Assembly (NCBI GenBank): GCA_958295785.1
Contig: OY282377.1
Coordinates: forward strand, 2,742,394-2,806,393
Origin: an uncultured Latescibacterota bacterium
GTDB taxonomy: Bacteria; Latescibacterota; UBA2968
Direction of reading: 5' to 3'
DNA length: 64,000 bases
The notes under the pieces: generated by a model
Told to the model about the DNA's origin: nothing
Databases searched by the model: none
What the model saw: only the letters and a program-made list of their open reading frames with translations
Part shown: positions 1 through 64,000 of the stretch, piece after piece
How positions within the stretch are numbered: the first letter of the stretch is position 1
Layout: every line of letters starts with the position of its first letter
Position numbers and translations under genes: made by a program

Positions 1-161
1 TGCCACCCTTTGGGGTTGCGATAGCACTCGGGCAACTGCTCGGGCAAAACGCGAATTTCTTGCAAGAGCATCACATCCGGGTTCAAAATTGCGATGTGAT
101 CGAGAAAGCCCTTGCGAAGCGCAGCCCGCAGGCCATTGACATTCCATGTGACAATTCGCAT
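1..161 (-). CDS. xthA: Exodeoxyribonuclease III, N-terminal part (runs off the left edge)
   Basis: The reverse strand from the ATG at 159-161 reads MRIVTWNVNGLRAALRKG and continues with LNPDVMLLQEIR. This is the start of the ExoIII/AP-endonuclease family (endonuclease/exonuclease/phosphatase fold): the Asn of WNVNGLR and the Glu of LQEI are metal and catalytic ligands. Only about 53 codons lie inside the window. The family incises abasic sites and trims 3' blocked ends in base excision repair. The gene starts 2 bp after the stop of the AAA-ATPase gene upstream, so the two may be co-transcribed, although their functions look unrelated. Confidence 0.9.
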   Translation of the reverse strand, partial: MRIVTWNVNGLRAALRKGFLDHIAILNPDVMLLQEIRVLPEQLPECYRNPKGW

Positions 162-163
162 GC

Positions 164-1918
164 CTACTCCACGCGGTCGCCCACGGCTTCGTACGCCACC
201 ATTTCCCAGCCGTGAAACACGATAGCCAAGCCGATGAATTGCACCGATGGGTATTGGCGCGCCAAGCGGTCGTCCAAGAGATATTGCCGCACCTGCGCGG
301 TCGCCTCCCGAAGCGTTGCCGAGACCCGGGTTGCGGGGTCGCTCCGCTTGAGATACTTGAGTTCGATCACATATCCATAAGGTATATCGGGATATTGGGC
401 GATGAGCGGCTCGAGGCAGAGATCCGCATAGCCCTTGTTGAGTTCGCGCTCGGTGTGAAACGCAAAGTGCGGCGCCACACCCAGATACGCCGAGAGGAAT
501 CCCTGGATCATTTTCTCGCCTTCGAGACAGTCGCGCACGCTCGTCTGCGCGGCGATGGTATCGCGCAAGAACGCCAGTACGGGCTTCCAAGCCCCCTCGT
601 AGGCCATTTCGACCGTGAGGTTGACAAAGGTGACCAGGTTGAGAGAAAACGTCCCCACATCCCGGTATGCGTCTCGCAAGTATCCGTACATCAGGCGCCG
701 AACCGTTTGATTGGGAATGCCCAACCGAGGCACGCCGCGCGACACATCCCGAATGCTGAGGAGGCCGAAGTAGTACAACAAGGAGAGGAAATTCTCGGGC
801 TGATCCAATTGCTCTAGGGGAAAACTGGTTGCGATATTGCTGGACGCGACTTCCTCGCCGATGATGTCTCGCAACAGGTCAAAGTTGCCGTTGAGTTGCC
901 GGTTGACTACCAACAGATGGCGCAACTTGCCGTAGTCAATGCGGACGTTGGTGTCGATCAATTCGTCTGGAATAGGCTTGTTCGGCAGGGCGTGATCCAA
1001 AAAATAGAGCACCATGTCCGTGTTGTAGAGATCGACCTCAACCTCCTCTGCGAACCGATAGCCATTGTACCACTCCCGCATGATGCCCAGCGCGGTTTCT
1101 ATATCCCGATTGAACGCGCCGCACGCACGGTACATCTCCAGCAGGCTTCGCACCTCCGGCTCGGTAAAACCGAGCATCTCGTTGAACGCAGGCTGGAGGC
1201 TGATGTTCTTGCCAATGTTGAACCCGCTCGTGACATCGTCCATCGTGATCGGCGATACCCCTGTGATGAACAAACGCTCCAGCCCGCCCCCGCTGCGCCC
1301 AGTCCCGGCTTTGAGCGCGGCGAAAAAGTTGCGGTAAAAACCCCCGCCATACGTGAAGGACTCATACGCCTCAACCCCGCGATACGCCAGCACGGTATTG
1401 GCGAAATTGTCGTATTCGTCAATGAGCATGTACAAGGGGATGCCGCGGTCGCGGGCATAGGCGAACAGCGCGGCGAGTTGGGTGTGGATAGAGGGTTGCG
1501 AGAGGATGCGTTGGGTCGCCTCGGAGGGAAACAGATCGCGATTCCGTTCCAGCGCGTGGCGAAGTTCCAAGTGACAATAGGCTTCAAATTCTCGCTCTAA
1601 GGTCTCCAGCGCGTCGTTGAACGCCGAAAAATCAAAGCGCAAAATGACGTAGCGGTGGCGGTTTTCCGTGGGGTGCCGACCGATGTCCGTGCCGCCGAAG
1701 AGCGCCTCAAATTCATCGGCCCTAGTGCGGTCGTAATAGTTCTCCAACACGGATACCCAGCAGGATTTGCCAAAGCGACGCGGGCGAATCAGAAAGGCAT
1801 AGCGTTCGTCTTCCAACGCGCGGAGAAAGCGGGTCTTGTCAACATAGAGGCGGCTCTCCAAGCGGATAGCCCTAAAATCGGCCCAGCCGTAGGGAATGCG
1901 GGGATAGGATAGGGACAT
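164..1918 (-). CDS. AAA-ATPase-like / PD-(D/E)XK nuclease family protein
   Basis: A 584-residue protein starting MSLSYPRIPYGWADFRAIR. Residues about 20-270 have the AAA-ATPase-like layout (YVDKT near the start, then a degenerate P-loop RPRRFGKS near residue 47, and LIDEYDNF near 165 as Walker B). The C-terminal ~100 residues have a PD-(D/E)XK-type core: ADLCLEP followed by YVIELKYLK, where the Asp and the E-x-K are the expected catalytic residues. Families with this architecture are common in Bacteroidetes and environmental phyla and are mostly uncharacterised; a mobile-element or defence role has been suggested but is unproven. A 40-bp remnant of a second copy lies at 2568-2608. The next gene downstream is xthA, 2 bp away. 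Confidence 0.85.
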   Translation of the reverse strand: MSLSYPRIPYGWADFRAIRLESRLYVDKTRFLRALEDERYAFLIRPRRFGKSCWVSVLENYYDRTRADEFEALFGGTDIGRHPTENRHRYVILRFDFSAFNDALETLEREFEAYCHLELRHALERNRDLFPSEATQRILSQPSIHTQLAALFAYARDRGIPLYMLIDEYDNFANTVLAYRGVEAYESFTYGGGFYRNFFAALKAGTGRSGGGLERLFITGVSPITMDDVTSGFNIGKNISLQPAFNEMLGFTEPEVRSLLEMYRACGAFNRDIETALGIMREWYNGYRFAEEVEVDLYNTDMVLYFLDHALPNKPIPDELIDTNVRIDYGKLRHLLVVNRQLNGNFDLLRDIIGEEVASSNIATSFPLEQLDQPENFLSLLYYFGLLSIRDVSRGVPRLGIPNQTVRRLMYGYLRDAYRDVGTFSLNLVTFVNLTVEMAYEGAWKPVLAFLRDTIAAQTSVRDCLEGEKMIQGFLSAYLGVAPHFAFHTERELNKGYADLCLEPLIAQYPDIPYGYVIELKYLKRSDPATRVSATLREATAQVRQYLLDDRLARQYPSVQFIGLAIVFHGWEMVAYEAVGDRVE

Positions 1919-1933
1919 GGCGACCTCTCGTGA

Positions 1934-2353
1934 TTAAATATCCGCAAACGCAATGACTTTGAGATTTGCAACCGACTGAATCATCGAAAAATGGCGGTCG
2001 GGATGGAGGAGGGCGCAATCGTATTCGAGTGCCAATGCGGCGATGAGAATATCCGGTGTGGGAATCGTAAATCCGTTGCGACGGAGCGCGAAGCCAAGCG
2101 CATAGGCACGCGCCCAAACCGCTTCAGTTGTCTGTAGTTGGTGGAGACTGTTTAGCATCCATTGCAAGTCACTGTATTCGCGTTGCGTCTTCGCACCTTG
2201 AAGCAACTCGAGTTTGATCGGAGATGCTGTTGAAATAACGCCAGCAGTGTTTGCATTCTCAAAAACTGTCTGAATAGATCGTTCCGTGACTGACTAGCGG
2301 CGGAGCGTCGCAATCCAAGCGGACGAATCAATGAGCACAAAACTTTCAGCCAC
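1934..2353 (-). pseudogene. vapC: VapC-like PIN-domain toxin with an in-frame amber codon
   Basis: Reading from the GTG at 2351-2353, which overlaps the VapB stop by 8 bp, the frame gives MAESFVLIDSSAWIATLRR. A TAG follows at 2294-2296. After it the same frame runs on for about 119 residues to a stop near 1934, including TPDILIAALALEYDCALLH and HPDRHFSMI, which are typical PIN-domain segments. D9 of IDSSAW, D in PTPD and the D of HPDRHF match the acidic PIN active-site positions. VapC toxins are Mg-dependent RNases, commonly cutting tRNA or rRNA. The stop after 19 residues should inactivate the toxin unless it is suppressed or is a sequencing error. The total length of 139 residues is normal for VapC. 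A shorter 90-residue reading from 2206 would lack the first catalytic Asp. Confidence 0.8.
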
Positions 2354-2549
2354 CGCGCATTTTCTCCAAATCTTCCAGCGTCAGATTAAAGTTCTGTTTG
2401 TCTTGCATCCGCTCGAAGAATGCTCGGCGTTTTTTGACCTCGATAAACTCTTGCAACGCGATTTCAACAGTTTGCGTTTTCGTTTTGGCACCGCTTAATG
2501 CTTTGGCGTTTTCGAGAAGGTCTGGATCGATATTCAATGTTGTACGCAT
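2346..2549 (-). CDS. vapB: VapB-type antitoxin (type II TA)
   Basis: A 67-residue protein beginning MRTTLNIDPDLLENAKALSG. This is a ribbon-helix-helix antitoxin start: the TTLNID strand is followed by the DLLENAKAL helix. The C-terminal half (RRAFFERMQDKQNFNLTLE) would be the toxin-neutralising tail. I chose the ATG at 2547-2549 because the longer upstream frame carries no RHH features. Its TGA overlaps the GTG of the PIN-domain gene, the usual translational coupling of vapBC. The antitoxin appears intact although the toxin carries a nonsense codon, so it may now be a free-standing DNA-binding protein. Confidence 0.85.
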   Translation of the reverse strand: MRTTLNIDPDLLENAKALSGAKTKTQTVEIALQEFIEVKKRRAFFERMQDKQNFNLTLEDLEKMRGG

Positions 2550-2567
2550 AATGGGGATCCTTTCAGA

Positions 2568-2608
2568 AAGGCATAGCGTTGGGGAATGCGGGGGTAGGAT
2601 AGGGACAT
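2568..2608 (-). pseudogene. Remnant of a second AAA-ATPase gene start
   Basis: Reverse-strand reading from 2608 gives MSLSYPRIP directly joined to QRYAFL. The first part matches the start of the gene at 1918 and the second matches its residues near ERYAFL. Bases 2582-2618 and 1891-1928 are almost identical, including sequence upstream of the ATG. An internal deletion of about 75 bp and loss of everything downstream explain the joint. The remnant lies directly upstream of vapB, so the toxin-antitoxin genes sit between an intact and a destroyed copy of the ATPase gene. Confidence 0.65.
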
Positions 2609-2701
2609 GGCGACCTCCAAAATGGCTCGACGCGCCCACGCGCCGCGATTCAGCTTTATGCCTTATCAAACATAACGGATTGGACGCGCAAACGCAATGT
2701 T

Positions 2702-3577
2702 TCAAATCGAGGGAAGTGCTTTGATGATGGGGCGCATGTGGGTGGATCTGTTGAGCACGTAAAAGTGGATGCCCGGCGCGCCTTGTCCGAGCAACTCGGT
2801 CGCTTGGGCAATGCACTGATCGATGCCGACTTGCACGGCGTCGTCCTCTGTGGCGCGGTTGAGTTGGTCTTGCAAGGCCGCGGGAATCTCTGCGCCGCAC
2901 AGGGACGCGATGCGCTGAATTTGCCCCGCGGAGAGAATGGGCATCAGCCCCGGCACGATGGGCGCGGTGATGTTGGCGGCGCGCACGCGATCCACAAAGC
3001 GAAAAAAGTGATCGTTGGTGTAAAAAAGTTGCGTGATGACGATGTCGCCGCCGGATTCGACTTTGCGCTTGAGATTGGCAATATCCGTCTCAAAATCCGG
3101 GGCTTCGAGGTGTTTTTCGGGATACCCCGCAACCGCGAGGCCAAACGCATCTTCTTTGGGTTCAATGCTGCGAATGTGCGCCACGAGTTCATTGCCGTGT
3201 GCAAACCCATCTCTTGGAGGCACAAACGCATCTTCTCCACGCGGAGGATCGCCGCGAAGCGCGACAATGTTGCGGATGTCCGTTGCGCGAATGGCTTGCA
3301 AAATGCCGTCGATGTCTGTGCGAGACGATCCCACGCAGGTGAGATGACACGCCGCGGTCAGCCCAAATTCATTCTGGATCAGCGAGGCGATCTCCAGCGT
3401 TTTGGCACGGGTCGATCCGCCCGCGCCATACGTCACGGTCATATAACTGGGATTGAGTTTGAGCAGGTTGGGAACAACGCGCGTTTTGAGGGCGCGCATC
3501 CCGCGCGGGGTCTGGGGTGGATAGATCTCAAAGGAGATGACCGGTTTGTCACCGCTGAAGTAGTCTAAAAATCGCAT
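2702..3577 (-). CDS. metF: 5,10-methylenetetrahydrofolate reductase
   Basis: A 291-residue MetF/MTHFR TIM-barrel flavoprotein; it reduces 5,10-methylene-THF to 5-methyl-THF, the methyl donor for methionine synthesis. Visible family signatures are VISFEIYPPQT near the start (the catalytic Glu region), TVTYGAGGSTR, HLTCVGSSR and ITQLFYTNDHF, and the C-terminal GIHFYVLNRS. I prefer the ATG at 3575-3577 (MRFLDYFSGDKP) over a GTG 10 codons upstream; neither has a strong ribosome-binding site. It lies 32 bp downstream of ahcY on the same strand, a sensible pairing because both act in the methionine/SAM cycle. Confidence 0.95.
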   Translation of the reverse strand: MRFLDYFSGDKPVISFEIYPPQTPRGMRALKTRVVPNLLKLNPSYMTVTYGAGGSTRAKTLEIASLIQNEFGLTAACHLTCVGSSRTDIDGILQAIRATDIRNIVALRGDPPRGEDAFVPPRDGFAHGNELVAHIRSIEPKEDAFGLAVAGYPEKHLEAPDFETDIANLKRKVESGGDIVITQLFYTNDHFFRFVDRVRAANITAPIVPGLMPILSAGQIQRIASLCGAEIPAALQDQLNRATEDDAVQVGIDQCIAQATELLGQGAPGIHFYVLNRSTHMRPIIKALPSI

Positions 3578-3609
3578 AAGGAAAAGGGGTTGGAGGCCAC
3601 TCTGCACTT

Positions 3610-5061
3610 TCAGTACCGATACAGGTCGGGTTTGTACGGGCCTTCGATAGACACGTCAATATACGCGGCCTGTTTTTGCGTGAGTTGGGTCAGCTTGACG
3701 CCGAGTTTTGCAAGGTGGAGGCGCGCAACTTCTTCGTCGAGGTGTTTGGGCAGGGTATAAACGCCGATGGCGCGTTCATTTGCCCACAAGTGCATTTGGG
3801 CCAACACCTGATTGGTAAAGGAATTGGACATGACAAAGGACGGATGTCCAGTTGCACAGCCGAGATTGACCAACCGGCCTTCGGCGAGCAAAAAGATGGC
3901 GCGGCTGTCTGGGAACGTGTATTTATCCACCTGCGGCTTGATGTTTTCCCGCACAATGCCCGGGTACGCGTTGAGCTTGTGGACCTGGATTTCATTGTCA
4001 AAATGCCCGATGTTGCAGACAATGGTTTGGTCGCGCATGTTTTCCATGTGTTCGATGCGGATAATATCCGTATTGCCCGTCGTGGTGACAAAAATATTGG
4101 CTTCGGGCAGGGCATCTTCGACGGTCGTCACTTCAAACCCTTCCATGGCGGCTTGCAACGCGCAGATCGGATCGATTTCCGTGATGAGCACGCGCGCGCC
4201 AAACCCGCGCATGGACTGGGCACATCCCTTGCCCACATCGCCGTACCCGCAGATGCAAACCACTTTGCCGGCCACCATCACATCCGTGGCGCGCTTGATC
4301 CCGTCGGCGAGCGATTCTCGGCAACCGTAGAGGTTGTCGAATTTCGCTTTGGTGATCGAATCGTTGACATTGATCGCCGGAAAGAGGAGCGCGCCCTCGC
4401 TGTGCATCTGATAGAGGCGGTGAACGCCCGTTGTGGTCTCTTCCGAGACGCCCAGAATATCGGACACCATGTCGTGCCAAAAGCGCGGATGGCGTTCGAG
4501 TTGCCGCCTGAGCACGGCATTGACGATATCGAGTTCGCGGTTGTCCGTGGGTTCGTCCAAAATGGATGGATCGCCTTCTGCCCGATATCCCCGATGGATG
4601 AGCAATGTCGCATCGCCCCCGTCATCGACAATCAGCGTTGGGCCGCCCGCTGAAAAATTGAGGGCCTGCAAGGTGCATTCCCAATATTCTTCCAGCGATT
4701 CGCCTTTCCACGCATAGACGGGCGTGCCGGTCTCGGCAATGGCGGCGGCGGCGTGGTCTTGCGTGGAGAAAATATTGCACGATGCCCAGCGCACATCCGC
4801 GCCGAGTGCTTTGAGCGATTCGATCAGCACGGCGGTTTGAATCGTCATGTGCAGAGAGCCCGTGATGCGCGCGCCGCGCAAGGGCTGCTGGTCTGCGTAC
4901 TTTTTGCGCACAGCCATCAAGCCGGGCATTTCGCGCTCGGCAATTGCGATTTCCTTGCGCCCAAAATCTGCCAAAGCCCTATCGGCAACTTTGTGGGACA
5001 AGTGCGAATAATCGGGAAGTTGAATTTCAGTCGCGCTCTCGAACAACAGCGTATCTGCCAT
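3610..5061 (-). CDS. ahcY: S-adenosylhomocysteine hydrolase
   Basis: A 483-residue NAD-dependent AdoHcyase that splits SAH into adenosine and homocysteine, relieving product inhibition of methyltransferases. Signatures seen: [35 protein letters not shown], the Lys-bearing [17 protein letters not shown], the NAD Rossmann motif [19 protein letters not shown], and the C-terminal PYKPDLYRY, which supplies residues to the partner active site. The internal insert near residues 150-190 ([13 protein letters not shown]) is typical of the longer bacterial form. An upstream promoter is visible, and metF follows on the same transcript. Confidence 0.97.
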
Positions 5062-5106
5062 CTTATCTCCTTTTTCGGTGGGTTGTCGGGCAAGCCGCGA
5101 GGGTTG

Positions 5107-5135
5107 AAGTTACCAACTATCGGGGTATCCGTCAA
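5107..5135 (-). promoter_or_regulatory. Sigma70-like promoter for ahcY-metF
   Basis: On the reverse strand a TTGACG -35 box (5130-5135) is followed after exactly 17 bp by TAACTT (5107-5112), about 45 bp upstream of the ahcY ATG. An AAGGAG ribosome-binding site lies just before the start. I saw no SAH-riboswitch-like fold between promoter and gene. Confidence 0.55.
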
Positions 5136-5157
5136 TCAATCTCTCGTTTGTTTCGCC

Positions 5158-5186
5158 TTTGCGTTATGGGGGTGGTTTTGTATATT
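5158..5186 (+). promoter_or_regulatory. Possible promoter for the MORN-type lipoprotein
   Basis: TTTGCG (5158-5163) and TATATT (5181-5186) are spaced by 17 bp and read toward the lipoprotein at 5263. The -10 is good and the -35 weak. It is divergent from the ahcY promoter, whose -35 lies about 20 bp to the left. Confidence 0.35.
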
Positions 5187-5262
5187 ACAGCGGTCAGAGA
5201 AAAGCGGTGAGACGCAAGAGGCGCGTGGGCTGACAACCGGCAACTCAACACAGGAGGAGACA

Positions 5263-5742
5263 ATGATGAAGTGTGCTATTGCGATCTTTTTGGGCGGGAT
5301 GCTCATGGCGGGATGCCAGATGCCCTCGCTCTTTGAAGGACAGACACAAATAACCAAACACGGTCGGGTGCGGGTGGAAGGGCAGTACGACAATGGCGTT
5401 CGAAATGGGGTTTGGACCTATTACGACGCGCTGGGCAACATCCAGGGGCAAGGGACGTACAAAAATGGCGCGATGCAAAACGGCCTTGAAATCACGTTTC
5501 ACAGCAATGGGCAGAAAAAGACGGAAGGCATGTGGACAAACGCGCAGAAAGACGGCTATTGGGCGTCCTATTTTCGAAGCGGAACAAAAAAAGAGGAAGG
5601 CAATTACCTATTCGAAAAAAAAACAGGCGTGTGGCGCGAATACGACCCGTCCTCTTTTTACGCGCTGGAAAAGGTGTTTGAAGAGGGTAAACTGGTCGGT
5701 TGGCGCGAATTTAAGCTGGCCCGACTGGGCAATCCATTTTGA
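5263..5742 (+). CDS. MORN/YwqK-repeat lipoprotein
   Basis: A 159-residue protein with a type II signal peptide: MMKCAIAIFLGGMLMAGC, lipobox LMAG-C. The rest is a series of about 22-residue repeats of the type Y.NG...G.W..Y (for example YDNGVRNGVWTYYDALGN, YKNGAMQNGLEITFHSNG), the MORN_2 / YwqK family pattern. Such repeats form an open beta-sheet surface; the cellular role is not known. The start is supported by AGGAGG at 5252-5257. A paralogue of similar size and design is encoded at 12862-13371. Confidence 0.8.
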   Translation: MMKCAIAIFLGGMLMAGCQMPSLFEGQTQITKHGRVRVEGQYDNGVRNGVWTYYDALGNIQGQGTYKNGAMQNGLEITFHSNGQKKTEGMWTNAQKDGYWASYFRSGTKKEEGNYLFEKKTGVWREYDPSSFYALEKVFEEGKLVGWREFKLARLGNPF

Positions 5743-5885
5743 GCACGGTAATATTTCGTCCAACCACGCCAGTATCTCTATTGTTCGGCGCAATCCATGG
5801 CATCCATTGAGGCACAACACGTCTTTGTGGATGCCATTTGTTTCGCTTTGCGTAATGCTGATTTCTCAAAAGTAAAGGATTCACC

Positions 5886-8800
5886 ATGCAATATATCGCC
5901 GATGTTCACTTGCATTCGCGTTTTGCGCGCGCAACGAGCAAGACATTGAATCCCGAAAATTTGTACCGCTGGAGCCGCATCAAAGGGCTGAATGTGGTGG
6001 GCACGGGCGATTTTACCCATCCGGTTTGGGTTGAGGAATTGCGCGATCAACTCGAGCCGGCCGAAGAGGGGTTGTTTCAACTGCGACCCGAGTTGCGGCG
6101 GACCGTGGATGCCGAGTTGCCGCCGACATGTCGCGGAGAAACGCGCTTTGTGCTCTCGGTTGAGATCAGCCTGATTTACAAAAAGAACGGCAAAACGAGA
6201 AAAATTCACCATGTGGTGCTGATGCCGAGTTTCGACGCGGTTGCGCGGTTGAATGCGCGCTTGGGCGCCATCGGCAATCTGAAGTCCGACGGGCGGCCCA
6301 TTTTGGGCTTGGACAGCCGGGATTTGGTGGAGATCTGTTTGGAGGCCTGTGACGAGGTGTTGTTTATTCCCGCGCATATCTGGACGCCCCATTTTGCCGT
6401 TTTGGGCGCGAGTTCCGGGTTTGATACGTTGGCAGAGTGTTTTGAAGACATGCTGCCGCATATTTTTGCCGTGGAAACGGGACTGTCCTCGGACCCGCCG
6501 ATGAATTGGCGGTTGTCCATGCTAGACGATTACGCGATAGTCTCCAATTCGGACGCGCATTCGCCCCAAAAATTGGCCCGCGAAGCCACTTGTTTTGACG
6601 CGGACCTCTCGTTTCGCGGGATGTACGAGGCATTGCGAGACCGCGATCCCGCGCGGTTTACGGGCACGCTGGAATTTTATCCCGAAGAGGGCAAGTATCA
6701 CTTTGACGGGCATCGAAAATGCGATGTGTGCTGGAAACCCTCGCAGACCATCCGCGCCGAGGGGATGTGTCCGGTGTGTGGGCGCAAATTGACCGTGGGC
6801 GTGCTGCACCGCGTCGAGCGGCTCGCCGACCGCGCAGAAGGCGACCGCGCAGACGTGGCGATGCCGTTTGAAAATTTGATCCCGTTGCCCGAGATCATCG
6901 GCTCGGTTTTGCAGGTGGGGCCAACGAGCAAGCGCGTGCAGGCCGCGTACGAGACGATGCTGGCAACGCACGGGCCAGAGTTGAAAATTTTGCGCGAATT
7001 GCCCGTTGCAGAGATCGCAAAAACCGGCGATCCCCTCCTTGCCGAAGGCATTCGGCGGATGCGCGCAGGCGAAGTTCACATCGCGCCGGGATACGATGGC
7101 GTGTACGGAAAAATCCAAGTTTTTTCAGACGAAGACCGCGCGCGTTTGAGCCGGCAGGACGCGCTGTTTCAAATGCCCGAGAAGATGGAAAAGACAATAG
7201 CCCCGCCAAAGAAAAACGCAGATCGCACAAACACAAGGCCCCAGTCTCCAACCCCCAACCTCCACCCTCTCCCAACATCTAACTTAGACCCCGACCAACG
7301 AGCAACTGTGGCAATGGACAAAGGGCCTGTAATCGTGATCGCAGGGCCCGGCACGGGGAAAACCCGAGTGCTCACGCATCGCGTGGTCGATCTGATTCAA
7401 AATCGCGGCGTGTCGCCGGCATCTGTGATGGCCGTGACATTTACCAATCGCGCCGCCGATGAAATGTGGGAGCGCGTTGTCGCGCTGTTCTCTGGCGGCG
7501 AAGAATTAGTGCCGCTGCGCGTGGGCACATTCCACCGCTTGGCGTTAGATCTCTTGCGCGAATACGCGCCCGACCGGTTGGGCAGCATTGCCGATAGGGG
7601 CGAGGCACGCGGCGTTTTGCAAGAGGCCATGACCGATATTGGGGCCGACTTGTCGGTTGATCGCGCGCTGTCTGACATTTCGCTGTGCAAAGCCGGAGCG
7701 CAGGAGTTGGATGCCGATTTGCGTCCTGTTTATGCGGCGTATCAGCATCGCATGGCGGCTTATGGGTTGATGGATTTTGACGATATTTTGCTCGTTTTGA
7801 ACGAGGTGCTGTGCGGCGATGTTTTGCGGGACGTGCAGGCGCGTTTTTCCCATGTGTTGGTGGATGAGTTTCAAGATGTCAACGCCGTGCAGTACGCGTG
7901 GGTTCAAAAATTGGCCGGGAACGGCGATGGGCTGTTTGTCATTGGCGATCCGGATCAGGCGATCTACGGGTTTCGCGGGGCCAGCGCGGCGTATTTTGCG
8001 CGGTTGAAGGCAGATTTTTCCACAGCGCGCGAAGTGGTGTTGCAGCGCGCGTTTCGCTCGACCCCTCAGATTCTCGCCGCGGCGTCCCGCATTGCCGGGC
8101 GGTCTTTTGTTGCGATGCGCGAAAGCGGTGCGAATCTGACAGTGTTATCCACACCCGGGGAAACGGGCGAGGGCATTGCGATAGTGGATGAAATTGTGAA
8201 ACGGGTCGGGGGCGCGGATTTGCTACAAGCCAACGAAGAGGGCAAGCGCGGGTTGGACGATTTTGCGGTTTTGTTTCGCACCGGGCGGCAGGCAGACGCG
8301 CTGGAATCGCGTTTTTTGGAGGCGGGCATTCCCTATCGCGTCGTGGGGCAAAAGACATATTTAGACGCGCCTTCTGTGCGGCGGGCACTGGGATTTTTTA
8401 AGTATGTGTTGCGCGACGACGCCCACGCGCTGATCGAAGTGTTGTCCATTCCGGCATTCGATCCCGGCCGCACGGCGCGGGCCGCACTGCGAAAGGGCAT
8501 TCGCAAAGGCGTTTTGCCGGACGCATTGCCAGACGCCGTGCAGGAGAAATGGGATGCGGTGAGAGAGGCTGTGGATCGCTTCCGCAAGGCATTGCCGCAC
8601 CGGTCGCCCGCCGAACTCATCGCAATGTGGGCAGATGAATTTGCGATGCCCGAAGATGTCGCGCTCGACCGACTGGGGTTGTTGGCCGAAAGTGTGGACG
8701 CCCTCGCGGATTTGTTGGATGTGGTCGCCCTGGGGCAAGATGGCGATTTTGTCCGCCACGGCCGGGTCGTGCGCCCCGAAGCCGTGACCCTGATGACCTT

Positions 8801-9092
8801 GCATGCGTCTAAGGGGCTGGAGTTTCCCGTGGTCTTTGTCTGCGGTGTCGAGGAGGGGTTGCTACCGTATTCCAATGCGGATGCCGCAGAGGAACGACGC
8901 CTGTTTTTCGTGGGCATCACGCGCGGGCAAGATGAGGTGATCCTCACGCGCGCCCGAAGCCGCCTGCGGTTTGGCGAACGCATTCGCCCCGAGGTGTCGC
9001 GCTTTGTGTCCGACATTCCCGACGAGGTGATCGAATATGTCGATCTGCGAACCAAAAGGCGCGAATCCGCCGAACAATTGTCGCTGTTTTAA
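5886..9092 (+). CDS. EndoQ-like PHP endonuclease fused to UvrD/PcrA-type helicase
   Basis: A single 1068-residue protein. Residues 1-400 match the Endonuclease Q family: the PHP-fold metal motif VHLHSRFA (H8, H10), GTGDFTHP near 38-45, VSNSDAHSP near 220, and a zinc ribbon CDVC...CPVCG near 278-300. EndoQ nicks DNA 5' of uracil, hypoxanthine and abasic sites in archaea and some Bacillales. A low-complexity Lys/Pro/Thr linker (about 435-472) precedes a complete SF1A helicase: Walker A GPGTGKT near 486, LVDEFQDVNAVQ (motif II), GDPDQAIYGFRGA (III), TLHASKGLEFPVVF (V) and RRLFFVGITRG (VI). The fusion suggests that strand opening is coupled to nicking at deaminated bases. The start has an AAAGGA site. 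polA lies 750 bp away on the other strand. Confidence 0.85.
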   Translation: MQYIADVHLHSRFARATSKTLNPENLYRWSRIKGLNVVGTGDFTHPVWVEELRDQLEPAEEGLFQLRPELRRTVDAELPPTCRGETRFVLSVEISLIYKKNGKTRKIHHVVLMPSFDAVARLNARLGAIGNLKSDGRPILGLDSRDLVEICLEACDEVLFIPAHIWTPHFAVLGASSGFDTLAECFEDMLPHIFAVETGLSSDPPMNWRLSMLDDYAIVSNSDAHSPQKLAREATCFDADLSFRGMYEALRDRDPARFTGTLEFYPEEGKYHFDGHRKCDVCWKPSQTIRAEGMCPVCGRKLTVGVLHRVERLADRAEGDRADVAMPFENLIPLPEIIGSVLQVGPTSKRVQAAYETMLATHGPELKILRELPVAEIAKTGDPLLAEGIRRMRAGEVHIAPGYDGVYGKIQVFSDEDRARLSRQDALFQMPEKMEKTIAPPKKNADRTNTRPQSPTPNLHPLPTSNLDPDQRATVAMDKGPVIVIAGPGTGKTRVLTHRVVDLIQNRGVSPASVMAVTFTNRAADEMWERVVALFSGGEELVPLRVGTFHRLALDLLREYAPDRLGSIADRGEARGVLQEAMTDIGADLSVDRALSDISLCKAGAQELDADLRPVYAAYQHRMAAYGLMDFDDILLVLNEVLCGDVLRDVQARFSHVLVDEFQDVNAVQYAWVQKLAGNGDGLFVIGDPDQAIYGFRGASAAYFARLKADFSTAREVVLQRAFRSTPQILAAASRIAGRSFVAMRESGANLTVLSTPGETGEGIAIVDEIVKRVGGADLLQANEEGKRGLDDFAVLFRTGRQADALESRFLEAGIPYRVVGQKTYLDAPSVRRALGFFKYVLRDDAHALIEVLSIPAFDPGRTARAALRKGIRKGVLPDALPDAVQEKWDAVREAVDRFRKALPHRSPAELIAMWADEFAMPEDVALDRLGLLAESVDALADLLDVVALGQDGDFVRHGRVVRPEAVTLMTLHASKGLEFPVVFVCGVEEGLLPYSNADAAEERRLFFVGITRGQDEVILTRARSRLRFGERIRPEVSRFVSDIPDEVIEYVDLRTKRRESAEQLSLF

Positions 9093-9179
9093 GCGCGTGA
9101 ATGATATCTCAGTGGCTTGGTGGGGGCTGATCACTTTTCGATGACTACGAAAGGCGCGAAAGGAGTTGGGGGGGCGGAC

Positions 9180-9755
9180 TCAACACTCACCATTGATTTT
9201 CAACTTGGCGTATATCGCTTCCCAGCGTTCGGGATGGCTCTCGTGCGTGTTGAGGGGTTGAAAGCCTGCGGCGAGGTAGGTTTTGATCGCAACCAAACGC
9301 CAGTCATCGGTTTTGAGATGGGCCTTTTGATAGCCCAAGTCTTTTAAGCGATGGAGGACGAGGGCGTTGAGCAAATGCCCGAGTCCTTTGCCGCGATGGT
9401 CAGACAGCACGGCGACCATGTGAACTTCGCCTATGTCTGGCGATTGGTCATCCACGCGCCAAGCACACGCGCTGGCGATGGGGTTGCCGTTGTGGGTGAT
9501 AAAAAAGAGATTCTCGGCCTGAAAGCGGGAATCTCGAATCAAATTCTCTCGGCATTTCTCCGCGGTCCAGTTGTGGCCCACATTCCCTTCCATGATGCGA
9601 CACCACGCGGCTTCGTCGCCCGAACAATAGGTGCGGATGGCATAACCGGCGACGTTCTGAACCTCGGGCAGATCGCGGAGATGATCGCGGAACATTTCGA
9701 GTTGCGGCAGTTGTTCCACAGGCAGGGCGAACATTTTTTTTACCCAGCGAATCAT
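9180..9755 (-). CDS. GNAT-family N-acetyltransferase
   Basis: A 191-residue acetyltransferase. Acetyl-CoA motif A is visible as VAVLSDHRGKGLGHLLNAL near residues 125-143 (R-G-K-G-L-G pyrophosphate loop), followed by KTYLAAGFQPL, the usual C-terminal beta-bulge segment. The substrate cannot be inferred. I chose the ATG at 9753-9755 because GGAGAAG precedes it at good spacing; an in-frame start 14 codons upstream has no such site. It is convergent with the EndoQ-helicase gene. Confidence 0.8.
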   Translation of the reverse strand: MIRWVKKMFALPVEQLPQLEMFRDHLRDLPEVQNVAGYAIRTYCSGDEAAWCRIMEGNVGHNWTAEKCRENLIRDSRFQAENLFFITHNGNPIASACAWRVDDQSPDIGEVHMVAVLSDHRGKGLGHLLNALVLHRLKDLGYQKAHLKTDDWRLVAIKTYLAAGFQPLNTHESHPERWEAIYAKLKINGEC

Positions 9756-9782
9756 GTCTTCTCCGTTTAGCGAATCTACTGC

Positions 9783-9816
9783 TTTTCGGGCGGGCACAGG
9801 GGCACCGCCTCTACGA
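9783..9816. repeat. GC-rich palindromic repeat (REP-like)
   Basis: The sequence carries GGGCGGGCACAGGGGCACCG followed by CCTCTACG, one copy of a family with core GTAGGGGCGGTGCCCC and a flanking GTGCCCGCCC arm. Other copies are listed separately. It sits between the GNAT gene and polA. Confidence 0.6.
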
Positions 9817-9842
9817 TTTGTCGATTCGTCAATTCGCTGATT

Positions 9843-12614
9843 TCAATGCGCCTCCAACCAGTTGCTTCCCGTGCCCATCTCCACCACAATCGGCACCGAC
9901 ATCGGCAGGGCGTTTTTCATCGCTTCTTCAATGAGCGGCATCGCCACATCGGCTTCGTCTTTGTGCATGTCAAAAACGAGTTCGTCGTGAACTTGCAACA
10001 ACATGCGCGTTTTTAACGCCCGTTCTTGCAGCGCGTCTTGAACGCGGCGCATCGCAATTTTGATCATATCCGCTGCCGTGCCCTGAATCCGCGAATTGAT
10101 CGCATTGCGCTCGGCGCGCTTGCGCGTGGTGGCGTTGCGCGAGTGAATGTCTCGCAAATAACGCCTGCGCCCGGTCATCGTCTCCACATACCCGTGTTCG
10201 CGTGCAAAAGCAATGGTTTCATCCATGTACTTTTTCGCGCCGGGAAATTGGTCGAAATACTGATCGATCAACCGCCCGGCTTCGGATCGCGGAATGTTCA
10301 ATCGCTGCGCCAAGCCAAAAGCCGAAATCCCATAAATAATGCCAAAGTTCACGGTCTTGGCCTGGCGGCGCATCTCGGCGGTCACATCGCCTTCGTCCAA
10401 GCCGTAAATTTTCATCGCGGTTGCCGCGTGAATGTCCAACCCATCCCGAAATGCCTTGCCCATCTCGATATCCCCACTCAATTCGGCCACCACGCGCAAT
10501 TCGATCTGCGAATAGTCCGCCGACAACAGCGCGTAGTGCTCGTTGCGCGGCACAAAGGCTTTGCGAATCTCGCGCCCCTTTTCCGTGCGAATGGGGATAT
10601 TCTGCAAATTCGGCCCGTGCGATTGCAACCGCCCGGTCGCGGTCACGGCCTGTTCGTAATGCGTATGCACGTGCCCGGTTTTCGCAAAGACCGCGCCCGG
10701 CAGCATGTCCAAATACGTGGATTTCAGTTTCGAGTACGTGCGATACATCAAAATCTGCTCGACAATCTCGTGTTTGTGCGCCAGCCGCTGCAAAATGGAT
10801 TCCCCGGTTTGATACTGCTTGGTCTTGGTGGTTCGCCGCGCATTGGGGTCGAGTTTCAACTTGTCGAACAATATCTCGCCCAGTTGCTTGGGGGAATTGA
10901 GATTAAACGCTTCGCCCGCCAACTCGTAAATGCGCCCGCGAATGGCCGCGAGTTCGTCTCGCAAATCCTCCGACAGCACCTCGATGACCGGCACGTCCAT
11001 GCGAATGCCCTCATACTCCATCTGTGCCAACACCGATACCAGCGGGCATTCCACATCTTCAAACACGCGCGTCTGTCCCATCTCTTTGATTTTTGGACGC
11101 AGGGCCTCGGCCAACTGCAAGGTGATATCCGCATCCTCGGTCGCGTATTCCGTCACCTTGTCCAGCGGGACCTCGCGCAGGGTCTTTTGTTTGACGCCCT
11201 TTTTCTTTTCCCCGATTAAAGACTCAATGGCAATGGGTTCATATCCCAACACGGTCCGCGCCAAAATATCCATGCCGCGGCGCGCTTCGGGGGCGATCAC
11301 ATACGCGGCCAGCATCGTGTCAAATATCGCCCCCCGAACCTCCAAGCCCTGCCACAACAACACGGCCATGTCGAATTTGAGATTGTGTCCAATTTTCTTT
11401 GTTTTGGGATTTTCCAAAATCTCCCGAAATTCTTCCAACGCGGCCCTGTTTTCATCCGGGTCTTCCGGCAGGGGCACGTAATATCCCGCGTGCGGTTGAA
11501 ACGAGAACGCGAGGCCGAGCAATTCGCACGTTCTCGGATTCAGGCCCGTCGTTTCCGTATCAAAACAAAATGCCTTTTGCCGCGCCAATTTTGCGATTAA
11601 GGCCGCGCGCTTCTCCCGCGTATCCACCGTGTAATACTCGTGTTCGACATCCGCAATGGTCTTGTTATTCGACTCGCCTATCGGCTCATCCGCAGCCTCA
11701 TCGCCAAACAGCGAGGTCTGTTGTCGATCCGCATTAAAATCGCCTCCAAACAGCCGTTTGCCCAGGGTGTGGAACTCCAACTCGGCAAACAGAGTTTTGA
11801 GCTTTTCATCGTCTCGCGGCTTCACCGATAGATCGTCCAACCCAAAATTCAACGGCACGTCGAGACGAATGGCGACCAATTCCTTTGACAGCAATGCCTG
11901 TTTTCGATACGTCACCACATTCTCTTTTTGCTTGCCCTTCAATTCATCCACATGATCGAGCAAGCCCTCCACGCTGTCGTATTGCGCGATCAACTTTTGC
12001 GCGGTCTTTGGCCCAATGCCCGGCACGCCCGGCACATTGTCGCTCGAATCGCCCATCAGCCCGAGCATATCGATCACTTGATCCACGCGCTCGATTTCCC
12101 ATTGCGCCAGCACTTCTGCCACGCCCAAAATCTCCGCGCCTTGTCCCGTACGCCCGGGCTTGCTGATCCGCGTTTTTTCCGACACGAGTTGGGCATAGTC
12201 CTTATCGGGCGTCACCATATACGTTGTGAACCCGGCCTTTTCGGCCTGCTTGGCCAGCGTGCCGATCACGTCGTCGGCCTCATAGCCCGGTTTGCGAATC
12301 ACCGGCACGTTGAACCCTCCGCACATCTGATCGATATAGGGCAACGCGAGGCTCAAATCCTCGGGCATGGCTTCCCGCTGCGCCTTGTACGCTTTGAACA
12401 TCTCGTGCCGATACGTGGGCTCTGGCGTGTCGAAAACCACGGCCAAGTGCGAGGGTTGCGCGTTGCCCAAAATATCCAACAACGCATTTGTAAAAACAAA
12501 TAACGCCGAAGTGTTCATCCCGTTCGACGTCATGCGCGGATTGCGGATCATCGCAAAATGCCCCCGATAAATCAGGGCCATTCCATCTAACAAATACAGG
12601 GTCTTATCTGCCAT
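9843..12614 (-). CDS. polA: DNA polymerase I
   Basis: A 923-residue three-domain enzyme. Residues 1-300 are the 5' nuclease (LYLLDGMALIYRGHFA, VTPDKDYAQL, GLMGDSSDNVPGVPGIGPK). About 340-520 is the 3'-5' proofreading exonuclease with intact acidic residues (CFDTETTGL, GHNLKFDMAVL, YATEDADITLQL). The polymerase follows, with motif A SADYSQIELRV, motif B RRQAKTVNFGIIYG and motif C LLQVHDELVFD. It fills gaps and removes RNA primers in repair and lagging-strand maturation. The proofreading site looks active, unlike in Thermus or mycobacterial Pol I. Confidence 0.97.
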   Translation of the reverse strand: MADKTLYLLDGMALIYRGHFAMIRNPRMTSNGMNTSALFVFTNALLDILGNAQPSHLAVVFDTPEPTYRHEMFKAYKAQREAMPEDLSLALPYIDQMCGGFNVPVIRKPGYEADDVIGTLAKQAEKAGFTTYMVTPDKDYAQLVSEKTRISKPGRTGQGAEILGVAEVLAQWEIERVDQVIDMLGLMGDSSDNVPGVPGIGPKTAQKLIAQYDSVEGLLDHVDELKGKQKENVVTYRKQALLSKELVAIRLDVPLNFGLDDLSVKPRDDEKLKTLFAELEFHTLGKRLFGGDFNADRQQTSLFGDEAADEPIGESNNKTIADVEHEYYTVDTREKRAALIAKLARQKAFCFDTETTGLNPRTCELLGLAFSFQPHAGYYVPLPEDPDENRAALEEFREILENPKTKKIGHNLKFDMAVLLWQGLEVRGAIFDTMLAAYVIAPEARRGMDILARTVLGYEPIAIESLIGEKKKGVKQKTLREVPLDKVTEYATEDADITLQLAEALRPKIKEMGQTRVFEDVECPLVSVLAQMEYEGIRMDVPVIEVLSEDLRDELAAIRGRIYELAGEAFNLNSPKQLGEILFDKLKLDPNARRTTKTKQYQTGESILQRLAHKHEIVEQILMYRTYSKLKSTYLDMLPGAVFAKTGHVHTHYEQAVTATGRLQSHGPNLQNIPIRTEKGREIRKAFVPRNEHYALLSADYSQIELRVVAELSGDIEMGKAFRDGLDIHAATAMKIYGLDEGDVTAEMRRQAKTVNFGIIYGISAFGLAQRLNIPRSEAGRLIDQYFDQFPGAKKYMDETIAFAREHGYVETMTGRRRYLRDIHSRNATTRKRAERNAINSRIQGTAADMIKIAMRRVQDALQERALKTRMLLQVHDELVFDMHKDEADVAMPLIEEAMKNALPMSVPIVVEMGTGSNWLEAH

Positions 12615-12683
12615 TTTTATTCCTTTGGGCTAAAAAATGCGAATAATCGGTCAATGCGGTGAATTGTCAGTGGTCCGCCCTTG

Positions 12684-12780
12684 TATCTTCGGGCGAGCAC
12701 AGGAGCATCGCCCCTAAGTTTCTATCCTCGCATCTTGTATCTTTGGGCGAGCACGGGAGCATCGCCCCTGCGTTTTTATT
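12684..12780. repeat. Two tandem REP-like repeats
   Basis: Two copies of the GGGCGAGCAC(A/G)GGAGCATCG / CCCCT unit stand about 50 bp apart in the same orientation, at about 12690-12718 and 12745-12772. They are separated by a shared TATCCTCGCATCTTGTATCT segment that also accompanies the copy at 48785. They fill the 247-bp gap between polA and the next gene; no gene is seen here. Confidence 0.6.
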
Positions 12781-12861
12781 TTTTTGATAATGGCGAGGCG
12801 ATATATCACAAAGCCGACAAATCAATATCGCGTGCTTATGTTCACCTGTCAAGCGGACCGC

Positions 12862-13371
12862 TCATTCCTCCACCCGCAAAAACGCGCCGCGATCCCAAAA
12901 CTGCCTCTTCGCCACCGCGCCAGTCGAATCCCAGTACGTCCAAATCCCATCGGGTTCGCCGTCTAGGTATGTCACTTCCTTTTGTTTGACGCCATTTGCA
13001 TACCACCATGTTGAAAGCCCGTGCCGCCCGCCATTTTCCCACATGCCCGTGTTCTTGATCTGTCCATTTTCGTACCATTCCACGACTGCGCCTTCGGGCT
13101 TGCCATCAACCCAGTCCATTTCCCCTTGTTTTTGCCCGTTCTCATACCAGTGCGTCCAAACCCCCACTTTGACATCGCGCTCGTATTTGCCGACCGAACG
13201 CTCGCGGCCATTTTCGTAAAACGACTGATACAACCCGTGTCTGAGATACCGCTTGTGCCCTTCATCCCAATACACATGGTATTTTTCGCGCCCATCCTCT
13301 ACGAGTTGAACCTCGGGCCCACATGCAACCAGCGCGAGACAAAACGCGATGATTCTCAATTGACGCCACAT
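12862..13371 (-). CDS. MORN/YwqK-repeat lipoprotein, second paralogue
   Basis: A 169-residue protein with signal MWRQLRIIAFCLALVAC and a lipobox-like LVAC at residues 14-17. It is followed by repeats such as YENGRERSVGKYERDVKVGV, WYENGQKQGEMDWVDGKPEG and WYANGVKQKEVTYLDGEPDG. This is the MORN_2 pattern shared with the protein at 5263, but repeat number and sequence differ, so the duplication is not recent. It is probably an outer-membrane-anchored beta-sheet protein of unknown function. Confidence 0.75.
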   Translation of the reverse strand: MWRQLRIIAFCLALVACGPEVQLVEDGREKYHVYWDEGHKRYLRHGLYQSFYENGRERSVGKYERDVKVGVWTHWYENGQKQGEMDWVDGKPEGAVVEWYENGQIKNTGMWENGGRHGLSTWWYANGVKQKEVTYLDGEPDGIWTYWDSTGAVAKRQFWDRGAFLRVEE

Positions 13372-13387
13372 CTTATCACCTGTAATA

Positions 13388-13523
13388 GTAGGGCGGCACC
13401 CCCGTGCCCGCCTAAATCTACGAATCTACGAAACGGGGTACAAATGCGTCAGCAGTTCATCTACGAACCCCGTCCATTCCCCAAAAACGAGATGTAGGGG
13501 CGGTGCCCCCGTGCCCGCCTAAA
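13388..13523. repeat. Pair of REP-like repeats enclosing a miniature insert
   Basis: REP-like copies at about 13388-13411 and 13495-13522 (GTGCCCCCGTGCCCGCC) are both followed by CTAAATCTACGAATC. Between them, about 13432-13459, is a variant of the short CGGGGTACAA...CAGCAGTTC insert described at 51307 and 57123. The whole block may be a nested repeat. It contains no gene. Confidence 0.55.
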
Positions 13524-13561
13524 TCTACGAATCGACAAATCGCAACGGCGGATAGGCGGGG

Positions 13562-13996
13562 TTAGACCCCGATCTCCAGCAACTGAATCGTCATGGTAAC
13601 TTCCTCACCGGCCAGCGGATGGTTGCCATCTAAGGTCACGGTTTGGGGCGTGACTTTTGTGACAGACACTTCGACAGGCGTGCCATCGGGATCTGCCTGC
13701 ACCTCCATCCGCACGCCCTTTTCGAGCGGTGCATCGGGTGGGAATTTCGACCGTGCGACCTCGATCACAAAATCGGGATTATACGGACCAAACGCCTCTT
13801 CGGGCGACAGGAGGACCGTGCGGGAATCGCCTTCTTTCATGCCGAGAACAAGGCGCGTAAAGATGTTTTTGACCGCCTCATCTCCCACAGTAAATTCATA
13901 AGGTTCGCCCTCAGCCGTGCCTTCGGCCACGGTTCCGTCCTCCAAAACGCCCTTGTAATAAACCAATACGCGGTTGCCAATTTCTGCTCGTGCCAT
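13562..13996 (-). CDS. SlyD-like FKBP-type peptidyl-prolyl cis-trans isomerase
   Basis: A 144-residue protein with the FKBP core split by an insert-in-flap domain: VLVYYKGVLEDGTVAEGT, YEFTVGDEAVKNIFTRLVLG, VLLSPEEAFGPYNPDF, and the C-terminal LDGNHPLAGEEVTMTIQLLE, the SlyD signature GNHPLAG. It catalyses proline isomerisation and acts as a folding chaperone. The His-rich metal-binding tail of E. coli SlyD is absent. It is a free-standing gene flanked by repeats. Confidence 0.9.
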   Translation of the reverse strand: MARAEIGNRVLVYYKGVLEDGTVAEGTAEGEPYEFTVGDEAVKNIFTRLVLGMKEGDSRTVLLSPEEAFGPYNPDFVIEVARSKFPPDAPLEKGVRMEVQADPDGTPVEVSVTKVTPQTVTLDGNHPLAGEEVTMTIQLLEIGV

Positions 13997-14154
13997 AAGG
14001 ACTCCGGTGGTTAGTGGTCAGTCCCCGCCCTTTCACCCGGCATAAAGGTGAGAAGCGAGAGGCGAGAAGGCCGCCCGAGCCCCAAGTGGTCATCGGAATA
14101 GATTCTCACCTTTTCCATTGCCTTTGTATATATTATTTTTTTTGCAGTATTCAT

Positions 14155-14420
14155 ATAAGCCATCACGCACAGCGTACAAGTCCTTCTACCAACACACGTT
14201 CATTTGGCAACCCACTCGGAAGGTCAGCGCATGCTGTACTGCTACAAAGCGATTGAACCGCTGGCGTAGTTGTTCCCACGGCGGCGCTCGGTTTTGAGAC
14301 GCCGACCAACTTGAAAGCACGCTTGAGGTTGTCAGCAAGCGCCATGAACGAGAACTCGGCTTTGACGAGAAAGTGCGCGTAACGCCAGTTAATAACGAGG
14401 AATTTCCATGTCTGAAAATG
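14155..14420 (-). pseudogene. Relic zone: diverged long repeat joined to an IS1182-like transposase tail
   Basis: Bases about 14155-14255 align, with many mismatches, to the right part of the ~460-bp inverted-repeat family (ATCACGCACAGCG through GCGCATGCTGTACTG). From about 14270 to 14410 the reverse strand reads RYAHFLVKAEFSFMALADNL then KRAFKLVGV. This resembles the C-terminal end of IS1182-family transposases (E-F-[S/A]-x-M-A-L-A-x-N-L-[K/R]-R). No start or catalytic core remains. It occupies the 400-bp gap upstream of the MetE-like gene. Confidence 0.5.
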
Positions 14421-15472
14421 CAATTGAAAAACCGAACGCCGTGCAAGAACTGCGCCGCGAATCCACCATTCTCACCACGACTGTGGGGTCCTATCCGCTA
14501 CCCGATTGGCTCTTGGGCGCGGCGGGCGAAACCGCAGTTGTGGATGCCACGCGCGTGATTTTTGACACGCAACGCCAGGCCGGCATTGACCTGCCCACCG
14601 ATGGCGAATTGTACCGATTTGACATCAACCACCCCGAAACCAATGGCATGATCGAATATTTTGTGCGCCCAATGGGGGGGACGCGCGCGGATTTTGGGCG
14701 CACCGAAGTCGAGGCATTTCGCCGACAACGTGCGATGGATTTTCGCGCCAAACCCGCTGCGGTTGTCGAAGCCGAACTCACAGAAGGCACGCTCGATCTG
14801 TTGTCCGATTGCGCGCGTGCGGCGGCCGTGGCGGGTGGGCCATTCAAATTTACCCTGACCAGCCCCTATATGCTCGCCCGAACCCTGCTCGACAATTACT
14901 ACGGTGATTTTGACACCCTGCTCATGGGCGTGGCAAATGTGCTGGCCGATCAAGTGCGCGGCCTGCCCTGCGCCTGTGTCCAGGTCGATGAAGCCAATAT
15001 CCCGGGCAATCCCGAAGACGCGCCGCTTGCGGCTCAAGCGATCAATACCGTGCTCGACGCGGTCGATCCCAGTGTGGAAAAAGCCGTTCACTTTTGTTTT
15101 GGAAACTACGGCGGGCAAACGATTCAACGCGGCACATGGCGGTCCCTCATCGCATTTCTCAACGCTCTGCACACCGATCACCTCGTGCTCGAACTCGCCC
15201 ATCGCCCGGAAGACGATTTGATCGCCCTCAAAGAAATTGATCCGCGCATCCAACTCGGCATTGGCGTGGTCGATATCAAAATCAACCACCTCGAAACGCC
15301 CGAACAAATTGCTCGCCGCCTCGACCACGCAGAAAAAGAACTCGGCCCGGGCCGAGTCGCATTTATCCACCCGGACTGTGGATTCTGGATGCTCAAACGC
15401 TCGGTGGCCGACCGCAAAATCGCCGCCCTCGCACAGGGCAGAGATCTGTATTTGGGAAAAGCAACCGCATAA
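14408..15472 (+). CDS. MetE C-terminal-domain (cobalamin-independent methionine synthase-like) protein
   Basis: A 354-residue protein of the single-domain MetE_C (UROD/MetE-like) family, half the length of classical MetE. It shows TTTVGSYPLPDW at the start, DGELYRFD, a zinc-site-like VHFCFGNYGG near residue 226, LELAHRP near 261, and HPDCGFWMLKR near 321, whose Cys is the expected last zinc ligand. Such proteins transfer methyl groups to thiols, from methyl-THF, methylcobamide or other donors; the donor here is unknown. The gene has a GAGG-like site before the ATG. metF and ahcY lie 10 kb upstream. Confidence 0.8.
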   Translation: MSENAIEKPNAVQELRRESTILTTTVGSYPLPDWLLGAAGETAVVDATRVIFDTQRQAGIDLPTDGELYRFDINHPETNGMIEYFVRPMGGTRADFGRTEVEAFRRQRAMDFRAKPAAVVEAELTEGTLDLLSDCARAAAVAGGPFKFTLTSPYMLARTLLDNYYGDFDTLLMGVANVLADQVRGLPCACVQVDEANIPGNPEDAPLAAQAINTVLDAVDPSVEKAVHFCFGNYGGQTIQRGTWRSLIAFLNALHTDHLVLELAHRPEDDLIALKEIDPRIQLGIGVVDIKINHLETPEQIARRLDHAEKELGPGRVAFIHPDCGFWMLKRSVADRKIAALAQGRDLYLGKATA

Positions 15473-15552
15473 GAACGCAGATCGGGCGATCACGGATGAA
15501 ACGGATGACGCGGATTGCGCGGATGAAAGGCGAAAAGCAGGAGTTATACTAA

Positions 15553-15664
15553 GAAGCCCTAACAAAAAGGAATCAAGCATCTGAAACAGATGAGTGAACA
15601 CCCGCAGGAACGCCTCAAAGTCGGCCTCTCACAAATCCATGCCAACGCTTTTTGTTAGGGATTC
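15553..15664 (+). mobile_element. 112-bp MITE, copy 1
   Basis: It begins GAAGCCCTAAC and ends GTTAGGGATTC (imperfect terminal inverted repeats). The interior shares GCAGGAACGCCTCAAAG and CGGCCTCTCACAAATCC with copies at 51398, 56836 and 63233 (inverted). It has no coding capacity. It is probably moved by the IS5-family element at 63602, whose left end it matches. Confidence 0.75.
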
Positions 15665-15669
15665 AAGTG

Positions 15670-16698
15670 TCAACACGACCTATTATGCGGATCGTTTTTA
15701 TACTGTTGTTTGTAATAGTCTCGGTACTCTGCGCTGTTCCGAATTTTTCGCCACCAGTCTTCATTGTTCAGATACCATTCCACTGTGAGGCGCAGGGCAT
15801 CTTCAAAATTGTATTTTGGCTTCCACCCCAGTGCCGCGATTTTTGACGCATTCAGGGAATACCGCATGTCGTGTCCGGGGCGGTCGGTCACATATTGCAT
15901 GAGGTCTTTGGGCTTCTCCAGATACGCCAGAATTTTTTCCGCGACAGCAAGGCCATCGGCTTCGTTCTCGCCGCCCACATTATAGGCTTCGCCCGGCGTG
16001 CCCTCGTGAAGCACCAGATCAATCGCCGCGCAGTGATCGGTCACGTAGAGATGATCGCGAACAGCCGTGCCCGCGCCATACACGGGCAATGGCATGTCGT
16101 CAATGGCATTGGCAATGTAAATGGGCACGCGCTTTTCGGGATATTGAAATGGGCCGATATTATTGGCCGCCCGCGTAATCACCACGGGCAGGCCATACGT
16201 GATGGCAAATGCCCGCGCCATCAGATCACCTGACGCTTTTGCCACAGCGTAGGGATTGCGCGGGGCAATGGGTGCCTCTTCTGTCCAGGGTTCTTCGCCT
16301 TCTTCCAAAGACCCATAGACCTCATCGGTGCTCACTTGCAAAAACCGCTCAACGCCGCGGTCGCGCGCTACGGCGAGCAGGGTATACACCCCCAGCGCGT
16401 TGGATTTCATAAACGCTTCCGCCCCCATAATGCTGCGATCCACATGGCTTTCCGCCGCAAAATTTGCCACGAGATCAACCCGTTGCATCACGCTGTGAAC
16501 CAACTCGGCATTGCAAATATCCCCGCGCACAAATTCGTATCGGGGATGGTCCGCAATATCCAACACATTGTCCAGATTGCCTGCATACGTCAACTTATCC
16601 AAATTGATGACGCGGTAATCGCGGTACGCATTGAGGATGTGGCGCGCAAAATGGCTGCCAATAAACCCGGCGCCCCCGGTAATGAGAATGGTTTTCAA
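15670..16698 (-). CDS. rfbB: dTDP-glucose 4,6-dehydratase
   Basis: A 342-residue extended SDR: Rossmann motif TGGAGFIGSHFARHIL at the N-terminus, STDEVYGSLEEGE with the active-site Asp-Glu, and NPYAVAKASGDLMARAF with the catalytic Tyr-x3-Lys. RAANNIGPFQYPEKRVP follows in the substrate region. It converts dTDP-glucose to dTDP-4-keto-6-deoxyglucose for rhamnose or other deoxysugars. No rfbA, rfbC or rfbD is seen next to it, so the pathway genes must be elsewhere. The C-terminus is followed 5 bp later by a MITE. Confidence 0.93.
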   Translation of the reverse strand: MKTILITGGAGFIGSHFARHILNAYRDYRVINLDKLTYAGNLDNVLDIADHPRYEFVRGDICNAELVHSVMQRVDLVANFAAESHVDRSIMGAEAFMKSNALGVYTLLAVARDRGVERFLQVSTDEVYGSLEEGEEPWTEEAPIAPRNPYAVAKASGDLMARAFAITYGLPVVITRAANNIGPFQYPEKRVPIYIANAIDDMPLPVYGAGTAVRDHLYVTDHCAAIDLVLHEGTPGEAYNVGGENEADGLAVAEKILAYLEKPKDLMQYVTDRPGHDMRYSLNASKIAALGWKPKYNFEDALRLTVEWYLNNEDWWRKIRNSAEYRDYYKQQYKNDPHNRSC

Positions 16699-16875
16699 GG
16701 TGACTCCTCGTGGTTGCCAAAAAGCGATTGCGGATTAAGCGAAAAAAAGCGCGAGAGGGTAGGGGCGTGGTCGTAAATCCGACAATCGCAAGTCCCAAGC
16801 CGCACGGTCTGATCAGGCTCGTGCGCGATGGATTTACACGCTCGCTTCCTCAAAAAAGATGCGAAAATAAAAACG

Positions 16876-16905
16876 TAGGGGCGGTGCCCCCGTGCCCGCC
16901 CAAAG
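16876..16905. repeat. REP-like repeat
   Basis: The copy reads GTAGGGGCGGTGCCCC then CGTGCCCGCCC. The stretch 16700-17013 around it contains no gene that I can support. Confidence 0.6.
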
Positions 16906-17013
16906 ATAAAAGCGGCGAAGAACAGATAGGGTATCAGATGGGTATTGCTTCAGGTTCATAAAACACCTTTTTGCGGTCGTGGTTCAATTTCTTACGTACA
17001 TGCATTCACGTCT

Positions 17014-17477
17014 TATACCAATTTGATTTTTATTTGTTCGTATCCTGCCTCCCTTCAGGGAGGAATGAGGAACAGACATTCCGTAGAGATCATGCCTTGC
17101 TTGTCTCAAGCGTTTGGTTCTACCTCCGCGTGGGTTGCCTTCGATGCGTTGGCTACGCCTGTGCCTACGGCGTGCGGCGACCTACTTTTTTTCAACAGCA
17201 AAAAAAAGTAGGCAAAAAATGCCGCTCTCATACGCCGAGAGGCTGGCACAGCGCAAATCGCTTTTGTAACAGAACGACATGCGTTGGCCTGCGAAGGAAG
17301 TTGCAAGATGGCTGTTGGTTGCCAAACGGCCTTGCGCGCTGTGCATGATGGCTTTGTGTGAAGGTATTTTGTGATCGCATTTTTGCGATGGCTTTTCTGA
17401 ATGACTGCGGAACGTCAAGGGAGATTGCTTGCTGGCAACATATCGCACCAGGCCAATAGAAAATCAAATTGGTATTA
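17014..17477 (+). repeat. ~460-bp inverted-repeat element, copy L1
   Basis: It is bounded by TATACCAATTTGATTTT on the left and AAAATCAAATTGGTATTA on the right. Internal landmarks in order: CCTCCC-TTCA-GGGAGG hairpin; GCGTTGGCTACGCC; a hairpin at 17181-17212 (CCTACTTTTTTT / AAAAAAAGTAGG); GCACAGCGC, which can pair with GCGCTGTGC about 100 bp later; and GACATGCGTTGGCC. The same order recurs at 47092, 56948 and 62248. Short open frames inside it have no recognisable protein homology. It could be a MITE or a structured RNA-encoding element. Confidence 0.75.
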
Positions 17478-17626
17478 TACCAAATTGAAATTACAATGTG
17501 GGGCTTTGTCGGTGTGCTTTGGATATATTGTCCTTGAAAATTATCCCCTCGCATGGTAATTTCCCAAAAATTGTCCGCCCTGTCAAAGCCATTTAGACAC
17601 CGGTTTTTTTTACGCTGGGAATCTCC

Positions 17627-19369
17627 TTGGAACGTGTCCCACTTAGGCATTATGCCGCCCTCCTGATTCGCTATCTTCGCCCCCATTGGAAGCGCGTGGT
17701 TTTGTTGGGCGTTTTCATGTTCACGGGCATTGGCCTCAATCTGATCAATCCCCAAATTGTCCGATATTTTATCGACACGGCGCAGGCAGGTGGACCTGTG
17801 CAAAACCTCGTGTGGGCGGGCGTTGCGTTTCTCGCCATTGGCATTGTGCGGCAGGGCGTGCAAATTGTGAGTTCGTATCTCGGGCAAGACGTGGGCTGGC
17901 GCGCGACGAATCAGATGCGGAACAATTTGGCGCACCACTGTCTCAATCTCGACATGGGCTTTCACCAGCAACACACGCCGGGCGAGATGATCGAGCGCGT
18001 TGACGGCGATACGATGGCCCTTTCCAATTTTTTTTCGCAATTCGTCATCCACGTTATCGGCAGTGCGTTTTTTCTCGTCGGCGTGCTCGCGCTGGTGTTC
18101 CGCGAAGATTGGCGCGTGGGCGCGGCTCTTACGGGTTTTTCGGTTCTCGCCTTTGTCGTTTTTAATCTCACGCGCAATATTGCCGTGCCCATTTACACGC
18201 GCGAACGCGAGCGTTATGCGCGTCTGTACGGGTTTCTCGAAGAGCGATTGCTCGGCCTTGAGGACATTCGCACCAACGGCGCGGGCGATTACACCTTGAA
18301 TCGGTTTTACAAAGTTAACCAAGGCGTTTTTGATCGGATCAAAAAATCCGAATTTATGAGCGAGGGCCTGCGCGCGATTACCGGCCTGATGTTCGCGCTC
18401 GGTTACGCGCTCGCCATGGGCATGGGGATATGGCTCTACGAGGAGGGCGCGTTCACGATAGGCGCGGTTTTTCTCGTGTTTCACTACACGTCGATGTTGC
18501 GCGAACCGCTTTTTCAAATCAGCCAGCAGATCAACGATTTGCAACGCGCCACGGCCGGGCTAAAACGCATTGAAGAATTGCACCGCATTCAGACTCGCAT
18601 TCGGGATGGCCGGGAAAAATTATCCGCATCCCGGCCATTGGGTATCGCGTTTGACCATGTGCATTTTGCGTACCATCCCGGCGATCCCGTGCTTTGCAAT
18701 GTCTCCTTTTCACTGGAACCGGGCAAAATACTGGGCCTGTTGGGGCGCACGGGCAGTGGCAAAACCACGATTACGCGCTTGCTCTTTCGATTTTACGATA
18801 TTCAGCGCGGGCAAATTCGCATTGGGGATCAAAATATCGAAAACATCTGTCTCGACGACCTGCGGCAGCACGTCGGCATGGTCACTCAGGATGTGCAGGT
18901 TTTCAATGCCAGCGTGCGCGACAATCTCACGCTTTTTCGGTCGGGTGTTTCCGATGAGAAAATCATCGGCATCCTCCGCGACCTGGGCCTGGGCGCGTGG
19001 TACGCGGCCCTGTCTGAAGGGTTGGATACCGAACTCGTTGCGAGCAGCTTATCGGCCGGCGAGGCGCAGTTGCTCGCGTTTGCCCGGGTGTTTCTCAAAA
19101 ACCCCGGCCTGGTCATTTTGGACGAACCCTCGTCGCGGCTCGATCCCGCGACCGAGCAACAGATCAACCGCGCTGTGGAACGCCTGTTGCAAGACCGCAC
19201 AGGCATCATCATTGCCCATCGCCTCGAGACCGTAGAGCGCGTGGATAATATTTTGATTTTGGACAACGGACGGGTTCGGGAACTCGGCCCGCGTGCAGAA
19301 CTCGTTGCGGATCCAAACTCGCGGTTTTCGCGCCTGCTCAACGCGGGCTTGGAGGAACTCATCGCATGA
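17627..19369 (+). CDS. ABC exporter half-transporter (membrane + ATPase), subunit 1
   Basis: A 580-residue type IV ABC exporter: six membrane helices over about residues 20-310, then the ATPase with Walker [12 protein letters not shown] near 376, Q-loop VTQDVQV, signature [15 protein letters not shown] and Walker [13 protein letters not shown]. The H-loop is IIAHRLET. The catalytic Glu after Walker B is present, but the signature LSAGE departs from LSGGQ. The start is a TTG at 17627 with only a weak ribosome-binding site; the next ATG would remove the first helix. Its stop overlaps the next gene (ATGA), so it almost certainly forms a heterodimer with it. The substrate is unknown. Confidence 0.88.
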
Positions 19370-21117
19370 CGATGGGACAAACGACATGGCGATTGCTCAA
19401 GTTCCGCCCCGGCCTGTTTTTCGCCACGATTTTCTTTCGCGGGATCGACGATGTCGCGCCCTTTCTCGCGGGCGTTATTATGAAGGGGTTTTTCGACGCG
19501 CTCACGGGTCAGGCCGAAGCCGGGTTCACCGCGTGGACGCTCGTCGCCCTTTTTGTCGCGGTTGAAATTGGCGACCGCATCGCCCTTTTTGGCTCGGCTT
19601 TTACATGGCCGCGCTGGTGGTATGCGATTGAGACGCTGTTGCGGAAAAATCTTCTGAGGGCGATTCTCGAGGTTCGAGATCCGGGGAAAATCGCTACGGC
19701 GTCGGGCGAAGTGACCAACCGATTCCGAGACGATGTGTTGGGCATTATTCACTACCTCGACCGCTACATCCACATGTGGGGCAATCTCGTGTTTGCGGGA
19801 CTGGCAATTTCTTATATGGCGACCATCGATCCCCATATCACCGCCATCACCATCGCGCCGGCGATCTGCGTGGTGATCGTGGTCGATTTTGCGCGCAATT
19901 ACATTTACAAATACCGCACCGCGCAGCGCGTTGCCACAGAGCGATCCACCAATTTTATCAATGAGATGTTCCAATCGATTCTCGCGATCAAGGTCGCCAC
20001 CACGCAAGCGCGTGTCATCGACCACTTTCGGAAACTCAACGACGCACGGCGCACCTCCACGCTGATCGACAATCTCTTCAATCAGATACTCAGTTCCATC
20101 AATTTCAACCTCGGTCATATCGCCACGGGCGTCATTCTCATTCTGGTGGCGGAAAAAATGAAATCGGGCGCGTTCACTGTGGGCGATATGGCCCTGTTTG
20201 CCACGTACGTGGGGCAGGTTGCGCGCAGCGGTTCCCTGCTCGGCACGTTGCTGACCAATCACAAGCGGGCAGAGGTGTCGTATTTTCGCATGGCCTATAC
20301 CATTGAGGATATGCCCCGCGCACGCATTTCCCAACCCGCGGATGTGTATCTCGACGCGGATCCCCCGGATTTGCATTTGCCAGCACGCGCCGCATCGGAC
20401 AAGCTCGGCGAACTCAGGATTTGCAACCTCGGTTATACCTATCCCAAATCCACCAACGGCATTCGCAATATTGACCTCGCGATTCCCGCCGGGTCGTTCA
20501 CGGTTGTCACCGGACAAATCGGCTCTGGCAAGACCACGTTGCTCCGCGCCCTGATCGGGGTTTTGCCGGCCGCGAGCGGGGAGATCTATTGGAACGGGGA
20601 GAAAGTCGCGGATCCCAAAACCTTTTTTGTGCCTCCGCGCTGCGCTTATACCCCGCAAATTCCGCGTCTTTTCAGCGAATCCCTGCGCGACAATATTCTT
20701 TTGGGCTTGCCCGATGATCCGCACGCGCTCGAACACGCGCTCTACAATGGGGTTCTGGAGGCCGATGTGCCCACCCTTGAAAACGGATTGGATACGGTTG
20801 TTGGCCCGCGCGGTGTAAAACTTTCCGGGGGACAAATTCAGCGCGCTGCCGCGGCCCGCATGTTTATCCGCGATCCCGAGTTGTCGGTGTTTGACGATCT
20901 GTCTTCCGCGCTCGATGTCGAGACCGAGCGCGTGCTTTGGCAGCGCGTTTTTGAACGCCGCCGGGCCACTTGTCTCGTGGTTTCGCACAGGCGCCCCGCG
21001 CTTCGCCGCGCAGATCAAATTGTCGTGCTCAAAAACGGTCGGATCGAATGCGTGGGCACGCTGGACGAGTTGCTCGCATCGAGCGCGGAAATGCGGCAAT
21101 TGTGGGATCGGTCATAA
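19366..21117 (+). CDS. ABC exporter half-transporter (membrane + ATPase), subunit 2
   Basis: A 583-residue partner of the upstream gene. Membrane helices fill the first ~300 residues. The ATPase has Walker [12 protein letters not shown], a canonical signature [15 protein letters not shown], Walker [13 protein letters not shown] and H-loop VVSHRRPA. The catalytic Glu is Asp here (FDD), which marks a degenerate nucleotide site paired with a consensus one, as in many heterodimeric exporters. Because the signature of one subunit serves the Walker site of the other, the complete site is predicted to be Walker A/B of subunit 1 with LSGGQ of subunit 2. Translation is coupled through the ATGA overlap. 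Confidence 0.88.
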
Positions 21118-21129
21118 GAGACTGTATTA

Positions 21130-21310
21130 AGATACATTTGGCCCCCTCCCCGCAACGGGGAGGGGAGATGTTCTACCACCTTTTCTTGAAAAAAGATCTC
21201 GATTCCCCATTCCTCGTAGGCACAGGCGTCGCCTACAACGAGCGGAGCGCGTCACGGGGGTTAGGGGGGTAGGTCCCGATAATTTTAACACAACTTCTAA
21301 AAGGCAGGTA
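21130..21310. repeat. Cluster of small palindromes between genes
   Basis: Three structures occur in order. CCCCTCCCCGCAACGGGGAG forms a near-perfect palindrome at 21142-21167 and recurs diverged at 47560. A hairpin lies at 21215-21242 (CGTAGGC...GCCTACAACG). A third is the segment GGGGGGTAGGTCCCGATAAT followed by TTTAA...CAACTTCTAA, which recurs at 48958-48992 before another gene. No coding sequence is seen in 21118-21470. Confidence 0.5.
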
Positions 21311-21470
21311 TATCTTGTCTTGAATTTTGGCGCGGATTTTGGCATATATTAAGCGGTCAGCAAAACAAGCGATCAGCCCATACATCGCTTTGGGCGGTTG
21401 GGGAAGCTGATCGCTGAAAGCTGATAGGCATTGCGAAGCATTACACTTTATTTGACAGGAGGAATACATC

Positions 21471-21890
21471 ATGGCGACCACACTCGTCCATATTGGCGTG
21501 CGCGCCACAGATATTGCAAAGACCATCCGTTTCTGGCGAGATGGCTTGGGCCTGCGCCTCGTGCAGGTGAGAGATCAATGTTATGACCTCACGGATGGCT
21601 ATCACAATTTCCGCGTTTTTCAGCACAACGGGCCTTCCCGCCCCGCGCATGTGAGCGGCATGCTGGACTATTTGCACGTCGGCATCCGGGTTCCCAATTT
21701 GGAGGTTACAGCGCAGCGTTTGACCGAGATGGGCTACGAAATTTTTTCCGATGGCCTGAACGGCAAAGAGCCGCTGGCCCCGGACAATCTGGAGGAAGGT
21801 GCGTTCAAAGTGGAGGATCCCGACGGCATCACCGTGGATATCACCGCCAGTGATGACCAATGGCCGGGTACTGGGTTGATGGCGACGTGA
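21471..21890 (+). CDS. VOC-superfamily (glyoxalase-like) protein
   Basis: A 139-residue single-chain vicinal-oxygen-chelate protein. It starts TTLVHIGVRATDIAKTIRFW (beta strand with metal-ligand His, then FWRDGLGLRLV), with MLDYLHVGIRVPN in the second half and EDPDGITVDITAS at the end, where Asp/Glu supply metal ligands. The family includes glyoxalases, dioxygenases and resistance proteins, so the reaction cannot be fixed. AGGAGG precedes the ATG. It leads a same-strand run with an SDR, an amidohydrolase and a PhyH oxygenase. Confidence 0.8.
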   Translation: MATTLVHIGVRATDIAKTIRFWRDGLGLRLVQVRDQCYDLTDGYHNFRVFQHNGPSRPAHVSGMLDYLHVGIRVPNLEVTAQRLTEMGYEIFSDGLNGKEPLAPDNLEEGAFKVEDPDGITVDITASDDQWPGTGLMAT

Positions 21891-21903
21891 AATTACGCAA
21901 TTT

Positions 21904-22137
21904 ATGAAACGCATCATCGCCTTGAAACGCTTGCGGGAGTACGCCAATAAATACCCCGGCGCCCGATCATCAGCGGATCCTGACGCACAGTGAATACAAC
22001 AGAAATCATCGGCGAAATTTATAGGAGAACCCATCTCGGTGGTGCAACAATTTCTCTCGGGTGCGCGAGCGTTGACCAAAACGCATATTTGTATGTTGAT
22101 ACGCCATTTCAAGGTGAAGCCCGATCTGTTTGATTAA
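21904..22137 (+). pseudogene. Collapsed HigBA-type toxin-antitoxin remnant
   Basis: From the ATG at 21904 a 29-codon frame reads MKRIIALKRLREYANKYPGA before running out, resembling the first ~20 residues of HigB-type toxins (xVIxxKxLREFxxKHPDA). In another frame, ending at the TAA 22135-22137, the sequence reads EPISVVQQFLSGARALTKTH and ends HFKVKPDLFD. This resembles the C-terminus of HigA-type antitoxins (LSGKRxLTKxMIRxLxxxFxVxPxLL). The toxin body and antitoxin helix-turn-helix appear deleted. The match is by eye to remembered family patterns. Confidence 0.5.
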
Positions 22138-22149
22138 AAGGAGTCTTCC

Positions 22150-22917
22150 ATGAACATCAACTTGGATGGAAAAGTCGCGCTCATTTCCGGCGCGTCTCGG
22201 GGGATTGGGCGCGGGATCGCCGTTCAGATGGGCCGCTCGGGTGCCAACGTCACGGTCAATTATCGCACCCATGTCAATGAGGCCGAGGCGGTTGCCGCAG
22301 AGATTCGCCAGGCGGGCTCTGATGCCCTCGTGCATAAGGCCGATGTTGCTGATCGAGAAGCCGTAGATGCGATGGTCAATGCCACTGTCGAGAAATTTGG
22401 TCGGATCGATATCGCGGTTGCCAATGCGTATTACAGCAAACGCGAACCCTTTCTCGACCTCGCATTGGAGGGCGCGCGGCGCACGCTTGAGGTCACGTTT
22501 TGGGGGGCTTTTCACATCGCGCAGGCCGGCGCGCGTCAGATGGTCAAACAGGGTGAGGGCGGCGCGATTCTCTTTATCAGTTCTGTTTTGGCCGAAATAC
22601 CTTTTTCGACCTCGCTGCCCTACAACGCGGCCAAAGCCGGGATCAATCAGATGTCGGCCACCATCGCCAATGAACTCGCCGACCATCGCATCCGCTCAAA
22701 TGTTATCGCGCCAGGCTACACGGATACGCCGGGGGAGCGGCAATACGCGACCGAAGCGCAGATCCGCGAAGCCGCGACTGCGCTGCCGTGGAAACGCTTG
22801 GGCACGCCCGAAGACATTGCCCAAGCCGCCACATTTCTCTGTTCAGACGCGGCGGATTATATCACGGGCACGGTTTTGAGTGTGGATGGGGGATACTGGT
22901 TGAAGGTTGGGAGATGA
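22150..22917 (+). CDS. Short-chain dehydrogenase/reductase (FabG-like)
   Basis: A 255-residue classical SDR: SGASRGIGRGIAVQMG (NADP-binding TGxxxGxG variant), VANAYYSKREPF in the NNAG position, ILFISSVLAEIPFSTSLPYN with the catalytic Ser, then YNAAKAGINQM with Tyr-x3-Lys, and the C-terminal DAADYITGTVLSVDGGYW. It is an NAD(P)-dependent oxidoreductase of unassigned substrate. AAAAGGAG lies upstream of the ATG. Its place between the VOC and amidohydrolase genes suggests a catabolic role rather than fatty-acid synthesis. Confidence 0.88.
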   Translation: MNINLDGKVALISGASRGIGRGIAVQMGRSGANVTVNYRTHVNEAEAVAAEIRQAGSDALVHKADVADREAVDAMVNATVEKFGRIDIAVANAYYSKREPFLDLALEGARRTLEVTFWGAFHIAQAGARQMVKQGEGGAILFISSVLAEIPFSTSLPYNAAKAGINQMSATIANELADHRIRSNVIAPGYTDTPGERQYATEAQIREAATALPWKRLGTPEDIAQAATFLCSDAADYITGTVLSVDGGYWLKVGR

Positions 22918-23038
22918 GGTAAGAAGGCCGCCCTGCTCCAGCAACGTAGGGACAGGCCCCTGTGCCTGTCCTCGCCCCCGCGGTGGGAATGGGTTGGGAT
23001 AGACCACCGGCCGCTAACCACGCCAAAAAGGAGACAAC

Positions 23039-24349
23039 ATGCCTACGGACCTGTCTGAACACATCGCACAAACCGCTTTGTGCGACACGCACGAACACCT
23101 GTTGAGAGAACCCGCCTGGACCGATAATGGCCCCGATATTTTGCAGGACCTCTTTGGCAACTATGTGCCCGCTGATCTCATTGCGGCTGGGGCGTCGCCG
23201 CAGGCTCTCAGACGCCTCACAGATGCCTCCGACCCCGATTTGGTCGGACGGTTGCAAGGGATAGGGGCCGCGTGGGAAGCCACGCAATACACGGGGTATG
23301 GCGAGGCGGTGCGGCGCATTGTCACCGATGTGTATGGGTTTGACGACCTCACGCCGGATGTGCTCGCGCCCGCGCAGGAAAAGCTCATGGAACTCCGCAA
23401 GCCCGGCGGTCGGTACAAGTTGCTGCGCGAGGTTGCCAATCTCGATCACGTTCAAACCGATGATTTTTGCTGGCCGTGCCCGCCCGACGAATCCGGCGCC
23501 GAGTTTTTTCTCTACGACCTCTCGTGGGCGGGGTTTTGCAACGGGCAGATCGATCAAAAAGCCATTGCCGAAGACACGGGCATCGCGGTTGTCGATCTCG
23601 ATTCGCTTCAAAAGGCGATGGAGGCCATTTTTGAAAAACACGCGCCTTATGCGATAGCGGTGAAGGCCCAACACGCGTACAACCGCACCCTGAAGTGGCA
23701 GGCGCGTGCGCGCGGAGATGCAGAACGCGCCTTGTACGCCACCCTCGCGTCCAACAACAAGGTGTCCGAATCGCTGCGACTGTGCCTCGGCGACTGGTGC
23801 TGGGCGCGCGGTGTGGAACTCGCGATAGAACACAATTTGCCCTTCAAACTCCACACGGGCTATTATGCCGGCAACAACCGCATGCCGGTTGATCGCATCA
23901 AAGCGGGCAATCTGTGCGGGCTTTTGGCGCAATACCTCGACGCGCGGTTTGTGCTGATGCACATTGCCTATCCGTACAGCGATGAGCTCATCGCTTTGAC
24001 CAAGCACTACAAAAATGTCTGGGCAGATCTGTGCTGGGCGTGGTCGATTAACCCGTATGCGTCAAGCGATTTTGTCCGCCGCTTTATCCACGCCGCGCCC
24101 ATCAACAAGCTCTTTGTGTTTGGCGGGGATACCCGCTGGCCCACCAGTGCTGCGGCCTACGCCTTTCAAACGCGCTTCTGGCTCGCCAAAACCCTTGAAG
24201 CCGAGGTCGATGAAGGCTATCTCACCGAATCCCAGGCCATGCATGTTGCGTCATGCGTGATGCGCGACAACCAGTACGCGTGCTTTGACCTTGAAGGCAC
24301 GCGCAATGCGATTTGCAAAGTATCCGCAGGCGTCTCGCCACTTTTCTGA
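23039..24349 (+). CDS. Amidohydrolase-superfamily (TIM-barrel) protein
   Basis: A 436-residue protein with metal-site signatures of the amidohydrolase-2 / uronate-isomerase branch: CDTHEHLL near residue 17, FKLHTGYYAG near 276, VLMHIAYPYS near 306 and FGGDTRWP near 361, where the Asp is the catalytic base in this fold. The long helical insert near 55-150 is unusual for amidohydrolase-2 members. It may hydrolyse, decarboxylate or isomerise a small carboxylic substrate; I cannot say which. GGAG precedes the ATG at 23039. It is followed 11 bp later by a PhyH oxygenase gene. Confidence 0.75.
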   Translation: MPTDLSEHIAQTALCDTHEHLLREPAWTDNGPDILQDLFGNYVPADLIAAGASPQALRRLTDASDPDLVGRLQGIGAAWEATQYTGYGEAVRRIVTDVYGFDDLTPDVLAPAQEKLMELRKPGGRYKLLREVANLDHVQTDDFCWPCPPDESGAEFFLYDLSWAGFCNGQIDQKAIAEDTGIAVVDLDSLQKAMEAIFEKHAPYAIAVKAQHAYNRTLKWQARARGDAERALYATLASNNKVSESLRLCLGDWCWARGVELAIEHNLPFKLHTGYYAGNNRMPVDRIKAGNLCGLLAQYLDARFVLMHIAYPYSDELIALTKHYKNVWADLCWAWSINPYASSDFVRRFIHAAPINKLFVFGGDTRWPTSAAAYAFQTRFWLAKTLEAEVDEGYLTESQAMHVASCVMRDNQYACFDLEGTRNAICKVSAGVSPLF

Positions 24350-24360
24350 GGAGCTATCTT

Positions 24361-25212
24361 ATGTCAGAAACAGTTCCCGCCTTAATGCCCGTCGTCGCCT
24401 CTGACCCATCGCTCTACGGCACGAACAGACGGGCCGATTATCTCGATACGCTCGCCGATATTGACGACCATCAAATCGCCCGGTTTCACGAACGGGGATA
24501 CCTCGCCATTCGACAGGCGTTCGCGCCGCAGCAAATTGAAGCTGCGGGCCGGGCGATGTGGCACCTCATTGACGGCAAAAATTCGGACTTTAAGGGATTG
24601 CAGGTTGAAGCCGACAAGCGCGGGTGTTTTTCCTCGCTCAAAGGCGATACGCGCCGCGATGCCGTGCGTAAAATCTGGAAATTTGTCGATAACGATGACC
24701 GTCTCTATGCCCTCGCGCATGCCCCCAACATCCTCTCTGTGCTCGCCCGCATGATGAACGACACGCCCGTGCTCTTTCAGGACATGGGGCTGATCAAACC
24801 CCCGCGCATTGGTCGAGAAAAGCCATGGCATCAAGACTGTGCCTATTTCAATTATCCCGTCGGCACCACTGTTGTTGGGGTGTGGATTGCGATTGATGCG
24901 GCCACCGAAGAAAATGGGTGTTTGCACATTATTCCCGGTTCTAACCAAAATGGCCCAATCCCGCATTTTAAGCGGCGCGACTGGCAGATATGCGACGCGG
25001 AGGTCGCCGTTCCCAACAGCGTCACTGTTCCGCTCGATCCCGGCGGTTGCCTCTTTTGGCACGGCCTGACCCATCACGGCAGCCCGACCAACCGCTCGCC
25101 CCATCGCCGCAGGGCCTTGCAGTATCACTACTGTCCTGAAAGTGCTGTCGCGCTGACCACAGAAGAACGCCTATCCATTTATGGCGGCGACCAACTCGGG
25201 GTGACGTGCTAA
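24361..25212 (+). CDS. Phytanoyl-CoA dioxygenase (PhyH) family protein
   Basis: A 283-residue Fe(II)/2-oxoglutarate oxygenase of the PhyH family. The 2-His-1-carboxylate site is visible as KPWHQDCAYF (His-x-Asp) and LTHHGSPTNRS (distal His, with Arg downstream for 2-oxoglutarate). Upstream are GYLAIRQAF and VLFQDMGLIKPP. Such enzymes hydroxylate lipids, ectoine, amino-acid derivatives or natural products. I start at the ATG at 24361 with GAGGAG just before it. The 11-bp gap indicates one operon with the amidohydrolase. Confidence 0.85.
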   Translation: MSETVPALMPVVASDPSLYGTNRRADYLDTLADIDDHQIARFHERGYLAIRQAFAPQQIEAAGRAMWHLIDGKNSDFKGLQVEADKRGCFSSLKGDTRRDAVRKIWKFVDNDDRLYALAHAPNILSVLARMMNDTPVLFQDMGLIKPPRIGREKPWHQDCAYFNYPVGTTVVGVWIAIDAATEENGCLHIIPGSNQNGPIPHFKRRDWQICDAEVAVPNSVTVPLDPGGCLFWHGLTHHGSPTNRSPHRRRALQYHYCPESAVALTTEERLSIYGGDQLGVTC

Positions 25213-25308
25213 AAAAGCGATGATAATACCAAATTGAATTTACCCCACCACATATCGCCTCGCTTTAGCGAATAAACCTCGTTTTTATTTTTTGTTTCAT
25301 GTCGGGAT
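25213..25308. other. Short intergenic stretch with an orphan element end
   Basis: ATACCAAATTGAATTT at about 25228-25243 resembles the terminal inverted repeat of the ~460-bp element, but no body follows. It may be a solo end left by excision or deletion. Confidence 0.3.
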
Positions 25309-25326
25309 TTGATTGGAGAATGCGCG

Positions 25327-27603
25327 ATGTTTGGACTTTTGAAGCGGTACACGCACTGGTTGCACACGCGGTGGCCTTCGGGCACGGTGGAGAAATTGCC
25401 AGAGATGAACGAGGATGGATCAACGGCGGTGCCCGGCTTGTACATCGTGGGGGATTTGACCGGGATCCCGCTGTTGAAGTTTTCGTCGGACACGGGCGCG
25501 CAGGCGGTGCGGACCCTAGCGCATGACGCGGGATTTGAGAGGCGGACGCAACGGGACGGGGTGTGCGATTTGGCGATCATTGGCGGGGGCGTGTCGGGCA
25601 TGGCGGCGGCACTCGAAGCGAAAAAGCAGGGATTGGACTTTGTGCTGTTGGAGGCGTCCGAGCGGTTTTCTACGGTGGTGAATTTTCCGAAGGGAAAGCC
25701 GATTTACACGTATCCGACAGACATGCTTCCCGCAGGTGATTTGCAATTTTCGGATCGGGCAGACGTGAAAGAGCGGTTGATAGAGGAACTCGAAGCGCGC
25801 ACTGCGGATATCGAACCGGTGATCGCACGCGCAGAATGCGTGCAGCGAGAAGGGGATGTGTTGCGCGTGGTGGTTCCCGAAGGCCACGACCTGCTCGCAC
25901 ACCGGGTGATTGTGGCGATTGGGCGGTCGGGCAATTTTAGAAAATTAAACGCGCCGGGCGAAGACCGCGACAAAGTGATGAACCGGTTGCACGATCCCAA
26001 GGATTACGCGGATCGAGATGTGCTCGTCGTAGGCGGCGGCGACAGCGCGCTCGAGACCGCCATAGCCATTGCCGAGGGCGGGGGTCGCGTGACCCTGTCG
26101 TATCGGCGCGCGGAATTTAGCCGTCCCAAGCCCGAAAATATAGAGAAAATTGAGGCACTTCCGGATTTGCGCTTGGCATTGGGCACGGAGGTGGCGAACA
26201 TCGGCGAGCGAGATGTCACCCTGTCAACCGGGGCTGGCGGCGAGACCATATCCAATGACGCGGTGTTTGCGATGATCGGGCGCGAGGCCCCGCTGGATTT
26301 TTTCAGGCGGTCGGGCGTGCCCATCCGCGGGGAATGGCGCGCGGGCACATGGATGTCTTTCGCGTTGATCATGCTGGCGTGCGTGTTTGTCTATCACTGG
26401 AAAACCGGTGCGGGCATTCCGATTTACGAGTGGTTCAAGAACGCGAACCTGTTTCCGTTTAATCTGTCGCCTGCCCAAGACAAGTCGGGATTTTTGGGGA
26501 CGGTGTGGACGTCGATGACGCAGCCGGGATTTTATTATTCCCTGGCCTATTGCGCGTGTGTGGTCGGGTTTGGGATTCGCAGAATCAGGCGGCGGCAAAC
26601 GCCTTATGTGACCGTGCAAACCCTGACGCTGATGCTCATTCAGTGCATTCCCCTGTTTTTGTTGCCCTACATCTTGTTGCCGTGGCTGGGGCACAATGGC
26701 TATTTTTCCAGCGGCGCAGTCCTCAAGCCCATGGCCGACGCGCTGTTTCCCGCGACAGAGTGGGATGCACACGGCCGGGAGTACTGGCGCAGCTTGGGCT
26801 TTGTTTTGGCGTGGCCCCTGTTCTTCTGGAACGTATTCACACACGAACCCCTGGGATGGTGGTTGGGCATCAGTTTGGTGCAGACCTTTGTGATCATTCC
26901 CCTGCTGATTTGGCGATGGGGCAAGGGCGCGTATTGCGGGTGGATCTGCTCGTGCGGCGCGCTGGCAGAAACGATGGGCGATATGCACCGGCAAAAGATG
27001 CCGCACGGCCCCTTGTGGAACAAGATGAACATGGTCGGGCAGGTGATTTTGGTGCTGGCCTTTGCGATTTTGGCACTGCGGATTGCGGGTTGGGTATTGC
27101 CAGATGCCCATTGGGCGACTGCGGGCTACATGGGGATGTTTATGGGCCGCGATGCCCATTGGGCCAGTTTGGGCTTTCCGCTGGCGTTTTTGAATTACCA
27201 ATGGTTTGTCGATTTGTTTTTGGCCGGCATTATTGGCGTGGGTTTTTACTGGCATTTTAGCGGGCGGATGTGGTGTCGGTTTGCGTGCCCGCTGGCCGCG
27301 CTGATGCACATTTACGCGCGGTTTTCGCGGTTTCGCATTTTTTCGGACAAAAAGAAGTGCATTTCGTGCAGCGTGTGTACGTCGGTGTGCCACCAGGGCA
27401 TTGACGTGATGAATTTTGCGAACAAGGGGGTACCGATGGAAGACCCCGAGTGCGTGCGGTGTTCGGCATGTGTGCAGAGTTGCCCGACGGGCGTGCTGAC
27501 GTTTGGACAGATCGATCCCGCGACCGGGCACATCGCCCGAGAAGATGGGCTGGCGGCATCGCGGGTGCATCTCGCCGAGGGCGTGCAAAGTGGCGCGAAA
27601 TGA
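25327..27603 (+). CDS. Permuted FAD/NAD(P) oxidoreductase fused to a membrane polyferredoxin
   Basis: A 758-residue protein. Residues 35-65 carry SVPG-like VPGLYIVGDLTGIPLLKF, the FAD-contacting GD motif that normally ends thioredoxin-reductase-like proteins. Residues 80-350 have two Rossmann motifs, LAIIGGGVSGMAAA and VLVVGGGDSALETA, then stop at MIGREAPLDFF without the usual terminal GD segment. From about 355 there are six or so membrane helices with CCG-type cysteines YCGWICSCGA and MWCRFACPLA, as in NapH/CcoG/NosR. Two 4Fe-4S clusters follow (CISCSVCTSVCHQG, CVRCSACVQSCPTG). It probably moves electrons between NAD(P)H and a membrane or periplasmic partner. The ATG at 25327 has GGAG 9 bp upstream. 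Confidence 0.82.
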   Translation: MFGLLKRYTHWLHTRWPSGTVEKLPEMNEDGSTAVPGLYIVGDLTGIPLLKFSSDTGAQAVRTLAHDAGFERRTQRDGVCDLAIIGGGVSGMAAALEAKKQGLDFVLLEASERFSTVVNFPKGKPIYTYPTDMLPAGDLQFSDRADVKERLIEELEARTADIEPVIARAECVQREGDVLRVVVPEGHDLLAHRVIVAIGRSGNFRKLNAPGEDRDKVMNRLHDPKDYADRDVLVVGGGDSALETAIAIAEGGGRVTLSYRRAEFSRPKPENIEKIEALPDLRLALGTEVANIGERDVTLSTGAGGETISNDAVFAMIGREAPLDFFRRSGVPIRGEWRAGTWMSFALIMLACVFVYHWKTGAGIPIYEWFKNANLFPFNLSPAQDKSGFLGTVWTSMTQPGFYYSLAYCACVVGFGIRRIRRRQTPYVTVQTLTLMLIQCIPLFLLPYILLPWLGHNGYFSSGAVLKPMADALFPATEWDAHGREYWRSLGFVLAWPLFFWNVFTHEPLGWWLGISLVQTFVIIPLLIWRWGKGAYCGWICSCGALAETMGDMHRQKMPHGPLWNKMNMVGQVILVLAFAILALRIAGWVLPDAHWATAGYMGMFMGRDAHWASLGFPLAFLNYQWFVDLFLAGIIGVGFYWHFSGRMWCRFACPLAALMHIYARFSRFRIFSDKKKCISCSVCTSVCHQGIDVMNFANKGVPMEDPECVRCSACVQSCPTGVLTFGQIDPATGHIAREDGLAASRVHLAEGVQSGAK

Positions 27604-27697
27604 TGTTGCCCCGCCGTGAATTTTTTGTATGTTACACGCGCCGGGAACAATCCATTCACAGAACTCCGCTGAGAGTTCCACACCACAGGAGGTTGCG

Positions 27698-28339
27698 ATG
27701 TTGAAGGTCATGAGGGTGTTGTTTTTGGGATTGATGTCGTCATTGGTGCTGACGGATGTGGGTTTTGCCGAAAAGTACCAAATTGACCGCTCCCATTCGA
27801 CGGTCGGGTTTTCGATTCGGCACTTGGTCAGCCGCACATCTGGCCGGTTCAATCAATTCAACGGCACGATTGATTACGATCCAGCAGCACCCGAAAAGAC
27901 GATGATTCAAGCGACGATCCAAGTACAGAGCATCGACACGGGCAATAATCGGCGCGACGATCATTTGCGCGGCGCGGATTTTTTCGAGGTGGAGACCTAT
28001 CCGACGATTATGTTCAAAAGCACATCGGCCATGAAGGATGGCGACAAAATTATGGTGACGGGCGATTTGACCATGCACGGCGTGACCAAGAGCATTGCGT
28101 TGCCGGTGACCGTGCTGGGCATTGGCACGCATCCGCAACGCAACACACCGCTGGCCGGGTTTGAGACCGAACTCGCGTTGCTGTGTTCGGATTTTGGCAT
28201 AAATAGTTGGGCAAATTTTGCCAAGGTGCTAGGGGATGAGGTGCGCGTAAATATCACCATCGAAGCGGGGCCGCCAAGACAGGGACGCGGGCAAGGAAGG
28301 CGCGGCGGCGAAGGGCGCCAAGGCGGTGGCGGAAATTGA
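27698..28339 (+). CDS. YceI-family periplasmic protein
   Basis: A 213-residue protein with signal peptide MLKVMRVLFLGLMSSLVL and a cut after GFA. The mature part is a YceI lipocalin-like barrel: YQIDRSHSTVGFSIRHLVSR, GRFNQFNGTIDYD, HLRGADFFEVETYPTIMFKS and GDLTMHGVTKSIALPV. The family binds isoprenoid or polyprenoid lipids. The last ~25 residues (GQGRRGGEGRQGGGGN) are a Gly/Arg-rich tail not usual in the family. AGGAGG stands before the ATG. The gene follows the electron-transfer protein by 94 bp and is closed by a clear terminator. Confidence 0.88.
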   Translation: MLKVMRVLFLGLMSSLVLTDVGFAEKYQIDRSHSTVGFSIRHLVSRTSGRFNQFNGTIDYDPAAPEKTMIQATIQVQSIDTGNNRRDDHLRGADFFEVETYPTIMFKSTSAMKDGDKIMVTGDLTMHGVTKSIALPVTVLGIGTHPQRNTPLAGFETELALLCSDFGINSWANFAKVLGDEVRVNITIEAGPPRQGRGQGRRGGEGRQGGGGN

Positions 28340-28356
28340 GTTGGACGGCTCGCACA

Positions 28357-28393
28357 AAAAATCCCATCCTGAATTCAGGGTGGGATTTTTTAT
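28357..28393 (+). terminator. Rho-independent terminator after the YceI-like gene
   Basis: AAATCCCATCCTGAATTCAG is followed by GGTGGGATTTTTT: a stem of about 11 bp (one wobble) with a GAATTC-centred loop and a T run. It reads well in both directions. Confidence 0.8.
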
Positions 28394-28710
28394 TGTGCGG
28401 CCTAACGCCAAGGCTCGGCTTTTTTATTCTATCGCGCTTAATTTAGGTCGTGTTGACACTTGAGATATGTTTGTTATGCTGTGTGTATGTCAAAATTTAC
28501 CCTACCTGCGAAATAGTGGCCTAAAATTCTCGCTTTTATTCGGGAATGCCCGCCCATTGTCTGAATCGGGATTTTAGGATTGGAGGATTTTCAGGATTGG
28601 GTTCTGCGGTAGGATGAAAAAAATAAAAGCCCCGACGATACAAAAATCGTCTGGGCTTTTGTTTTACAAGTTGTCTAAAAATTAAATATGACCCTCCCCG
28701 TATTGACAAA
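28394..28710. other. Intergenic stretch with an orphan terminator-like hairpin
   Basis: No gene is seen. At 28625-28660 AAAAGCCCCGACGAT pairs with ATCGTCTGGGCTTTTG across an ACAAAA loop, ending in T residues. This is a typical terminator shape, but no recognisable gene ends just upstream on either strand. It could end a small RNA or be left from a lost gene. Confidence 0.45.
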
Positions 28711-28715
28711 TTAAC

Positions 28716-28743
28716 TTGACTGAGGGACACTTTGGATTATTTT
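28716..28743 (+). promoter_or_regulatory. Possible promoter of the aquaporin gene
   Basis: TTGACT (28716-28721) and TATTTT (28738-28743) are spaced by 16 bp, about 50 bp before the aquaporin ATG. A TTGACA lies 13 bp further upstream as an alternative -35. TCGGGAGGA precedes the start codon. Confidence 0.4.
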
Positions 28744-28789
28744 GTAAATAATTACACCACATCCATCAACCTTTCGGGAGGAACGCCAC

Positions 28790-29458
28790 ATGAACATCAA
28801 AGCATACATCGCCGAGTTTATCGGCACGTTTGGGCTCATTTTTGCCGCTTTAGGCGCCATTGCGGGCACCAACGGTGGAGACTTGGTTGCGATTGCGCTG
28901 GCACAAGGTCTGATTATTGCCGTGATGGTAAGTGCAACGGGCGCAATCAGCGGTGGGCATCTCAACCCGGCCGTTACCATTGGAGCACTTACAGCCGGGA
29001 AGATCGATATCGGTAACGCTATTGGATACATCGTTGCTCAGTGTTTAGGTGGCATTGTTGCCGCTGCGCTAGCCAAAGTGTGTATTCCAGCCGATACCCT
29101 TGACGCAGTGGCTATGGGCACACCTGCACTTGGGGAAGGTATTTCGATAGGTATGGGCCTGTTGACAGAGATCATTCTGACTTTTTTCTTGGTGTTTGTG
29201 ATTTTCGGCACCGCCATTGACAAACGCGCACCGCAAGTCGGCGGGTTGTTTATTGGTCTGACCGTGGCAGCGGGTATTTTGATCGGTGCATCGATCACGG
29301 GTGCAGCGATGAATCCAGCACGTCATCTGGGTCCGGCCCTCCTAGGCGGCGGAATGGGTATGACCTGGCTCTATTGGGTCGGCCCGATTATCGGCGGTAT
29401 TTTAGCTACACAGATTTATCATCGCGTTTTGGGAGCAGATGATGGCAGTGAAGAATAA
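28790..29458 (+). CDS. Aquaporin / glycerol facilitator (MIP family)
   Basis: A 222-residue channel with the two half-helix motifs of the family, SGGHLNPAVTIGAL (NPA near residue 64) and GAAMNPARHLGPALL (NPA near 179), and six hydrophobic helices. The residue after the second NPA is Arg of the selectivity filter. A Gly-rich, compact chain and an Arg-His pair after the second NPA look more water-type than glycerol-type, but this is uncertain. It is a single gene with its own promoter and terminator. Confidence 0.92.
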   Translation: MNIKAYIAEFIGTFGLIFAALGAIAGTNGGDLVAIALAQGLIIAVMVSATGAISGGHLNPAVTIGALTAGKIDIGNAIGYIVAQCLGGIVAAALAKVCIPADTLDAVAMGTPALGEGISIGMGLLTEIILTFFLVFVIFGTAIDKRAPQVGGLFIGLTVAAGILIGASITGAAMNPARHLGPALLGGGMGMTWLYWVGPIIGGILATQIYHRVLGADDGSEE

Positions 29459-29486
29459 TTAAGGCCTGTACAGAAGCAATTTTTTG

Positions 29487-29528
29487 CAAAGCGCAGAGAG
29501 CAAGGCCATTCTCTGCGTTTTGCGTTTT
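29487..29528 (+). terminator. Terminator after the aquaporin gene
   Basis: GCGCAGAGA pairs with TCTCTGCG across GCAAGGCCAT. Flanking A and T residues extend the stem and a TTTTGCGTTTTT tract follows. Confidence 0.65.
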
Positions 29529-29544
29529 TACCGAGGGAGAGATT

Positions 29545-30093
29545 ATGGGTATAGACAATCTGAGATCGGCAATGCCCGACTATGCGCGGGATCTGCGATT
29601 GAATTTGGGATCGGTGCTGTCTGCATCGCGCCTCGATCCCGCAATGGCATGGGGGGCCGCACTTGCAGCGGCATTGGTGTCGAAAAATGCGCGGGTCATT
29701 GGGCATATTGCCGAGGATGCACGAGCATTTATGGACGAAACACATCTCAAAGCCGTGAAGTCCGCGGCGGCGATGATGGGCATGACCAATGTGTGGTACA
29801 AATTTACCGATCTCATTCGGGACAGCGAGGTCAAAAAGCAACCGCCCAAATTGCGGATGAATGCCGTGCTGAACCACGGCGGTGTCGATCATGCATTGTT
29901 CGAGGCGTGGAGCCTCGCGGCGAGTGTGGTCAATGCGTGTGGTATTTGTGTGAATGCCCACGCATCGCAGTTGAATAAATTGGGCTTAGACGCCCAGCAA
30001 ATCGCAGATATTGCGCGCATTGCCACGGTGGTCAAAGCCGTGGGCGATACCCTGTCGTTTGAAACAAATTTGCAACAGAGAGGGGAGACCTGA
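29545..30093 (+). CDS. ahpD: AhpD-type alkylhydroperoxidase (carboxymuconolactone decarboxylase fold)
   Basis: A 182-residue protein with the AhpD active site: HALFEAWSLAASVVNACGIC followed by VNAHAS, i.e. Glu ... Cys-x2-Cys-x3-His. In Mycobacterium AhpD these residues carry out thiol-disulfide exchange and peroxidase activity, driven by dihydrolipoyl proteins. The N-terminal half (MPDYARDLRLNLGSVL) is the typical first repeat lacking cysteines. No ahpC is adjacent. GGGAGAG stands upstream of the ATG. Confidence 0.9.
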   Translation: MGIDNLRSAMPDYARDLRLNLGSVLSASRLDPAMAWGAALAAALVSKNARVIGHIAEDARAFMDETHLKAVKSAAAMMGMTNVWYKFTDLIRDSEVKKQPPKLRMNAVLNHGGVDHALFEAWSLAASVVNACGICVNAHASQLNKLGLDAQQIADIARIATVVKAVGDTLSFETNLQQRGET

Positions 30094-30170
30094 TTCCCTG
30101 TTGCGATCCTGAACTGACTTCTTGCGGGATAGGCTCAGGTGCCCTCAATACAATCATTCGAGAACAAAAA

Positions 30171-31277
30171 ATGTCCAACGCAATCCAAACAACGCAGACA
30201 TCGCCCAAAGGGTTCTTTACCCTTGCCAAACGCGGCGGACGCTGGATTCTCCTCACGCCAGAGCGGACGCCATTTTTTTCGGTCGGGCTGAATCACATCG
30301 ACTCTTCCCCGCTGCGGTACCCAGAAAATCTGCCGCGCTGGGAACAAAAATACGGCAACAACAGTTGCAGATGGATCCGCGAATCCGTCTCGCCCAACCT
30401 GAAAGCATGGGGGTTTAATACCGCCGGATGGGTGCAGGACGTGACCATCAAGCACCACGCGCACACGCCGAGTTTCTCGCTGGAGGAATACCGCGCCCTA
30501 TCGCTGCCCTATTGCCACCTGCTCCCGTTCATCGAAACCCATCAGTGGAACAAATGGCACAAGAATCCCGATATCTTCAGCAAAGATTTTGAGGACTGGT
30601 GCGATTATGTCGCGCGATCCCAATGCACATCCCTGAAAGACGAACCGAATCTGATCGGCTATTTTTACTCGGACTGCCCGACCTGGGTTCACGTCCGGCC
30701 GCCCAATGCATGGCGCGGCCCCATGTTTGACCTCGAGCGGCTATCATCAAAAGCTGGTCAATCCGAACTTTTCGAGATGGCAACGCGCTACTACCGGGTC
30801 ACCCACGACGCGATTCGCCGCTACGATCCCCACCACTTGATCCTCGGCGACCGATACGAAGCCAATGCACCACTCCCAATGGAGATTGTACAGGCTGCCG
30901 ATCCCTATGTCGATGTACTCAGCTTTCAGGACTTCGCAACCCCGGTTGAACACCTGCGCGAATGGCACGCGGCCACGGGCAAGGCGGTTCTGTGGGCAGA
31001 TGGATCTCGCCCGCGGGAAACCATCGCGGATGACAGCGAAAAGTATCTCGATGGGGCGTATTACCTCGCGGATGGAAAATGGTATGTCGATATCCTCTGC
31101 GATCTGCTCAAAAATCCCGGCGCTATCGGCGCGCATCTTTGCGGCGGTTATGTCCGCAACCGCTTCCGGCGAAAAGGGCTGCTCGACGAACGAGAACAAC
31201 CCGACCGAGAAGCCATTGCCGAAATTCAAAAAGGCAGCCAAATTGTCGCCCACTGGCTCGGCAACTTGGAATTATGA
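30171..31277 (+). CDS. TIM-barrel glycoside-hydrolase-like protein (agarase-type)
   Basis: A 368-residue protein. It starts GFFTLAKRGGRWILLTPERT then PFFSVGLNHID, a pattern seen in agarase-like and beta-galactosidase-like barrels (W/I-L-x-P-x-G-x-P-F-F-x-x-G). Later segments are NLKAWGFNTAGW, LIGYFYSDCPTW, RRYDPHHLILGDRYE and DVLSFQDFATPVE, matching successive barrel strands. No signal peptide is visible, so it would act in the cytoplasm. It heads a four-gene same-strand run with an aminotransferase, an isochorismatase-like protein and a deacetylase. The substrate is unknown. Confidence 0.65.
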   Translation: MSNAIQTTQTSPKGFFTLAKRGGRWILLTPERTPFFSVGLNHIDSSPLRYPENLPRWEQKYGNNSCRWIRESVSPNLKAWGFNTAGWVQDVTIKHHAHTPSFSLEEYRALSLPYCHLLPFIETHQWNKWHKNPDIFSKDFEDWCDYVARSQCTSLKDEPNLIGYFYSDCPTWVHVRPPNAWRGPMFDLERLSSKAGQSELFEMATRYYRVTHDAIRRYDPHHLILGDRYEANAPLPMEIVQAADPYVDVLSFQDFATPVEHLREWHAATGKAVLWADGSRPRETIADDSEKYLDGAYYLADGKWYVDILCDLLKNPGAIGAHLCGGYVRNRFRRKGLLDEREQPDREAIAEIQKGSQIVAHWLGNLEL

Positions 31278-31289
31278 GGTCATGATCCT

Positions 31290-31320
31290 ACGGACAGGCA
31301 CGGGGGCCGCGCCCCTACAA
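31290..31320. repeat. REP-like repeat between operon genes
   Basis: GGACAGGCACGGGGGCCGCG is followed by CCCCTACAA. It is a copy of the GC-rich palindrome family lying between the first two genes of the operon, where it could affect mRNA stability or partial termination. Confidence 0.5.
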
Positions 31321-31352
31321 TGCTCACTTTTCGCGTTTTCACGAGGTGTACA

Positions 31353-32597
31353 ATGTCTATTCGCAACCGCGCAAAATACGGCGCCGAAGCCTTTGGCGAA
31401 TTTGCGGGCAACCTGCCGCAACCCTTCCCGCGCACAATGGGTGCAAATTGCCTGACATATCTCAAAGAAGTCGTGGCGTCGGGTTTGCAATGCGACATGG
31501 TCGGGCGATTTGAAGCGGCCTTTGCAAAAGAAATGGGCGTCAAACACTGCATTGGCACGCCGGGATGCACCGCCGCGCTCAACATTTTGACCGCGGCACT
31601 CGACATGCAACCCGGCGATGAAATCATCGTGTCGCCCATTACCGACTACGGCACCGTGATGGGATTGCTCAAAGAAAACTTCATCCCGGTTTTTCCAGAC
31701 ACCGAACCCGGCACCCCCCTCATCAGTGCCCGCACCATCGCGCCACACATCAGCACCCGCACCCGGGCCATCCTCGCGGTCCACATCACCGGGTCGATAT
31801 GCGATATGGATCCCATCCGCGCACTGGGAAAAAAACGCGGCTTGACCGTCATTGAAGACGTCTGTCAAGCCGCGTTTGGCACGTACAAAGGCCGCCTTGC
31901 CGGCACCCTCGGCGATGTCGCTGCCTTCTCATTCGATTCGGAAAAAACCCTCGGCTCTGACGTCGGCGGTTGCGCGATTACAAACGACGACGCGTTAGCC
32001 GAACAGATTCGGTTTATCGGACAGAGCCGGGGCGGGCAAATGGTCAAAGGATTGGGTCGCGTCCACGCCGCGAATGGCTACGCGCTTCGCATGACCCAAT
32101 CAACTGCCGCCATCACCCTTGCACAACTCGAAATCATTCGCCCTGCGGTTGCACATATCGACCGCATGATTCGCCTCATCACCGACAAACTCGCCGACAT
32201 TCCCGGCATCATCCCCTTGTCCATTCCAGATTACATGGAGGTCTATTCCTGTTGGATGGCCGGGTTTCGCATCGATCCCCACGCCTTTCAATGCGACGCC
32301 GAATCCTTTGCCCGACAAGTCGCCGACGCCGGGCTGACCGGCGCAGGGCTTGGCAAATACTATCTCATGCCCGCCGCGCTGCCCTTTTTGACCGACAAAG
32401 CCGAGAAACGCATCTTTCCCTTTTCAAAACCGCCCGCCTCTTATACCTATCACTACGGCGCCGACACCTGCCCCAATGCCCACAATTTTTTGACCCACTT
32501 CATCCGCTGGACCACGTTCTGCGAAAAATATCAACCCGAGCACTGCGACCGCGTCGCCCAAATTGTCGCCGCGGTCGCAGACCAAAACCGCGTTTGA
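31353..32597 (+). CDS. DegT/DnrJ/EryC1-family PLP aminotransferase
   Basis: A 414-residue fold-type I PLP protein of the sugar-aminotransferase family. HCIGTPGCTAALNILTAAL binds the cofactor phosphate, GLTVIEDVCQAAFGTYKG gives the Asp that pairs with the pyridine, and FSFDSEKTLGSDVGGCAIT gives the Schiff-base Lys followed by the typical GGxxxT. Members aminate keto-sugars or inosose-type cyclitols. I start at the ATG at 31353 with GAGGTG upstream. The next gene begins 4 bp after the stop, so co-translation is likely. Confidence 0.88.
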   Translation: MSIRNRAKYGAEAFGEFAGNLPQPFPRTMGANCLTYLKEVVASGLQCDMVGRFEAAFAKEMGVKHCIGTPGCTAALNILTAALDMQPGDEIIVSPITDYGTVMGLLKENFIPVFPDTEPGTPLISARTIAPHISTRTRAILAVHITGSICDMDPIRALGKKRGLTVIEDVCQAAFGTYKGRLAGTLGDVAAFSFDSEKTLGSDVGGCAITNDDALAEQIRFIGQSRGGQMVKGLGRVHAANGYALRMTQSTAAITLAQLEIIRPAVAHIDRMIRLITDKLADIPGIIPLSIPDYMEVYSCWMAGFRIDPHAFQCDAESFARQVADAGLTGAGLGKYYLMPAALPFLTDKAEKRIFPFSKPPASYTYHYGADTCPNAHNFLTHFIRWTTFCEKYQPEHCDRVAQIVAAVADQNRV

Positions 32598-32601
32598 TAC
32601 C

Positions 32602-33360
32602 ATGTCATTCCCATACTCCTTAAATGCCCGGTACTATCGCGCATTGCCCATTGACGCGCCCGGGTACGAGTCGGTGCGTCTCACCTTGTCCGTTGAACAC
32701 ACCGCCCTGATCGGCATGCACTGCTGGAACATCGGCTGCCCAGACGGCCCGGCAATCGACACCAACTACTGCGTGGGCATGGGCTGGCCCCAGGCAACCG
32801 CCGAGGCATCGCGCATCATGGCCGAGGTCATTCGCCCGGCCATGGACGCGGCGCGCAAAATCGGGATGCCCGTCTGCCATGTCGAATCCGATTGGATGGC
32901 GCGGCAGTATCCCCATATCCCTGCCCGCCGCCATACAACGGCCAAACGCGCAGACCGCGCACGGGCCATGCAAGACCGCGCACATGGCCCGGATTACCTC
33001 ACACAATCGCCCCTCGCACGCATGAAACGGGCAAAAATCGTCTCGCCCATTCAAGGCGAACCCCTGGTCTTTTACACCGATGCCCTGGACGCCTATCTCA
33101 AACCCCGCGGCATTACGACCCTCATCTACACGGGATTTGCAACCGACATGTGCATCCTCGGTGCCGAAGGGGGCGCGAGGGCCATGCTCGCGTGCGGGTA
33201 TCGATGCGTCCTCATGCGCGATGCGACTATCGGCGTGGAAACCCCCGAGTCCTTTCCCGAAAAATTGGCGACCCGGTACGGCACGCACATCTTCGAATGG
33301 CAAATGGGGTACAGCACTGCGTTCCGGGATTTTATCCACGCGATTTCCAATATCGCTTGA
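32602..33360 (+). CDS. Isochorismatase-like protein with altered catalytic triad
   Basis: A 252-residue member of the cysteine-hydrolase (isochorismatase/nicotinamidase) fold. The nucleophile region is clear: ITTLIYTGFATDMCILGA (Cys near residue 188), then ACGYRCVLMRDAT. At the N-terminus the usual LLVIDMQ strand is replaced by ALIGMHCWN, so the catalytic Asp position appears to be His. The usual Lys strand reads EPLVFYTDALDAYL without an obvious Lys. Either a different chemistry or a non-enzymatic role is possible. It lies 4 bp after the aminotransferase and 13 bp before the deacetylase. Confidence 0.75.
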   Translation: MSFPYSLNARYYRALPIDAPGYESVRLTLSVEHTALIGMHCWNIGCPDGPAIDTNYCVGMGWPQATAEASRIMAEVIRPAMDAARKIGMPVCHVESDWMARQYPHIPARRHTTAKRADRARAMQDRAHGPDYLTQSPLARMKRAKIVSPIQGEPLVFYTDALDAYLKPRGITTLIYTGFATDMCILGAEGGARAMLACGYRCVLMRDATIGVETPESFPEKLATRYGTHIFEWQMGYSTAFRDFIHAISNIA

Positions 33361-33373
33361 AAGGAAGAAAAAC

Positions 33374-34372
33374 ATGGCACTCACAATCTGCCCGTGGAAA
33401 TACGACAAAACCTGGGTCTATTCCATCACATACGACGAAGCCCTCGCGGACTTGCACCGCTTTGCCATTCCCATCCACGAGGAATGCGGCATCCCCGGCC
33501 ATGTCGAGGTGGTGGTCGGGCAGTTGGGCGAGATGCGCGACTTGGGCAATTCCAGCTACAACGGCTATCGCCACATGAACGCCGACGAACTCAAAGCCCT
33601 GCTCGCCCGGGGCTGGGGCGTCGGCAACCACTCATGGAGCCACGAACTCATTCAACCCGATATGGTGCATCGAGAACTCGGCATTGCAAAAGACGCGCTC
33701 GAAGCCGCCCTTGACGCGCCGGTCGATCTCTACTGCGCGCCCGGCAACAACGCGAACATGTCGAGCCACGTCCTCGAGGCGTGTCGCAAATACGGGTACC
33801 TCGGCGCGATGAGCCTCACCGATGCCCTCAACCGCCCGAGTGAACCGCTCTATTGGCTTAATCGCACGGCCTTGCACGACCACTATTACGCGCCCTTTTT
33901 CAGCGAATACGACCCGTTTCGCAACATCCGCCACGCACGAGCGGAACAGGGCTGGATCATCGACTACTGCCACTGCCCGTTGGAAACGCCCATCCATCCC
34001 AACAAAGACTGTTCACACCTACAACTGCGAAAAAGATTTGAAACCATACGCACAGAAGGCGGGGACAAAGTTTGGTGCGCCGTGCCCGAAGAAGTGATTT
34101 TCTATCACCTGACCCGACGCCACACGCAAATCGAAACCCTCGCCGATTCGGAAACCCAAAAGCACTACCGCCTCCACCTCAACGACCTGAGCGACCGCGT
34201 CACTTGCCGCACCCTTACCCTGCAAGCCGACGTGCCCGCCGCATGGTGCCGCACGCCCAAGGTGTGGATTGATGACCACCCCCATCCCGCGCTCCTCACA
34301 GAACCGAGAAAATTGCAAATCACAGTCGAGGTCACCCATGGCATGGAACTGATCTTTGGGCCGTCACATTAA
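33374..34372 (+). CDS. Polysaccharide deacetylase (NodB-homology) family protein
   Basis: A 332-residue protein. The first metal motif reads SITYDEAL (TFDD-type with Asp-Glu), the second NHSWSHELI (His-x3-His), and CAPGNNAN occupies the usual RxPxG motif 3 position. Downstream YLGAMSLTD and WIIDYCHCPL complete the barrel. The last ~90 residues form an extra domain ending LEITVEVTHG-like. There is no signal peptide, so it may act on a small amido-sugar in the cytoplasm together with the aminotransferase. AAGGAAG precedes the ATG, and a terminator follows. Confidence 0.8.
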   Translation: MALTICPWKYDKTWVYSITYDEALADLHRFAIPIHEECGIPGHVEVVVGQLGEMRDLGNSSYNGYRHMNADELKALLARGWGVGNHSWSHELIQPDMVHRELGIAKDALEAALDAPVDLYCAPGNNANMSSHVLEACRKYGYLGAMSLTDALNRPSEPLYWLNRTALHDHYYAPFFSEYDPFRNIRHARAEQGWIIDYCHCPLETPIHPNKDCSHLQLRKRFETIRTEGGDKVWCAVPEEVIFYHLTRRHTQIETLADSETQKHYRLHLNDLSDRVTCRTLTLQADVPAAWCRTPKVWIDDHPHPALLTEPRKLQITVEVTHGMELIFGPSH

Positions 34373-34421
34373 GTGCGTCATCCGCCATTCTGATGCTCAC
34401 ACAAGCACATAGCAAAATGAG

Positions 34422-34456
34422 AAAAGGGCCACGGTATTTGCACCGTGACCCTTTTT
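34422..34456 (+). terminator. Terminator of the four-gene sugar operon
   Basis: AAAAGGGCCACGGT pairs with ACCGTGACCCTTTTT over ATTTGC. The composite transposon is inserted at its T tract (TTGGT at 34455-34459 is the target duplication). Confidence 0.85.
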
Positions 34457-34459
34457 GGT

Positions 34460-35551
34460 TAGGACTTACGCATGCTGAGTTAAAAAAGGGTGCAATTCCG
34501 TAAAATGGATCACTTTGAGGAGGTGTCAATGCGCCACCCGACGCGTTTGGATTACTGTCAGTATCTGCTTAGCAGTCCCCTCAACGATACCTTGACCCAT
34601 TTCGCCGACCATAGCGAAGGGTTCAGTCATGATATGATCAACCGCTATCTCGCCGGTGATCGTATCCCACCCCGCTTGGTGTGGGAACACGTCAAAGCCC
34701 CCATCGCGTTGACGCCTGAAGGCGATGTGATCTTTGATGACACGGTTTTAGACAAGCGCCACGCGCGCAAGATCGCGTGAGTGCGTCGTCAATAGAGCGG
34801 CAACGCCCAAGGCGTCATCAACGGCATCGGGGTGGTCACATGTGTCTATGTCCATCCGCAAGAGGATCGGTTCTGGCTGATTGACTATCGGATTTATGAC
34901 CCGCAAGGCGATGGCAAAACCAAATGGGATCATCTCAAGGACATGCTCTCTGGGTTGGTCTATCAGAAGCGCCTTCCTTTTACCGGGGTCTTGATGGACA
35001 GTTGGTATGCGACCAAAACGGTCATGTTACACATAGAGCAGATGCAAAAAACCTATTCTTGTCCCCTCAAGACGAACCGGCGCGTGGACGATTCGGCAGG
35101 CACAACCCCCTACCAGCGCGTAGATAGCTTAACTTGGACTCAAGCGGAGCGCAAACAAGGCAAGCCCATTAAAATCAGAGGGTTTCCCAAAGACCACAAA
35201 GTGAAATTATTCCGGGTGGCGTCTTCTGATAGACGCACGGCGTATGTCGTGACTAACGACCATGCTCAAAACGATTCTTCAGTGGTACAACAGGTGTGTC
35301 ACCAAAGATGGAAAATTGAGCAATTTCACCGCGAAGTCAAACAAGTGACCGGGCTTGAAAAGTGTCAATGTCGGTTGGCACGCATGGTACGAAATCATAT
35401 TGGGTGTGCAATGTTAGTTTGGATTCGACTCGCGCAGGTGGCCTATCAAACAGGACAAACCATTTATCAAGTCAAATACCGGGGGGTGGCTGACTTCTTG
35501 AGACAACAACTCAAAGCACCTCATATTCCAATGGAAATTGCGTAAGTCCTA
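34460..35551 (+). mobile_element. IS701-family element, copy A (left arm)
   Basis: It is 1092 bp with terminal inverted repeats TAGGACTTACGCA / TGCGTAAGTCCTA. It is identical in length to copies B, C and D. Confidence 0.9.
34529..35545 (+). pseudogene. IS701 transposase, copy A, two nonsense codons
   Basis: The frame from the ATG at 34529 (GAGGAGG upstream) reads MRHPTRLDYCQYLLSSPLND and is interrupted by TGA at 34778-34780 and TAG at 34793-34795. It then continues in the same frame to IPMEIA. Compared with intact copy C, the stops replace a Leu codon (TTA) and a Tyr codon (TAT). DDE residues otherwise remain: IFDDTVLDK, GVLMDSWYATK, WKIEQFHREVK. This copy needs transposase in trans. Confidence 0.85.
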
Positions 35552-35603
35552 TAGAATTAAAATGGAAAATTATTTGATTTACAGAATATTAATACTCTGT
35601 AAA

Positions 35604-36314
35604 TTAAGTTATTCTAAGTTTTGAATTGTCTGGATAAACGCGTTGATAATGGGTATTCATCTTGTCTCTGGCCTTGGGCAAAGTGAACTGCCAATTCAAG
35701 GGGATGCCCTTGGCCTCCCGCTCCTGAAAAAAGGCCAAAACTTCCCGGCGCAGTTCCGCCTTTGTCGCGATGCGCCTATTCAAACATCCTCGCGCCAGAG
35801 CCGAAAACTCAATCTCGATCATGTTTAACCAACTCGCCGACTTGGGGGTAAAGAAGAACTCAAACTTCTGCGCGAGGGCAAACGCCTCATCGGCCGGCAA
35901 GTAACGATAGAAGGCATGGCGGGTATGCGTGTTGAGATTGTCTTGCACCAAGCGGATTTTCTCCGCTTGTGGCCAATGCTGTGTCAGGGCCTGACAAAAG
36001 TGGGTGTATTCCTTCATCGTGCGCCGAGGATAGATTTCGGCAAGCCGTTTGCCGGTTAAAGGCTCAATGGCGGCCAACAGCGCACACGAGCCGTGTTTGG
36101 TATAGGCATCATGTTCTTTGGTCACTTGGCCTGTTGTTAGGGGCAAGGGATCAAGGACTTGTCCGATGAGAAAACAAGGACGTTCATCAAAGCAGACCAC
36201 AGGAACATTGGGATCATGAGGTTGGTCATACAGCCAAAGCAAGGCTTCCATGCGTGCGAGAAAGGACGCATCCACTTTGCGGATGCACCATGTTCTCTTC
36301 AAGTGGGGCTTCAA
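35604..36314 (-). CDS. IS630 transposase, DDE catalytic part (orfB)
   Basis: A 236-residue frame with the DDE core: VPVVCFDERPCFLIGQ (first Asp), KIRLVQDNLNTHTRHAFY (second Asp) and ASWLNMIEIEFSALAR (Glu). It has no ribosome-binding site of its own. It overlaps the upstream frame in the -1 register right after an A8 run, so it is most likely made only as a frameshift fusion with orfA: ILKK-N-ELKPHLKRTW reads smoothly like other IS630 transposases. The fused product would be about 380 residues. Confidence 0.85.
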   Translation of the reverse strand: MKPHLKRTWCIRKVDASFLARMEALLWLYDQPHDPNVPVVCFDERPCFLIGQVLDPLPLTTGQVTKEHDAYTKHGSCALLAAIEPLTGKRLAEIYPRRTMKEYTHFCQALTQHWPQAEKIRLVQDNLNTHTRHAFYRYLPADEAFALAQKFEFFFTPKSASWLNMIEIEFSALARGCLNRRIATKAELRREVLAFFQEREAKGIPLNWQFTLPKARDKMNTHYQRVYPDNSKLRIT

Positions 36315-36733
36315 TTCGTTTTTTTTAGAATCGTCTTGACATGCGTGTGTGAGAGATGCTCACAATAGCCCAATGCCACGCACTGATCCGCCAAGAGGCG
36401 CAACGTCCATCTGCCATGGCCTGCCGGGGGGGTTGAACAGGCCAAGGCGGTGATTTGGGCCCGTTGCTTGCCCGTCATCTCCACCGGGCGTCCCGGCCGC
36501 GGGGCATCTTTGAGGCCATCCAAGCCGAGGGTGCGGTATTTCTTTGCCCAATTGCTCAGGGTCTGCCCGGTCATGCCGAGGGTTTGAGCCACTTGGGTGT
36601 AGGTTTTGCCTCGGTCAAGTTCAAGCAAGCCCAAGGCGCGTTTGTAGATTCGGGCTTTTTGGTCTCCTTTGGTGATCAAGGCGGTCAAAGTATCTCGGTC
36701 TGTGGGGGTGAGTTGGACGTGTTGTTTGGGCAT
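36311..36733 (-). CDS. IS630 transposase, N-terminal helix-turn-helix part (orfA)
   Basis: About 140 residues beginning MPKQHVQLTPTDRDTLTALI, with AAGGAGG before the ATG. It contains a HTH (YTQVAQTLGMTGQTLSNWAK), GRPVEMTGKQRAQITALACS and GRWTLRLLADQCVALGY, the usual DNA-binding half of IS630 transposases. It ends TILKKTN at a run of eight A residues (CTAAAAAAAACG on the coding strand), a good -1 slippery site; slipping joins it to orfB. Confidence 0.85.
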   Translation of the reverse strand: MPKQHVQLTPTDRDTLTALITKGDQKARIYKRALGLLELDRGKTYTQVAQTLGMTGQTLSNWAKKYRTLGLDGLKDAPRPGRPVEMTGKQRAQITALACSTPPAGHGRWTLRLLADQCVALGYCEHLSHTHVKTILKKTN

Positions 36734-36787
36734 GCGAACGCCTCCTTGAAATAATTGAAATTCCAAAGTATTTAATTTACATAGTAA

Positions 36788-36905
36788 TTAAAGCCGTGAT
36801 CAAAAAACTGTTGCCCGTGATCCGATGTGAAAATGATCAGGGTATTTTCTCGTAGATTATTCTGATCGAGGCAGTTCAAAATGCGACCGAGCTGTACGGG
36901 TTTGC
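36788..36905 (-). pseudogene. Sulfatase fragment interrupted by IS630
   Basis: The reverse strand reads KPVQLGRILNCLDQNN then LRENTLIIFTSDHGQQFFDH. This is the sulfatase pattern VGRLLDxLDxxGLxENTLVIFTSDHG, in which the DHG residues bind metal. About 39 codons remain. The IS630 TA target lies immediately at the downstream side. I find no other sulfatase sequence beyond the IS, so further deletion has occurred. Confidence 0.7.
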
Positions 36906-37011
36906 TATATTATCGCAATTTTTCGCGTTTTGGAGTGAATAAATATAACGAAAATCAAATAAATATTCTTTAACTTTCTGTAACCATGCATAACTATGCG
37001 TAACGGATAGA

Positions 37012-37055
37012 AGAAACCCCCGCCCCTCATTTTGAGAGGCGGGGGTTTCTTTTTT
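37012..37055. terminator. Strong hairpin terminator beside the lipoprotein gene
   Basis: AGAAACCCCCGCC and GGCGGGGGTTTCT form a 13-bp stem with loop CCTCATTTTGAGA, followed on the + strand by TTTTT. It sits 30 bp past the stop of the minus-strand lipoprotein; the T run is better on the + strand, so it may work both ways. Confidence 0.7.
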
Positions 37056-37084
37056 AGCGTCGCCGCGAACGCGAATGGGAAAGG

Positions 37085-37639
37085 TCAGTTCGTGTAGGTG
37101 CGATCACCATACCGAACAGCAATGTGGGTGGTGTAGCGAAATGACGGGTAATCGCCGTAAATGGTGGGGATTTCAGATTTTGGGATGAAGATTCGCTGGC
37201 CGCTCTGATACACACCATCTGCGTATGGCCGGTAGGTGGGATTGATCGCTTCGTAGAGTACTACCCCGCGGGCATTCTTGATTGTCACTATGACCGCATC
37301 CGGGAGCCTCCATGTATGACAGGCATCAGTGAACAACCTGGCGCCGAGAGACGAAAGATAAGAGACTTCGATGTTGATGCCGGCGTTGAATTTGCGCGGT
37401 ATGGCCGCCAAATAGGAAAAATCGTCAGGCAATTCGGCCACATTCTCGGTTCTGATATAGACAGTGTCCCGGACAACAACTTTTACTGTATCTACTCGAA
37501 CATCTCTAATAGTGTCTCGAACAGCAACCCTTACTGTATCTACCCGGGCGGACGTCGTCGTATTCTCCCCCGCTTTGCCACCACAACTGGTTAAAATTGC
37601 AATGATGGCAAGGATGAGCAACCTGCGAAAAGAAAACAT
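37085..37639 (-). CDS. Lipoprotein of unknown function, cargo of the composite transposon
   Basis: A 184-residue protein with signal MFSFRRLLILAIIAILTSC (lipobox LTSC). Residues about 33-62 contain a short tandem repeat, VDTVRVAVRDTIRDV then RVDTVKVVVRDTVYI, likely an extended spacer. The rest (SYLSSLGARLFTDACHTWR, VIVTIKNARGVVLYEAINP, FRYTTHIAVRYGDRTY) has alternating hydrophobic residues typical of a beta domain. I recognise no family. It is the only apparent non-transposition gene in the transposon. Confidence 0.65.
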   Translation of the reverse strand: MFSFRRLLILAIIAILTSCGGKAGENTTTSARVDTVRVAVRDTIRDVRVDTVKVVVRDTVYIRTENVAELPDDFSYLAAIPRKFNAGINIEVSYLSSLGARLFTDACHTWRLPDAVIVTIKNARGVVLYEAINPTYRPYADGVYQSGQRIFIPKSEIPTIYGDYPSFRYTTHIAVRYGDRTYTN

Positions 37640-37724
37640 GATGCGCCTCCTGATGAAAATTAAAACGCCTCAAATTACCGGACGCCCGGTAATTTGCGAA
37701 AAAGTAAAGTGAAAAAATGATTCA

Positions 37725-38816
37725 TAGGACTTACGCATGCTGAGTTAAAAAAGGGTGCAATTCCGTAAAATTTATCACTTTGAGGAGGTATCAATGCGCC
37801 AACCGACGCGTTTGGATTACTGTCAGTATCTGCTTAGCAGTCCCCTCAACGATACCTTGACCCATTTCGCCGACCATAGCGAAGGGTTCAGTCATGATAT
37901 GATCAACCGCTATCTCGCCGGTGATCGTATCCCACCCCGCTTGGTGTGGGAACACGTCAAAGACCACATCGCGTTGACGCCCAAAGGCTATGTGATCTTT
38001 GATGACACGGTTTTAGACAAGCGACACGCGCGCAAGATCGCGTTAGTGCGCCGTCAATATAGCGGCAACGCCCAAGGCGTCATCAATGGCATTGGGGTGG
38101 TCACATGTGTCTATGTCAATCCGCAACAGGATCGGTTCTGGTTGATTGACTATCGGATTTATGACCCGCAAGGCGATGGCAAAACCAAATTGGATCATCT
38201 CAAGGACATGCTCTCTGGGTTGGTCTATCAGAAGTGCCTCCCTTTTACTGGGGTCTTGATGGACAGTTGGTATGCGACCAAAACGGTCATGCTACACATA
38301 GAGCAGATGCAAAAAACCTATTATTGTCCCCTCAAGACGAACCGGCGCGTGGACGAGTAGGCAGGCACAACCCCCTACCAGCGCGTAGATAGCTTAACTT
38401 GGACTCAAGCGCAACGCAAACAAGGCAAGTCAATTAAAATCAGAGGGTTTCCCAAAGACCACAAAGTGAAATTATTCCGGGTGGCGTCTGCTGATAGACG
38501 CACGGCGTATGTCGTGACTAACGACCATGCTCAAAACGATTCTTCAGTGGTACAACAGGTGTGTCACCAAAGATGGAAAATTGAGCAATTTCACCGCGAA
38601 GTCAAACAGGTAACCGGGCTTGAAAAGGGTCCATGTCGGTTGGCACGCATGGTACGAAATCATATTGGGTGTGCGATGTTCGTTTGGATTCGACTCGCGC
38701 AGGTGGCCTATCAAACAGGACAAACCATTTATCAAGTCAAATACCGGGGGATGGCTGACTTCTTGAGACAACAACTCAAAGCACCTCATATTCCAATGGG
38801 GATTGCGTAAGTCCTA
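37725..38816 (+). mobile_element. IS701-family element, copy B (right arm)
   Basis: 1092 bp with the same ends as copy A and the same orientation. The right flank TTGGT matches the left flank of copy A. Confidence 0.9.
37794..38810 (+). pseudogene. IS701 transposase, copy B, one nonsense codon
   Basis: The frame is open from the ATG at 37794 except for a TAG at 38358-38360 (GAGTAG where copy C has GATTCG, Asp-Ser). It retains TTA where copies A and D have TGA. There are two substitutions near the C-terminus (GLEKGPCRLARM). The catalytic residues are present, but the break lies upstream of the last Glu, so the product would be inactive. Confidence 0.85.
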
Positions 38817-38821
38817 TTGGT

Positions 38822-39008
38822 TTTAGATAGTCGGCGGCATCTGTGTTAGAGACGCACTTCCTGAAGATATAAGTTCCGCACACCATCTCTGAAAGCGACA
38901 CCGCTGAAACGAAGCATAAATTTCGCCCGTTCATCGCCTGCTCAAATAAAATTCGGGATGGCTTTTGACGGTTTTGCGGATCGTTTCAGGAGAGACTTTG
39001 CGATCTCT
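38822..39008. other. Intergenic stretch with possible gene remnant
   Basis: No complete gene. On the reverse strand at about 38850-38920 a short frame reads MLRFSGVAFRDGVRNLYLQ and stops, and upstream of it KVSPETIRKTVKSHPEFYL ends at a stop. These look like eroded coding sequence, but I cannot name a family. Confidence 0.3.
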
Positions 39009-39212
39009 CTATTTTGCTATGGGCGCCATTTGGAAGGGAACGGATTTTTCAGGTCTCATCTGTGAGGGTAGCAACGGCATATTCACAGAAGATGTTTGCG
39101 TAAAGCTGAACATTTCGTTGGCTGTCGTGTTAAAGACCTGATTCGCTGACGCCAACCCACTCGTGCCAAATAGAGGTGCTACAAATTGTTCTACATTATT
39201 TTGAGTTGCCAT
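39009..39212 (-). CDS. Small hypothetical protein
   Basis: 67 residues starting MATQNNVEQFVAPLFGTSGL at an ATG preceded by GGAGGAGAG at ideal spacing, which is the main reason to accept it. The composition is rich in Asn, Gln, Ser, Thr and Phe with no charged clusters. No domain is recognised and no signal peptide is seen. It lies about 220 bp from the protease gene on the same strand. Confidence 0.5.
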   Translation of the reverse strand: MATQNNVEQFVAPLFGTSGLASANQVFNTTANEMFSFTQTSSVNMPLLPSQMRPEKSVPFQMAPIAK

Positions 39213-39432
39213 GGCTCTCTCCTCCAATTAGATGTCGGTCACTTCAACCCATCCTTCTTTCAAATTTCGCTCCCTTACACCCCTCCTCAGCACCGCATGA
39301 AAACGCGAATGCGAACCCTCCAGACATCCGCGCATGAGCACCGCAAACCAAACGACATTGCTATGGGCGAAGCTACCACCGCATGACCACCCGATAAACG
39401 GAGCACGGGGATAAGATTTTGATTATATGAGT

Positions 39433-40416
39433 TTAAGGATTGTTGAAGGGGGGTTGAGGGGCCGGTAGGGCGGCTGGAATAAGAACTTGCTGTTCTTGTT
39501 TAATCCACCTTTTTCCTGCATCGCTGGCGATGAACTTTAAGGAAGGTGTCATCTCAAAAATCAAGGTCATCAAGTGATATGCAGTTAAAACATCATTTTG
39601 TAACGACTGGTCATCTTCGAGAAGTTTCAGCTTTATCCCGAGTTCCTTAAGTTTTGTCGCTCCAATTCTTTGACCATGAACATGAATTTGGTCATGACCA
39701 GAGGTATATTCAGCATTGAAATATGCCGCAATGGTATCCGCTTTCTCTTTTCTTTTTTTTTCATCTCCTATATCCTGGAGCATCCTTTTATTGAGCCAGT
39801 TGACGACCAACTCTTTGCTGTACGACAAAGCTTTATTTGCTTCCAAAACCAGTGAAGGTCCCATATTTTGTAAAATGGGTGCCCAAAGATGTGCTAATCT
39901 CGTGTCACTTTCAATATCCTCTTTCGCCTTGCTAAACCCTTCCTGAATTGCCCTCGCTGAGTGCGTTTTGTTGCCAGTGACTAACTGAGGGTCAATAGGT
40001 CCGAGTTGGCTCTGCCTACCGAGTATCAAAAGATCGCTTGCCAGGCTTATCATCGCACCGCCAGACATCGCCAGATAGGGCACGATTACTTCAATATAAT
40101 CGAACTTTGAATGTAGGTACTCAACGATGCTTTCAACGGCGTTCGGGTCTCCACCAGGGGTATGAAGTATCAATGTGAGCTTTTTACTTTTTCCCGCTTT
40201 GTAAAGCGCGTTCATGAAACCGTTAATATCCTCTCTGTTAATGAGCACATTATCGGCGGCTTTTTGCAAAAAACCCGATGCGTAGAAGATAACGGTAGCA
40301 TTCTTGCGATGCGTTGAGATAGCGATCAAATGCGCTTGCAATTTTTTTTCAAGCCAATTAGGGTCGTTCTGAGCATCAGCCTGCAAGGCAATCAGAAGTT
40401 CACTCCACGAAGCCAT
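39433..40416 (-). CDS. Serine dehydrogenase proteinase-type ClpP/SppA-fold protease (SDH_sah family)
   Basis: 327 residues with a ClpP-like crotonase fold: LTLILHTPGGDPNAV near 80-94 (oxyanion GG), VIVPYLAMSGGAMISLASD near 111-128 with nucleophile Ser118, LGPIDPQLV near 140, then a long helical C-terminus ending in a Pro-rich tail. No clear transmembrane signal is seen, although the family is related to SppA membrane proteases. The catalytic Lys or His partner cannot be fixed by eye. The ATG at 40416 has GGAG upstream; a GTG two codons earlier is the alternative. A small protein gene is 12 bp upstream, and type I restriction genes follow further up. Confidence 0.75.
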   Translation of the reverse strand: MASWSELLIALQADAQNDPNWLEKKLQAHLIAISTHRKNATVIFYASGFLQKAADNVLINREDINGFMNALYKAGKSKKLTLILHTPGGDPNAVESIVEYLHSKFDYIEVIVPYLAMSGGAMISLASDLLILGRQSQLGPIDPQLVTGNKTHSARAIQEGFSKAKEDIESDTRLAHLWAPILQNMGPSLVLEANKALSYSKELVVNWLNKRMLQDIGDEKKRKEKADTIAAYFNAEYTSGHDQIHVHGQRIGATKLKELGIKLKLLEDDQSLQNDVLTAYHLMTLIFEMTPSLKFIASDAGKRWIKQEQQVLIPAALPAPQPPFNNP

Positions 40417-40428
40417 AGTCACTCCATT

Positions 40429-40629
40429 TTATGTACTGATGCGAATTGTATTTGTCGTCAGGGGATTTTCCAAGCTGGGAGGCTGATATTGTATCGGCTC
40501 CTCCTCTTGCTGAATCGGCAAGGTATAAAGGCCACTGATTTCCACATATTGCTGGTATTGCTTTTTGACCTCCTCCAAAGTCTTCAGATAATCATTTGAG
40601 ACTTTTTCTTTTTTACTCCTGTCACGCAT
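40429..40629 (-). CDS. Small charged protein upstream of the protease
   Basis: 66 residues beginning MRDRSKKEKVSNDYLKTLEE with AGGAGG before the ATG. It contains a predicted amphipathic or coiled-coil helix (KTLEEVKKQYQQYVEISGL), then a Pro/Gln/Glu-rich tail ending NTIRIST. The 12-bp spacing to the protease ATG indicates one operon; it might be a substrate, adaptor or inhibitor of the protease. No known family is recognised. Confidence 0.55.
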   Translation of the reverse strand: MRDRSKKEKVSNDYLKTLEEVKKQYQQYVEISGLYTLPIQQEEEPIQYQPPSLENPLTTNTIRIST

Positions 40630-40808
40630 GACGGCTACCTCCTGATTGGTAGAATCGCTAAAAAACAGATATGCCTTTAAGAGCACCTATCAAAATCTGG
40701 CACCGGCCTCCTGATCCTGCGAACAGGACACTCTGTTGCAGTCCATGTGAGATAAATTTATCCGAAACACTGTCGGTTGTCAAGTGCCTTGCCCGCTTGG
40801 CTTTTAGC

Positions 40809-40964
40809 CTATTCCCCCCACACCCTTCCCACCGCATCGCGTATCTTCTCCTCGAATCGCTCGATCAATTCCCGGTTGCCATCCACCAATGCCTGCTCCG
40901 CCTCAATCTCTGCAACGATGGCTTGCTGGGTTTCGAGCAGTGGCAAGGGCAACTTCATCTTTTT
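40809..40964 (-). pseudogene. hsdS: Severed C-terminus of HsdS (beyond the IS701 insertion)
   Basis: The reverse strand reads KMKLPLPLLETQQAIVAEIE followed by AEQALVDGNRELIERFEEKI, ending VWGE at the TAG 40809-40811. This is the conserved helix after the second target-recognition domain of type I specificity subunits. Removing IS701 copy C and one 5-bp duplication joins it in frame to the gene at 42057 (VRTI-KK-MKLPLPLL). Confidence 0.9.
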
Positions 40965-42056
40965 TAGGACTTACGCAATCACCATTGGAATATGAGGTGC
41001 TTTGAGTTGTTGTCTCAAGAAGTCAGCCAGCCCTCGGTATTTGACTTGATAAATGGTTTGTCCTGTTTGATAGGCCACCTGCTCGAGTCGAATCCAAACT
41101 AACATCGCACACCCAATATGATTTCGTACAATGCGTGCCAACCGGCATTGACACTTTTCAAGCCCGGTCACTTGTTTGACTTCGCGGTGAAATTGCTCAA
41201 TTTTCCATCTTTGGTGACACACCTGTTGTACCACTGAAGAATCGTTTTGAGCATGGTCGTTGGTCACGACATACGCCGTGCGTCTGGCAGCAGACGCCAC
41301 CCGGAATAATTTCACTTTGTGGTCTTTGGGAAACCCTCTGATTTTAATGGACTTGCCTTGTTTGCGCTCCTCTTGAGTCCAAGTTAAGCTATCTACGCGC
41401 TGGTAGGGGATTGTGCCTGCCGAATCGTCCACGCGCCGGTTCGTCTTGAGGGGACAATAATAGGTTTTTTGCATCTGCTCTATGTGTAGCATGACCGTTT
41501 TGGTCGCATACCAACTGTCCATCAAGACCCCGGTAAAAGGAAGGTCCTTCTGATAGACCAACCCAGAGAGCATGTCCTTGAGATGATCCAATTTGGTTTT
41601 GCCATCGCCTTGCGGGTCATAAATCCGATAGTCAATCAACCAGAACCGATCCTCTTGCGGATTGACATAGACACAGGTGACCACCCCGATGCCGTTGATG
41701 ACGCCTTGGGCGTTGCCGCTATATTGACGGCGCACTAACGCGATCTTGCGTGCGTGTCGCTTGTCTAAAACCGTGTCATCAAAGATCACATAGCCTTTGG
41801 GCGTCAACGCGATGTGGTCTTTGACGTGTTCCCACACCAAGCGGGGTGGGATACGATCACCGGCGAGATAGCGGTTGATCATATCATGACTGAACCCTTC
41901 GCTATGGTCGGCGAAATGGGTCAGGGTATAGTTGAGGGGACTGCTAAGCAGATACTGACAGTAATCCAAACGCGTCGGTTGGCGCATTGATACCTCCTCA
42001 AAGTGATAAATTTTACGGAATTGCACCCTTTTTTAACTCAGCATGCGTAAGTCCTA
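40965..42056 (-). mobile_element. IS701-family element, copy C (intact)
   Basis: 1092 bp with the TAGGACTTACGCA ends, flanked by TTTTT on both sides (5-bp duplication within a T tract). It is inserted in hsdS. It is the only copy with an uninterrupted transposase. Confidence 0.92.
40971..41987 (-). CDS. IS701-family transposase, intact
   Basis: A 338-residue DDE transposase: MRQPTRLDYCQYLLSSPLNY, IFDDTVLDKRHARKIA (Asp), FTGVLMDSWYATKTVM (Asp), QRWKIEQFHREVKQVTG (Glu). GAGGAGG precedes the ATG; an upstream in-frame start in the inverted repeat region is less likely. It ends inside the right inverted repeat. It is probably the source of transposase for the broken copies A, B and D. IS701 enzymes of this group are frequent in cyanobacteria. 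Confidence 0.92.
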   Translation of the reverse strand: MRQPTRLDYCQYLLSSPLNYTLTHFADHSEGFSHDMINRYLAGDRIPPRLVWEHVKDHIALTPKGYVIFDDTVLDKRHARKIALVRRQYSGNAQGVINGIGVVTCVYVNPQEDRFWLIDYRIYDPQGDGKTKLDHLKDMLSGLVYQKDLPFTGVLMDSWYATKTVMLHIEQMQKTYYCPLKTNRRVDDSAGTIPYQRVDSLTWTQEERKQGKSIKIRGFPKDHKVKLFRVASAARRTAYVVTNDHAQNDSSVVQQVCHQRWKIEQFHREVKQVTGLEKCQCRLARIVRNHIGCAMLVWIRLEQVAYQTGQTIYQVKYRGLADFLRQQLKAPHIPMVIA

Positions 42057-44440
42057 TTTTTTATTGTTCTAACGGAGACAAAGTTAAAGGATGTTTTCCC
42101 AGAAAGGCGTAGCAGTTCATCTTTGAACTGCCCAGAAAGGTAAAACAAATATTTCGGTAGTAGATGGTTGATGAATTTTTCTTTGACAACTATACCATTG
42201 AACTGTTGGTTGCTCGTCAATTCAATCTCGGCAAAAGCATATTCTCCTACTGACGCCGTACAACATAGCAATACTGAATTGGGTGGCAATAATCTGAGGC
42301 TGGTCTGCCTAACAGCTTTGATTGTGGTGTGTTGAATCGTCTCCCGGACGATTCGTCCATTTCGTCTGATGTCCTCTACGGTGAACCAGGGAATGGTCCC
42401 ATTCTCCCAATATGATGCCTCTTTTCGGGATGGTGTAGAACCGTTAAATATATCGCATACCTCTCCCAATTCCACCATCGGCCACTTGGGATCAATCGCA
42501 ATATGCGGTCGATAGTTCTCCACCACGGCCCGTGCGCCATCAATGACGCGCTGATAGCCCTCAATTTCCGCGACGATTTCTCGCTGGACTTCCAGCGGCG
42601 GCAAGGGGATGCGTAGTTCACTGAACCTTGACTTGATGATTTCTTTGTAAGTTGAGCCACTAGCTTGGGCTTGCATTGTCGGCACCAACTTCGTCAATGC
42701 CAATGCAACGTATTCAGGAATTGCCCTATTTATATCTTTGATGACGACATTTTTGAAGCCTTGATTGGTGGCGAGAGGTATGCGATTGATACCGATTCGA
42801 CCAATGGTCGCTCTTGATGAAACGACAACAGAGTTGGCAGGAAGCATCTTTGCAACCGAGTTCCGCAAGCCTTTTTCGCTTATCGTCCTCTGCGTGTCGG
42901 TGATTTCTGTGATGAAATCGCCTGCCGGCAAATCAACCAGCGTGATCCAAGGCACGCCACCATTCCAGTATTCCTTGACTCCTGATTTAGGTGTGCCACC
43001 ACTTTCAACGCTAAAAACCCCTTGTTCTCCCAACGAGACCAGCGGCCAATTAGACTGTCTTGCATCACTCTCCCGATACCGTTCCCCGCTCAAATTGTAC
43101 TCTCCGCCCTCCGCAACTTTTTCTTTTTTAACGACCAACCCGCGCTCTGTTTTGTACTGTATGCCTTGTTCTGCGACTTGGGAAGCGTCCGCCGATTCGC
43201 CTGTTCGCAGGCAACGCAAGTATTCGGCGAGTTCGGCTTGCACTTGTGGCAGGTCGTTCTCGGCGATGGGGCGGCGTTGCGCGCCCAAGTCGAAGCCGTC
43301 GTTTGCCACCTTGAAAAACGCGATGTGGTCGGTCTTCTTTGCGAGGGATTTGTCCAAAATCAGGATGGAAGTCTTGACGCCCGAATAGGGTTGGAACACC
43401 CCTGCCGGCAGCGAGACGACGGCGACGAGATAGCCTTCAATTAGCATCTTTCGCAACTGCTTGTGGGCGTTCTGGCTCTGGAAAATGATCCCCTCGGGAA
43501 TGATGATCCCCGCGCGTCCGGCGGGCGTGATATGCTCGGCGATGTAATCGACAAACAGCACCTCGCTGCGCGTCGATTGCACGGAAAATCGGCGGTGCGG
43601 ACGGATGCCTCCCTTCGGCGACATAAACGGCGGATTGGCGAGGATGACGTCGGCGAACTCGTTCCACTTATCCTCGCTGGTAAGCGTGTCGTACTCATAG
43701 ATTTGCGGCTCGGCGAACTCGTGCAGGTACATATTCACCAGCGACAGGCGCACCATATCCGGCGAAATGTCGTAGCCCTTGAAGTTGGCAGCGAGTCGGC
43801 CCTTGTCGTCTGGCGTCAGCGTGCTGTGGCCGTCGCTGTCCATGTTCGCCTCGAGAATGTGCTTGTAGGACGAGATCAGAAATCCCGCCGTGCCACAGGC
43901 CGGGTCGAGCACGGTTTCGTCCTTTTTCGGATCGAGAATGGCGACGATGAAGTCGATGATGTGGCGCGGGGTGCGAAACTGCCCGGCGTCGCCCTGCGAG
44001 CCGAGCACGGAGAGCAGATATTCGTAGGCATCGCCGAGGCGCTCGGGATGGTCGTAGGTGAACTCGTCGATCACCTTGAGAAACGCCCGCAACGTCTCTG
44101 GATCTCGATACGGCAAAAAGGCATTGTTGAAGATGTTGCGGAACAGCGGCGGAATGCCGGGATTCTCGGGCATTTTCGCAATGGCCTCCGCGTATAGGGC
44201 GAGCATCTCGTAACCGCCAAGCCCGCCACGCATCAACTTTGCCCAGCCATAGCGCGCGAACGCATCGGCGAAAAACCCGCGCTTCCCGCCCAATTCCTCG
44301 CTCTGCGCGTCCATGTCGTCCATGAACTTGTAGATCAGCGCAATGGTAATTTGCTCCACCTGGCTCTTGGGATCGGGCACCTTGCCGACCAAAATATCGC
44401 GTGCCGTATCGATCCGGCGTTTCGTCTCAGCGTCTAGCAT
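42057..44440 (-). CDS. hsdM: Fused type I modification methyltransferase-specificity protein (HsdM-HsdS), 3' end broken by IS701
   Basis: An approximately 795-residue fusion. Residues 1-470 are HsdM: FMDDMDAQSEELGG, FRTPRHIIDFIVAILDP, VLDPACGTAGFLISSY (SAM motif I), ADVILANPPFMSPKGG (NPPF motif IV) and IIIPEGIIFQS. From about 500 come two target-recognition domains: WPLVSLGEQGVFSVESGGTP ... IPLPPLEVQREIVAEIEGY, then WPMVELGEVCDIFNGSTPS ... SGKTSFNFVSVRTIK. The IS adds a spurious NRTYAC-type end (stop at 42038) and separates ~50 C-terminal residues at 40809. The methylase half should still fold; specificity may be altered. The ATG at 44440 follows AAGGAAATCCC. hsdR lies 93 bp upstream. Confidence 0.88.
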
Positions 44441-44454
44441 GGGATTTCCTTTTT

Positions 44455-44533
44455 GCGCCACAAAAAGCACAAAGGGCACACAAGGGGTTTTGAACCTTTT
44501 GTCATTTGAATTGGCTATCGCGCCTCTTGTGGC
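44455..44533. repeat. CCACAAAA inverted-repeat element between hsdR and hsdM
   Basis: GCCACAAAAAGCACAAAG faces CGCCTCTTGTGGC about 70 bp away, enclosing TTTTGAACCTTTTGTCATTT. Related copies are at 47601-47662 and 51292-51360. It occupies the 93-bp gap between hsdR and hsdM. Confidence 0.5.
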
Positions 44534-47062
44534 TCAAACAAACTGATTCAACGACACATAGTCCTTGACGTATTCGGGAATGAGTGTGCGGTACTCCGCC
44601 GGCACAGCGCGAAAGTCGTTCAGGGAAAAGACCGCGTTGGTCGCCAGAACCGGGAAGTGCCGCCTGTCGATGATGTCCCGCGTCCCACCGCTGGTGACGT
44701 ATGCCTTGAAGAATGTCTTGATCGCCGGGATGGACTCGACCAAAGCCGGCTTGTGGTCGGCGACGAACTTGGCGAACTCCTCTTCGAGCAACTCGTCTTT
44801 GGACTTGAAGCGCGGGATGAGGTCAAAGACCTTTTCCAGAATCTCGCGCAGGGTCAGGCGGCGGTCCACCGCAGCGGCGCGGCGCAACTTGTCGAGGGTG
44901 TAGTACTCCTCGGGCTTATCGAAAACTTCTCGATTCACATAGTCGATGACCCGGTCCCACTGCCCAGCTTCAACGGCCTCTGCGATGATCTCGTCTCGGC
45001 GCACCGCGTCCGCAAACCGGTCAAAAAACATGCGGTCGATCCGCATCCCCTCCGGCCCAATGCGTTCCTCTCGAATCTCCACGAGCGCGTCCTGCCCCAA
45101 GTGCTGATATGCACCGAGATAGGGCACCCGCTCATCAACGCCTTCCCGGACTTGGCCGCGCTGGGGCCGGGGCAATTCCAACACCTCGTCGTAGTTGAAC
45201 GCGGTCTCGAAGTATTCGCAGTTGCCAAAAAAGTCGAAGAGCTTGAACGCGGTCTTCTCCGGCTCCGCGACCCCGTCCTTCAGGCTGTCGTCGAAAAGCA
45301 GGCCGAGAAAATTGTGTCGCCGAGTGCCGCGGCCCTTGATCTGAATAAAGTCCGTAGGCGAAAAGATGGGTCGGAACAGGCCGAGGTTGAGAATGTCCGG
45401 GCAGTCGTAGCCGGTGGTCATCATCCCGACCGTCACGCAAACCCGGGCCTTGCTCGTGCGGTATTCGGACAGAAAATTGCCCGCGCCGAGCAACTTGTTA
45501 TCGGCAAAGTTGGAGGTAAATAGCTGTGCGTCCTGCACCTGCGACGTGACCTGCACCGCGAAATCCGACTGGTACTTGCCGGGAAACATGCGATAGGCGA
45601 TTTCATTGAGGACCTGGGTCAACCGCGCCGCGTGGTTCTGGCTCACCGCGAAAATGATGGACTTGCCGATCTCGCCGCTGACTGGATCGCGCAGCGCGTT
45701 CTCCATAAACGCCTTGCAAAAAAGCGCGTTGGTCGCATCAGAGAAAAACGCCTTCTCAAATTCGCGTTGCTTATAGGTCGCCTCATGATCCTCGCCCATG
45801 TCGTCGATGAACGAAACGATAAACCCCTCATCGGAAAGGAGTTGCGCGGTCACGTCTGTGCGCGCATCCACCACAGTCGGGTTGATGAGAACGCCATCTC
45901 GCACGCCATCGATCAGGGAATAGCGAAAAGTCGGTTGCCCGCTCTTGCAACCAAAGGTGCGGTATGTGTCGCGCAACAGCCGCCGCTCTGTTTCCCGGGG
46001 ATCAGCCGCATCGGCATGGGCAACGCCTTTCAGATAATCGCACGGCGTGGCCGTCAGCCCCAACTTGTAACCCACGAAATAATCAAACACGGCCCGCGCA
46101 TTGCCGCCAATGGAGCGGTGCGCCTCGTCGGAAATCACCAAATCAAAATCCGTAGGCGAGAAAAGCGACTGGTACTTGTTGTTGAACAACAGGGATTGGA
46201 CCGTGCTAACCACGATCTCGGCACGCCGCCAATCGCCGCGGTTTTCCTTGTAAATCACCGCGTCAAAATCGTTGGCGAGCAAGCCCTGAAACACGTTTGC
46301 GGCCTGGTCTTCCAATTCCAGCCGGTCGACCAAAAACAGCACCCGCCGCGCATTGCCGCTGCGGAGAAACAGCTTGATGACCGCGGCGGAAACGAGCGTC
46401 TTGCCCGTGCCGGTCGCCATTTCAAAGAGAAAGCGGTCCTCGCCATCCTTCACCGCACGTTGCAGCGCGCGAACGGCCCGCACCTGATACGGACGCAAAA
46501 AGCGCAAGCCGTGTTCTTGGTCTTGGATGAACCCCTCGCGCTCATCTGCGTTTCGCCACGCCGCTTCTGCCGCATAATTGGGCCGTTGCGTCAGCGCGAT
46601 ATAGTCATCGCCAACGCGCTCATCGATGAGACGTTGCGGACTGGGCACGACCGTCTTATAGCCCTCTACTGAGTCCAGCGTCGGGAACGCGGTGATGCCG
46701 TAGGGATTACCGCGCTCCAAATCCCAAAAGTAGTGGAGGTTGCCGTTGGACAGAATGACGAACCGGCAGGCCAGCGAACGCGCGTACCGCCGGGCCTGCT
46801 CCTTGCCGACCAGCGGCTCCTTATCCTCGGACTTGGCCTCCAGCACAATGAGCGGAAATCCCCGGTCGTCCAGCAACAGAAAATCGACAAACCCTTTGCT
46901 GTCCCTCTCAAAATCATCCCCCAGACCGTCGAGGTCAGACGCCTTGATGGCGACGCTGAGTTCCAGCCGGATATTGGCGGGCTTATCCCCTTCGGCAAAA
47001 AACCGCCAACCGGCTTTTTTGAGCAACTCGTTAATTTTGACACGCGCCGTGGCTTCATTCAC
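44534..47062 (-). CDS. hsdR: Type I restriction endonuclease subunit R
   Basis: An 842-residue HsdR of the shorter EcoEI/type IB-like kind. The N-terminal nuclease shows GFVDFLLLDDRGFPLIVLEA then K (Asp and Glu-x-Lys of PD-(D/E)XK) near 57-78. The SF2 translocase has EMATGTGKTLVSAAV near 217, VISDEAHRSIGG near 310, GLTATP near 335, and MTTGYDCPDILNL with IQIKGRGTRRHN as motifs V and VI. It translocates DNA and cleaves unmodified DNA in complex with HsdM/HsdS. The start is GTG (47060-47062). Loss of the HsdS tail by IS701 could uncouple restriction from modification. Confidence 0.92.
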   Translation of the reverse strand: MNEATARVKINELLKKAGWRFFAEGDKPANIRLELSVAIKASDLDGLGDDFERDSKGFVDFLLLDDRGFPLIVLEAKSEDKEPLVGKEQARRYARSLACRFVILSNGNLHYFWDLERGNPYGITAFPTLDSVEGYKTVVPSPQRLIDERVGDDYIALTQRPNYAAEAAWRNADEREGFIQDQEHGLRFLRPYQVRAVRALQRAVKDGEDRFLFEMATGTGKTLVSAAVIKLFLRSGNARRVLFLVDRLELEDQAANVFQGLLANDFDAVIYKENRGDWRRAEIVVSTVQSLLFNNKYQSLFSPTDFDLVISDEAHRSIGGNARAVFDYFVGYKLGLTATPCDYLKGVAHADAADPRETERRLLRDTYRTFGCKSGQPTFRYSLIDGVRDGVLINPTVVDARTDVTAQLLSDEGFIVSFIDDMGEDHEATYKQREFEKAFFSDATNALFCKAFMENALRDPVSGEIGKSIIFAVSQNHAARLTQVLNEIAYRMFPGKYQSDFAVQVTSQVQDAQLFTSNFADNKLLGAGNFLSEYRTSKARVCVTVGMMTTGYDCPDILNLGLFRPIFSPTDFIQIKGRGTRRHNFLGLLFDDSLKDGVAEPEKTAFKLFDFFGNCEYFETAFNYDEVLELPRPQRGQVREGVDERVPYLGAYQHLGQDALVEIREERIGPEGMRIDRMFFDRFADAVRRDEIIAEAVEAGQWDRVIDYVNREVFDKPEEYYTLDKLRRAAAVDRRLTLREILEKVFDLIPRFKSKDELLEEEFAKFVADHKPALVESIPAIKTFFKAYVTSGGTRDIIDRRHFPVLATNAVFSLNDFRAVPAEYRTLIPEYVKDYVSLNQFV

Positions 47063-47091
47063 AACGCGCCCTCCCAGATTGTTTTCACGAG

Positions 47092-47542
47092 TAATATAAA
47101 TTGATTTTCTATTGACCTAATGTGATGCGACCCGCAAATGATCCTCTTGACCTTACGCAGTCATTCAGAAAAGCCATTGCAAAATGCCATCCCAAAAAAC
47201 CATCAGACAAACCCATCGCGCACAGCGCGCAAGGCCGTCTCGCAACCCACCTTGCAGGCCAACGCATGTCGTTCTATTACAAAAGTGCTTTGCGCTGTGC
47301 CAGTCCCTCGGCGCATGAGAGCGGCATTTTTTGCTTCCTTTTTTTGCTGTTGAAAAAAAGGAAGTCGCCGCACGCCGTAGGCACAGGCGTAGCCAACGCA
47401 TCGAAGGCAACCCACATGGAGGCAGAACCAAACGCTTTAGACAAGCAACGCATGATCTCTGAGGAACGTCTGTTCCCCATTCCTCATTCCTCCCTGATGG
47501 GAGGCAGGATACGGACAAATAAAAATCAAATGGGTATAATAC
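47092..47542 (-). repeat. ~460-bp inverted-repeat element, copy L2
   Basis: Reverse orientation. Ends are ATAAATTGATTTTCTATTG and AAAAATCAAATGGGTATAAT. The central hairpin at 47334-47364 is CTTCCTTTTTTT / AAAAAAAGGAAG instead of CCTAC / GTAGG, a compensated change. GCACAGCGC and GCGCTGTGC pairing segments and the CCTCCC-ATCA-GGGAGG hairpin are present. It lies immediately upstream of hsdR. Confidence 0.75.
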
Positions 47543-47600
47543 CAAGTGGCAAAACATCTCCCCTCCCCGTTGCGGGAAGGGGCCAGGGAAGGGGGCCATT

Positions 47601-47662
47601 AGCCACAAAAGGCACAGAATGGATTTTGACCTTTTTGTATTTTTGTGCTTCTTGTGGCTATC
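47601..47662. repeat. CCACAAAA inverted-repeat element
   Basis: TAGCCACAAAAGGCACAGAA faces TTTTGTGCTTCTTGTGGCTA, able to form a hairpin over about 60 bp. It lies just past the VOC gene stop and could act as its terminator. Just before it, at 47560-47600, is a diverged CCCCTCCCCGTTGCGGGAAG palindrome. Confidence 0.55.
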
Positions 47663-47680
47663 CCCTCGTGGCAATTGCCT

Positions 47681-48058
47681 TTATCTTTCGAGCAACTCGA
47701 TTTCGTACCCATCCGGGTCATCGACAAACGCCATTTTGCGGCCCGTGGGGAAGGTCAAGCGCCAATCGCCGGGCCAAATGTCAAGCCCTTTCTTTTCCAA
47801 TTCATCGCAAAAGGCGATCAAATCGGGCACGCCGATAGCAAAGTGCATCAAATCTTCGGGCACGTTCAATTCGTAATCATCCGAATAGGTCAGTTCCAGC
47901 GTGTGGGCATTGCCCGGCAATTCCAAGTGGCAGATCTGATTGCCCGCCGGCGATTTGTCCGACCGGCTTTTCAACACAAAACCAAAGTGGTCGCAGTAAT
48001 ACTGGATCGACCTGTCCAAATCGCTGACGCGAATGCGCGTATGGAGAAACACAGCCAT
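47681..48058 (-). CDS. gloA: VOC-family protein, lactoylglutathione-lyase-like
   Basis: 125 residues: AVFLHTRIRVSDLDRSIQYY (first ligand His), LTYSDDYELNVPEDLMHFAI (second half with Glu and His) and AFVDDPDGYEIELLER (last Glu). Order and spacing match glyoxalase I (GloA), which isomerises the methylglyoxal-glutathione hemithioacetal to lactoylglutathione. The pattern ExT-Y after HTLELTY supports GloA over other VOC groups, but a related activity is possible. AAGGAG precedes the ATG at 48058. Confidence 0.75.
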   Translation of the reverse strand: MAVFLHTRIRVSDLDRSIQYYCDHFGFVLKSRSDKSPAGNQICHLELPGNAHTLELTYSDDYELNVPEDLMHFAIGVPDLIAFCDELEKKGLDIWPGDWRLTFPTGRKMAFVDDPDGYEIELLER

Positions 48059-48139
48059 TGAAAACTCCTTTCGGGAGATGGGAAAAAAAAACAGGTCGCG
48101 CAAAGCGGAACCTGAGAAAAAAAAGAAATGGAATGAACA

Positions 48140-48520
48140 CTAAACAACGAGATGCGGCGATGGTGACGGGGGTTTGGCTTTTTTCGCGGGGTCAATGCCC
48201 AGAGCCTGTTGCACCCGGCGGATGGCCAGGCGGTAGTGGCTTTGCACCGCGCTTTTTGAAATTTCCAAAAGCAGCGCGATTTCCGCAAAGGTTTTGCCCT
48301 GCGACCGCAACAACAAGACCTCGTATTTGCGCCCGGTCATCACGGTTTCAATGACGTCCTTAACCTGCGCCAAGCGCACGGGATCAGGCTCGTCGGGCAT
48401 CAGATGGCGGAGGTGACACGGCGCGCCATTTTCCTGCAACGCATCGGAAAGTTGGACGATATCTTCCGGGGCAAAACAAACTTCCCGCACCGTATTGTAA
48501 TGTAGTTTTTCGCGCTTCAT
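48140..48520 (-). CDS. Sigma-region-4 / LuxR-like helix-turn-helix protein
   Basis: 126 residues from the ATG at 48518-48520 (MKREKLHYNTVREVCFAPED). The C-terminal half has the sigma-70 region 4.2 pattern: VMTGRKYEVLLLRSQGKTFA then EIALLLEISKSAVQSHYRLA and IRRVQQAL. There is no sigma region 2, so it is a HTH regulator rather than a complete sigma factor. The N-terminal DIVQLSDALQENGAPCHLRH is unlike known domains I can name. Upstream there is only a weak ribosome-binding site. Confidence 0.65.
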   Translation of the reverse strand: MKREKLHYNTVREVCFAPEDIVQLSDALQENGAPCHLRHLMPDEPDPVRLAQVKDVIETVMTGRKYEVLLLRSQGKTFAEIALLLEISKSAVQSHYRLAIRRVQQALGIDPAKKAKPPSPSPHLVV

Positions 48521-49005
48521 GGTGTCTTGTACCTCACTCAGGTCGTTCTGTTTAGACCGCTGTAATGTAGCGGTTTCAACCCGACTTGGCAAGGGAAAAT
48601 ACCCGTTGCCAGACCGGCGGAGAACTCCTCTCGAAGTTGTAACCCGCTTGTCAAATATCTTGACGAAAAATAATTTATGCTTAAATAAAAGGGCGATCCG
48701 CAGATGGGCGCAGATGGGCGCAGATGCACACAGAGAAGGGAGAAGGGCAGAGGGCAGAGGGTAGGACTTCTCGCTTCTTGCATTTTCGGGCGAGCACGGG
48801 GGCATCGCCCCTACGTTTCTATCCTCGCATCTTATCTTTTGCCACTGACCACTGATTTTGGCCGGATTGCGCTGCGTTGTAGGCTACGCCTGTGCGTCTA
48901 TTCGTTTTGTCATGTACTGTTTCTTGAAGGGAGATACTGATTCCCCTCTTTCTTGTAGGGGGGTAGGTCCCAATAATTTTAAGCCAACTTCTAAGAGAAA
49001 ATAAA
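48521..49005. repeat. Gene-free stretch with several repeat types
   Basis: A tandem GCAGATGGGCGCAGATGGGC lies at about 48700-48722. A REP-like copy at 48785-48815 (CGGGCGAGCACGGGGGCATC then GCCCCTACG) is followed by the same TCTATCCTCGCATCTTATCT tail as at 12720. GTTGTAGGCTACGCCTGTGC lies at 48876, and GGGGGGTAGGTCCCAATAAT with the TTTAAGCCAACTTCTAAGAG tail at 48958-48994, shared with 21265. No gene is seen. Confidence 0.5.
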
Positions 49006-50055
49006 ATGATCGAACTTACCATTGTTGTCGCTGCTGTGATTTTGACCTCGGCTATGTGCTCGCTGTTTGAGGCCGTGCTCTATTCCGTGCCCATCAGCCA
49101 CATTGAAACCATGGCGCGGGAAGGCCAAATATCCGGTCGCATCTTGCGGCGCTTGCGCCAAACCGTTGACCGACCCATTTCGGCGATCTTGTCCCTGAAC
49201 ACCATTTCAAATACAGGCGGCGTGAGTCTGGCCGGGTTTCTCTTTGCAACGGCTGTTATGGGGGAAAAAACGAGTGGGGAATCCTTTGCGGGCATTGCCT
49301 TTTCCATCGCCATGACCTTCGCCATCTTATTTTTGTCCGAACTGCTACCCAAAACCATCGGCGTGGTCTATGCCCGTCCCCTGTCGATCATCATCGCCCG
49401 CCCGCTCCAATTCTTGGTCTGGATATTCGCGCCGTTTATCGCACTGTCGCGCCTGGCCACGCGCTTGGTTGCCAAAGAGCAAAAAGAACAGGATATTTCC
49501 GACGAGGAACTCATTTCGCTCGCGCGGTTGGGCAGGCGCAGCGGCGCGTTAGACCCAACCGAAGCGCGGGTGATCCAAAACATCCTGTCGCTCAAATCCA
49601 AAACCGCAGGGGATGTGATGACGCCCCGAACCGTTGTCTTTTCTCTCAAAGACGACCTCGCGGTTGAAGAAGCCCGCAACCGGCGCGGGATATGGGCTTA
49701 CAGCCGCATTCCCGTTTACGAGAAGGATTATGAAGATATCGTCGGCATTGTGTTGCGCCGCGATATTTTGGCCGCACTGACCGACGACCGGGACAATGCC
49801 AAGTTGTCCGACCTCATGCGCCCCGTGCATTTTGTCGCCGAATCGCACACCCTCGACCGCATTTTGCACATCTTCCTCGAGCAACGCCAACACCTCTTTG
49901 TCGTGATCGACGAATACGGGGGGATGGCAGGCGTTTTGGCCCTCGAAGACATCCTCGAAGAAATTCTCGGCTCTGAAATCGTGGATGAATCCGACCGCGT
50001 TGACGACCTGCGCGAACTCGCCCGCCGCCGCCGACAACAAACGCTAGCAGGATAG
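49006..50055 (+). CDS. CNNM / CorC-type transporter with CBS pair (hemolysin family)
   Basis: 349 residues: a CNNM/DUF21 membrane domain (three helices, with MCSLFEAVLYSVP and LNTISNTGGVSLAG) up to about 150, then FLSELLPKTIGVVYARP. Two CBS motifs follow from about 200 (AGDVMTPRTVVFSLKDDLAV, YEDIVGIVLRRDILAAL, HLFVVIDEYGGMAGVLALED). The C-terminal CorC/HlyC transport domain is missing: the chain stops at RRRQQTLAG just after the CBS pair. The family is linked to Mg2+ or Na+ export. TAAGAGAAAA precedes the ATG. Confidence 0.88.
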   Translation: MIELTIVVAAVILTSAMCSLFEAVLYSVPISHIETMAREGQISGRILRRLRQTVDRPISAILSLNTISNTGGVSLAGFLFATAVMGEKTSGESFAGIAFSIAMTFAILFLSELLPKTIGVVYARPLSIIIARPLQFLVWIFAPFIALSRLATRLVAKEQKEQDISDEELISLARLGRRSGALDPTEARVIQNILSLKSKTAGDVMTPRTVVFSLKDDLAVEEARNRRGIWAYSRIPVYEKDYEDIVGIVLRRDILAALTDDRDNAKLSDLMRPVHFVAESHTLDRILHIFLEQRQHLFVVIDEYGGMAGVLALEDILEEILGSEIVDESDRVDDLRELARRRRQQTLAG

Positions 50056-50077
50056 GCGAGAAGCGAGGGATTAGGAA

Positions 50078-50210
50078 CGTAGGGGCGCGGCCCCTGTGCT
50101 CGCCCGAAAATACAAGATACAAGGCGAATCGCGGAGTACATGGATGACGCGGATGAAAGATGCAAAAATAAAAACGTAGGGGTGCGGCCCCTGTGCCCGC
50201 CCGAAAAAGT
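50078..50210. repeat. Two REP-like repeats flanking a GCGGATGA repeat
   Basis: Copies at about 50080-50108 (GTAGGGGCGCGGCCCCTGTG) and 50177-50205 (GTAGGGGTGCGGCCCCTGTG) are both followed by CTCGCCCGAAAA or CCCGCCCGAAAA. Between them, ATGGATGACGCGGATGAAAG is a copy of another small family. No gene is seen in 50056-50359. Confidence 0.55.
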
Positions 50211-50359
50211 GCAGAGTGCAATGACTGCTGGCTGTTTGTTTTCCTGACCGCTAACCGTTCTTACTTCTTAACTTGAAGGGGCCGGGCGGAGCGGCCTGAC
50301 CACTGGTCACAGGCCACTGGGGTGCCGGGGTTGGACAGACTAACTACTGAGGATTCCTT

Positions 50360-51289
50360 ATGCAAAACCCACTTGCAAGACTGGATTTGAGCCGGTTCCG
50401 CATTGATTCAGAGAGCTTTGTCGGGCAGGCCCTTGAATTGGGGACGCGCTTTGAAAAACTGCCGCCCAATGCAGGGGACGCGCTTTTGGGCTTTTTGCGC
50501 GTGCGGGGCTTGCACTACGGCAAGCGCAACCGGTCGGGCATTGCCATGAGGCGCGAGGATTTGGAACACGGGGTGCGGCAGGCGTTGATTTCGCTGGACT
50601 TGGGCTTGGAGGCGCGTGCAGAGGGCGACTTGAATCGGGCGGTGGAGATCCTCGCGCAGGGCGATTTTGAAGGTTGCCGCAAGCGCGGGTACGAGATCGC
50701 GTTTTTCCGCTTGCAGGAGATGGCCCGCGAGTGTCGGTTGCTGTTGTTGCGGCCCGAAGCCACTGTTTTGCAACCGGAATACCGCGATGTATCCCGTTGG
50801 GCAAAGACGGTGGCAGAGACGTGGTACCGCCCGCCGGATGACGAGGAGGATGCGCCCCAACTGGTGGATCCCAAGCGGGATTACGCGGCTTATACGACCG
50901 CGCTTAGACGCCTTGCGTTTTTGCGATCCATCCCCCAATCCGCGCTGGCAGAGTTGGAAAGCGCGGTTGAGGGGCGCACGTATGACGGGTTGTTACGCAA
51001 TCTCATTCTGGCACTGGCATTGGATTTGGAATCCCTGTTGCCATCCGCAGCGCAGATCGAGGCGTTTTGCCAAAGGTGCTTTGACGCGGGCGCGATGAAG
51101 GCGGGGGGGCGAAGCAAAATTTTTGAGTTGCTGGATCAACAGCTCGAGGCCAGCGTTGAAGACGCCGCGGACCGCACGACCATTCGGCGCGATTTTGAAG
51201 CGGAAATCGAGTTTTTAGAAGAAGCGTCCACCCGTTCTTTCAAAGGCGTATTTTTGTTGCCCAATCGGTCGGAGAGGCGAGAGAGGTAA
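50360..51289 (+). CDS. Uncharacterised protein (possibly DUF6178-like)
   Basis: 309 residues from the ATG at 50360 (MQNPLARLDLSRFRIDSESF) with GAGGA upstream. It is mostly helical by composition, rich in Leu, Arg, Glu and Ala: RAEGDLNRAVEILAQGDFEG, CRKRGYEIAFFRLQEMAREC, LLRNLILALALDLESLLPSA. There is no signal peptide, membrane segment or catalytic motif. It loosely resembles DUF6178-type proteins, but I am not certain. It is a single gene in a repeat-rich setting. Confidence 0.6.
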   Translation: MQNPLARLDLSRFRIDSESFVGQALELGTRFEKLPPNAGDALLGFLRVRGLHYGKRNRSGIAMRREDLEHGVRQALISLDLGLEARAEGDLNRAVEILAQGDFEGCRKRGYEIAFFRLQEMARECRLLLLRPEATVLQPEYRDVSRWAKTVAETWYRPPDDEEDAPQLVDPKRDYAAYTTALRRLAFLRSIPQSALAELESAVEGRTYDGLLRNLILALALDLESLLPSAAQIEAFCQRCFDAGAMKAGGRSKIFELLDQQLEASVEDAADRTTIRRDFEAEIEFLEEASTRSFKGVFLLPNRSERRER

Positions 51290-51291
51290 TT

Positions 51292-51360
51292 AGCCACAAA
51301 AAGCACGAGCGGGGTACAACTGGCGACAGCTAGTTCAAAGGCACAAAGCGCATAGTGGCA
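51292..51360. repeat. CCACAAAA repeat carrying a 30-bp insert
   Basis: TAGCCACAAAAAGCAC is followed at 51307-51336 by an insert (GAGCGGGGTACAACTGGCGA then CAGCTAGTTC) and resumes AAAGGCACAAAGCG. The uninterrupted order (GCAC directly followed by AAAGGGCAC) is seen at 44466, so the insert boundaries are clean. Confidence 0.6.
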
Positions 51361-51397
51361 GGCCCCGTGCCCGCAAAAAAAGTTACTGGATGACTTA

Positions 51398-51509
51398 GAA
51401 GCCCTAACCTAAAGAAATCAAGCGTCTGAAACAGATGCGTGAACACCCGCAGGAACGCCTCAAAGTCGGCCTCTCACAAATCCCTGTCAACGCTTTTTGT
51501 TAGGGACTC
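51398..51509 (+). mobile_element. 112-bp MITE, copy 2
   Basis: It starts GAAGCCCTAACCTAAAG and ends TTTGTTAGGGACTC. It is flanked by TA dinucleotides. The interior is nearly identical to copy 1. Confidence 0.75.
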
Positions 51510-51552
51510 TAAGAGATTTGGAAGTCCTACCCGCCTACTGGGATATTGAAAC

Positions 51553-51711
51553 CTATCGCTTTCACAAAATTTTCAGAACAGACAGACCTACACCCGGCTT
51601 CGCTTCCTTCTATATACTAGGAGATAAACAAGCAAATAATCAAACATATTCAATCTTTCCCGCTCTTTTTTTTCTGACAGACACCTCCCGATCCTGCCCG
51701 TCAAAAAATAT
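51553..51711 (+). repeat. ~158-bp dispersed repeat, copy 1
   Basis: It runs from TATCGCTTTCACAAAATTTT through CTTCCTTCTATATACTAGG to TTTTTTCTGACAG...CGATCCTGCCCGTCAAAA. The second copy is at 63407-63563. The 3' part can form a hairpin ending in a T tract. In both places it lies just to the right of a MITE copy. Confidence 0.6.
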
Positions 51712-51845
51712 GATGAACGCAGATGAACGCGGATTGAGGCTTGCAGGTAGAGCGGAGGATGCAGCAGGTGGGAAGGCCGCAGCGGGGTAATCCGCGTCAT
51801 CCTTTAATCCGCGACAATCCGCGATTCAGACAAATGAGGACAACC

Positions 51846-54800
51846 ATGAACCGTTTCGCTATCCCAACCAAACTGACCACCTGCATTTTCGCGTTGCTCT
51901 GCCTCGCGTCTGTCGGGTGGGCTTCGCCGCAACCATCCGCAGAGGACAATGTGCATTTTTGCCAAGTTCTCGATTACGAAGACATGCGCGCACGCGATAG
52001 CCTCTACGCCGCACGCAAGCAGGCACTTAACCTGAACGTTGGCGAACCTCGCACGGTGCGGATGATCTACTTCTTGCCCAGTGACCGGCCGTTTCGCCAA
52101 GAAGTGGTCGATTCGATGAAAACGACGATCCGTCAGATTCAGACTTTTTTCCGCGAGCAGATGCGCGCAAATGGATACGGGGGCATGACCTTCCGCTTTG
52201 AAACCGACGCAGGGGGCAACCCGATGGTTCATCGCGTAGATGGTCAATACTCCGATAGCCACTATCTTGACCACACATCTAACACTGTACTTGACGAGGT
52301 TGGACAGGCGTTTGATCGCTCGGCGAACGTCTATCTCATCGTCGTTGACAATAGTATAAATACAATTGGTACTAGTGATGGCAGGCAGGCGGGAGGAGTG
52401 GGCTATGGCGGTAGAAATAGTGGCTTTGCGTTGGTTCCTGGCGGATTTAACTTTTTTACAGCCGCGCATGAACTTGGACATGCCTTTGGCTTGTGGCACG
52501 ATTTCAACAGTAGTGAGTATATTATGTCGTATGGTGGTAGGACAAGGGATCTGTTATCGGCATGTCATGCCGAATTTTTGGCCGTGCATCCCTACTTCAA
52601 TCCCTCTATACCAGATGGAGATACACCGCCGCCAACAATCGAACTCATTTCATCGCCTCTATATCCAGCAGGCTCAAAAAACGTTTCTGTCCAACTCAGA
52701 GTTAGCGACCCAGATGGACTTCACCAAGTGACCCTATTCGTTAGCACAAGAGAACCACACTTCGCCGCCGGAAGTCTTGAAGTGAAGGCGTGTCGGGGAT
52801 TGAATGGCGAAAGAGAGGCTGTGGTTCAATTCGATTATGATGGCGTTATTCCATCTAGTTCTGACCCTCATGGTACGGGCACAAGCCTTTCTAATCCTCC
52901 TGTGCATAACCTTTATATCTATGCAGTTGATACTGGCGGAAATGTTAGTTCAGGGCGGGATGGGTATTTTCCCCTGTGGAACACTGAAAATGAACGCAAT
53001 GTTATCGCCACACTTGAGGGGCATTCGTCTGATGTCAGTTCAGTTTCGTTTTCTCCCGATGGCAGAATCCTCGCATCAGCGTCTTATGATAGCACGGTCA
53101 AACTGTGGGATGTGGCAACGAGACGAAACATCGCCACGCTTGAAGGGCATACAGGTTGGGTCGAATCAGTATCGTTTTCGCCCAATGGTTCAACCCTCGC
53201 ATCAGGGTCATGGGATGGCACGGTCAAACTGTGGGATGTGGCAACGAGACAAAACTTCGCCACGCTTGAAGGGCATAGGCATTGGGTCAATTTAGTTGCG
53301 TTTTCGCCCGATGGTAGCACCCTCGCTTCGGCGGCAGCTAAAACGATCAAGCTGTGGGATGTATCAACGAGACAAAACTTCGCCACGCTTACGGGGCCGA
53401 ATCGGGTCTTTTCAGTTTCGTTTTCTCCCGATAGCAACACCCTCGCATCAGCGTCTTATGATAACACGGTCAAGCTGTGGGATGTGGCAACGAGACAAAA
53501 CATCGCCACGCTTGAAGGGCATTGGCATTGGGTCAATTCAGTTTCGTTTTCGCCCGATGGTTCAACGCTCGCTTCAGGGTCAAGTGATCGCACGGTCAAG
53601 CTGTGGGATGTGGCAACGAGACAAAACATCGCCACGCTTGAAGGGCATAAGTATGGGGTCAGATTAGTTTCGTTTTCGCCCGATGGCAGAACCCTCGCAT
53701 CAGGGTCATGGGATAAAACGATCAAGCTGTGGGATGTGGCAACAAGGCGCAATATTGAGACCCTTTACAGTAGGGGTGAGATCACTTCCCTGGCATTTTC
53801 ACCCGACGGTAAGATTCTCGCACCCGGATCAAAGAAAACCTCCAATGACAATGGCCAGGTGGTACTGTGGGATATGCAGGCAATCCTGCCATCGCAACCT
53901 CAAGCCTTGGTGAAAATCTCAGGCGATAACCAGCAAGGCGTGTCAGGTGAAGCACTGATGAACCCGTTTGTCGTTGAAGTGAGGGATAAAAACGGTGTTG
54001 GGCTCGCTGGTTTTCCGGTTAGATTTACCGTCACCGCAGGCGATGGAAAACTCAGCGGGCGGTTCAGTGTTGAGAACGCAACAACCGATGCCAATGGCAG
54101 GGCGCAAAGCACATTGACGCTTGGAGACTATTCGGGCACAAACACTGTTGAGGCATCTTTCGCTGGCCGTAAGGTGGCCTTCAACGCCGTGGGGGTTGGA
54201 ATGCCTACGCCGCCGATTGGGAGCGATTATCAGACATGGCATTTACCCGAAGGGGCAATCGCTCGCTTGGGAAAAGGAAGGATTAATGAAGTCGCGTTTT
54301 CGCCTGATGGTTCACTTCTCGCTGTGGCAAGTAGCATTGGCATTTGGCTTTATGACGCGGCGACCTCTCGTGAACTCGCGCTACTCCTTGGGCATACGAG
54401 TGAGGTCACTTCAGTTTCGTTTTCGCCCGATGGTTCAACGCTCGCTTCAGGGTCAGCGGATGGCACGGTCAAGTTGTGGGATGTGGCAACGAGACGGAAC
54501 ATCGCCACGCTCAGGGGGCATAGGAATAATGTCACTTCAGTTTCGTTTTCGCCCGATGGCAGCACCCTCGCATCAGGGGCAAGATATGGCACGGTCAAGT
54601 TGTGGGATGTGGCAACGAGACGGAACATCGCCACGCTTGAGGCGCATACGAGTACGAGGGGGGGGGTCTTGTCAGTTTCGTTTTCGCCCGATGGTTCAAC
54701 GCTCGCTTCAGGGTCTCATGATGACACGGTCGTCAAGTTGTGGGATGTGGCAACGAGACGGAACATCGCCACGCTCGAGGGGCATAGGAATAATGTCACT

Positions 54801-56648
54801 TCAGTTTCGTTTTCGCCCGATGGCAGCACCCTCGCATCAGGGGCAAGATATGGCACGGTCAAGTTGTGGGATGTGGCAACGAGACGGAACATCGCCACGC
54901 TCGAGGGGCATAGGAATAATGTCACTTCAGTTTCGTTTTCGCCCGATGGTTCAACGCTCGCTTCAGGGTCTCATGATGACACGGTCAAGTTGTGGGATAT
55001 GGCAACGAGACAGAACATCGCCACGCTTGAGGGGCATACGAGTGAGGTCTTGTCAGTTTCGTTTTCGCCCGATGGTTCAACGCTTGCATCTGGGTCATGG
55101 GATAACACGGTCAAACTGTGGGATGTGGCAACGAAGAGCTGGAACTTCTTTACACATACAGGGGTCGCCGAAAAAGTTTCGTTTTCGCCCGATGGTAGCA
55201 CCCTCGCATCAGGGTCAAGAAATGGCAGGGTCAAGTTGTGGGATGTGGCAACGAGACGGAACATCGCCACGCTCGAGGGGCATTCGCTTTGGGTCACTTC
55301 AGTTTCGTTTTCGCCCGATGGTTCAACGCTTGCATCTGGGTCAAGAGATAACACGGTCAAGTTGTGGGATGTGGCAACGAGACAGAACATCGCCACGCTT
55401 GAGGCGCATACAAGTTGGATCAATTCAGTTTCGTTTTCGCCCGATGGTAGCACCCTCGCATCAGGGGCAAGATATGGCAGGGTCAAGTTGTGGGATGTGG
55501 CAACGAGACAGAACATCGCCACGCTTGAGGCGCATACAAGTTGGATCAATTCAGTTTCGTTTTCGCCCGATGGTTCAACGCTCGCATCAGGGTCACATCG
55601 AGAGGTCAAGTTGTGGGATATGGCAACGAGACAGAACATCGCCACGCTTACAGGGCATACGAATGATGTCTTTTCAGTTTCGTTTTCGCCCGATGGTTCA
55701 ACGCTTGCATCTGGGGCATCGGATCGCACGGTCAAGTTGTGGGATGTGGCAACGAGACGGAACATCGCCACGCTTACAGGGCATACGAATGATGTCTTTT
55801 CAGTTTCGTTTTCGCCCGATGGTAGCACCCTCGCTTCAGGGTTAAGAAATGGCAGGGTCAAGTTGTGGGATGTGGCAACGAGACGGAACATCGCCACGCT
55901 CGAGGGGCATGGGAATAGTGTCGGTTCAGTTTCGTTTTCTCCCGATGGCAGCACCCTCGCTTCAGGGTCATGGGATGGCGTGGTTCTGCTGTGGGATATG
56001 TCGCCGTATATCACGCCGCTCACCTCCTTTTCACTTTCTCTGGATGGAGATGGCGCAGCGGGCGATCAAGCGGTGACAACGCTCGAGGTTTCGCCCGGGC
56101 CGGTTGCGACCATTCAGGTCTTTGGCAGAGGGATTCGGCAGGCCGACGGTATTTCTGCGCGTTTTGAATACGATTCAGCGCAGGTGGCTTACGAGGACTT
56201 TGACGCGGGTGGTATTCTGCCAAATGCACAGGTGCTTGCCGTGCCTTCAACGAATCCAACGGCTGTCGAGATCAATCTCGTCTCTTTTGGCGGGCAAGCC
56301 ACAGCCGATAGGGGCATGGTGGGCACTCTTCGCTTTCGCAAAATGAGCGCGTTTTCCGGCACAACGCTTCGGTTGGTGCGCGCCGAACTCGGCCGAGGAA
56401 CGCAACGCGAGCGCGTGACGTTTGCCGATACCCACATCACCTTACAACCCGCGGCCGCGGCACTGACGCCCGACTTCAATGGCGATGGCAGAGTTGATTC
56501 TGCCGACTTTGTGTTGTTCACCGCGCAATTCGGATTGCGTCAAGGCGACCCGGGATACGATGCGTGGTACGATCTGGATGGCGATGGCACCATTGGCTTC
56601 GGCGATTTCCTGATATTCGGCCGTGCCTTTGGTCGGGAAGGGTCATAG
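51846..56648 (+). CDS. Secreted metzincin-type metalloprotease with three WD40 propellers, Ig-like, cohesin-like and dockerin-like domains
   Basis: 1600 residues. Signal peptide MNRFAIPTKLTTCIFALLCL. The protease domain has AAHELGHAFGLWHD near residue 200 (HExxHxxGxxH zinc site) and the Met-turn YIMSYGG. An Ig-like domain follows (SSPLYPAGSKNVSVQLRVSD), then seven WD40 repeats (about 385-690), an invasin-like Ig domain (VVEVRDKNGVGLAGFPVRFT), fourteen more WD40 repeats (about 815-1395), a cohesin-like beta domain (TLEVSPGPVATIQVFGRGIR) and a dockerin-like calcium repeat pair (DFNGDGRVDSADFVLF, DLDGDGTIGFGDFLIF). 7+14 repeats would make three seven-bladed propellers. The WD40 units are ~126 bp and nearly identical in DNA. 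ATGAGGACAACC supports the ATG at 51846. Confidence 0.88.
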   Translation: MNRFAIPTKLTTCIFALLCLASVGWASPQPSAEDNVHFCQVLDYEDMRARDSLYAARKQALNLNVGEPRTVRMIYFLPSDRPFRQEVVDSMKTTIRQIQTFFREQMRANGYGGMTFRFETDAGGNPMVHRVDGQYSDSHYLDHTSNTVLDEVGQAFDRSANVYLIVVDNSINTIGTSDGRQAGGVGYGGRNSGFALVPGGFNFFTAAHELGHAFGLWHDFNSSEYIMSYGGRTRDLLSACHAEFLAVHPYFNPSIPDGDTPPPTIELISSPLYPAGSKNVSVQLRVSDPDGLHQVTLFVSTREPHFAAGSLEVKACRGLNGEREAVVQFDYDGVIPSSSDPHGTGTSLSNPPVHNLYIYAVDTGGNVSSGRDGYFPLWNTENERNVIATLEGHSSDVSSVSFSPDGRILASASYDSTVKLWDVATRRNIATLEGHTGWVESVSFSPNGSTLASGSWDGTVKLWDVATRQNFATLEGHRHWVNLVAFSPDGSTLASAAAKTIKLWDVSTRQNFATLTGPNRVFSVSFSPDSNTLASASYDNTVKLWDVATRQNIATLEGHWHWVNSVSFSPDGSTLASGSSDRTVKLWDVATRQNIATLEGHKYGVRLVSFSPDGRTLASGSWDKTIKLWDVATRRNIETLYSRGEITSLAFSPDGKILAPGSKKTSNDNGQVVLWDMQAILPSQPQALVKISGDNQQGVSGEALMNPFVVEVRDKNGVGLAGFPVRFTVTAGDGKLSGRFSVENATTDANGRAQSTLTLGDYSGTNTVEASFAGRKVAFNAVGVGMPTPPIGSDYQTWHLPEGAIARLGKGRINEVAFSPDGSLLAVASSIGIWLYDAATSRELALLLGHTSEVTSVSFSPDGSTLASGSADGTVKLWDVATRRNIATLRGHRNNVTSVSFSPDGSTLASGARYGTVKLWDVATRRNIATLEAHTSTRGGVLSVSFSPDGSTLASGSHDDTVVKLWDVATRRNIATLEGHRNNVTSVSFSPDGSTLASGARYGTVKLWDVATRRNIATLEGHRNNVTSVSFSPDGSTLASGSHDDTVKLWDMATRQNIATLEGHTSEVLSVSFSPDGSTLASGSWDNTVKLWDVATKSWNFFTHTGVAEKVSFSPDGSTLASGSRNGRVKLWDVATRRNIATLEGHSLWVTSVSFSPDGSTLASGSRDNTVKLWDVATRQNIATLEAHTSWINSVSFSPDGSTLASGARYGRVKLWDVATRQNIATLEAHTSWINSVSFSPDGSTLASGSHREVKLWDMATRQNIATLTGHTNDVFSVSFSPDGSTLASGASDRTVKLWDVATRRNIATLTGHTNDVFSVSFSPDGSTLASGLRNGRVKLWDVATRRNIATLEGHGNSVGSVSFSPDGSTLASGSWDGVVLLWDMSPYITPLTSFSLSLDGDGAAGDQAVTTLEVSPGPVATIQVFGRGIRQADGISARFEYDSAQVAYEDFDAGGILPNAQVLAVPSTNPTAVEINLVSFGGQATADRGMVGTLRFRKMSAFSGTTLRLVRAELGRGTQRERVTFADTHITLQPAAAALTPDFNGDGRVDSADFVLFTAQFGLRQGDPGYDAWYDLDGDGTIGFGDFLIFGRAFGREGS

Positions 56649-56835
56649 CCGCGCCACCGGACACGCGATAGCCTCTACGCTGCACGCGATAAAAAGCGAT
56701 TTGTTGACGCTCTTTTGGCGTTGAATATATTGTTTTGAAGCACTCTGCGCTGGTGGTCAAAAAAAAATTGACGACCGCCTCCTTACAGCACGCTGAGGCA
56801 CGCTATCCAAAGGAGAAAGCCCTTGTTTAATCTTA
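56649..56835. other. Tail region with a short copy of the protease-gene start
   Basis: CGCGATAGCCTCTACGCTGC followed by ACGC at about 56664-56688 repeats bases near 51993-52016 inside the protease gene (there RDSLYAAR). It is followed by an open stretch reading KKRFVDALLALNILF and a stop. It may be a fragment of a duplicated gene. No complete gene is seen. Confidence 0.35.
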
Positions 56836-56947
56836 GAAGCCCTAACCTAAAAAAATCAAGCGTCTGAAACAGATGAGAGAACAGCCGCAGGAACGCCTCA
56901 AAGCCGGCCTCTCACAAATCCAGGTCAACCCTTTTTGTTAGGGATTC
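56836..56947 (+). mobile_element. 112-bp MITE, copy 3
   Basis: GAAGCCCTAACC ... GTTAGGGATTC, flanked by TTA on both sides (possible 3-bp duplication). It lies directly against the left end of repeat L3. Confidence 0.75.
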
Positions 56948-57122
56948 TTATACCAATTTGATTTTTATTTGTCCGTATCCTGCCTCCCATCAGGGAGGAA
57001 TGAGGAACAGGCGTTCCGTAGAGATCATACGTTGCTCGTCTCAAGCGTTTGGTTTTGTCTCCACGTTGGTTGCCTTCGATGCCTTCGGCGACCTACTTTT
57101 TTTAACAGCAAAAAAAGTAGGC

Positions 57123-57150
57123 GAGCGGGGTACAACTGCCTTAGCAGTTC
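57123..57150 (+). repeat. 28-bp miniature insert inside repeat L3
   Basis: GAGCGGGGTACAACTGCC followed by TTAGCAGTTC, containing the small palindrome AACTGCCTTAGCAGTT. Copies L1, L2 and L4 lack it at the same place, so it was added cleanly. Related inserts are at 51307-51336 and, diverged, 13432-13459. Confidence 0.6.
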
Positions 57151-57408
57151 AAAAATGCCGCTCTCAAACGCCGAGAGGCTTGCACAGCGCAAATCGCTTT
57201 TGTAACAGTACGACATGCGCTGGCCTGCAAGGTGGGTTGCCTGATGGATGTGGGTTGCGAGACGGCCTTGCGCGCTGTGCGTGATGGCTTTATCCGATGG
57301 TCTTTTGGGATGGCATTTTTGCCATGGCTTCTTTGAATGACTGCGTAAGGTCAAGGGGATCGCTTGCTGGCAACATAGCGCATCACATGAGGACAACAGC
57401 TATTCAAT

Positions 57409-58500
57409 TAGGACTTACGCATGCTGAGTTAAAAAAGGGTGCAATTCCGTAAAATTTATCACTTTGAGGAGGTGTCAATGCGCCAACCGACGCGTTTGGA
57501 TGACTGTCAGTATCTGCTTAGCAGTCCCCTCAACTATACCCTGACCCATTTCGCCGACCATAGCGAAGGGTTCAGTCATGATAGGATCAACCGCTATCTC
57601 GCCGGTGAGCGTATCCCGCCCCGCTTGGTGTGGGAACACGTCAAAGACCACATCGCGTTGACGCCTGAAGGCTATGTGATCTTTGATGACACGGTTTTAG
57701 ACAAGCGACACGCACGCAAGATCGCGTGAGTGCGCCGTCAATATAGCGGCAACGCCCAAGGCGTCATCAACGGCATCGGGGTGGTCACATGTGTCTATGT
57801 CAATCCGCAAGAGGATCGGTTCTGGCTGATTGACTATCGGATTTATGACCCGCAAGGCGATGGCAAAACCAAATGGGATCATCTCAAGGACATGCTCTCT
57901 GGGTTGGTCTATCAGAAGCGCCTTCCTTTTACCGGGGTCTTGATGGACAGTGGGTATGCGACTAAAACGGTCATGCGACACATAGAGCAGATGCAAAAAA
58001 CCTATTATTGTCCCCTCAAGACGAACCGGCGCGTGGACGATTCGGCAGGCACAACCCCCTACCAGCGCGTAGATAGCTTAACTTGGACGAAAGCGCAACG
58101 CAAACAAGGCAAGTCAATTAAAATCAGAGGGTTCCCCAAAGACCACAAAGTGAAATTATTCCGGGTGGCGTCTGCTGCCAGACGCACGGCGTATGTCGTG
58201 ACGAACGACCATGCTCAAAACGATTCTTCAGGGGTACAACAGGTGTGTCACCAAAGATGGAAAATTGAGCAATTTCACCGCGAAGTCAAACAGGTGACCG
58301 GGCTTGAAAAGTGTCAATGCCGGTTGGCACGCATTGTACGAAATCATATTGGGTGTGCGATGTTAGTTTGGATAAGACTCGAGCAGGTGGCCTATCAAAC
58401 AGGACAAACCATTTATCAAGTCAAATACCGGGGGGTGGCTGACTTCTTGAGACAACAACTCAAAGTGCCTCATATTCCAATGGGGATTGCGTAAGTCCTA
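57409..58500 (+). mobile_element. IS701-family element, copy D
   Basis: 1092 bp with TAGGACTTACGCA ends and a perfect 5-bp duplication TCAAT (57404-57408 and 58501-58505). It is inserted in the right end of repeat L3. Confidence 0.92.
57478..58494 (+). pseudogene. IS701 transposase, copy D, one nonsense codon
   Basis: Open from MRQPTRLDDCQYLLSS to IPMGIA except for TGA at 57727-57729, the same Leu-to-stop change as in copy A (ATCGCGTGAGTGCG versus ATCGCGTTAGTGCG). It also has scattered substitutions (DRINRYLAGERIPPR, SGYATK for SWYATK). The two half frames are otherwise intact. Confidence 0.85.
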
Positions 58501-58577
58501 TCAATTTGGTATTACGTTGTGCTTGCGCGTGCCGGCTTTCGCCGGACTGACCACTGACCACTAACCGGAGTATCATA

Positions 58578-60539
58578 ATGGATCCTCGATGGCAAAACCT
58601 GCCGCATACCCATACCGAATTTGCGCCCAAAACATATCCCAATCGCGAGGCGTGGGAAAGGGAACGGGCGCGGTTGCGAAAGCAAATTCTGTTCGCTGCC
58701 GGGCTTTGGCCCATGCCCGAAAAGCCCCCGCTCGAGATTCGGATTTTTGACCGCATCGAGCGCGATGGGTACACGATTGAGAAAGCCTATTTCCAAAGCC
58801 TGCCCAATTTCTACGTGGGCGGTAGCCTCTTTCGCCCGGTGGATCCACAGCCCAACAGCCATCCCGGCATCTTGAGTCCGCACGGGCATGCCAAACTCGG
58901 GCGCCTGCAACACGGGGACACATCCTATCCCGCACGCGGCATTACCTTTGCCCGCATGGGATGCACGGCGTTTATGTGGGATATGGTCGATTACAACGAC
59001 AGCGCACGGCATCTGTCTGGGGCGTATCAAGCAGAGACCTACGGCGTCGTTCACCGTGCGCCGTGGGCGCACGAGCAAGACGAGCGCATGCTGTGGAACA
59101 TCGGTCTTTTGGGGTTTCAACTGTGGAACAGCATCCGCGCCCTCGACTTCCTCTGCGAATTGCCCGAAGTCGATACCAACCGCTTGGGTTGCACGGGCGA
59201 ATCCGGCGGTGGCACGCAAACGTATAATCTCTATGCGGTTGACGACCGGTTGCATGTGACCGCGCCCGTGTGCATGGTCTCGGCCTTTATGCAAGGGGGG
59301 TGTGTTTGCGAAAACGCGCCCTTGTTGCGGGTCGATACGCACAATGTCGATATCGGCGCGATGTTTGCACCCAAGCCGCTCCTGTTGGTCAGTTCGGCGC
59401 AGGATTGGACGCAACACACGCCCGATGTGGAATATCCCGCGATCAAGCGCGTCTATGATCTTTATGACGCGGGGGATTGCGTTTCGCAAATCCAAATAGA
59501 CGCGCCGCACGGGTACAATCTCGACATGCGCGAAGCCGTGTATCGCTGGTTCGCCAAGTGGCTCGGCTTGCCTTTTGGCGACGATTTTGTCGAACCGGCA
59601 TTTGAAGTTGAGGAACACAAAGACATGCTCGCGTTTTTCGATGGCTTGCCCGATGGCGCGATCGCGCAACACGAAGACCTGATCGGCGCGTGCATCGCAG
59701 CGTCCAAATCCGCGTTGGAAACCCATCGGCCCGATACGTCTGACGCTTTGGCGAAAAATCGGCGCGTGCTCGGCGAGGCATTGCGCGTCGCGGTTGGGTA
59801 TGACGACAGCGCGGTGACATACAAAGGCAGTGCCAAAACGCGATTCGCAGATATGCCCTGCGAAGCCGGAACCCTGATCGGCATTCGCCGCGGTGTGCGC
59901 GTGCCCGTTCGCACCTTTGTTCCCAACGCGCCCTCGGGCGCATCCGCGCTGTTGCTTCACCCGCACGGCATGAACGCGCTGTATTCGCCCGTGATTCGCG
60001 CCTTGCTCGACCAGGGGCAGACGGTTTATGCGATTGATCTGTTTGGTGTGGGTCGCAATGTCGGGGAGGAGAATCCGGAGGAGCCACGCGGTAGCAGTCC
60101 GTTTTTCAATACGTTTAACCGAACGGACGATGCCGAGCGCGTGTATGATATTTTGCTGACTTTGCGCCATATTGTTAGCGGCCCCCTGAATATCGTGGGC
60201 TTTGGACGAGCCGGGCTTTGTGCGTTGATCGCGGGCGCGATTTCAGAACGCACGGATTTGCAACTCGCGGCCGATGTGTGTGCATTTGACACGGGGCGAG
60301 AGGACGACTATCTCTATCGCTTGCCCATTCCCGGCATTCTCAAGGCCGGCGGGTTGCCCAATGCCGCCGCACTGGTCGCGCCGAACAATTTGCTGTTGCA
60401 CAATGCTGGCGATGCGTTTGACACGTCTTGGGCCGAAGCCGCGTACGCGCGCCATCCCGAAGCCACGCTGACCATCCAAAGCGAGCGTGTGAAAAACGAC
60501 GAGTTGATCGATTTCTTGTTCAATGCGTGCTCAATTTGA
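58578..60539 (+). CDS. Two-domain alpha/beta-hydrolase (acetylxylan esterase / dienelactone hydrolase-like)
   Basis: 653 residues. The first hydrolase domain (about 60-345) has GVLSPHGHAKLGR-type oxyanion region (GILSPHGHAKLGRLQ), nucleophile elbow RLGCTGESGGGTQTYNL (Ser near 214), LLLVSSAQDWT (Asp) and DAPHGYNLDMREAVYRW (His). A second hydrolase-like domain (about 450-650) has SALLLHPHGMNALYSPVI and NIVGFGRAGLCALIAGAI, where the elbow has Arg in place of Ser, so it appears inactive. No signal peptide is seen. Proteins of this design in Planctomycetes-like genomes are poorly studied; an ester substrate of a carbohydrate is likely. ACCGGAG precedes the ATG. Confidence 0.75.
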   Translation: MDPRWQNLPHTHTEFAPKTYPNREAWERERARLRKQILFAAGLWPMPEKPPLEIRIFDRIERDGYTIEKAYFQSLPNFYVGGSLFRPVDPQPNSHPGILSPHGHAKLGRLQHGDTSYPARGITFARMGCTAFMWDMVDYNDSARHLSGAYQAETYGVVHRAPWAHEQDERMLWNIGLLGFQLWNSIRALDFLCELPEVDTNRLGCTGESGGGTQTYNLYAVDDRLHVTAPVCMVSAFMQGGCVCENAPLLRVDTHNVDIGAMFAPKPLLLVSSAQDWTQHTPDVEYPAIKRVYDLYDAGDCVSQIQIDAPHGYNLDMREAVYRWFAKWLGLPFGDDFVEPAFEVEEHKDMLAFFDGLPDGAIAQHEDLIGACIAASKSALETHRPDTSDALAKNRRVLGEALRVAVGYDDSAVTYKGSAKTRFADMPCEAGTLIGIRRGVRVPVRTFVPNAPSGASALLLHPHGMNALYSPVIRALLDQGQTVYAIDLFGVGRNVGEENPEEPRGSSPFFNTFNRTDDAERVYDILLTLRHIVSGPLNIVGFGRAGLCALIAGAISERTDLQLAADVCAFDTGREDDYLYRLPIPGILKAGGLPNAAALVAPNNLLLHNAGDAFDTSWAEAAYARHPEATLTIQSERVKNDELIDFLFNACSI

Positions 60540-60638
60540 ATACCTACCTCAGCACTTGACAAATGCGCTGAGGCGCGCTTTACTATTTCACTACAATCAC
60601 TCGTGTTTTACAGCGTAAAATCATCAGGAGTATAGAGA

Positions 60639-62249
60639 ATGACCCAACTTATTGACGGAGAACGCGCCCTGGCATGGGGCGCGATAGAATCAGGCGTCGG
60701 CGTTGTCACTGGATATCCCGGTTCGCCCGGCACAAATACGTTTAACGCAATGGCCGCAATGGCGAAGGACTATGGGCATCACGCCGAATGGTGCATCAAT
60801 GAACGCATTGCGCTGGACATGGCGGCGGGCGCGTCTCAGGGCGGCAAGCGCGCGCTCGTGTGTCTCAAAAGCGTGGGGATGAATGTCGCGCTCGATACCC
60901 TGATGGTGCTCAACATGACCGGGGTACACGCCGGGCTCGTGATCGTGATGGGCGACGATCCGGGCGCGTGGGGGTCGCAAAACGAGCAGGATACGCGCGC
61001 GCTTGGGCCCTTGGCCGAATTGCCCATGCTCGAACCGAGCACGCCGCGCGAAGGCCGCGAGATGATGAAATGGGCGTTTGACTATTCCGAGCAGTTGCAA
61101 TCCGTGGTGATCTTGCGCCTGACCCGAAGTTACAGCGTCAGCACCGAGGCACTCTCGGGCTTTCATCCCCCGGCAAAACACCCCACCCGCGAACCGGACC
61201 GCGAGCCGATGAGTTGGATATCGGCATTGCGGACGACCGAAGGCAATCACGCAAAATTGCACGACAAGATCGCCCGCGCCACGGCGCAGTTTAGCGACTT
61301 GCCCTTCAACCGCATAGAGGGCGCGGGAAAAAAGGGCATCATCGCCGCGGGCATGGTGCATGCCAAATTGTGCGACGCACTCCACGGGGCAGATACCGCC
61401 GATCTCTCGATCCTCAAACTCAGCGCGCTCTATCCCCTGCCCAACCAACTCATTGCGGATTTTCTCGCGGGGTGTGACGAGGTGCTCGTTTTTGAGGAAG
61501 TTGACCCATACGTCGAAGACAACATCAAAGCCATTGGGTACGACGAAGGATTGACCCCGCCCATTTTGGGAAAACGCACGGGACACGTCGCGGATGTGGG
61601 CGAACTGTTTCGCTGGCAGATGCAAAACGCCCTCGCCGCGTACGTGCCGGGGTTCTCGCCGCGCACGCGCTACGCAGAGGAGAATTGGGAGCGAGAAAAG
61701 CCGTTTCGCAAAAACCACTGCGCGGGTTGCCCGTTCCCGGAGATCATTTCTGCCCTGCGCGATGAGGCCCAACGCCTCGGTCAAAATCCCTTTATTTCAG
61801 CGGATCCGGGCTGCGTTGTGATGGCCGCGCCCATGCTCGACACCAAATTGTCGATGGGGTCGGCCATTGGCGTGGCGTGCGGCTTGGGCAAGGCCGGCGT
61901 TGCGGAACGCACGGTTGCGGTCTGTGGGGACTCGGCTTTTTATCACGGCGGCATCAATGCGTTGGTGCATGCACGCGCAACAGGGGCAACGCCCATTGTG
62001 ATGGTGCTCGACAATGGCGGCTCGCTCACCACGGGCGGGCAGACCACGCCGGACACGGGCGTTCACATTGACGGCGCAGCAGGCCCGCAAGTCACAATGC
62101 GCGATCTGGCTCTCGCCTGCGGCGTGTCGCAAGTGCGCGAAGTGCAAACGCAAGACACGGACGCCCGCATGCGTGCGGTCTTCCGAGACGCCCTTTGCGA
62201 CCCCACGCTCAATCTCGTGATTGTGCGAAAGCCGTGCAAAGAGGTATGA
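60639..62249 (+). CDS. Indolepyruvate:ferredoxin oxidoreductase alpha-like (IorA), ferredoxin domain missing
   Basis: 536 residues of the thiamine-diphosphate 2-oxoacid:ferredoxin oxidoreductase family. The N-terminal Pyr domain shows DGERALAWGAIESGVGVVTG then YPGSPGTNTF. The middle holds EVLVFEEVDPYVEDNIKA. The TPP-binding domain has HCAGCPFPEIISAL, ADPGCVVMAAP, MGSAIGVACGLG and VCGDSAFYHGGINALVHA...VLDNGGSLTTGGQT (GDSxF...N Mg/TPP motif). IorA normally ends in two 4Fe-4S ferredoxin motifs; this chain stops before them, and no iorB lies nearby. It could use a separate ferredoxin and beta subunit or be a distinct 2-oxoacid enzyme. CAGGAG lies near the ATG. Confidence 0.8.
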   Translation: MTQLIDGERALAWGAIESGVGVVTGYPGSPGTNTFNAMAAMAKDYGHHAEWCINERIALDMAAGASQGGKRALVCLKSVGMNVALDTLMVLNMTGVHAGLVIVMGDDPGAWGSQNEQDTRALGPLAELPMLEPSTPREGREMMKWAFDYSEQLQSVVILRLTRSYSVSTEALSGFHPPAKHPTREPDREPMSWISALRTTEGNHAKLHDKIARATAQFSDLPFNRIEGAGKKGIIAAGMVHAKLCDALHGADTADLSILKLSALYPLPNQLIADFLAGCDEVLVFEEVDPYVEDNIKAIGYDEGLTPPILGKRTGHVADVGELFRWQMQNALAAYVPGFSPRTRYAEENWEREKPFRKNHCAGCPFPEIISALRDEAQRLGQNPFISADPGCVVMAAPMLDTKLSMGSAIGVACGLGKAGVAERTVAVCGDSAFYHGGINALVHARATGATPIVMVLDNGGSLTTGGQTTPDTGVHIDGAAGPQVTMRDLALACGVSQVREVQTQDTDARMRAVFRDALCDPTLNLVIVRKPCKEV

Positions 62250-62715
62250 TACCAAATTGATTTTTATTTGTCCGTATCCTGCCTTCCATCAGGGAGGAAT
62301 GAGGAATTGGGGACAGACGTTCCGTAGAGATCGGGCGTTGCTTGTCTCAAGCATTTGGCCCTACAGCATCGTTTGTTGCCTTTGATGCGTTGGCTACGCC
62401 TGTGCCTACGGCGTGCGGCGACTTCCTTTTTTTCAACAGCAAAAAAAAGGAAGCCAAAAATGCCGCTCTCAAACGCCGAGGGGGGCTCTGCACAGCGCAA
62501 ATCGCTTTTGTAACAGGACGACATGCGTTGGCCTGCAAAGGTGGGTTGCAAGATGGATGTGGGTTGCGAGACGGCCTTGCGCGCTGTGCGCGATGGCTTT
62601 ATCGGAGGGTTTTTTGGGATGGCCTTGTTGCCATGGCTTCTTTGAATGATTGGGTAACGTCAAGGGGAAAGCTTGCTGGCAACATATCGCATCACATGAG
62701 GCCAAGTGAAAATTA
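62248..62715 (+). repeat. ~460-bp inverted-repeat element, copy L4
   Basis: Left end GATACCAAATTGATTTTTAT. The central hairpin at 62422-62453 is of the CTTCC / GGAAG type, as in L2. GCACAGCGC / GCGCTGTGC segments are present. The right inverted repeat is not recognisable (ends CACATGAGGCCAAGTGAAAA). It lies 0-2 bp past the IorA-like stop codon, so it may serve as the 3' end of that transcript. Confidence 0.7.
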
Positions 62716-62732
62716 AGATGCGAGTATAGAAC

Positions 62733-62763
62733 CGTAGGGCGATGCCCCTGTGCTCGCCCGAAG
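62733..62763. repeat. REP-like repeat
   Basis: CCGTAGGGCGATGCCCCTGT followed by GCTCGCCCGAA. Confidence 0.5.
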
Positions 62764-62779
62764 GTGAGAGGCTGACGAG

Positions 62780-62941
62780 ATGAATCGGGCGTTGGTGCCT
62801 GATGGGGGCGAACACTTTGCCGTGTATTTGGAAGCAAAAACAAAGCAAAAACGGGCTGCGAGATTTTTTCACAGGCCGTTTTATTTTGCCCACTGGCGCC
62901 AGGTGTTTGAAGACAATAAAAAATACAATTACGACCTCTAA
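62780..62941 (+). CDS. Possible small protein, 53 residues
   Basis: ATG at 62780 to TAA at 62941: MNRALVPDGGEHFAVYLEAK and further KQKRAARFFHRPFYFAHWRQ. It is basic and aromatic-rich with no recognised family and a poor ribosome-binding site. It might be a remnant. An imperfect inverted repeat AAAACGGGCTG / CAGGCCGTTTT lies inside it, so the stretch could instead be a terminator-like structure. Confidence 0.2.
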   Translation: MNRALVPDGGEHFAVYLEAKTKQKRAARFFHRPFYFAHWRQVFEDNKKYNYDL

Positions 62942-63144
62942 AGCCCGTCTTATATGGCTTGACGCTTATCCCCCCTTTGGTTATTCTATCTGTAACGCTA
63001 TCAAAGCATGAGCGGCCGTTGTGGCAGTTGGGTGAAGAAGAAGTGAAAAGTTGGAAAAAATCGGGTGATGACCCCCCCCTTTGGTGTGTGGATCGGTTTG
63101 TGAGTGGGTTGTGGGCGTGAGTTGGGAGTAGAAGGGGTCGCTTT

Positions 63145-63232
63145 GTTGTGGAAGAAGAGAAACAAGCGCGTGCATGGGCATGGCCTGAGCGCATTGCAGA
63201 TACGCCTGAGAATAGAGCCAAGGCTGTTCTTA
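63145..63232 (+). pseudogene. Gene remnant truncated by the MITE
   Basis: The frame reads VEEEKQARAWAWPERIADTP then ENRAKAVLRVP before running into the MITE at 63233. The WPERIxDTPENxAKAV pattern recalls small conserved proteins found near mobile elements, but I cannot name the family. What followed it before the MITE insertion is not recognisable. Confidence 0.3.
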
Positions 63233-63344
63233 GAGTCCCTAACAGAAAGCGTTGCCATGGCTTTGTGAGCGGCCGCCTTTGAGGCGTTCCTGCGGCTGTT
63301 CACTCCTCTGTTTCAGACGCTTGATTTCTTTATGTTAGGGCTTC
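63233..63344 (-). mobile_element. 112-bp MITE, copy 4 (inverted)
   Basis: Starts GAGTCCCTAACAGAAAGCG and ends TATGTTAGGGCTTC. Its first ~48 bases match the left end of the IS5-family element at 63602 (GAGTCCCTAACAAAAAGCGT then TGCCATGGATTTGTGAG). Confidence 0.78.
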
Positions 63345-63406
63345 TAAGAGGAGGACGCCATGACCCATTGCTCGTATTCCATGCGCTAGGACAAAAGACG
63401 ATAGAC

Positions 63407-63563
63407 TATCGCTTTCAACAAAATTTTTGGAGCAGACAGAGCGATTGTCGGGATGGCTTCCTTCTGTATACTAGGGAAAAAACGACCGAAAAATCGAAAA
63501 TATACAGACTTTACTGCTTTTTTTTTTCTGACAGGCCCCTCCCGATCCTGCCCGTCAGAAAAT
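63407..63563 (+). repeat. ~158-bp dispersed repeat, copy 2
   Basis: TATCGCTTTCAACAAAATTT through TGGCTTCCTTCTGTATACTA to TTTTCTGACAGGC...GCCCGTCAGAAAA. The last part is a nearly perfect hairpin (TTTTCTGAC-GGC with GCC-GTCAGAAAA). Copy 1 at 51553 has a weaker version of the stem. Confidence 0.6.
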
Positions 63564-63601
63564 CCAAATCTCAATGAATCTGACATCTACCATGATATTT
63601 A

Positions 63602-64000
63602 GAGTCCCTAACAAAAAGCGTTGCCATGGATTTGTGAGAGGCCGCTTTTCTTCTCAGCCCAACCCTTACAACGTCCATGCCCGGCATCTTTACCGGGCGA
63701 GGAGGGACAAATGACCAACCCCCTCGTGAGCGATGCACTCTGGGAAAAGGGCCCCCCCTTTTGCCGGTTCCCAAGCCTGGACGGTTCCGCTTTCCTGGCC
63801 GTAAGCGCATTGACGACCGCAAGGCATTGACCGGCATTCTATTCGTCCTGAAGAGCGGCATCCCATGGGATCAGTTGCCCCAAGAGATGGGGTGGGGTTC
63901 CGGGATGACCTGCTGGCGTCGTCTGAAGGCATGGCATGACGCAGGCGTGTGGGAGCGGCTTCATCATCTGCTGTTGTCCAAACTGCGAGCGGTCGATGGC
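63602..64000 (+). mobile_element. IS5-family element, left part (continues past the window)
   Basis: The left inverted repeat GAGTCCCTAACAAAAAGCG is followed by about 100 bp of leader and a transposase start. The same left end is found on the MITE family. The right end lies outside the window. Confidence 0.8.
63711..64000 (+). pseudogene. IS5-family (IS427-like) transposase start, frameshifted in a C run
   Basis: ATG at 63711 with GGAGGG upstream reads MTNPLVSDALWEKGPP and then leaves frame in a run of seven C residues at about 63751-63757. Adding one C restores LLPVPKPGRFRFPGRKRIDD followed by RKALTGILFVLKSGIPWDQL and GSGMTCWRRLKAWHDAGVWE, the typical IS427-group N-terminal region. A homopolymer sequencing error or a real inactivating mutation is possible. 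The catalytic part is beyond the window. Confidence 0.75.

Follow-up and report, generated by a model that had tools for sequence, protein, structure and literature searches.

The gene at bases 5886–9092 of the window, meaning the whole 64 000-nucleotide stretch of DNA that was analysed, encodes an endonuclease Q (EndoQ)-type nuclease and a UvrD-type helicase in one chain, with a clamp-like motif behind each. This joining of two known families, in which the clamp motif is doubled, is real, widespread and apparently undescribed. As the sequence-only reading of this DNA had supposed, no account of an EndoQ-UvrD fusion was found in the open literature searched (subscription papers on the B. pumilus EndoQ and on EndoQ-DNA structures were outside this scope). 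The protein probably carries out excision repair of deaminated bases in bacteria, in a clamp-tethered, nick-initiated and strand-displacing manner, and its sequence suggests a compact candidate DNA repair machine common to several bacterial groups.

The open reading frame (+ strand, as are all features within it) begins with ATG and specifies 1068 amino acids plus a stop. The presence of both enzymes in one chain was confirmed by sequence matches, fold and the coordinates of the open reading frame, and an assembly or frame artefact was ruled out, as the full-length fusion recurs at 80 independent loci. An AlphaFold2 model based on a 56-row alignment (mean pLDDT 85) consisted of two confident halves with low confidence at residues 424–463 (the linker) and 1057–1068. 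The linker (residues 429–466, bases 7170–7283) is variable and unalignable in relatives, and the pLDDT of <50 at residues 424–463 bears out the disorder previously proposed for it.

Pfam detected the helicase half of the fusion and not the EndoQ half. In NCBIfam, the match to the EndoQ-type model TIGR00375 scored 161.7 bits, below the cut-off of 326.6, and several UvrD-type equivalogs matched, all far under their cut-offs (357 vs 911 bits for TIGR01073 and 318 vs 1144 bits for TIGR01075). The fusion therefore falls in neither profile-named subgroup. TIGR00375 is the name for a hypothetical equivalog and does not define a function, and its cut-off was reached by no genome of the three samples (phylum, Clostridia and Desulfobacterota-type), standalone bacterial EndoQs included.

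The EndoQ half

The EndoQ domain, made up of a PHP nuclease, a zinc ribbon and a C-terminal subdomain, occupies residues 1–423 (bases 5886–7154) and was assigned by sequence (PDB 5zb8 and 7k30–33) and by fold. Residues 5–421 matched PfuEndoQ (5zb8), the closest solved structure, with an E value of 1e-44. When the AlphaFold2 model was searched with Foldseek the EndoQ fold was recovered (TMt 0.88 to 5zb8), with only 28% identity in the alignment.

Loss of the key catalytic residues had been named in the sequence-only reading as the observation that would speak against it, and these residues were found to be intact. D6, H8, H10, E93, H108, H164, E197, G199, S201, D223 and H225 are invariant in 81 fused proteins. 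The first three form the PHP motif D6-x-H8-x-H10 (bases 5901–5915), and D223 and H225 belong to the SDAH motif (residues 222–225, bases 6549–6560), named as the most conserved motif of EndoQ (PMC4357722). By mapping on PfuEndoQ, E76, H84, H139, D192 and H194 correspond to E93, H108, H164, D223 and H225 of the fusion, and the base-pocket residues G169 and S171 to G199 and S201. E76, H84 and H139 are catalytic zinc ligands, and mutation of each abolishes PfuEndoQ activity (PMC8307549). As the catalytic residues, the base-pocket residues and the helicase motif cores (see below) are all kept, the objection fails. The four-cysteine site of the zinc ribbon (Cys279, Cys282, Cys295 and Cys298, bases 6720–6779) is complete in the window's protein; C279, C295 and C298 are invariant, while C282 is found in 62 of the 81 and replaced in the other 19. 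From the kept residues we infer that the EndoQ half nicks 5' of dI, dU, dX and AP sites, a step that is known for EndoQ itself.

A protein of the same architecture could instead act on another lesion, such as oxidised pyrimidines, abasic sites or ribonucleotides, while its helicase cleared the nicked strand or fork blocks. PfuEndoQ also cuts 5-hydroxyuracil, 5-hydroxycytosine and dihydrouracil (PMC8307549), and at 28% identity the pocket may differ beyond the residues checked, but H139, G169 and S171, the PfuEndoQ residues that keep out T and A, are all retained and this reading is unlikely.

Archaeal EndoQ (PfuEndoQ and TkoEndoQ; PDB 5zb8, 7k30–33) shares its fold, catalytic and base-pocket residues and zinc ribbon with the fusion, but is about 400 amino acids long, has no helicase and uses PCNA in place of the beta clamp. 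Bacterial standalone EndoQs (the B. pumilus enzyme; TIGR00375) have the EndoQ domain but again no helicase, and those of Clostridia are distant from the fusion (about 27% identity) and lack the clamp motif.

The helicase half

The full SF1A helicase recognized in the sequence-only reading was upheld. Residues 467–1056 (bases 7284–9053) were assigned to the UvrD/PcrA type by profile and sequence matches, motifs and fold: residues 465–1050 matched PcrA/UvrD (1pjr) with an E value of 5e-76, Foldseek recovered the UvrD fold (TMt about 0.8), and motifs Q, I, Ia and II–VI are present together with the four-domain fold of SF1A. The cores of motifs I, Ia, II, III, V and VI are invariant in the 81 fused proteins. 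The invariant residues include G487, G489, G491, K492 and T493 of the Walker A sequence GPGTGKT (residues 487–493, bases 7344–7364), D660, E661, Q663 and D664 of the Walker B sequence LVDEFQD (residues 658–664, bases 7857–7877), and R1005, T1012 and R1013 of motif VI, EERRLFFVGITRGQ (residues 1002–1015, bases 8889–8930).

UvrD and PcrA are 3'-to-5' helicases. The fused helicases share this type, all of the motifs and the fold with UvrD, PcrA and Rep, but form their own clade and are joined to a nuclease. The window's genome also encodes a separate PcrA, whose long C-terminal tail is missing from the helicase of the fusion. A reduced 2B domain was considered and dropped, as the distance between motifs IV and V (244, compared with 267 in the genome's own PcrA) is just slightly shorter.

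Clamp-like motifs

A beta-clamp motif, QLSLF, was found at the C-terminus (residues 1064–1068, bases 9075–9089) in a disordered tail (pLDDT <50). The pattern Q[LMI]x[LF]F occurs within the last 30 residues of 75 of the 81 fused proteins (over 200 shuffles the mean was 0.24 and the maximum 2), and 39 of the 81 have QL[SD]LF there. A second, internal motif, QDALF (residues 424–428, bases 7155–7169; family consensus GQxSLF), opens the linker, where the usual forms in fused proteins are QLSLF, QMSFF and QISLF. Q424 is invariant (81/81), and Qxx[LIFM][FL] is found internally in 77 of the 81 (shuffle mean 6.6, maximum 13). The Gln of both motifs is invariant in the 56-sequence alignment and both lie in predicted disorder. 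The published clamp consensus is Q-phi-x-[LM]-[FL], with the classical form QL[SD]LF (PMC11139829). The C-terminal motif satisfies this clamp-client consensus in a disordered segment. The internal QDALF does so in part and may bind weakly, because its second residue is Asp and the consensus calls for an aliphatic one there. None of the other complete UvrD-like proteins read in the window's genome, PcrA included, has the C-terminal clamp motif.

The place of the internal motif matches that of a C-terminal motif in standalone EndoQs. Of 20 standalone bacterial EndoQs inspected (L126–L145), 18 end in Qxx-L-F at this place, and in 13 of these the second residue is aliphatic; three others from the same clade (L089–L091) likewise end in a clamp-like motif. 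The motif is about as far behind the domain as in the fusion, for example ...DGVYGKITLFPEKKRESERKEQLKLF. As most same-clade standalone EndoQs end in the first motif, the fusion has retained the tag of EndoQ and bears a second behind the helicase. Archaeal EndoQ also has a clamp motif just behind the domain, a C-terminal PIP box via which it binds, and is stimulated by, PCNA, and a beta-clamp consensus at the C-terminus of bacterial EndoQ homologs was noted earlier (PMC4858679). No mention of the doubling of the motif in the fusion was found in the literature searched. The two tags should dock the fusion on the beta clamp, as predicted from their sequences. Hand-over to a polymerase had been proposed in the sequence-only reading from the proximity of polA and xthA; the clamp motifs, which it missed, are the stronger evidence for such a step.

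Proposed mechanism

For the favoured excision repair role, the EndoQ domain would flip out dI, dX, dU or an abasic site and nick immediately 5' of it. The products of an EndoQ nick are a 3'-OH and a 5'-phosphate, and it is the 5' end that carries the lesion (PMC4357722). The fused 3'-to-5' helicase could then load at the nick, travel along the intact strand and strip away the 5' end that bears the lesion, moving in the direction in which a polymerase on the same clamp would extend the 3'-OH. The polarity of UvrD and PcrA fits strand displacement downstream of the nick. A flap nuclease, such as the 5'-nuclease of Pol I, and ligase would complete repair. With a clamp motif following each catalytic half, both nuclease and motor would stay on the clamp, perhaps in its two pockets.

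The nick, the displacement by helicase or polymerase that follows it and the tethering to a clamp resemble mismatch repair by MutL, beta clamp and UvrD, and UVDE-type alternative excision repair (PMC4357722), but in the fusion a lesion-specific nick and a motor are in one chain and there is no mismatch sensor. For the step that follows an EndoQ nick in archaea, a 2015 model went no further than proposing polymerase displacement or an unnamed helicase (PMC4357722). The natural fusion points to a clamp-bound UvrD-type motor as the partner in this step. It also makes the step directly testable, and supplies mesophilic proteins in cultured species, with fused proteins in Desulfonema magnum and Clostridium methylpentosum.

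A more elaborate version, which we consider rather doubtful, is a replication-coupled pathway. Here the two motifs would bring the EndoQ and helicase halves to both pockets of a single beta ring trailing the fork. This one machine, carried by the clamp, would then remove dU and dI, also where they had been misincorporated into the new strand, and would use no glycosylase, EndoV or MutH-like step.

Distribution and descent of the fusion

The suspicion that related fusions exist elsewhere proved correct, as a survey of fusion frequency found them to be widespread and in several phyla. The fusion occurs in Latescibacterota, Clostridia, Desulfobacterales, KSB1, Calditrichota and Chloroflexota. A genome scan with the full-length query returned >500 relatives, and the best 80 loci were examined; all are full-length fusions, though as the best matches of a full-length query they were selected for being fused. 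Among these best 80 of >500 loci, identity was 75–77% in Latescibacterota and about 40–44% in Clostridia, Desulfobacterales, KSB1, Anaerolineae and Calditrichota. Of 64 genomes from the window's own phylum, 44 had an EndoQ match, and within its class nearly all of these were as long as a fusion. The Clostridia sample (245 genomes) contained about 13 fused and 22 standalone EndoQs. In the Desulfobacterota-type sample 133 of 198 genomes had an EndoQ match; by open-frame length alone, 51 EndoQs were classed as fused and 72 as standalone. EndoQ is thus common in bacteria, where early work spoke of few genera.

In a tree with 11 free UvrD helicases, taken from the window's genome and from further EndoQ-bearing genomes, the fused helicases formed one separate clade (support 0.97), which supports a single origin of the fusion. 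The EndoQ tree separated fused from standalone proteins nearly cleanly when few standalone rows were included, but the split blurred after 20 more were added. One standalone EndoQ (L122 of G312, positions 1–2760) lies inside the fused clade and seems to have lost its helicase secondarily; its gene now adjoins an endonuclease III-like open reading frame. An adjacent separate UvrD gene as the unfused precursor was sought at 20 standalone EndoQ loci, and none was present within about 6 kb. Across pairs of fused proteins, identity in the EndoQ half rises with identity in the helicase half (r=0.94), a value that is descriptive as the pairs share ancestry.

The helicase half is far less conserved than the EndoQ half (mean identity among fused proteins 41% vs 63%). 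Together with the loss in L122, this would be in line with uncoupled halves, with nuclease and motor merely co-delivered to the clamp and the helicase serving fork or transcription conflicts as PcrA does. However, the ATPase motifs are invariant, the two halves remain joined across several phyla, and the cell has a separate PcrA whose C-terminal tail the fusion is without, making an uncoupled arrangement improbable.

Genomic context and other repair genes

The genes xthA (starting at base 161, 272 amino acids) and polA (bases 9843–12614, identified from its own sequence rather than by profile search) are present nearby, as the sequence-only reading had stated, both on the – strand, opposite to the fusion gene. 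The link drawn from them did not hold. In none of the relatives with flanking DNA, those of the same genus included, do polA, GNAT, metF or sahH (the genes searched for) adjoin the fusion gene, and with no relative having polA beside it a functional link through the polA/xthA neighbourhood was rejected. There is no conserved operon partner beyond close kin and no conserved repair gene neighbour among relatives.

The idea of a mobile or viral gene was also rejected, as no homolog of the fusion was found in the viral contigs, phages and plasmids searched. Defence against foreign DNA containing uracil or modified bases, by nicking and unwinding in the manner of nuclease plus UvrD-like helicase systems such as Gabija, is highly improbable: for EndoQ of bacteria an antiviral function has been proposed (PMC8307549) and the PADLOC helicase models RTasHel and GajB match the helicase half, but those matches reflect generic UvrD homology, the viral contigs, phages and plasmids searched gave no homolog, and presence in most genomes of the class, no recurrent neighbour and the clamp motifs point to housekeeping.

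Uracil-DNA glycosylase (UDG) was found in nearly all genomes of the phylum, the window's included, so replacement of UDG by the fusion was rejected and uracil repair alone would not need the fusion. Replacement of mismatch repair was likewise rejected, as mutL is present in the window's genome and most relatives. Replacement of EndoV was considered too. The window's genome has no EndoV, and just one genome in the class has it; EndoV is common in other families of the phylum, but this pattern follows the tree and may be a lineage effect only, and EndoV is rare in Clostridia anyway (2 of 245 genomes). Counted against the clamp-tethered excision repair role were the presence of UDG, the lack of a conserved repair neighbour, the departure of QDALF from the consensus, and the many EndoQ-bearing bacteria that do without a fused helicase (the 72 standalone vs 51 fused of one sample).

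Outside the window, a UDG gene (the second PF03167 match) lies about 1 kb from mutL (G000:C1:2526059–2529034), and this pairing was also seen in several relatives. Within the window, a large open reading frame that by eye resembles an AAA-ATPase/PD-(D/E)XK protein (bases 164–1918) adjoins xthA, and similar open reading frames are found near two clostridial homologs (L071 and L088). Two small open reading frames with MORN-like repeats (bases 5263–5742 and 12862–13371), recognized by eye only, flank the region.
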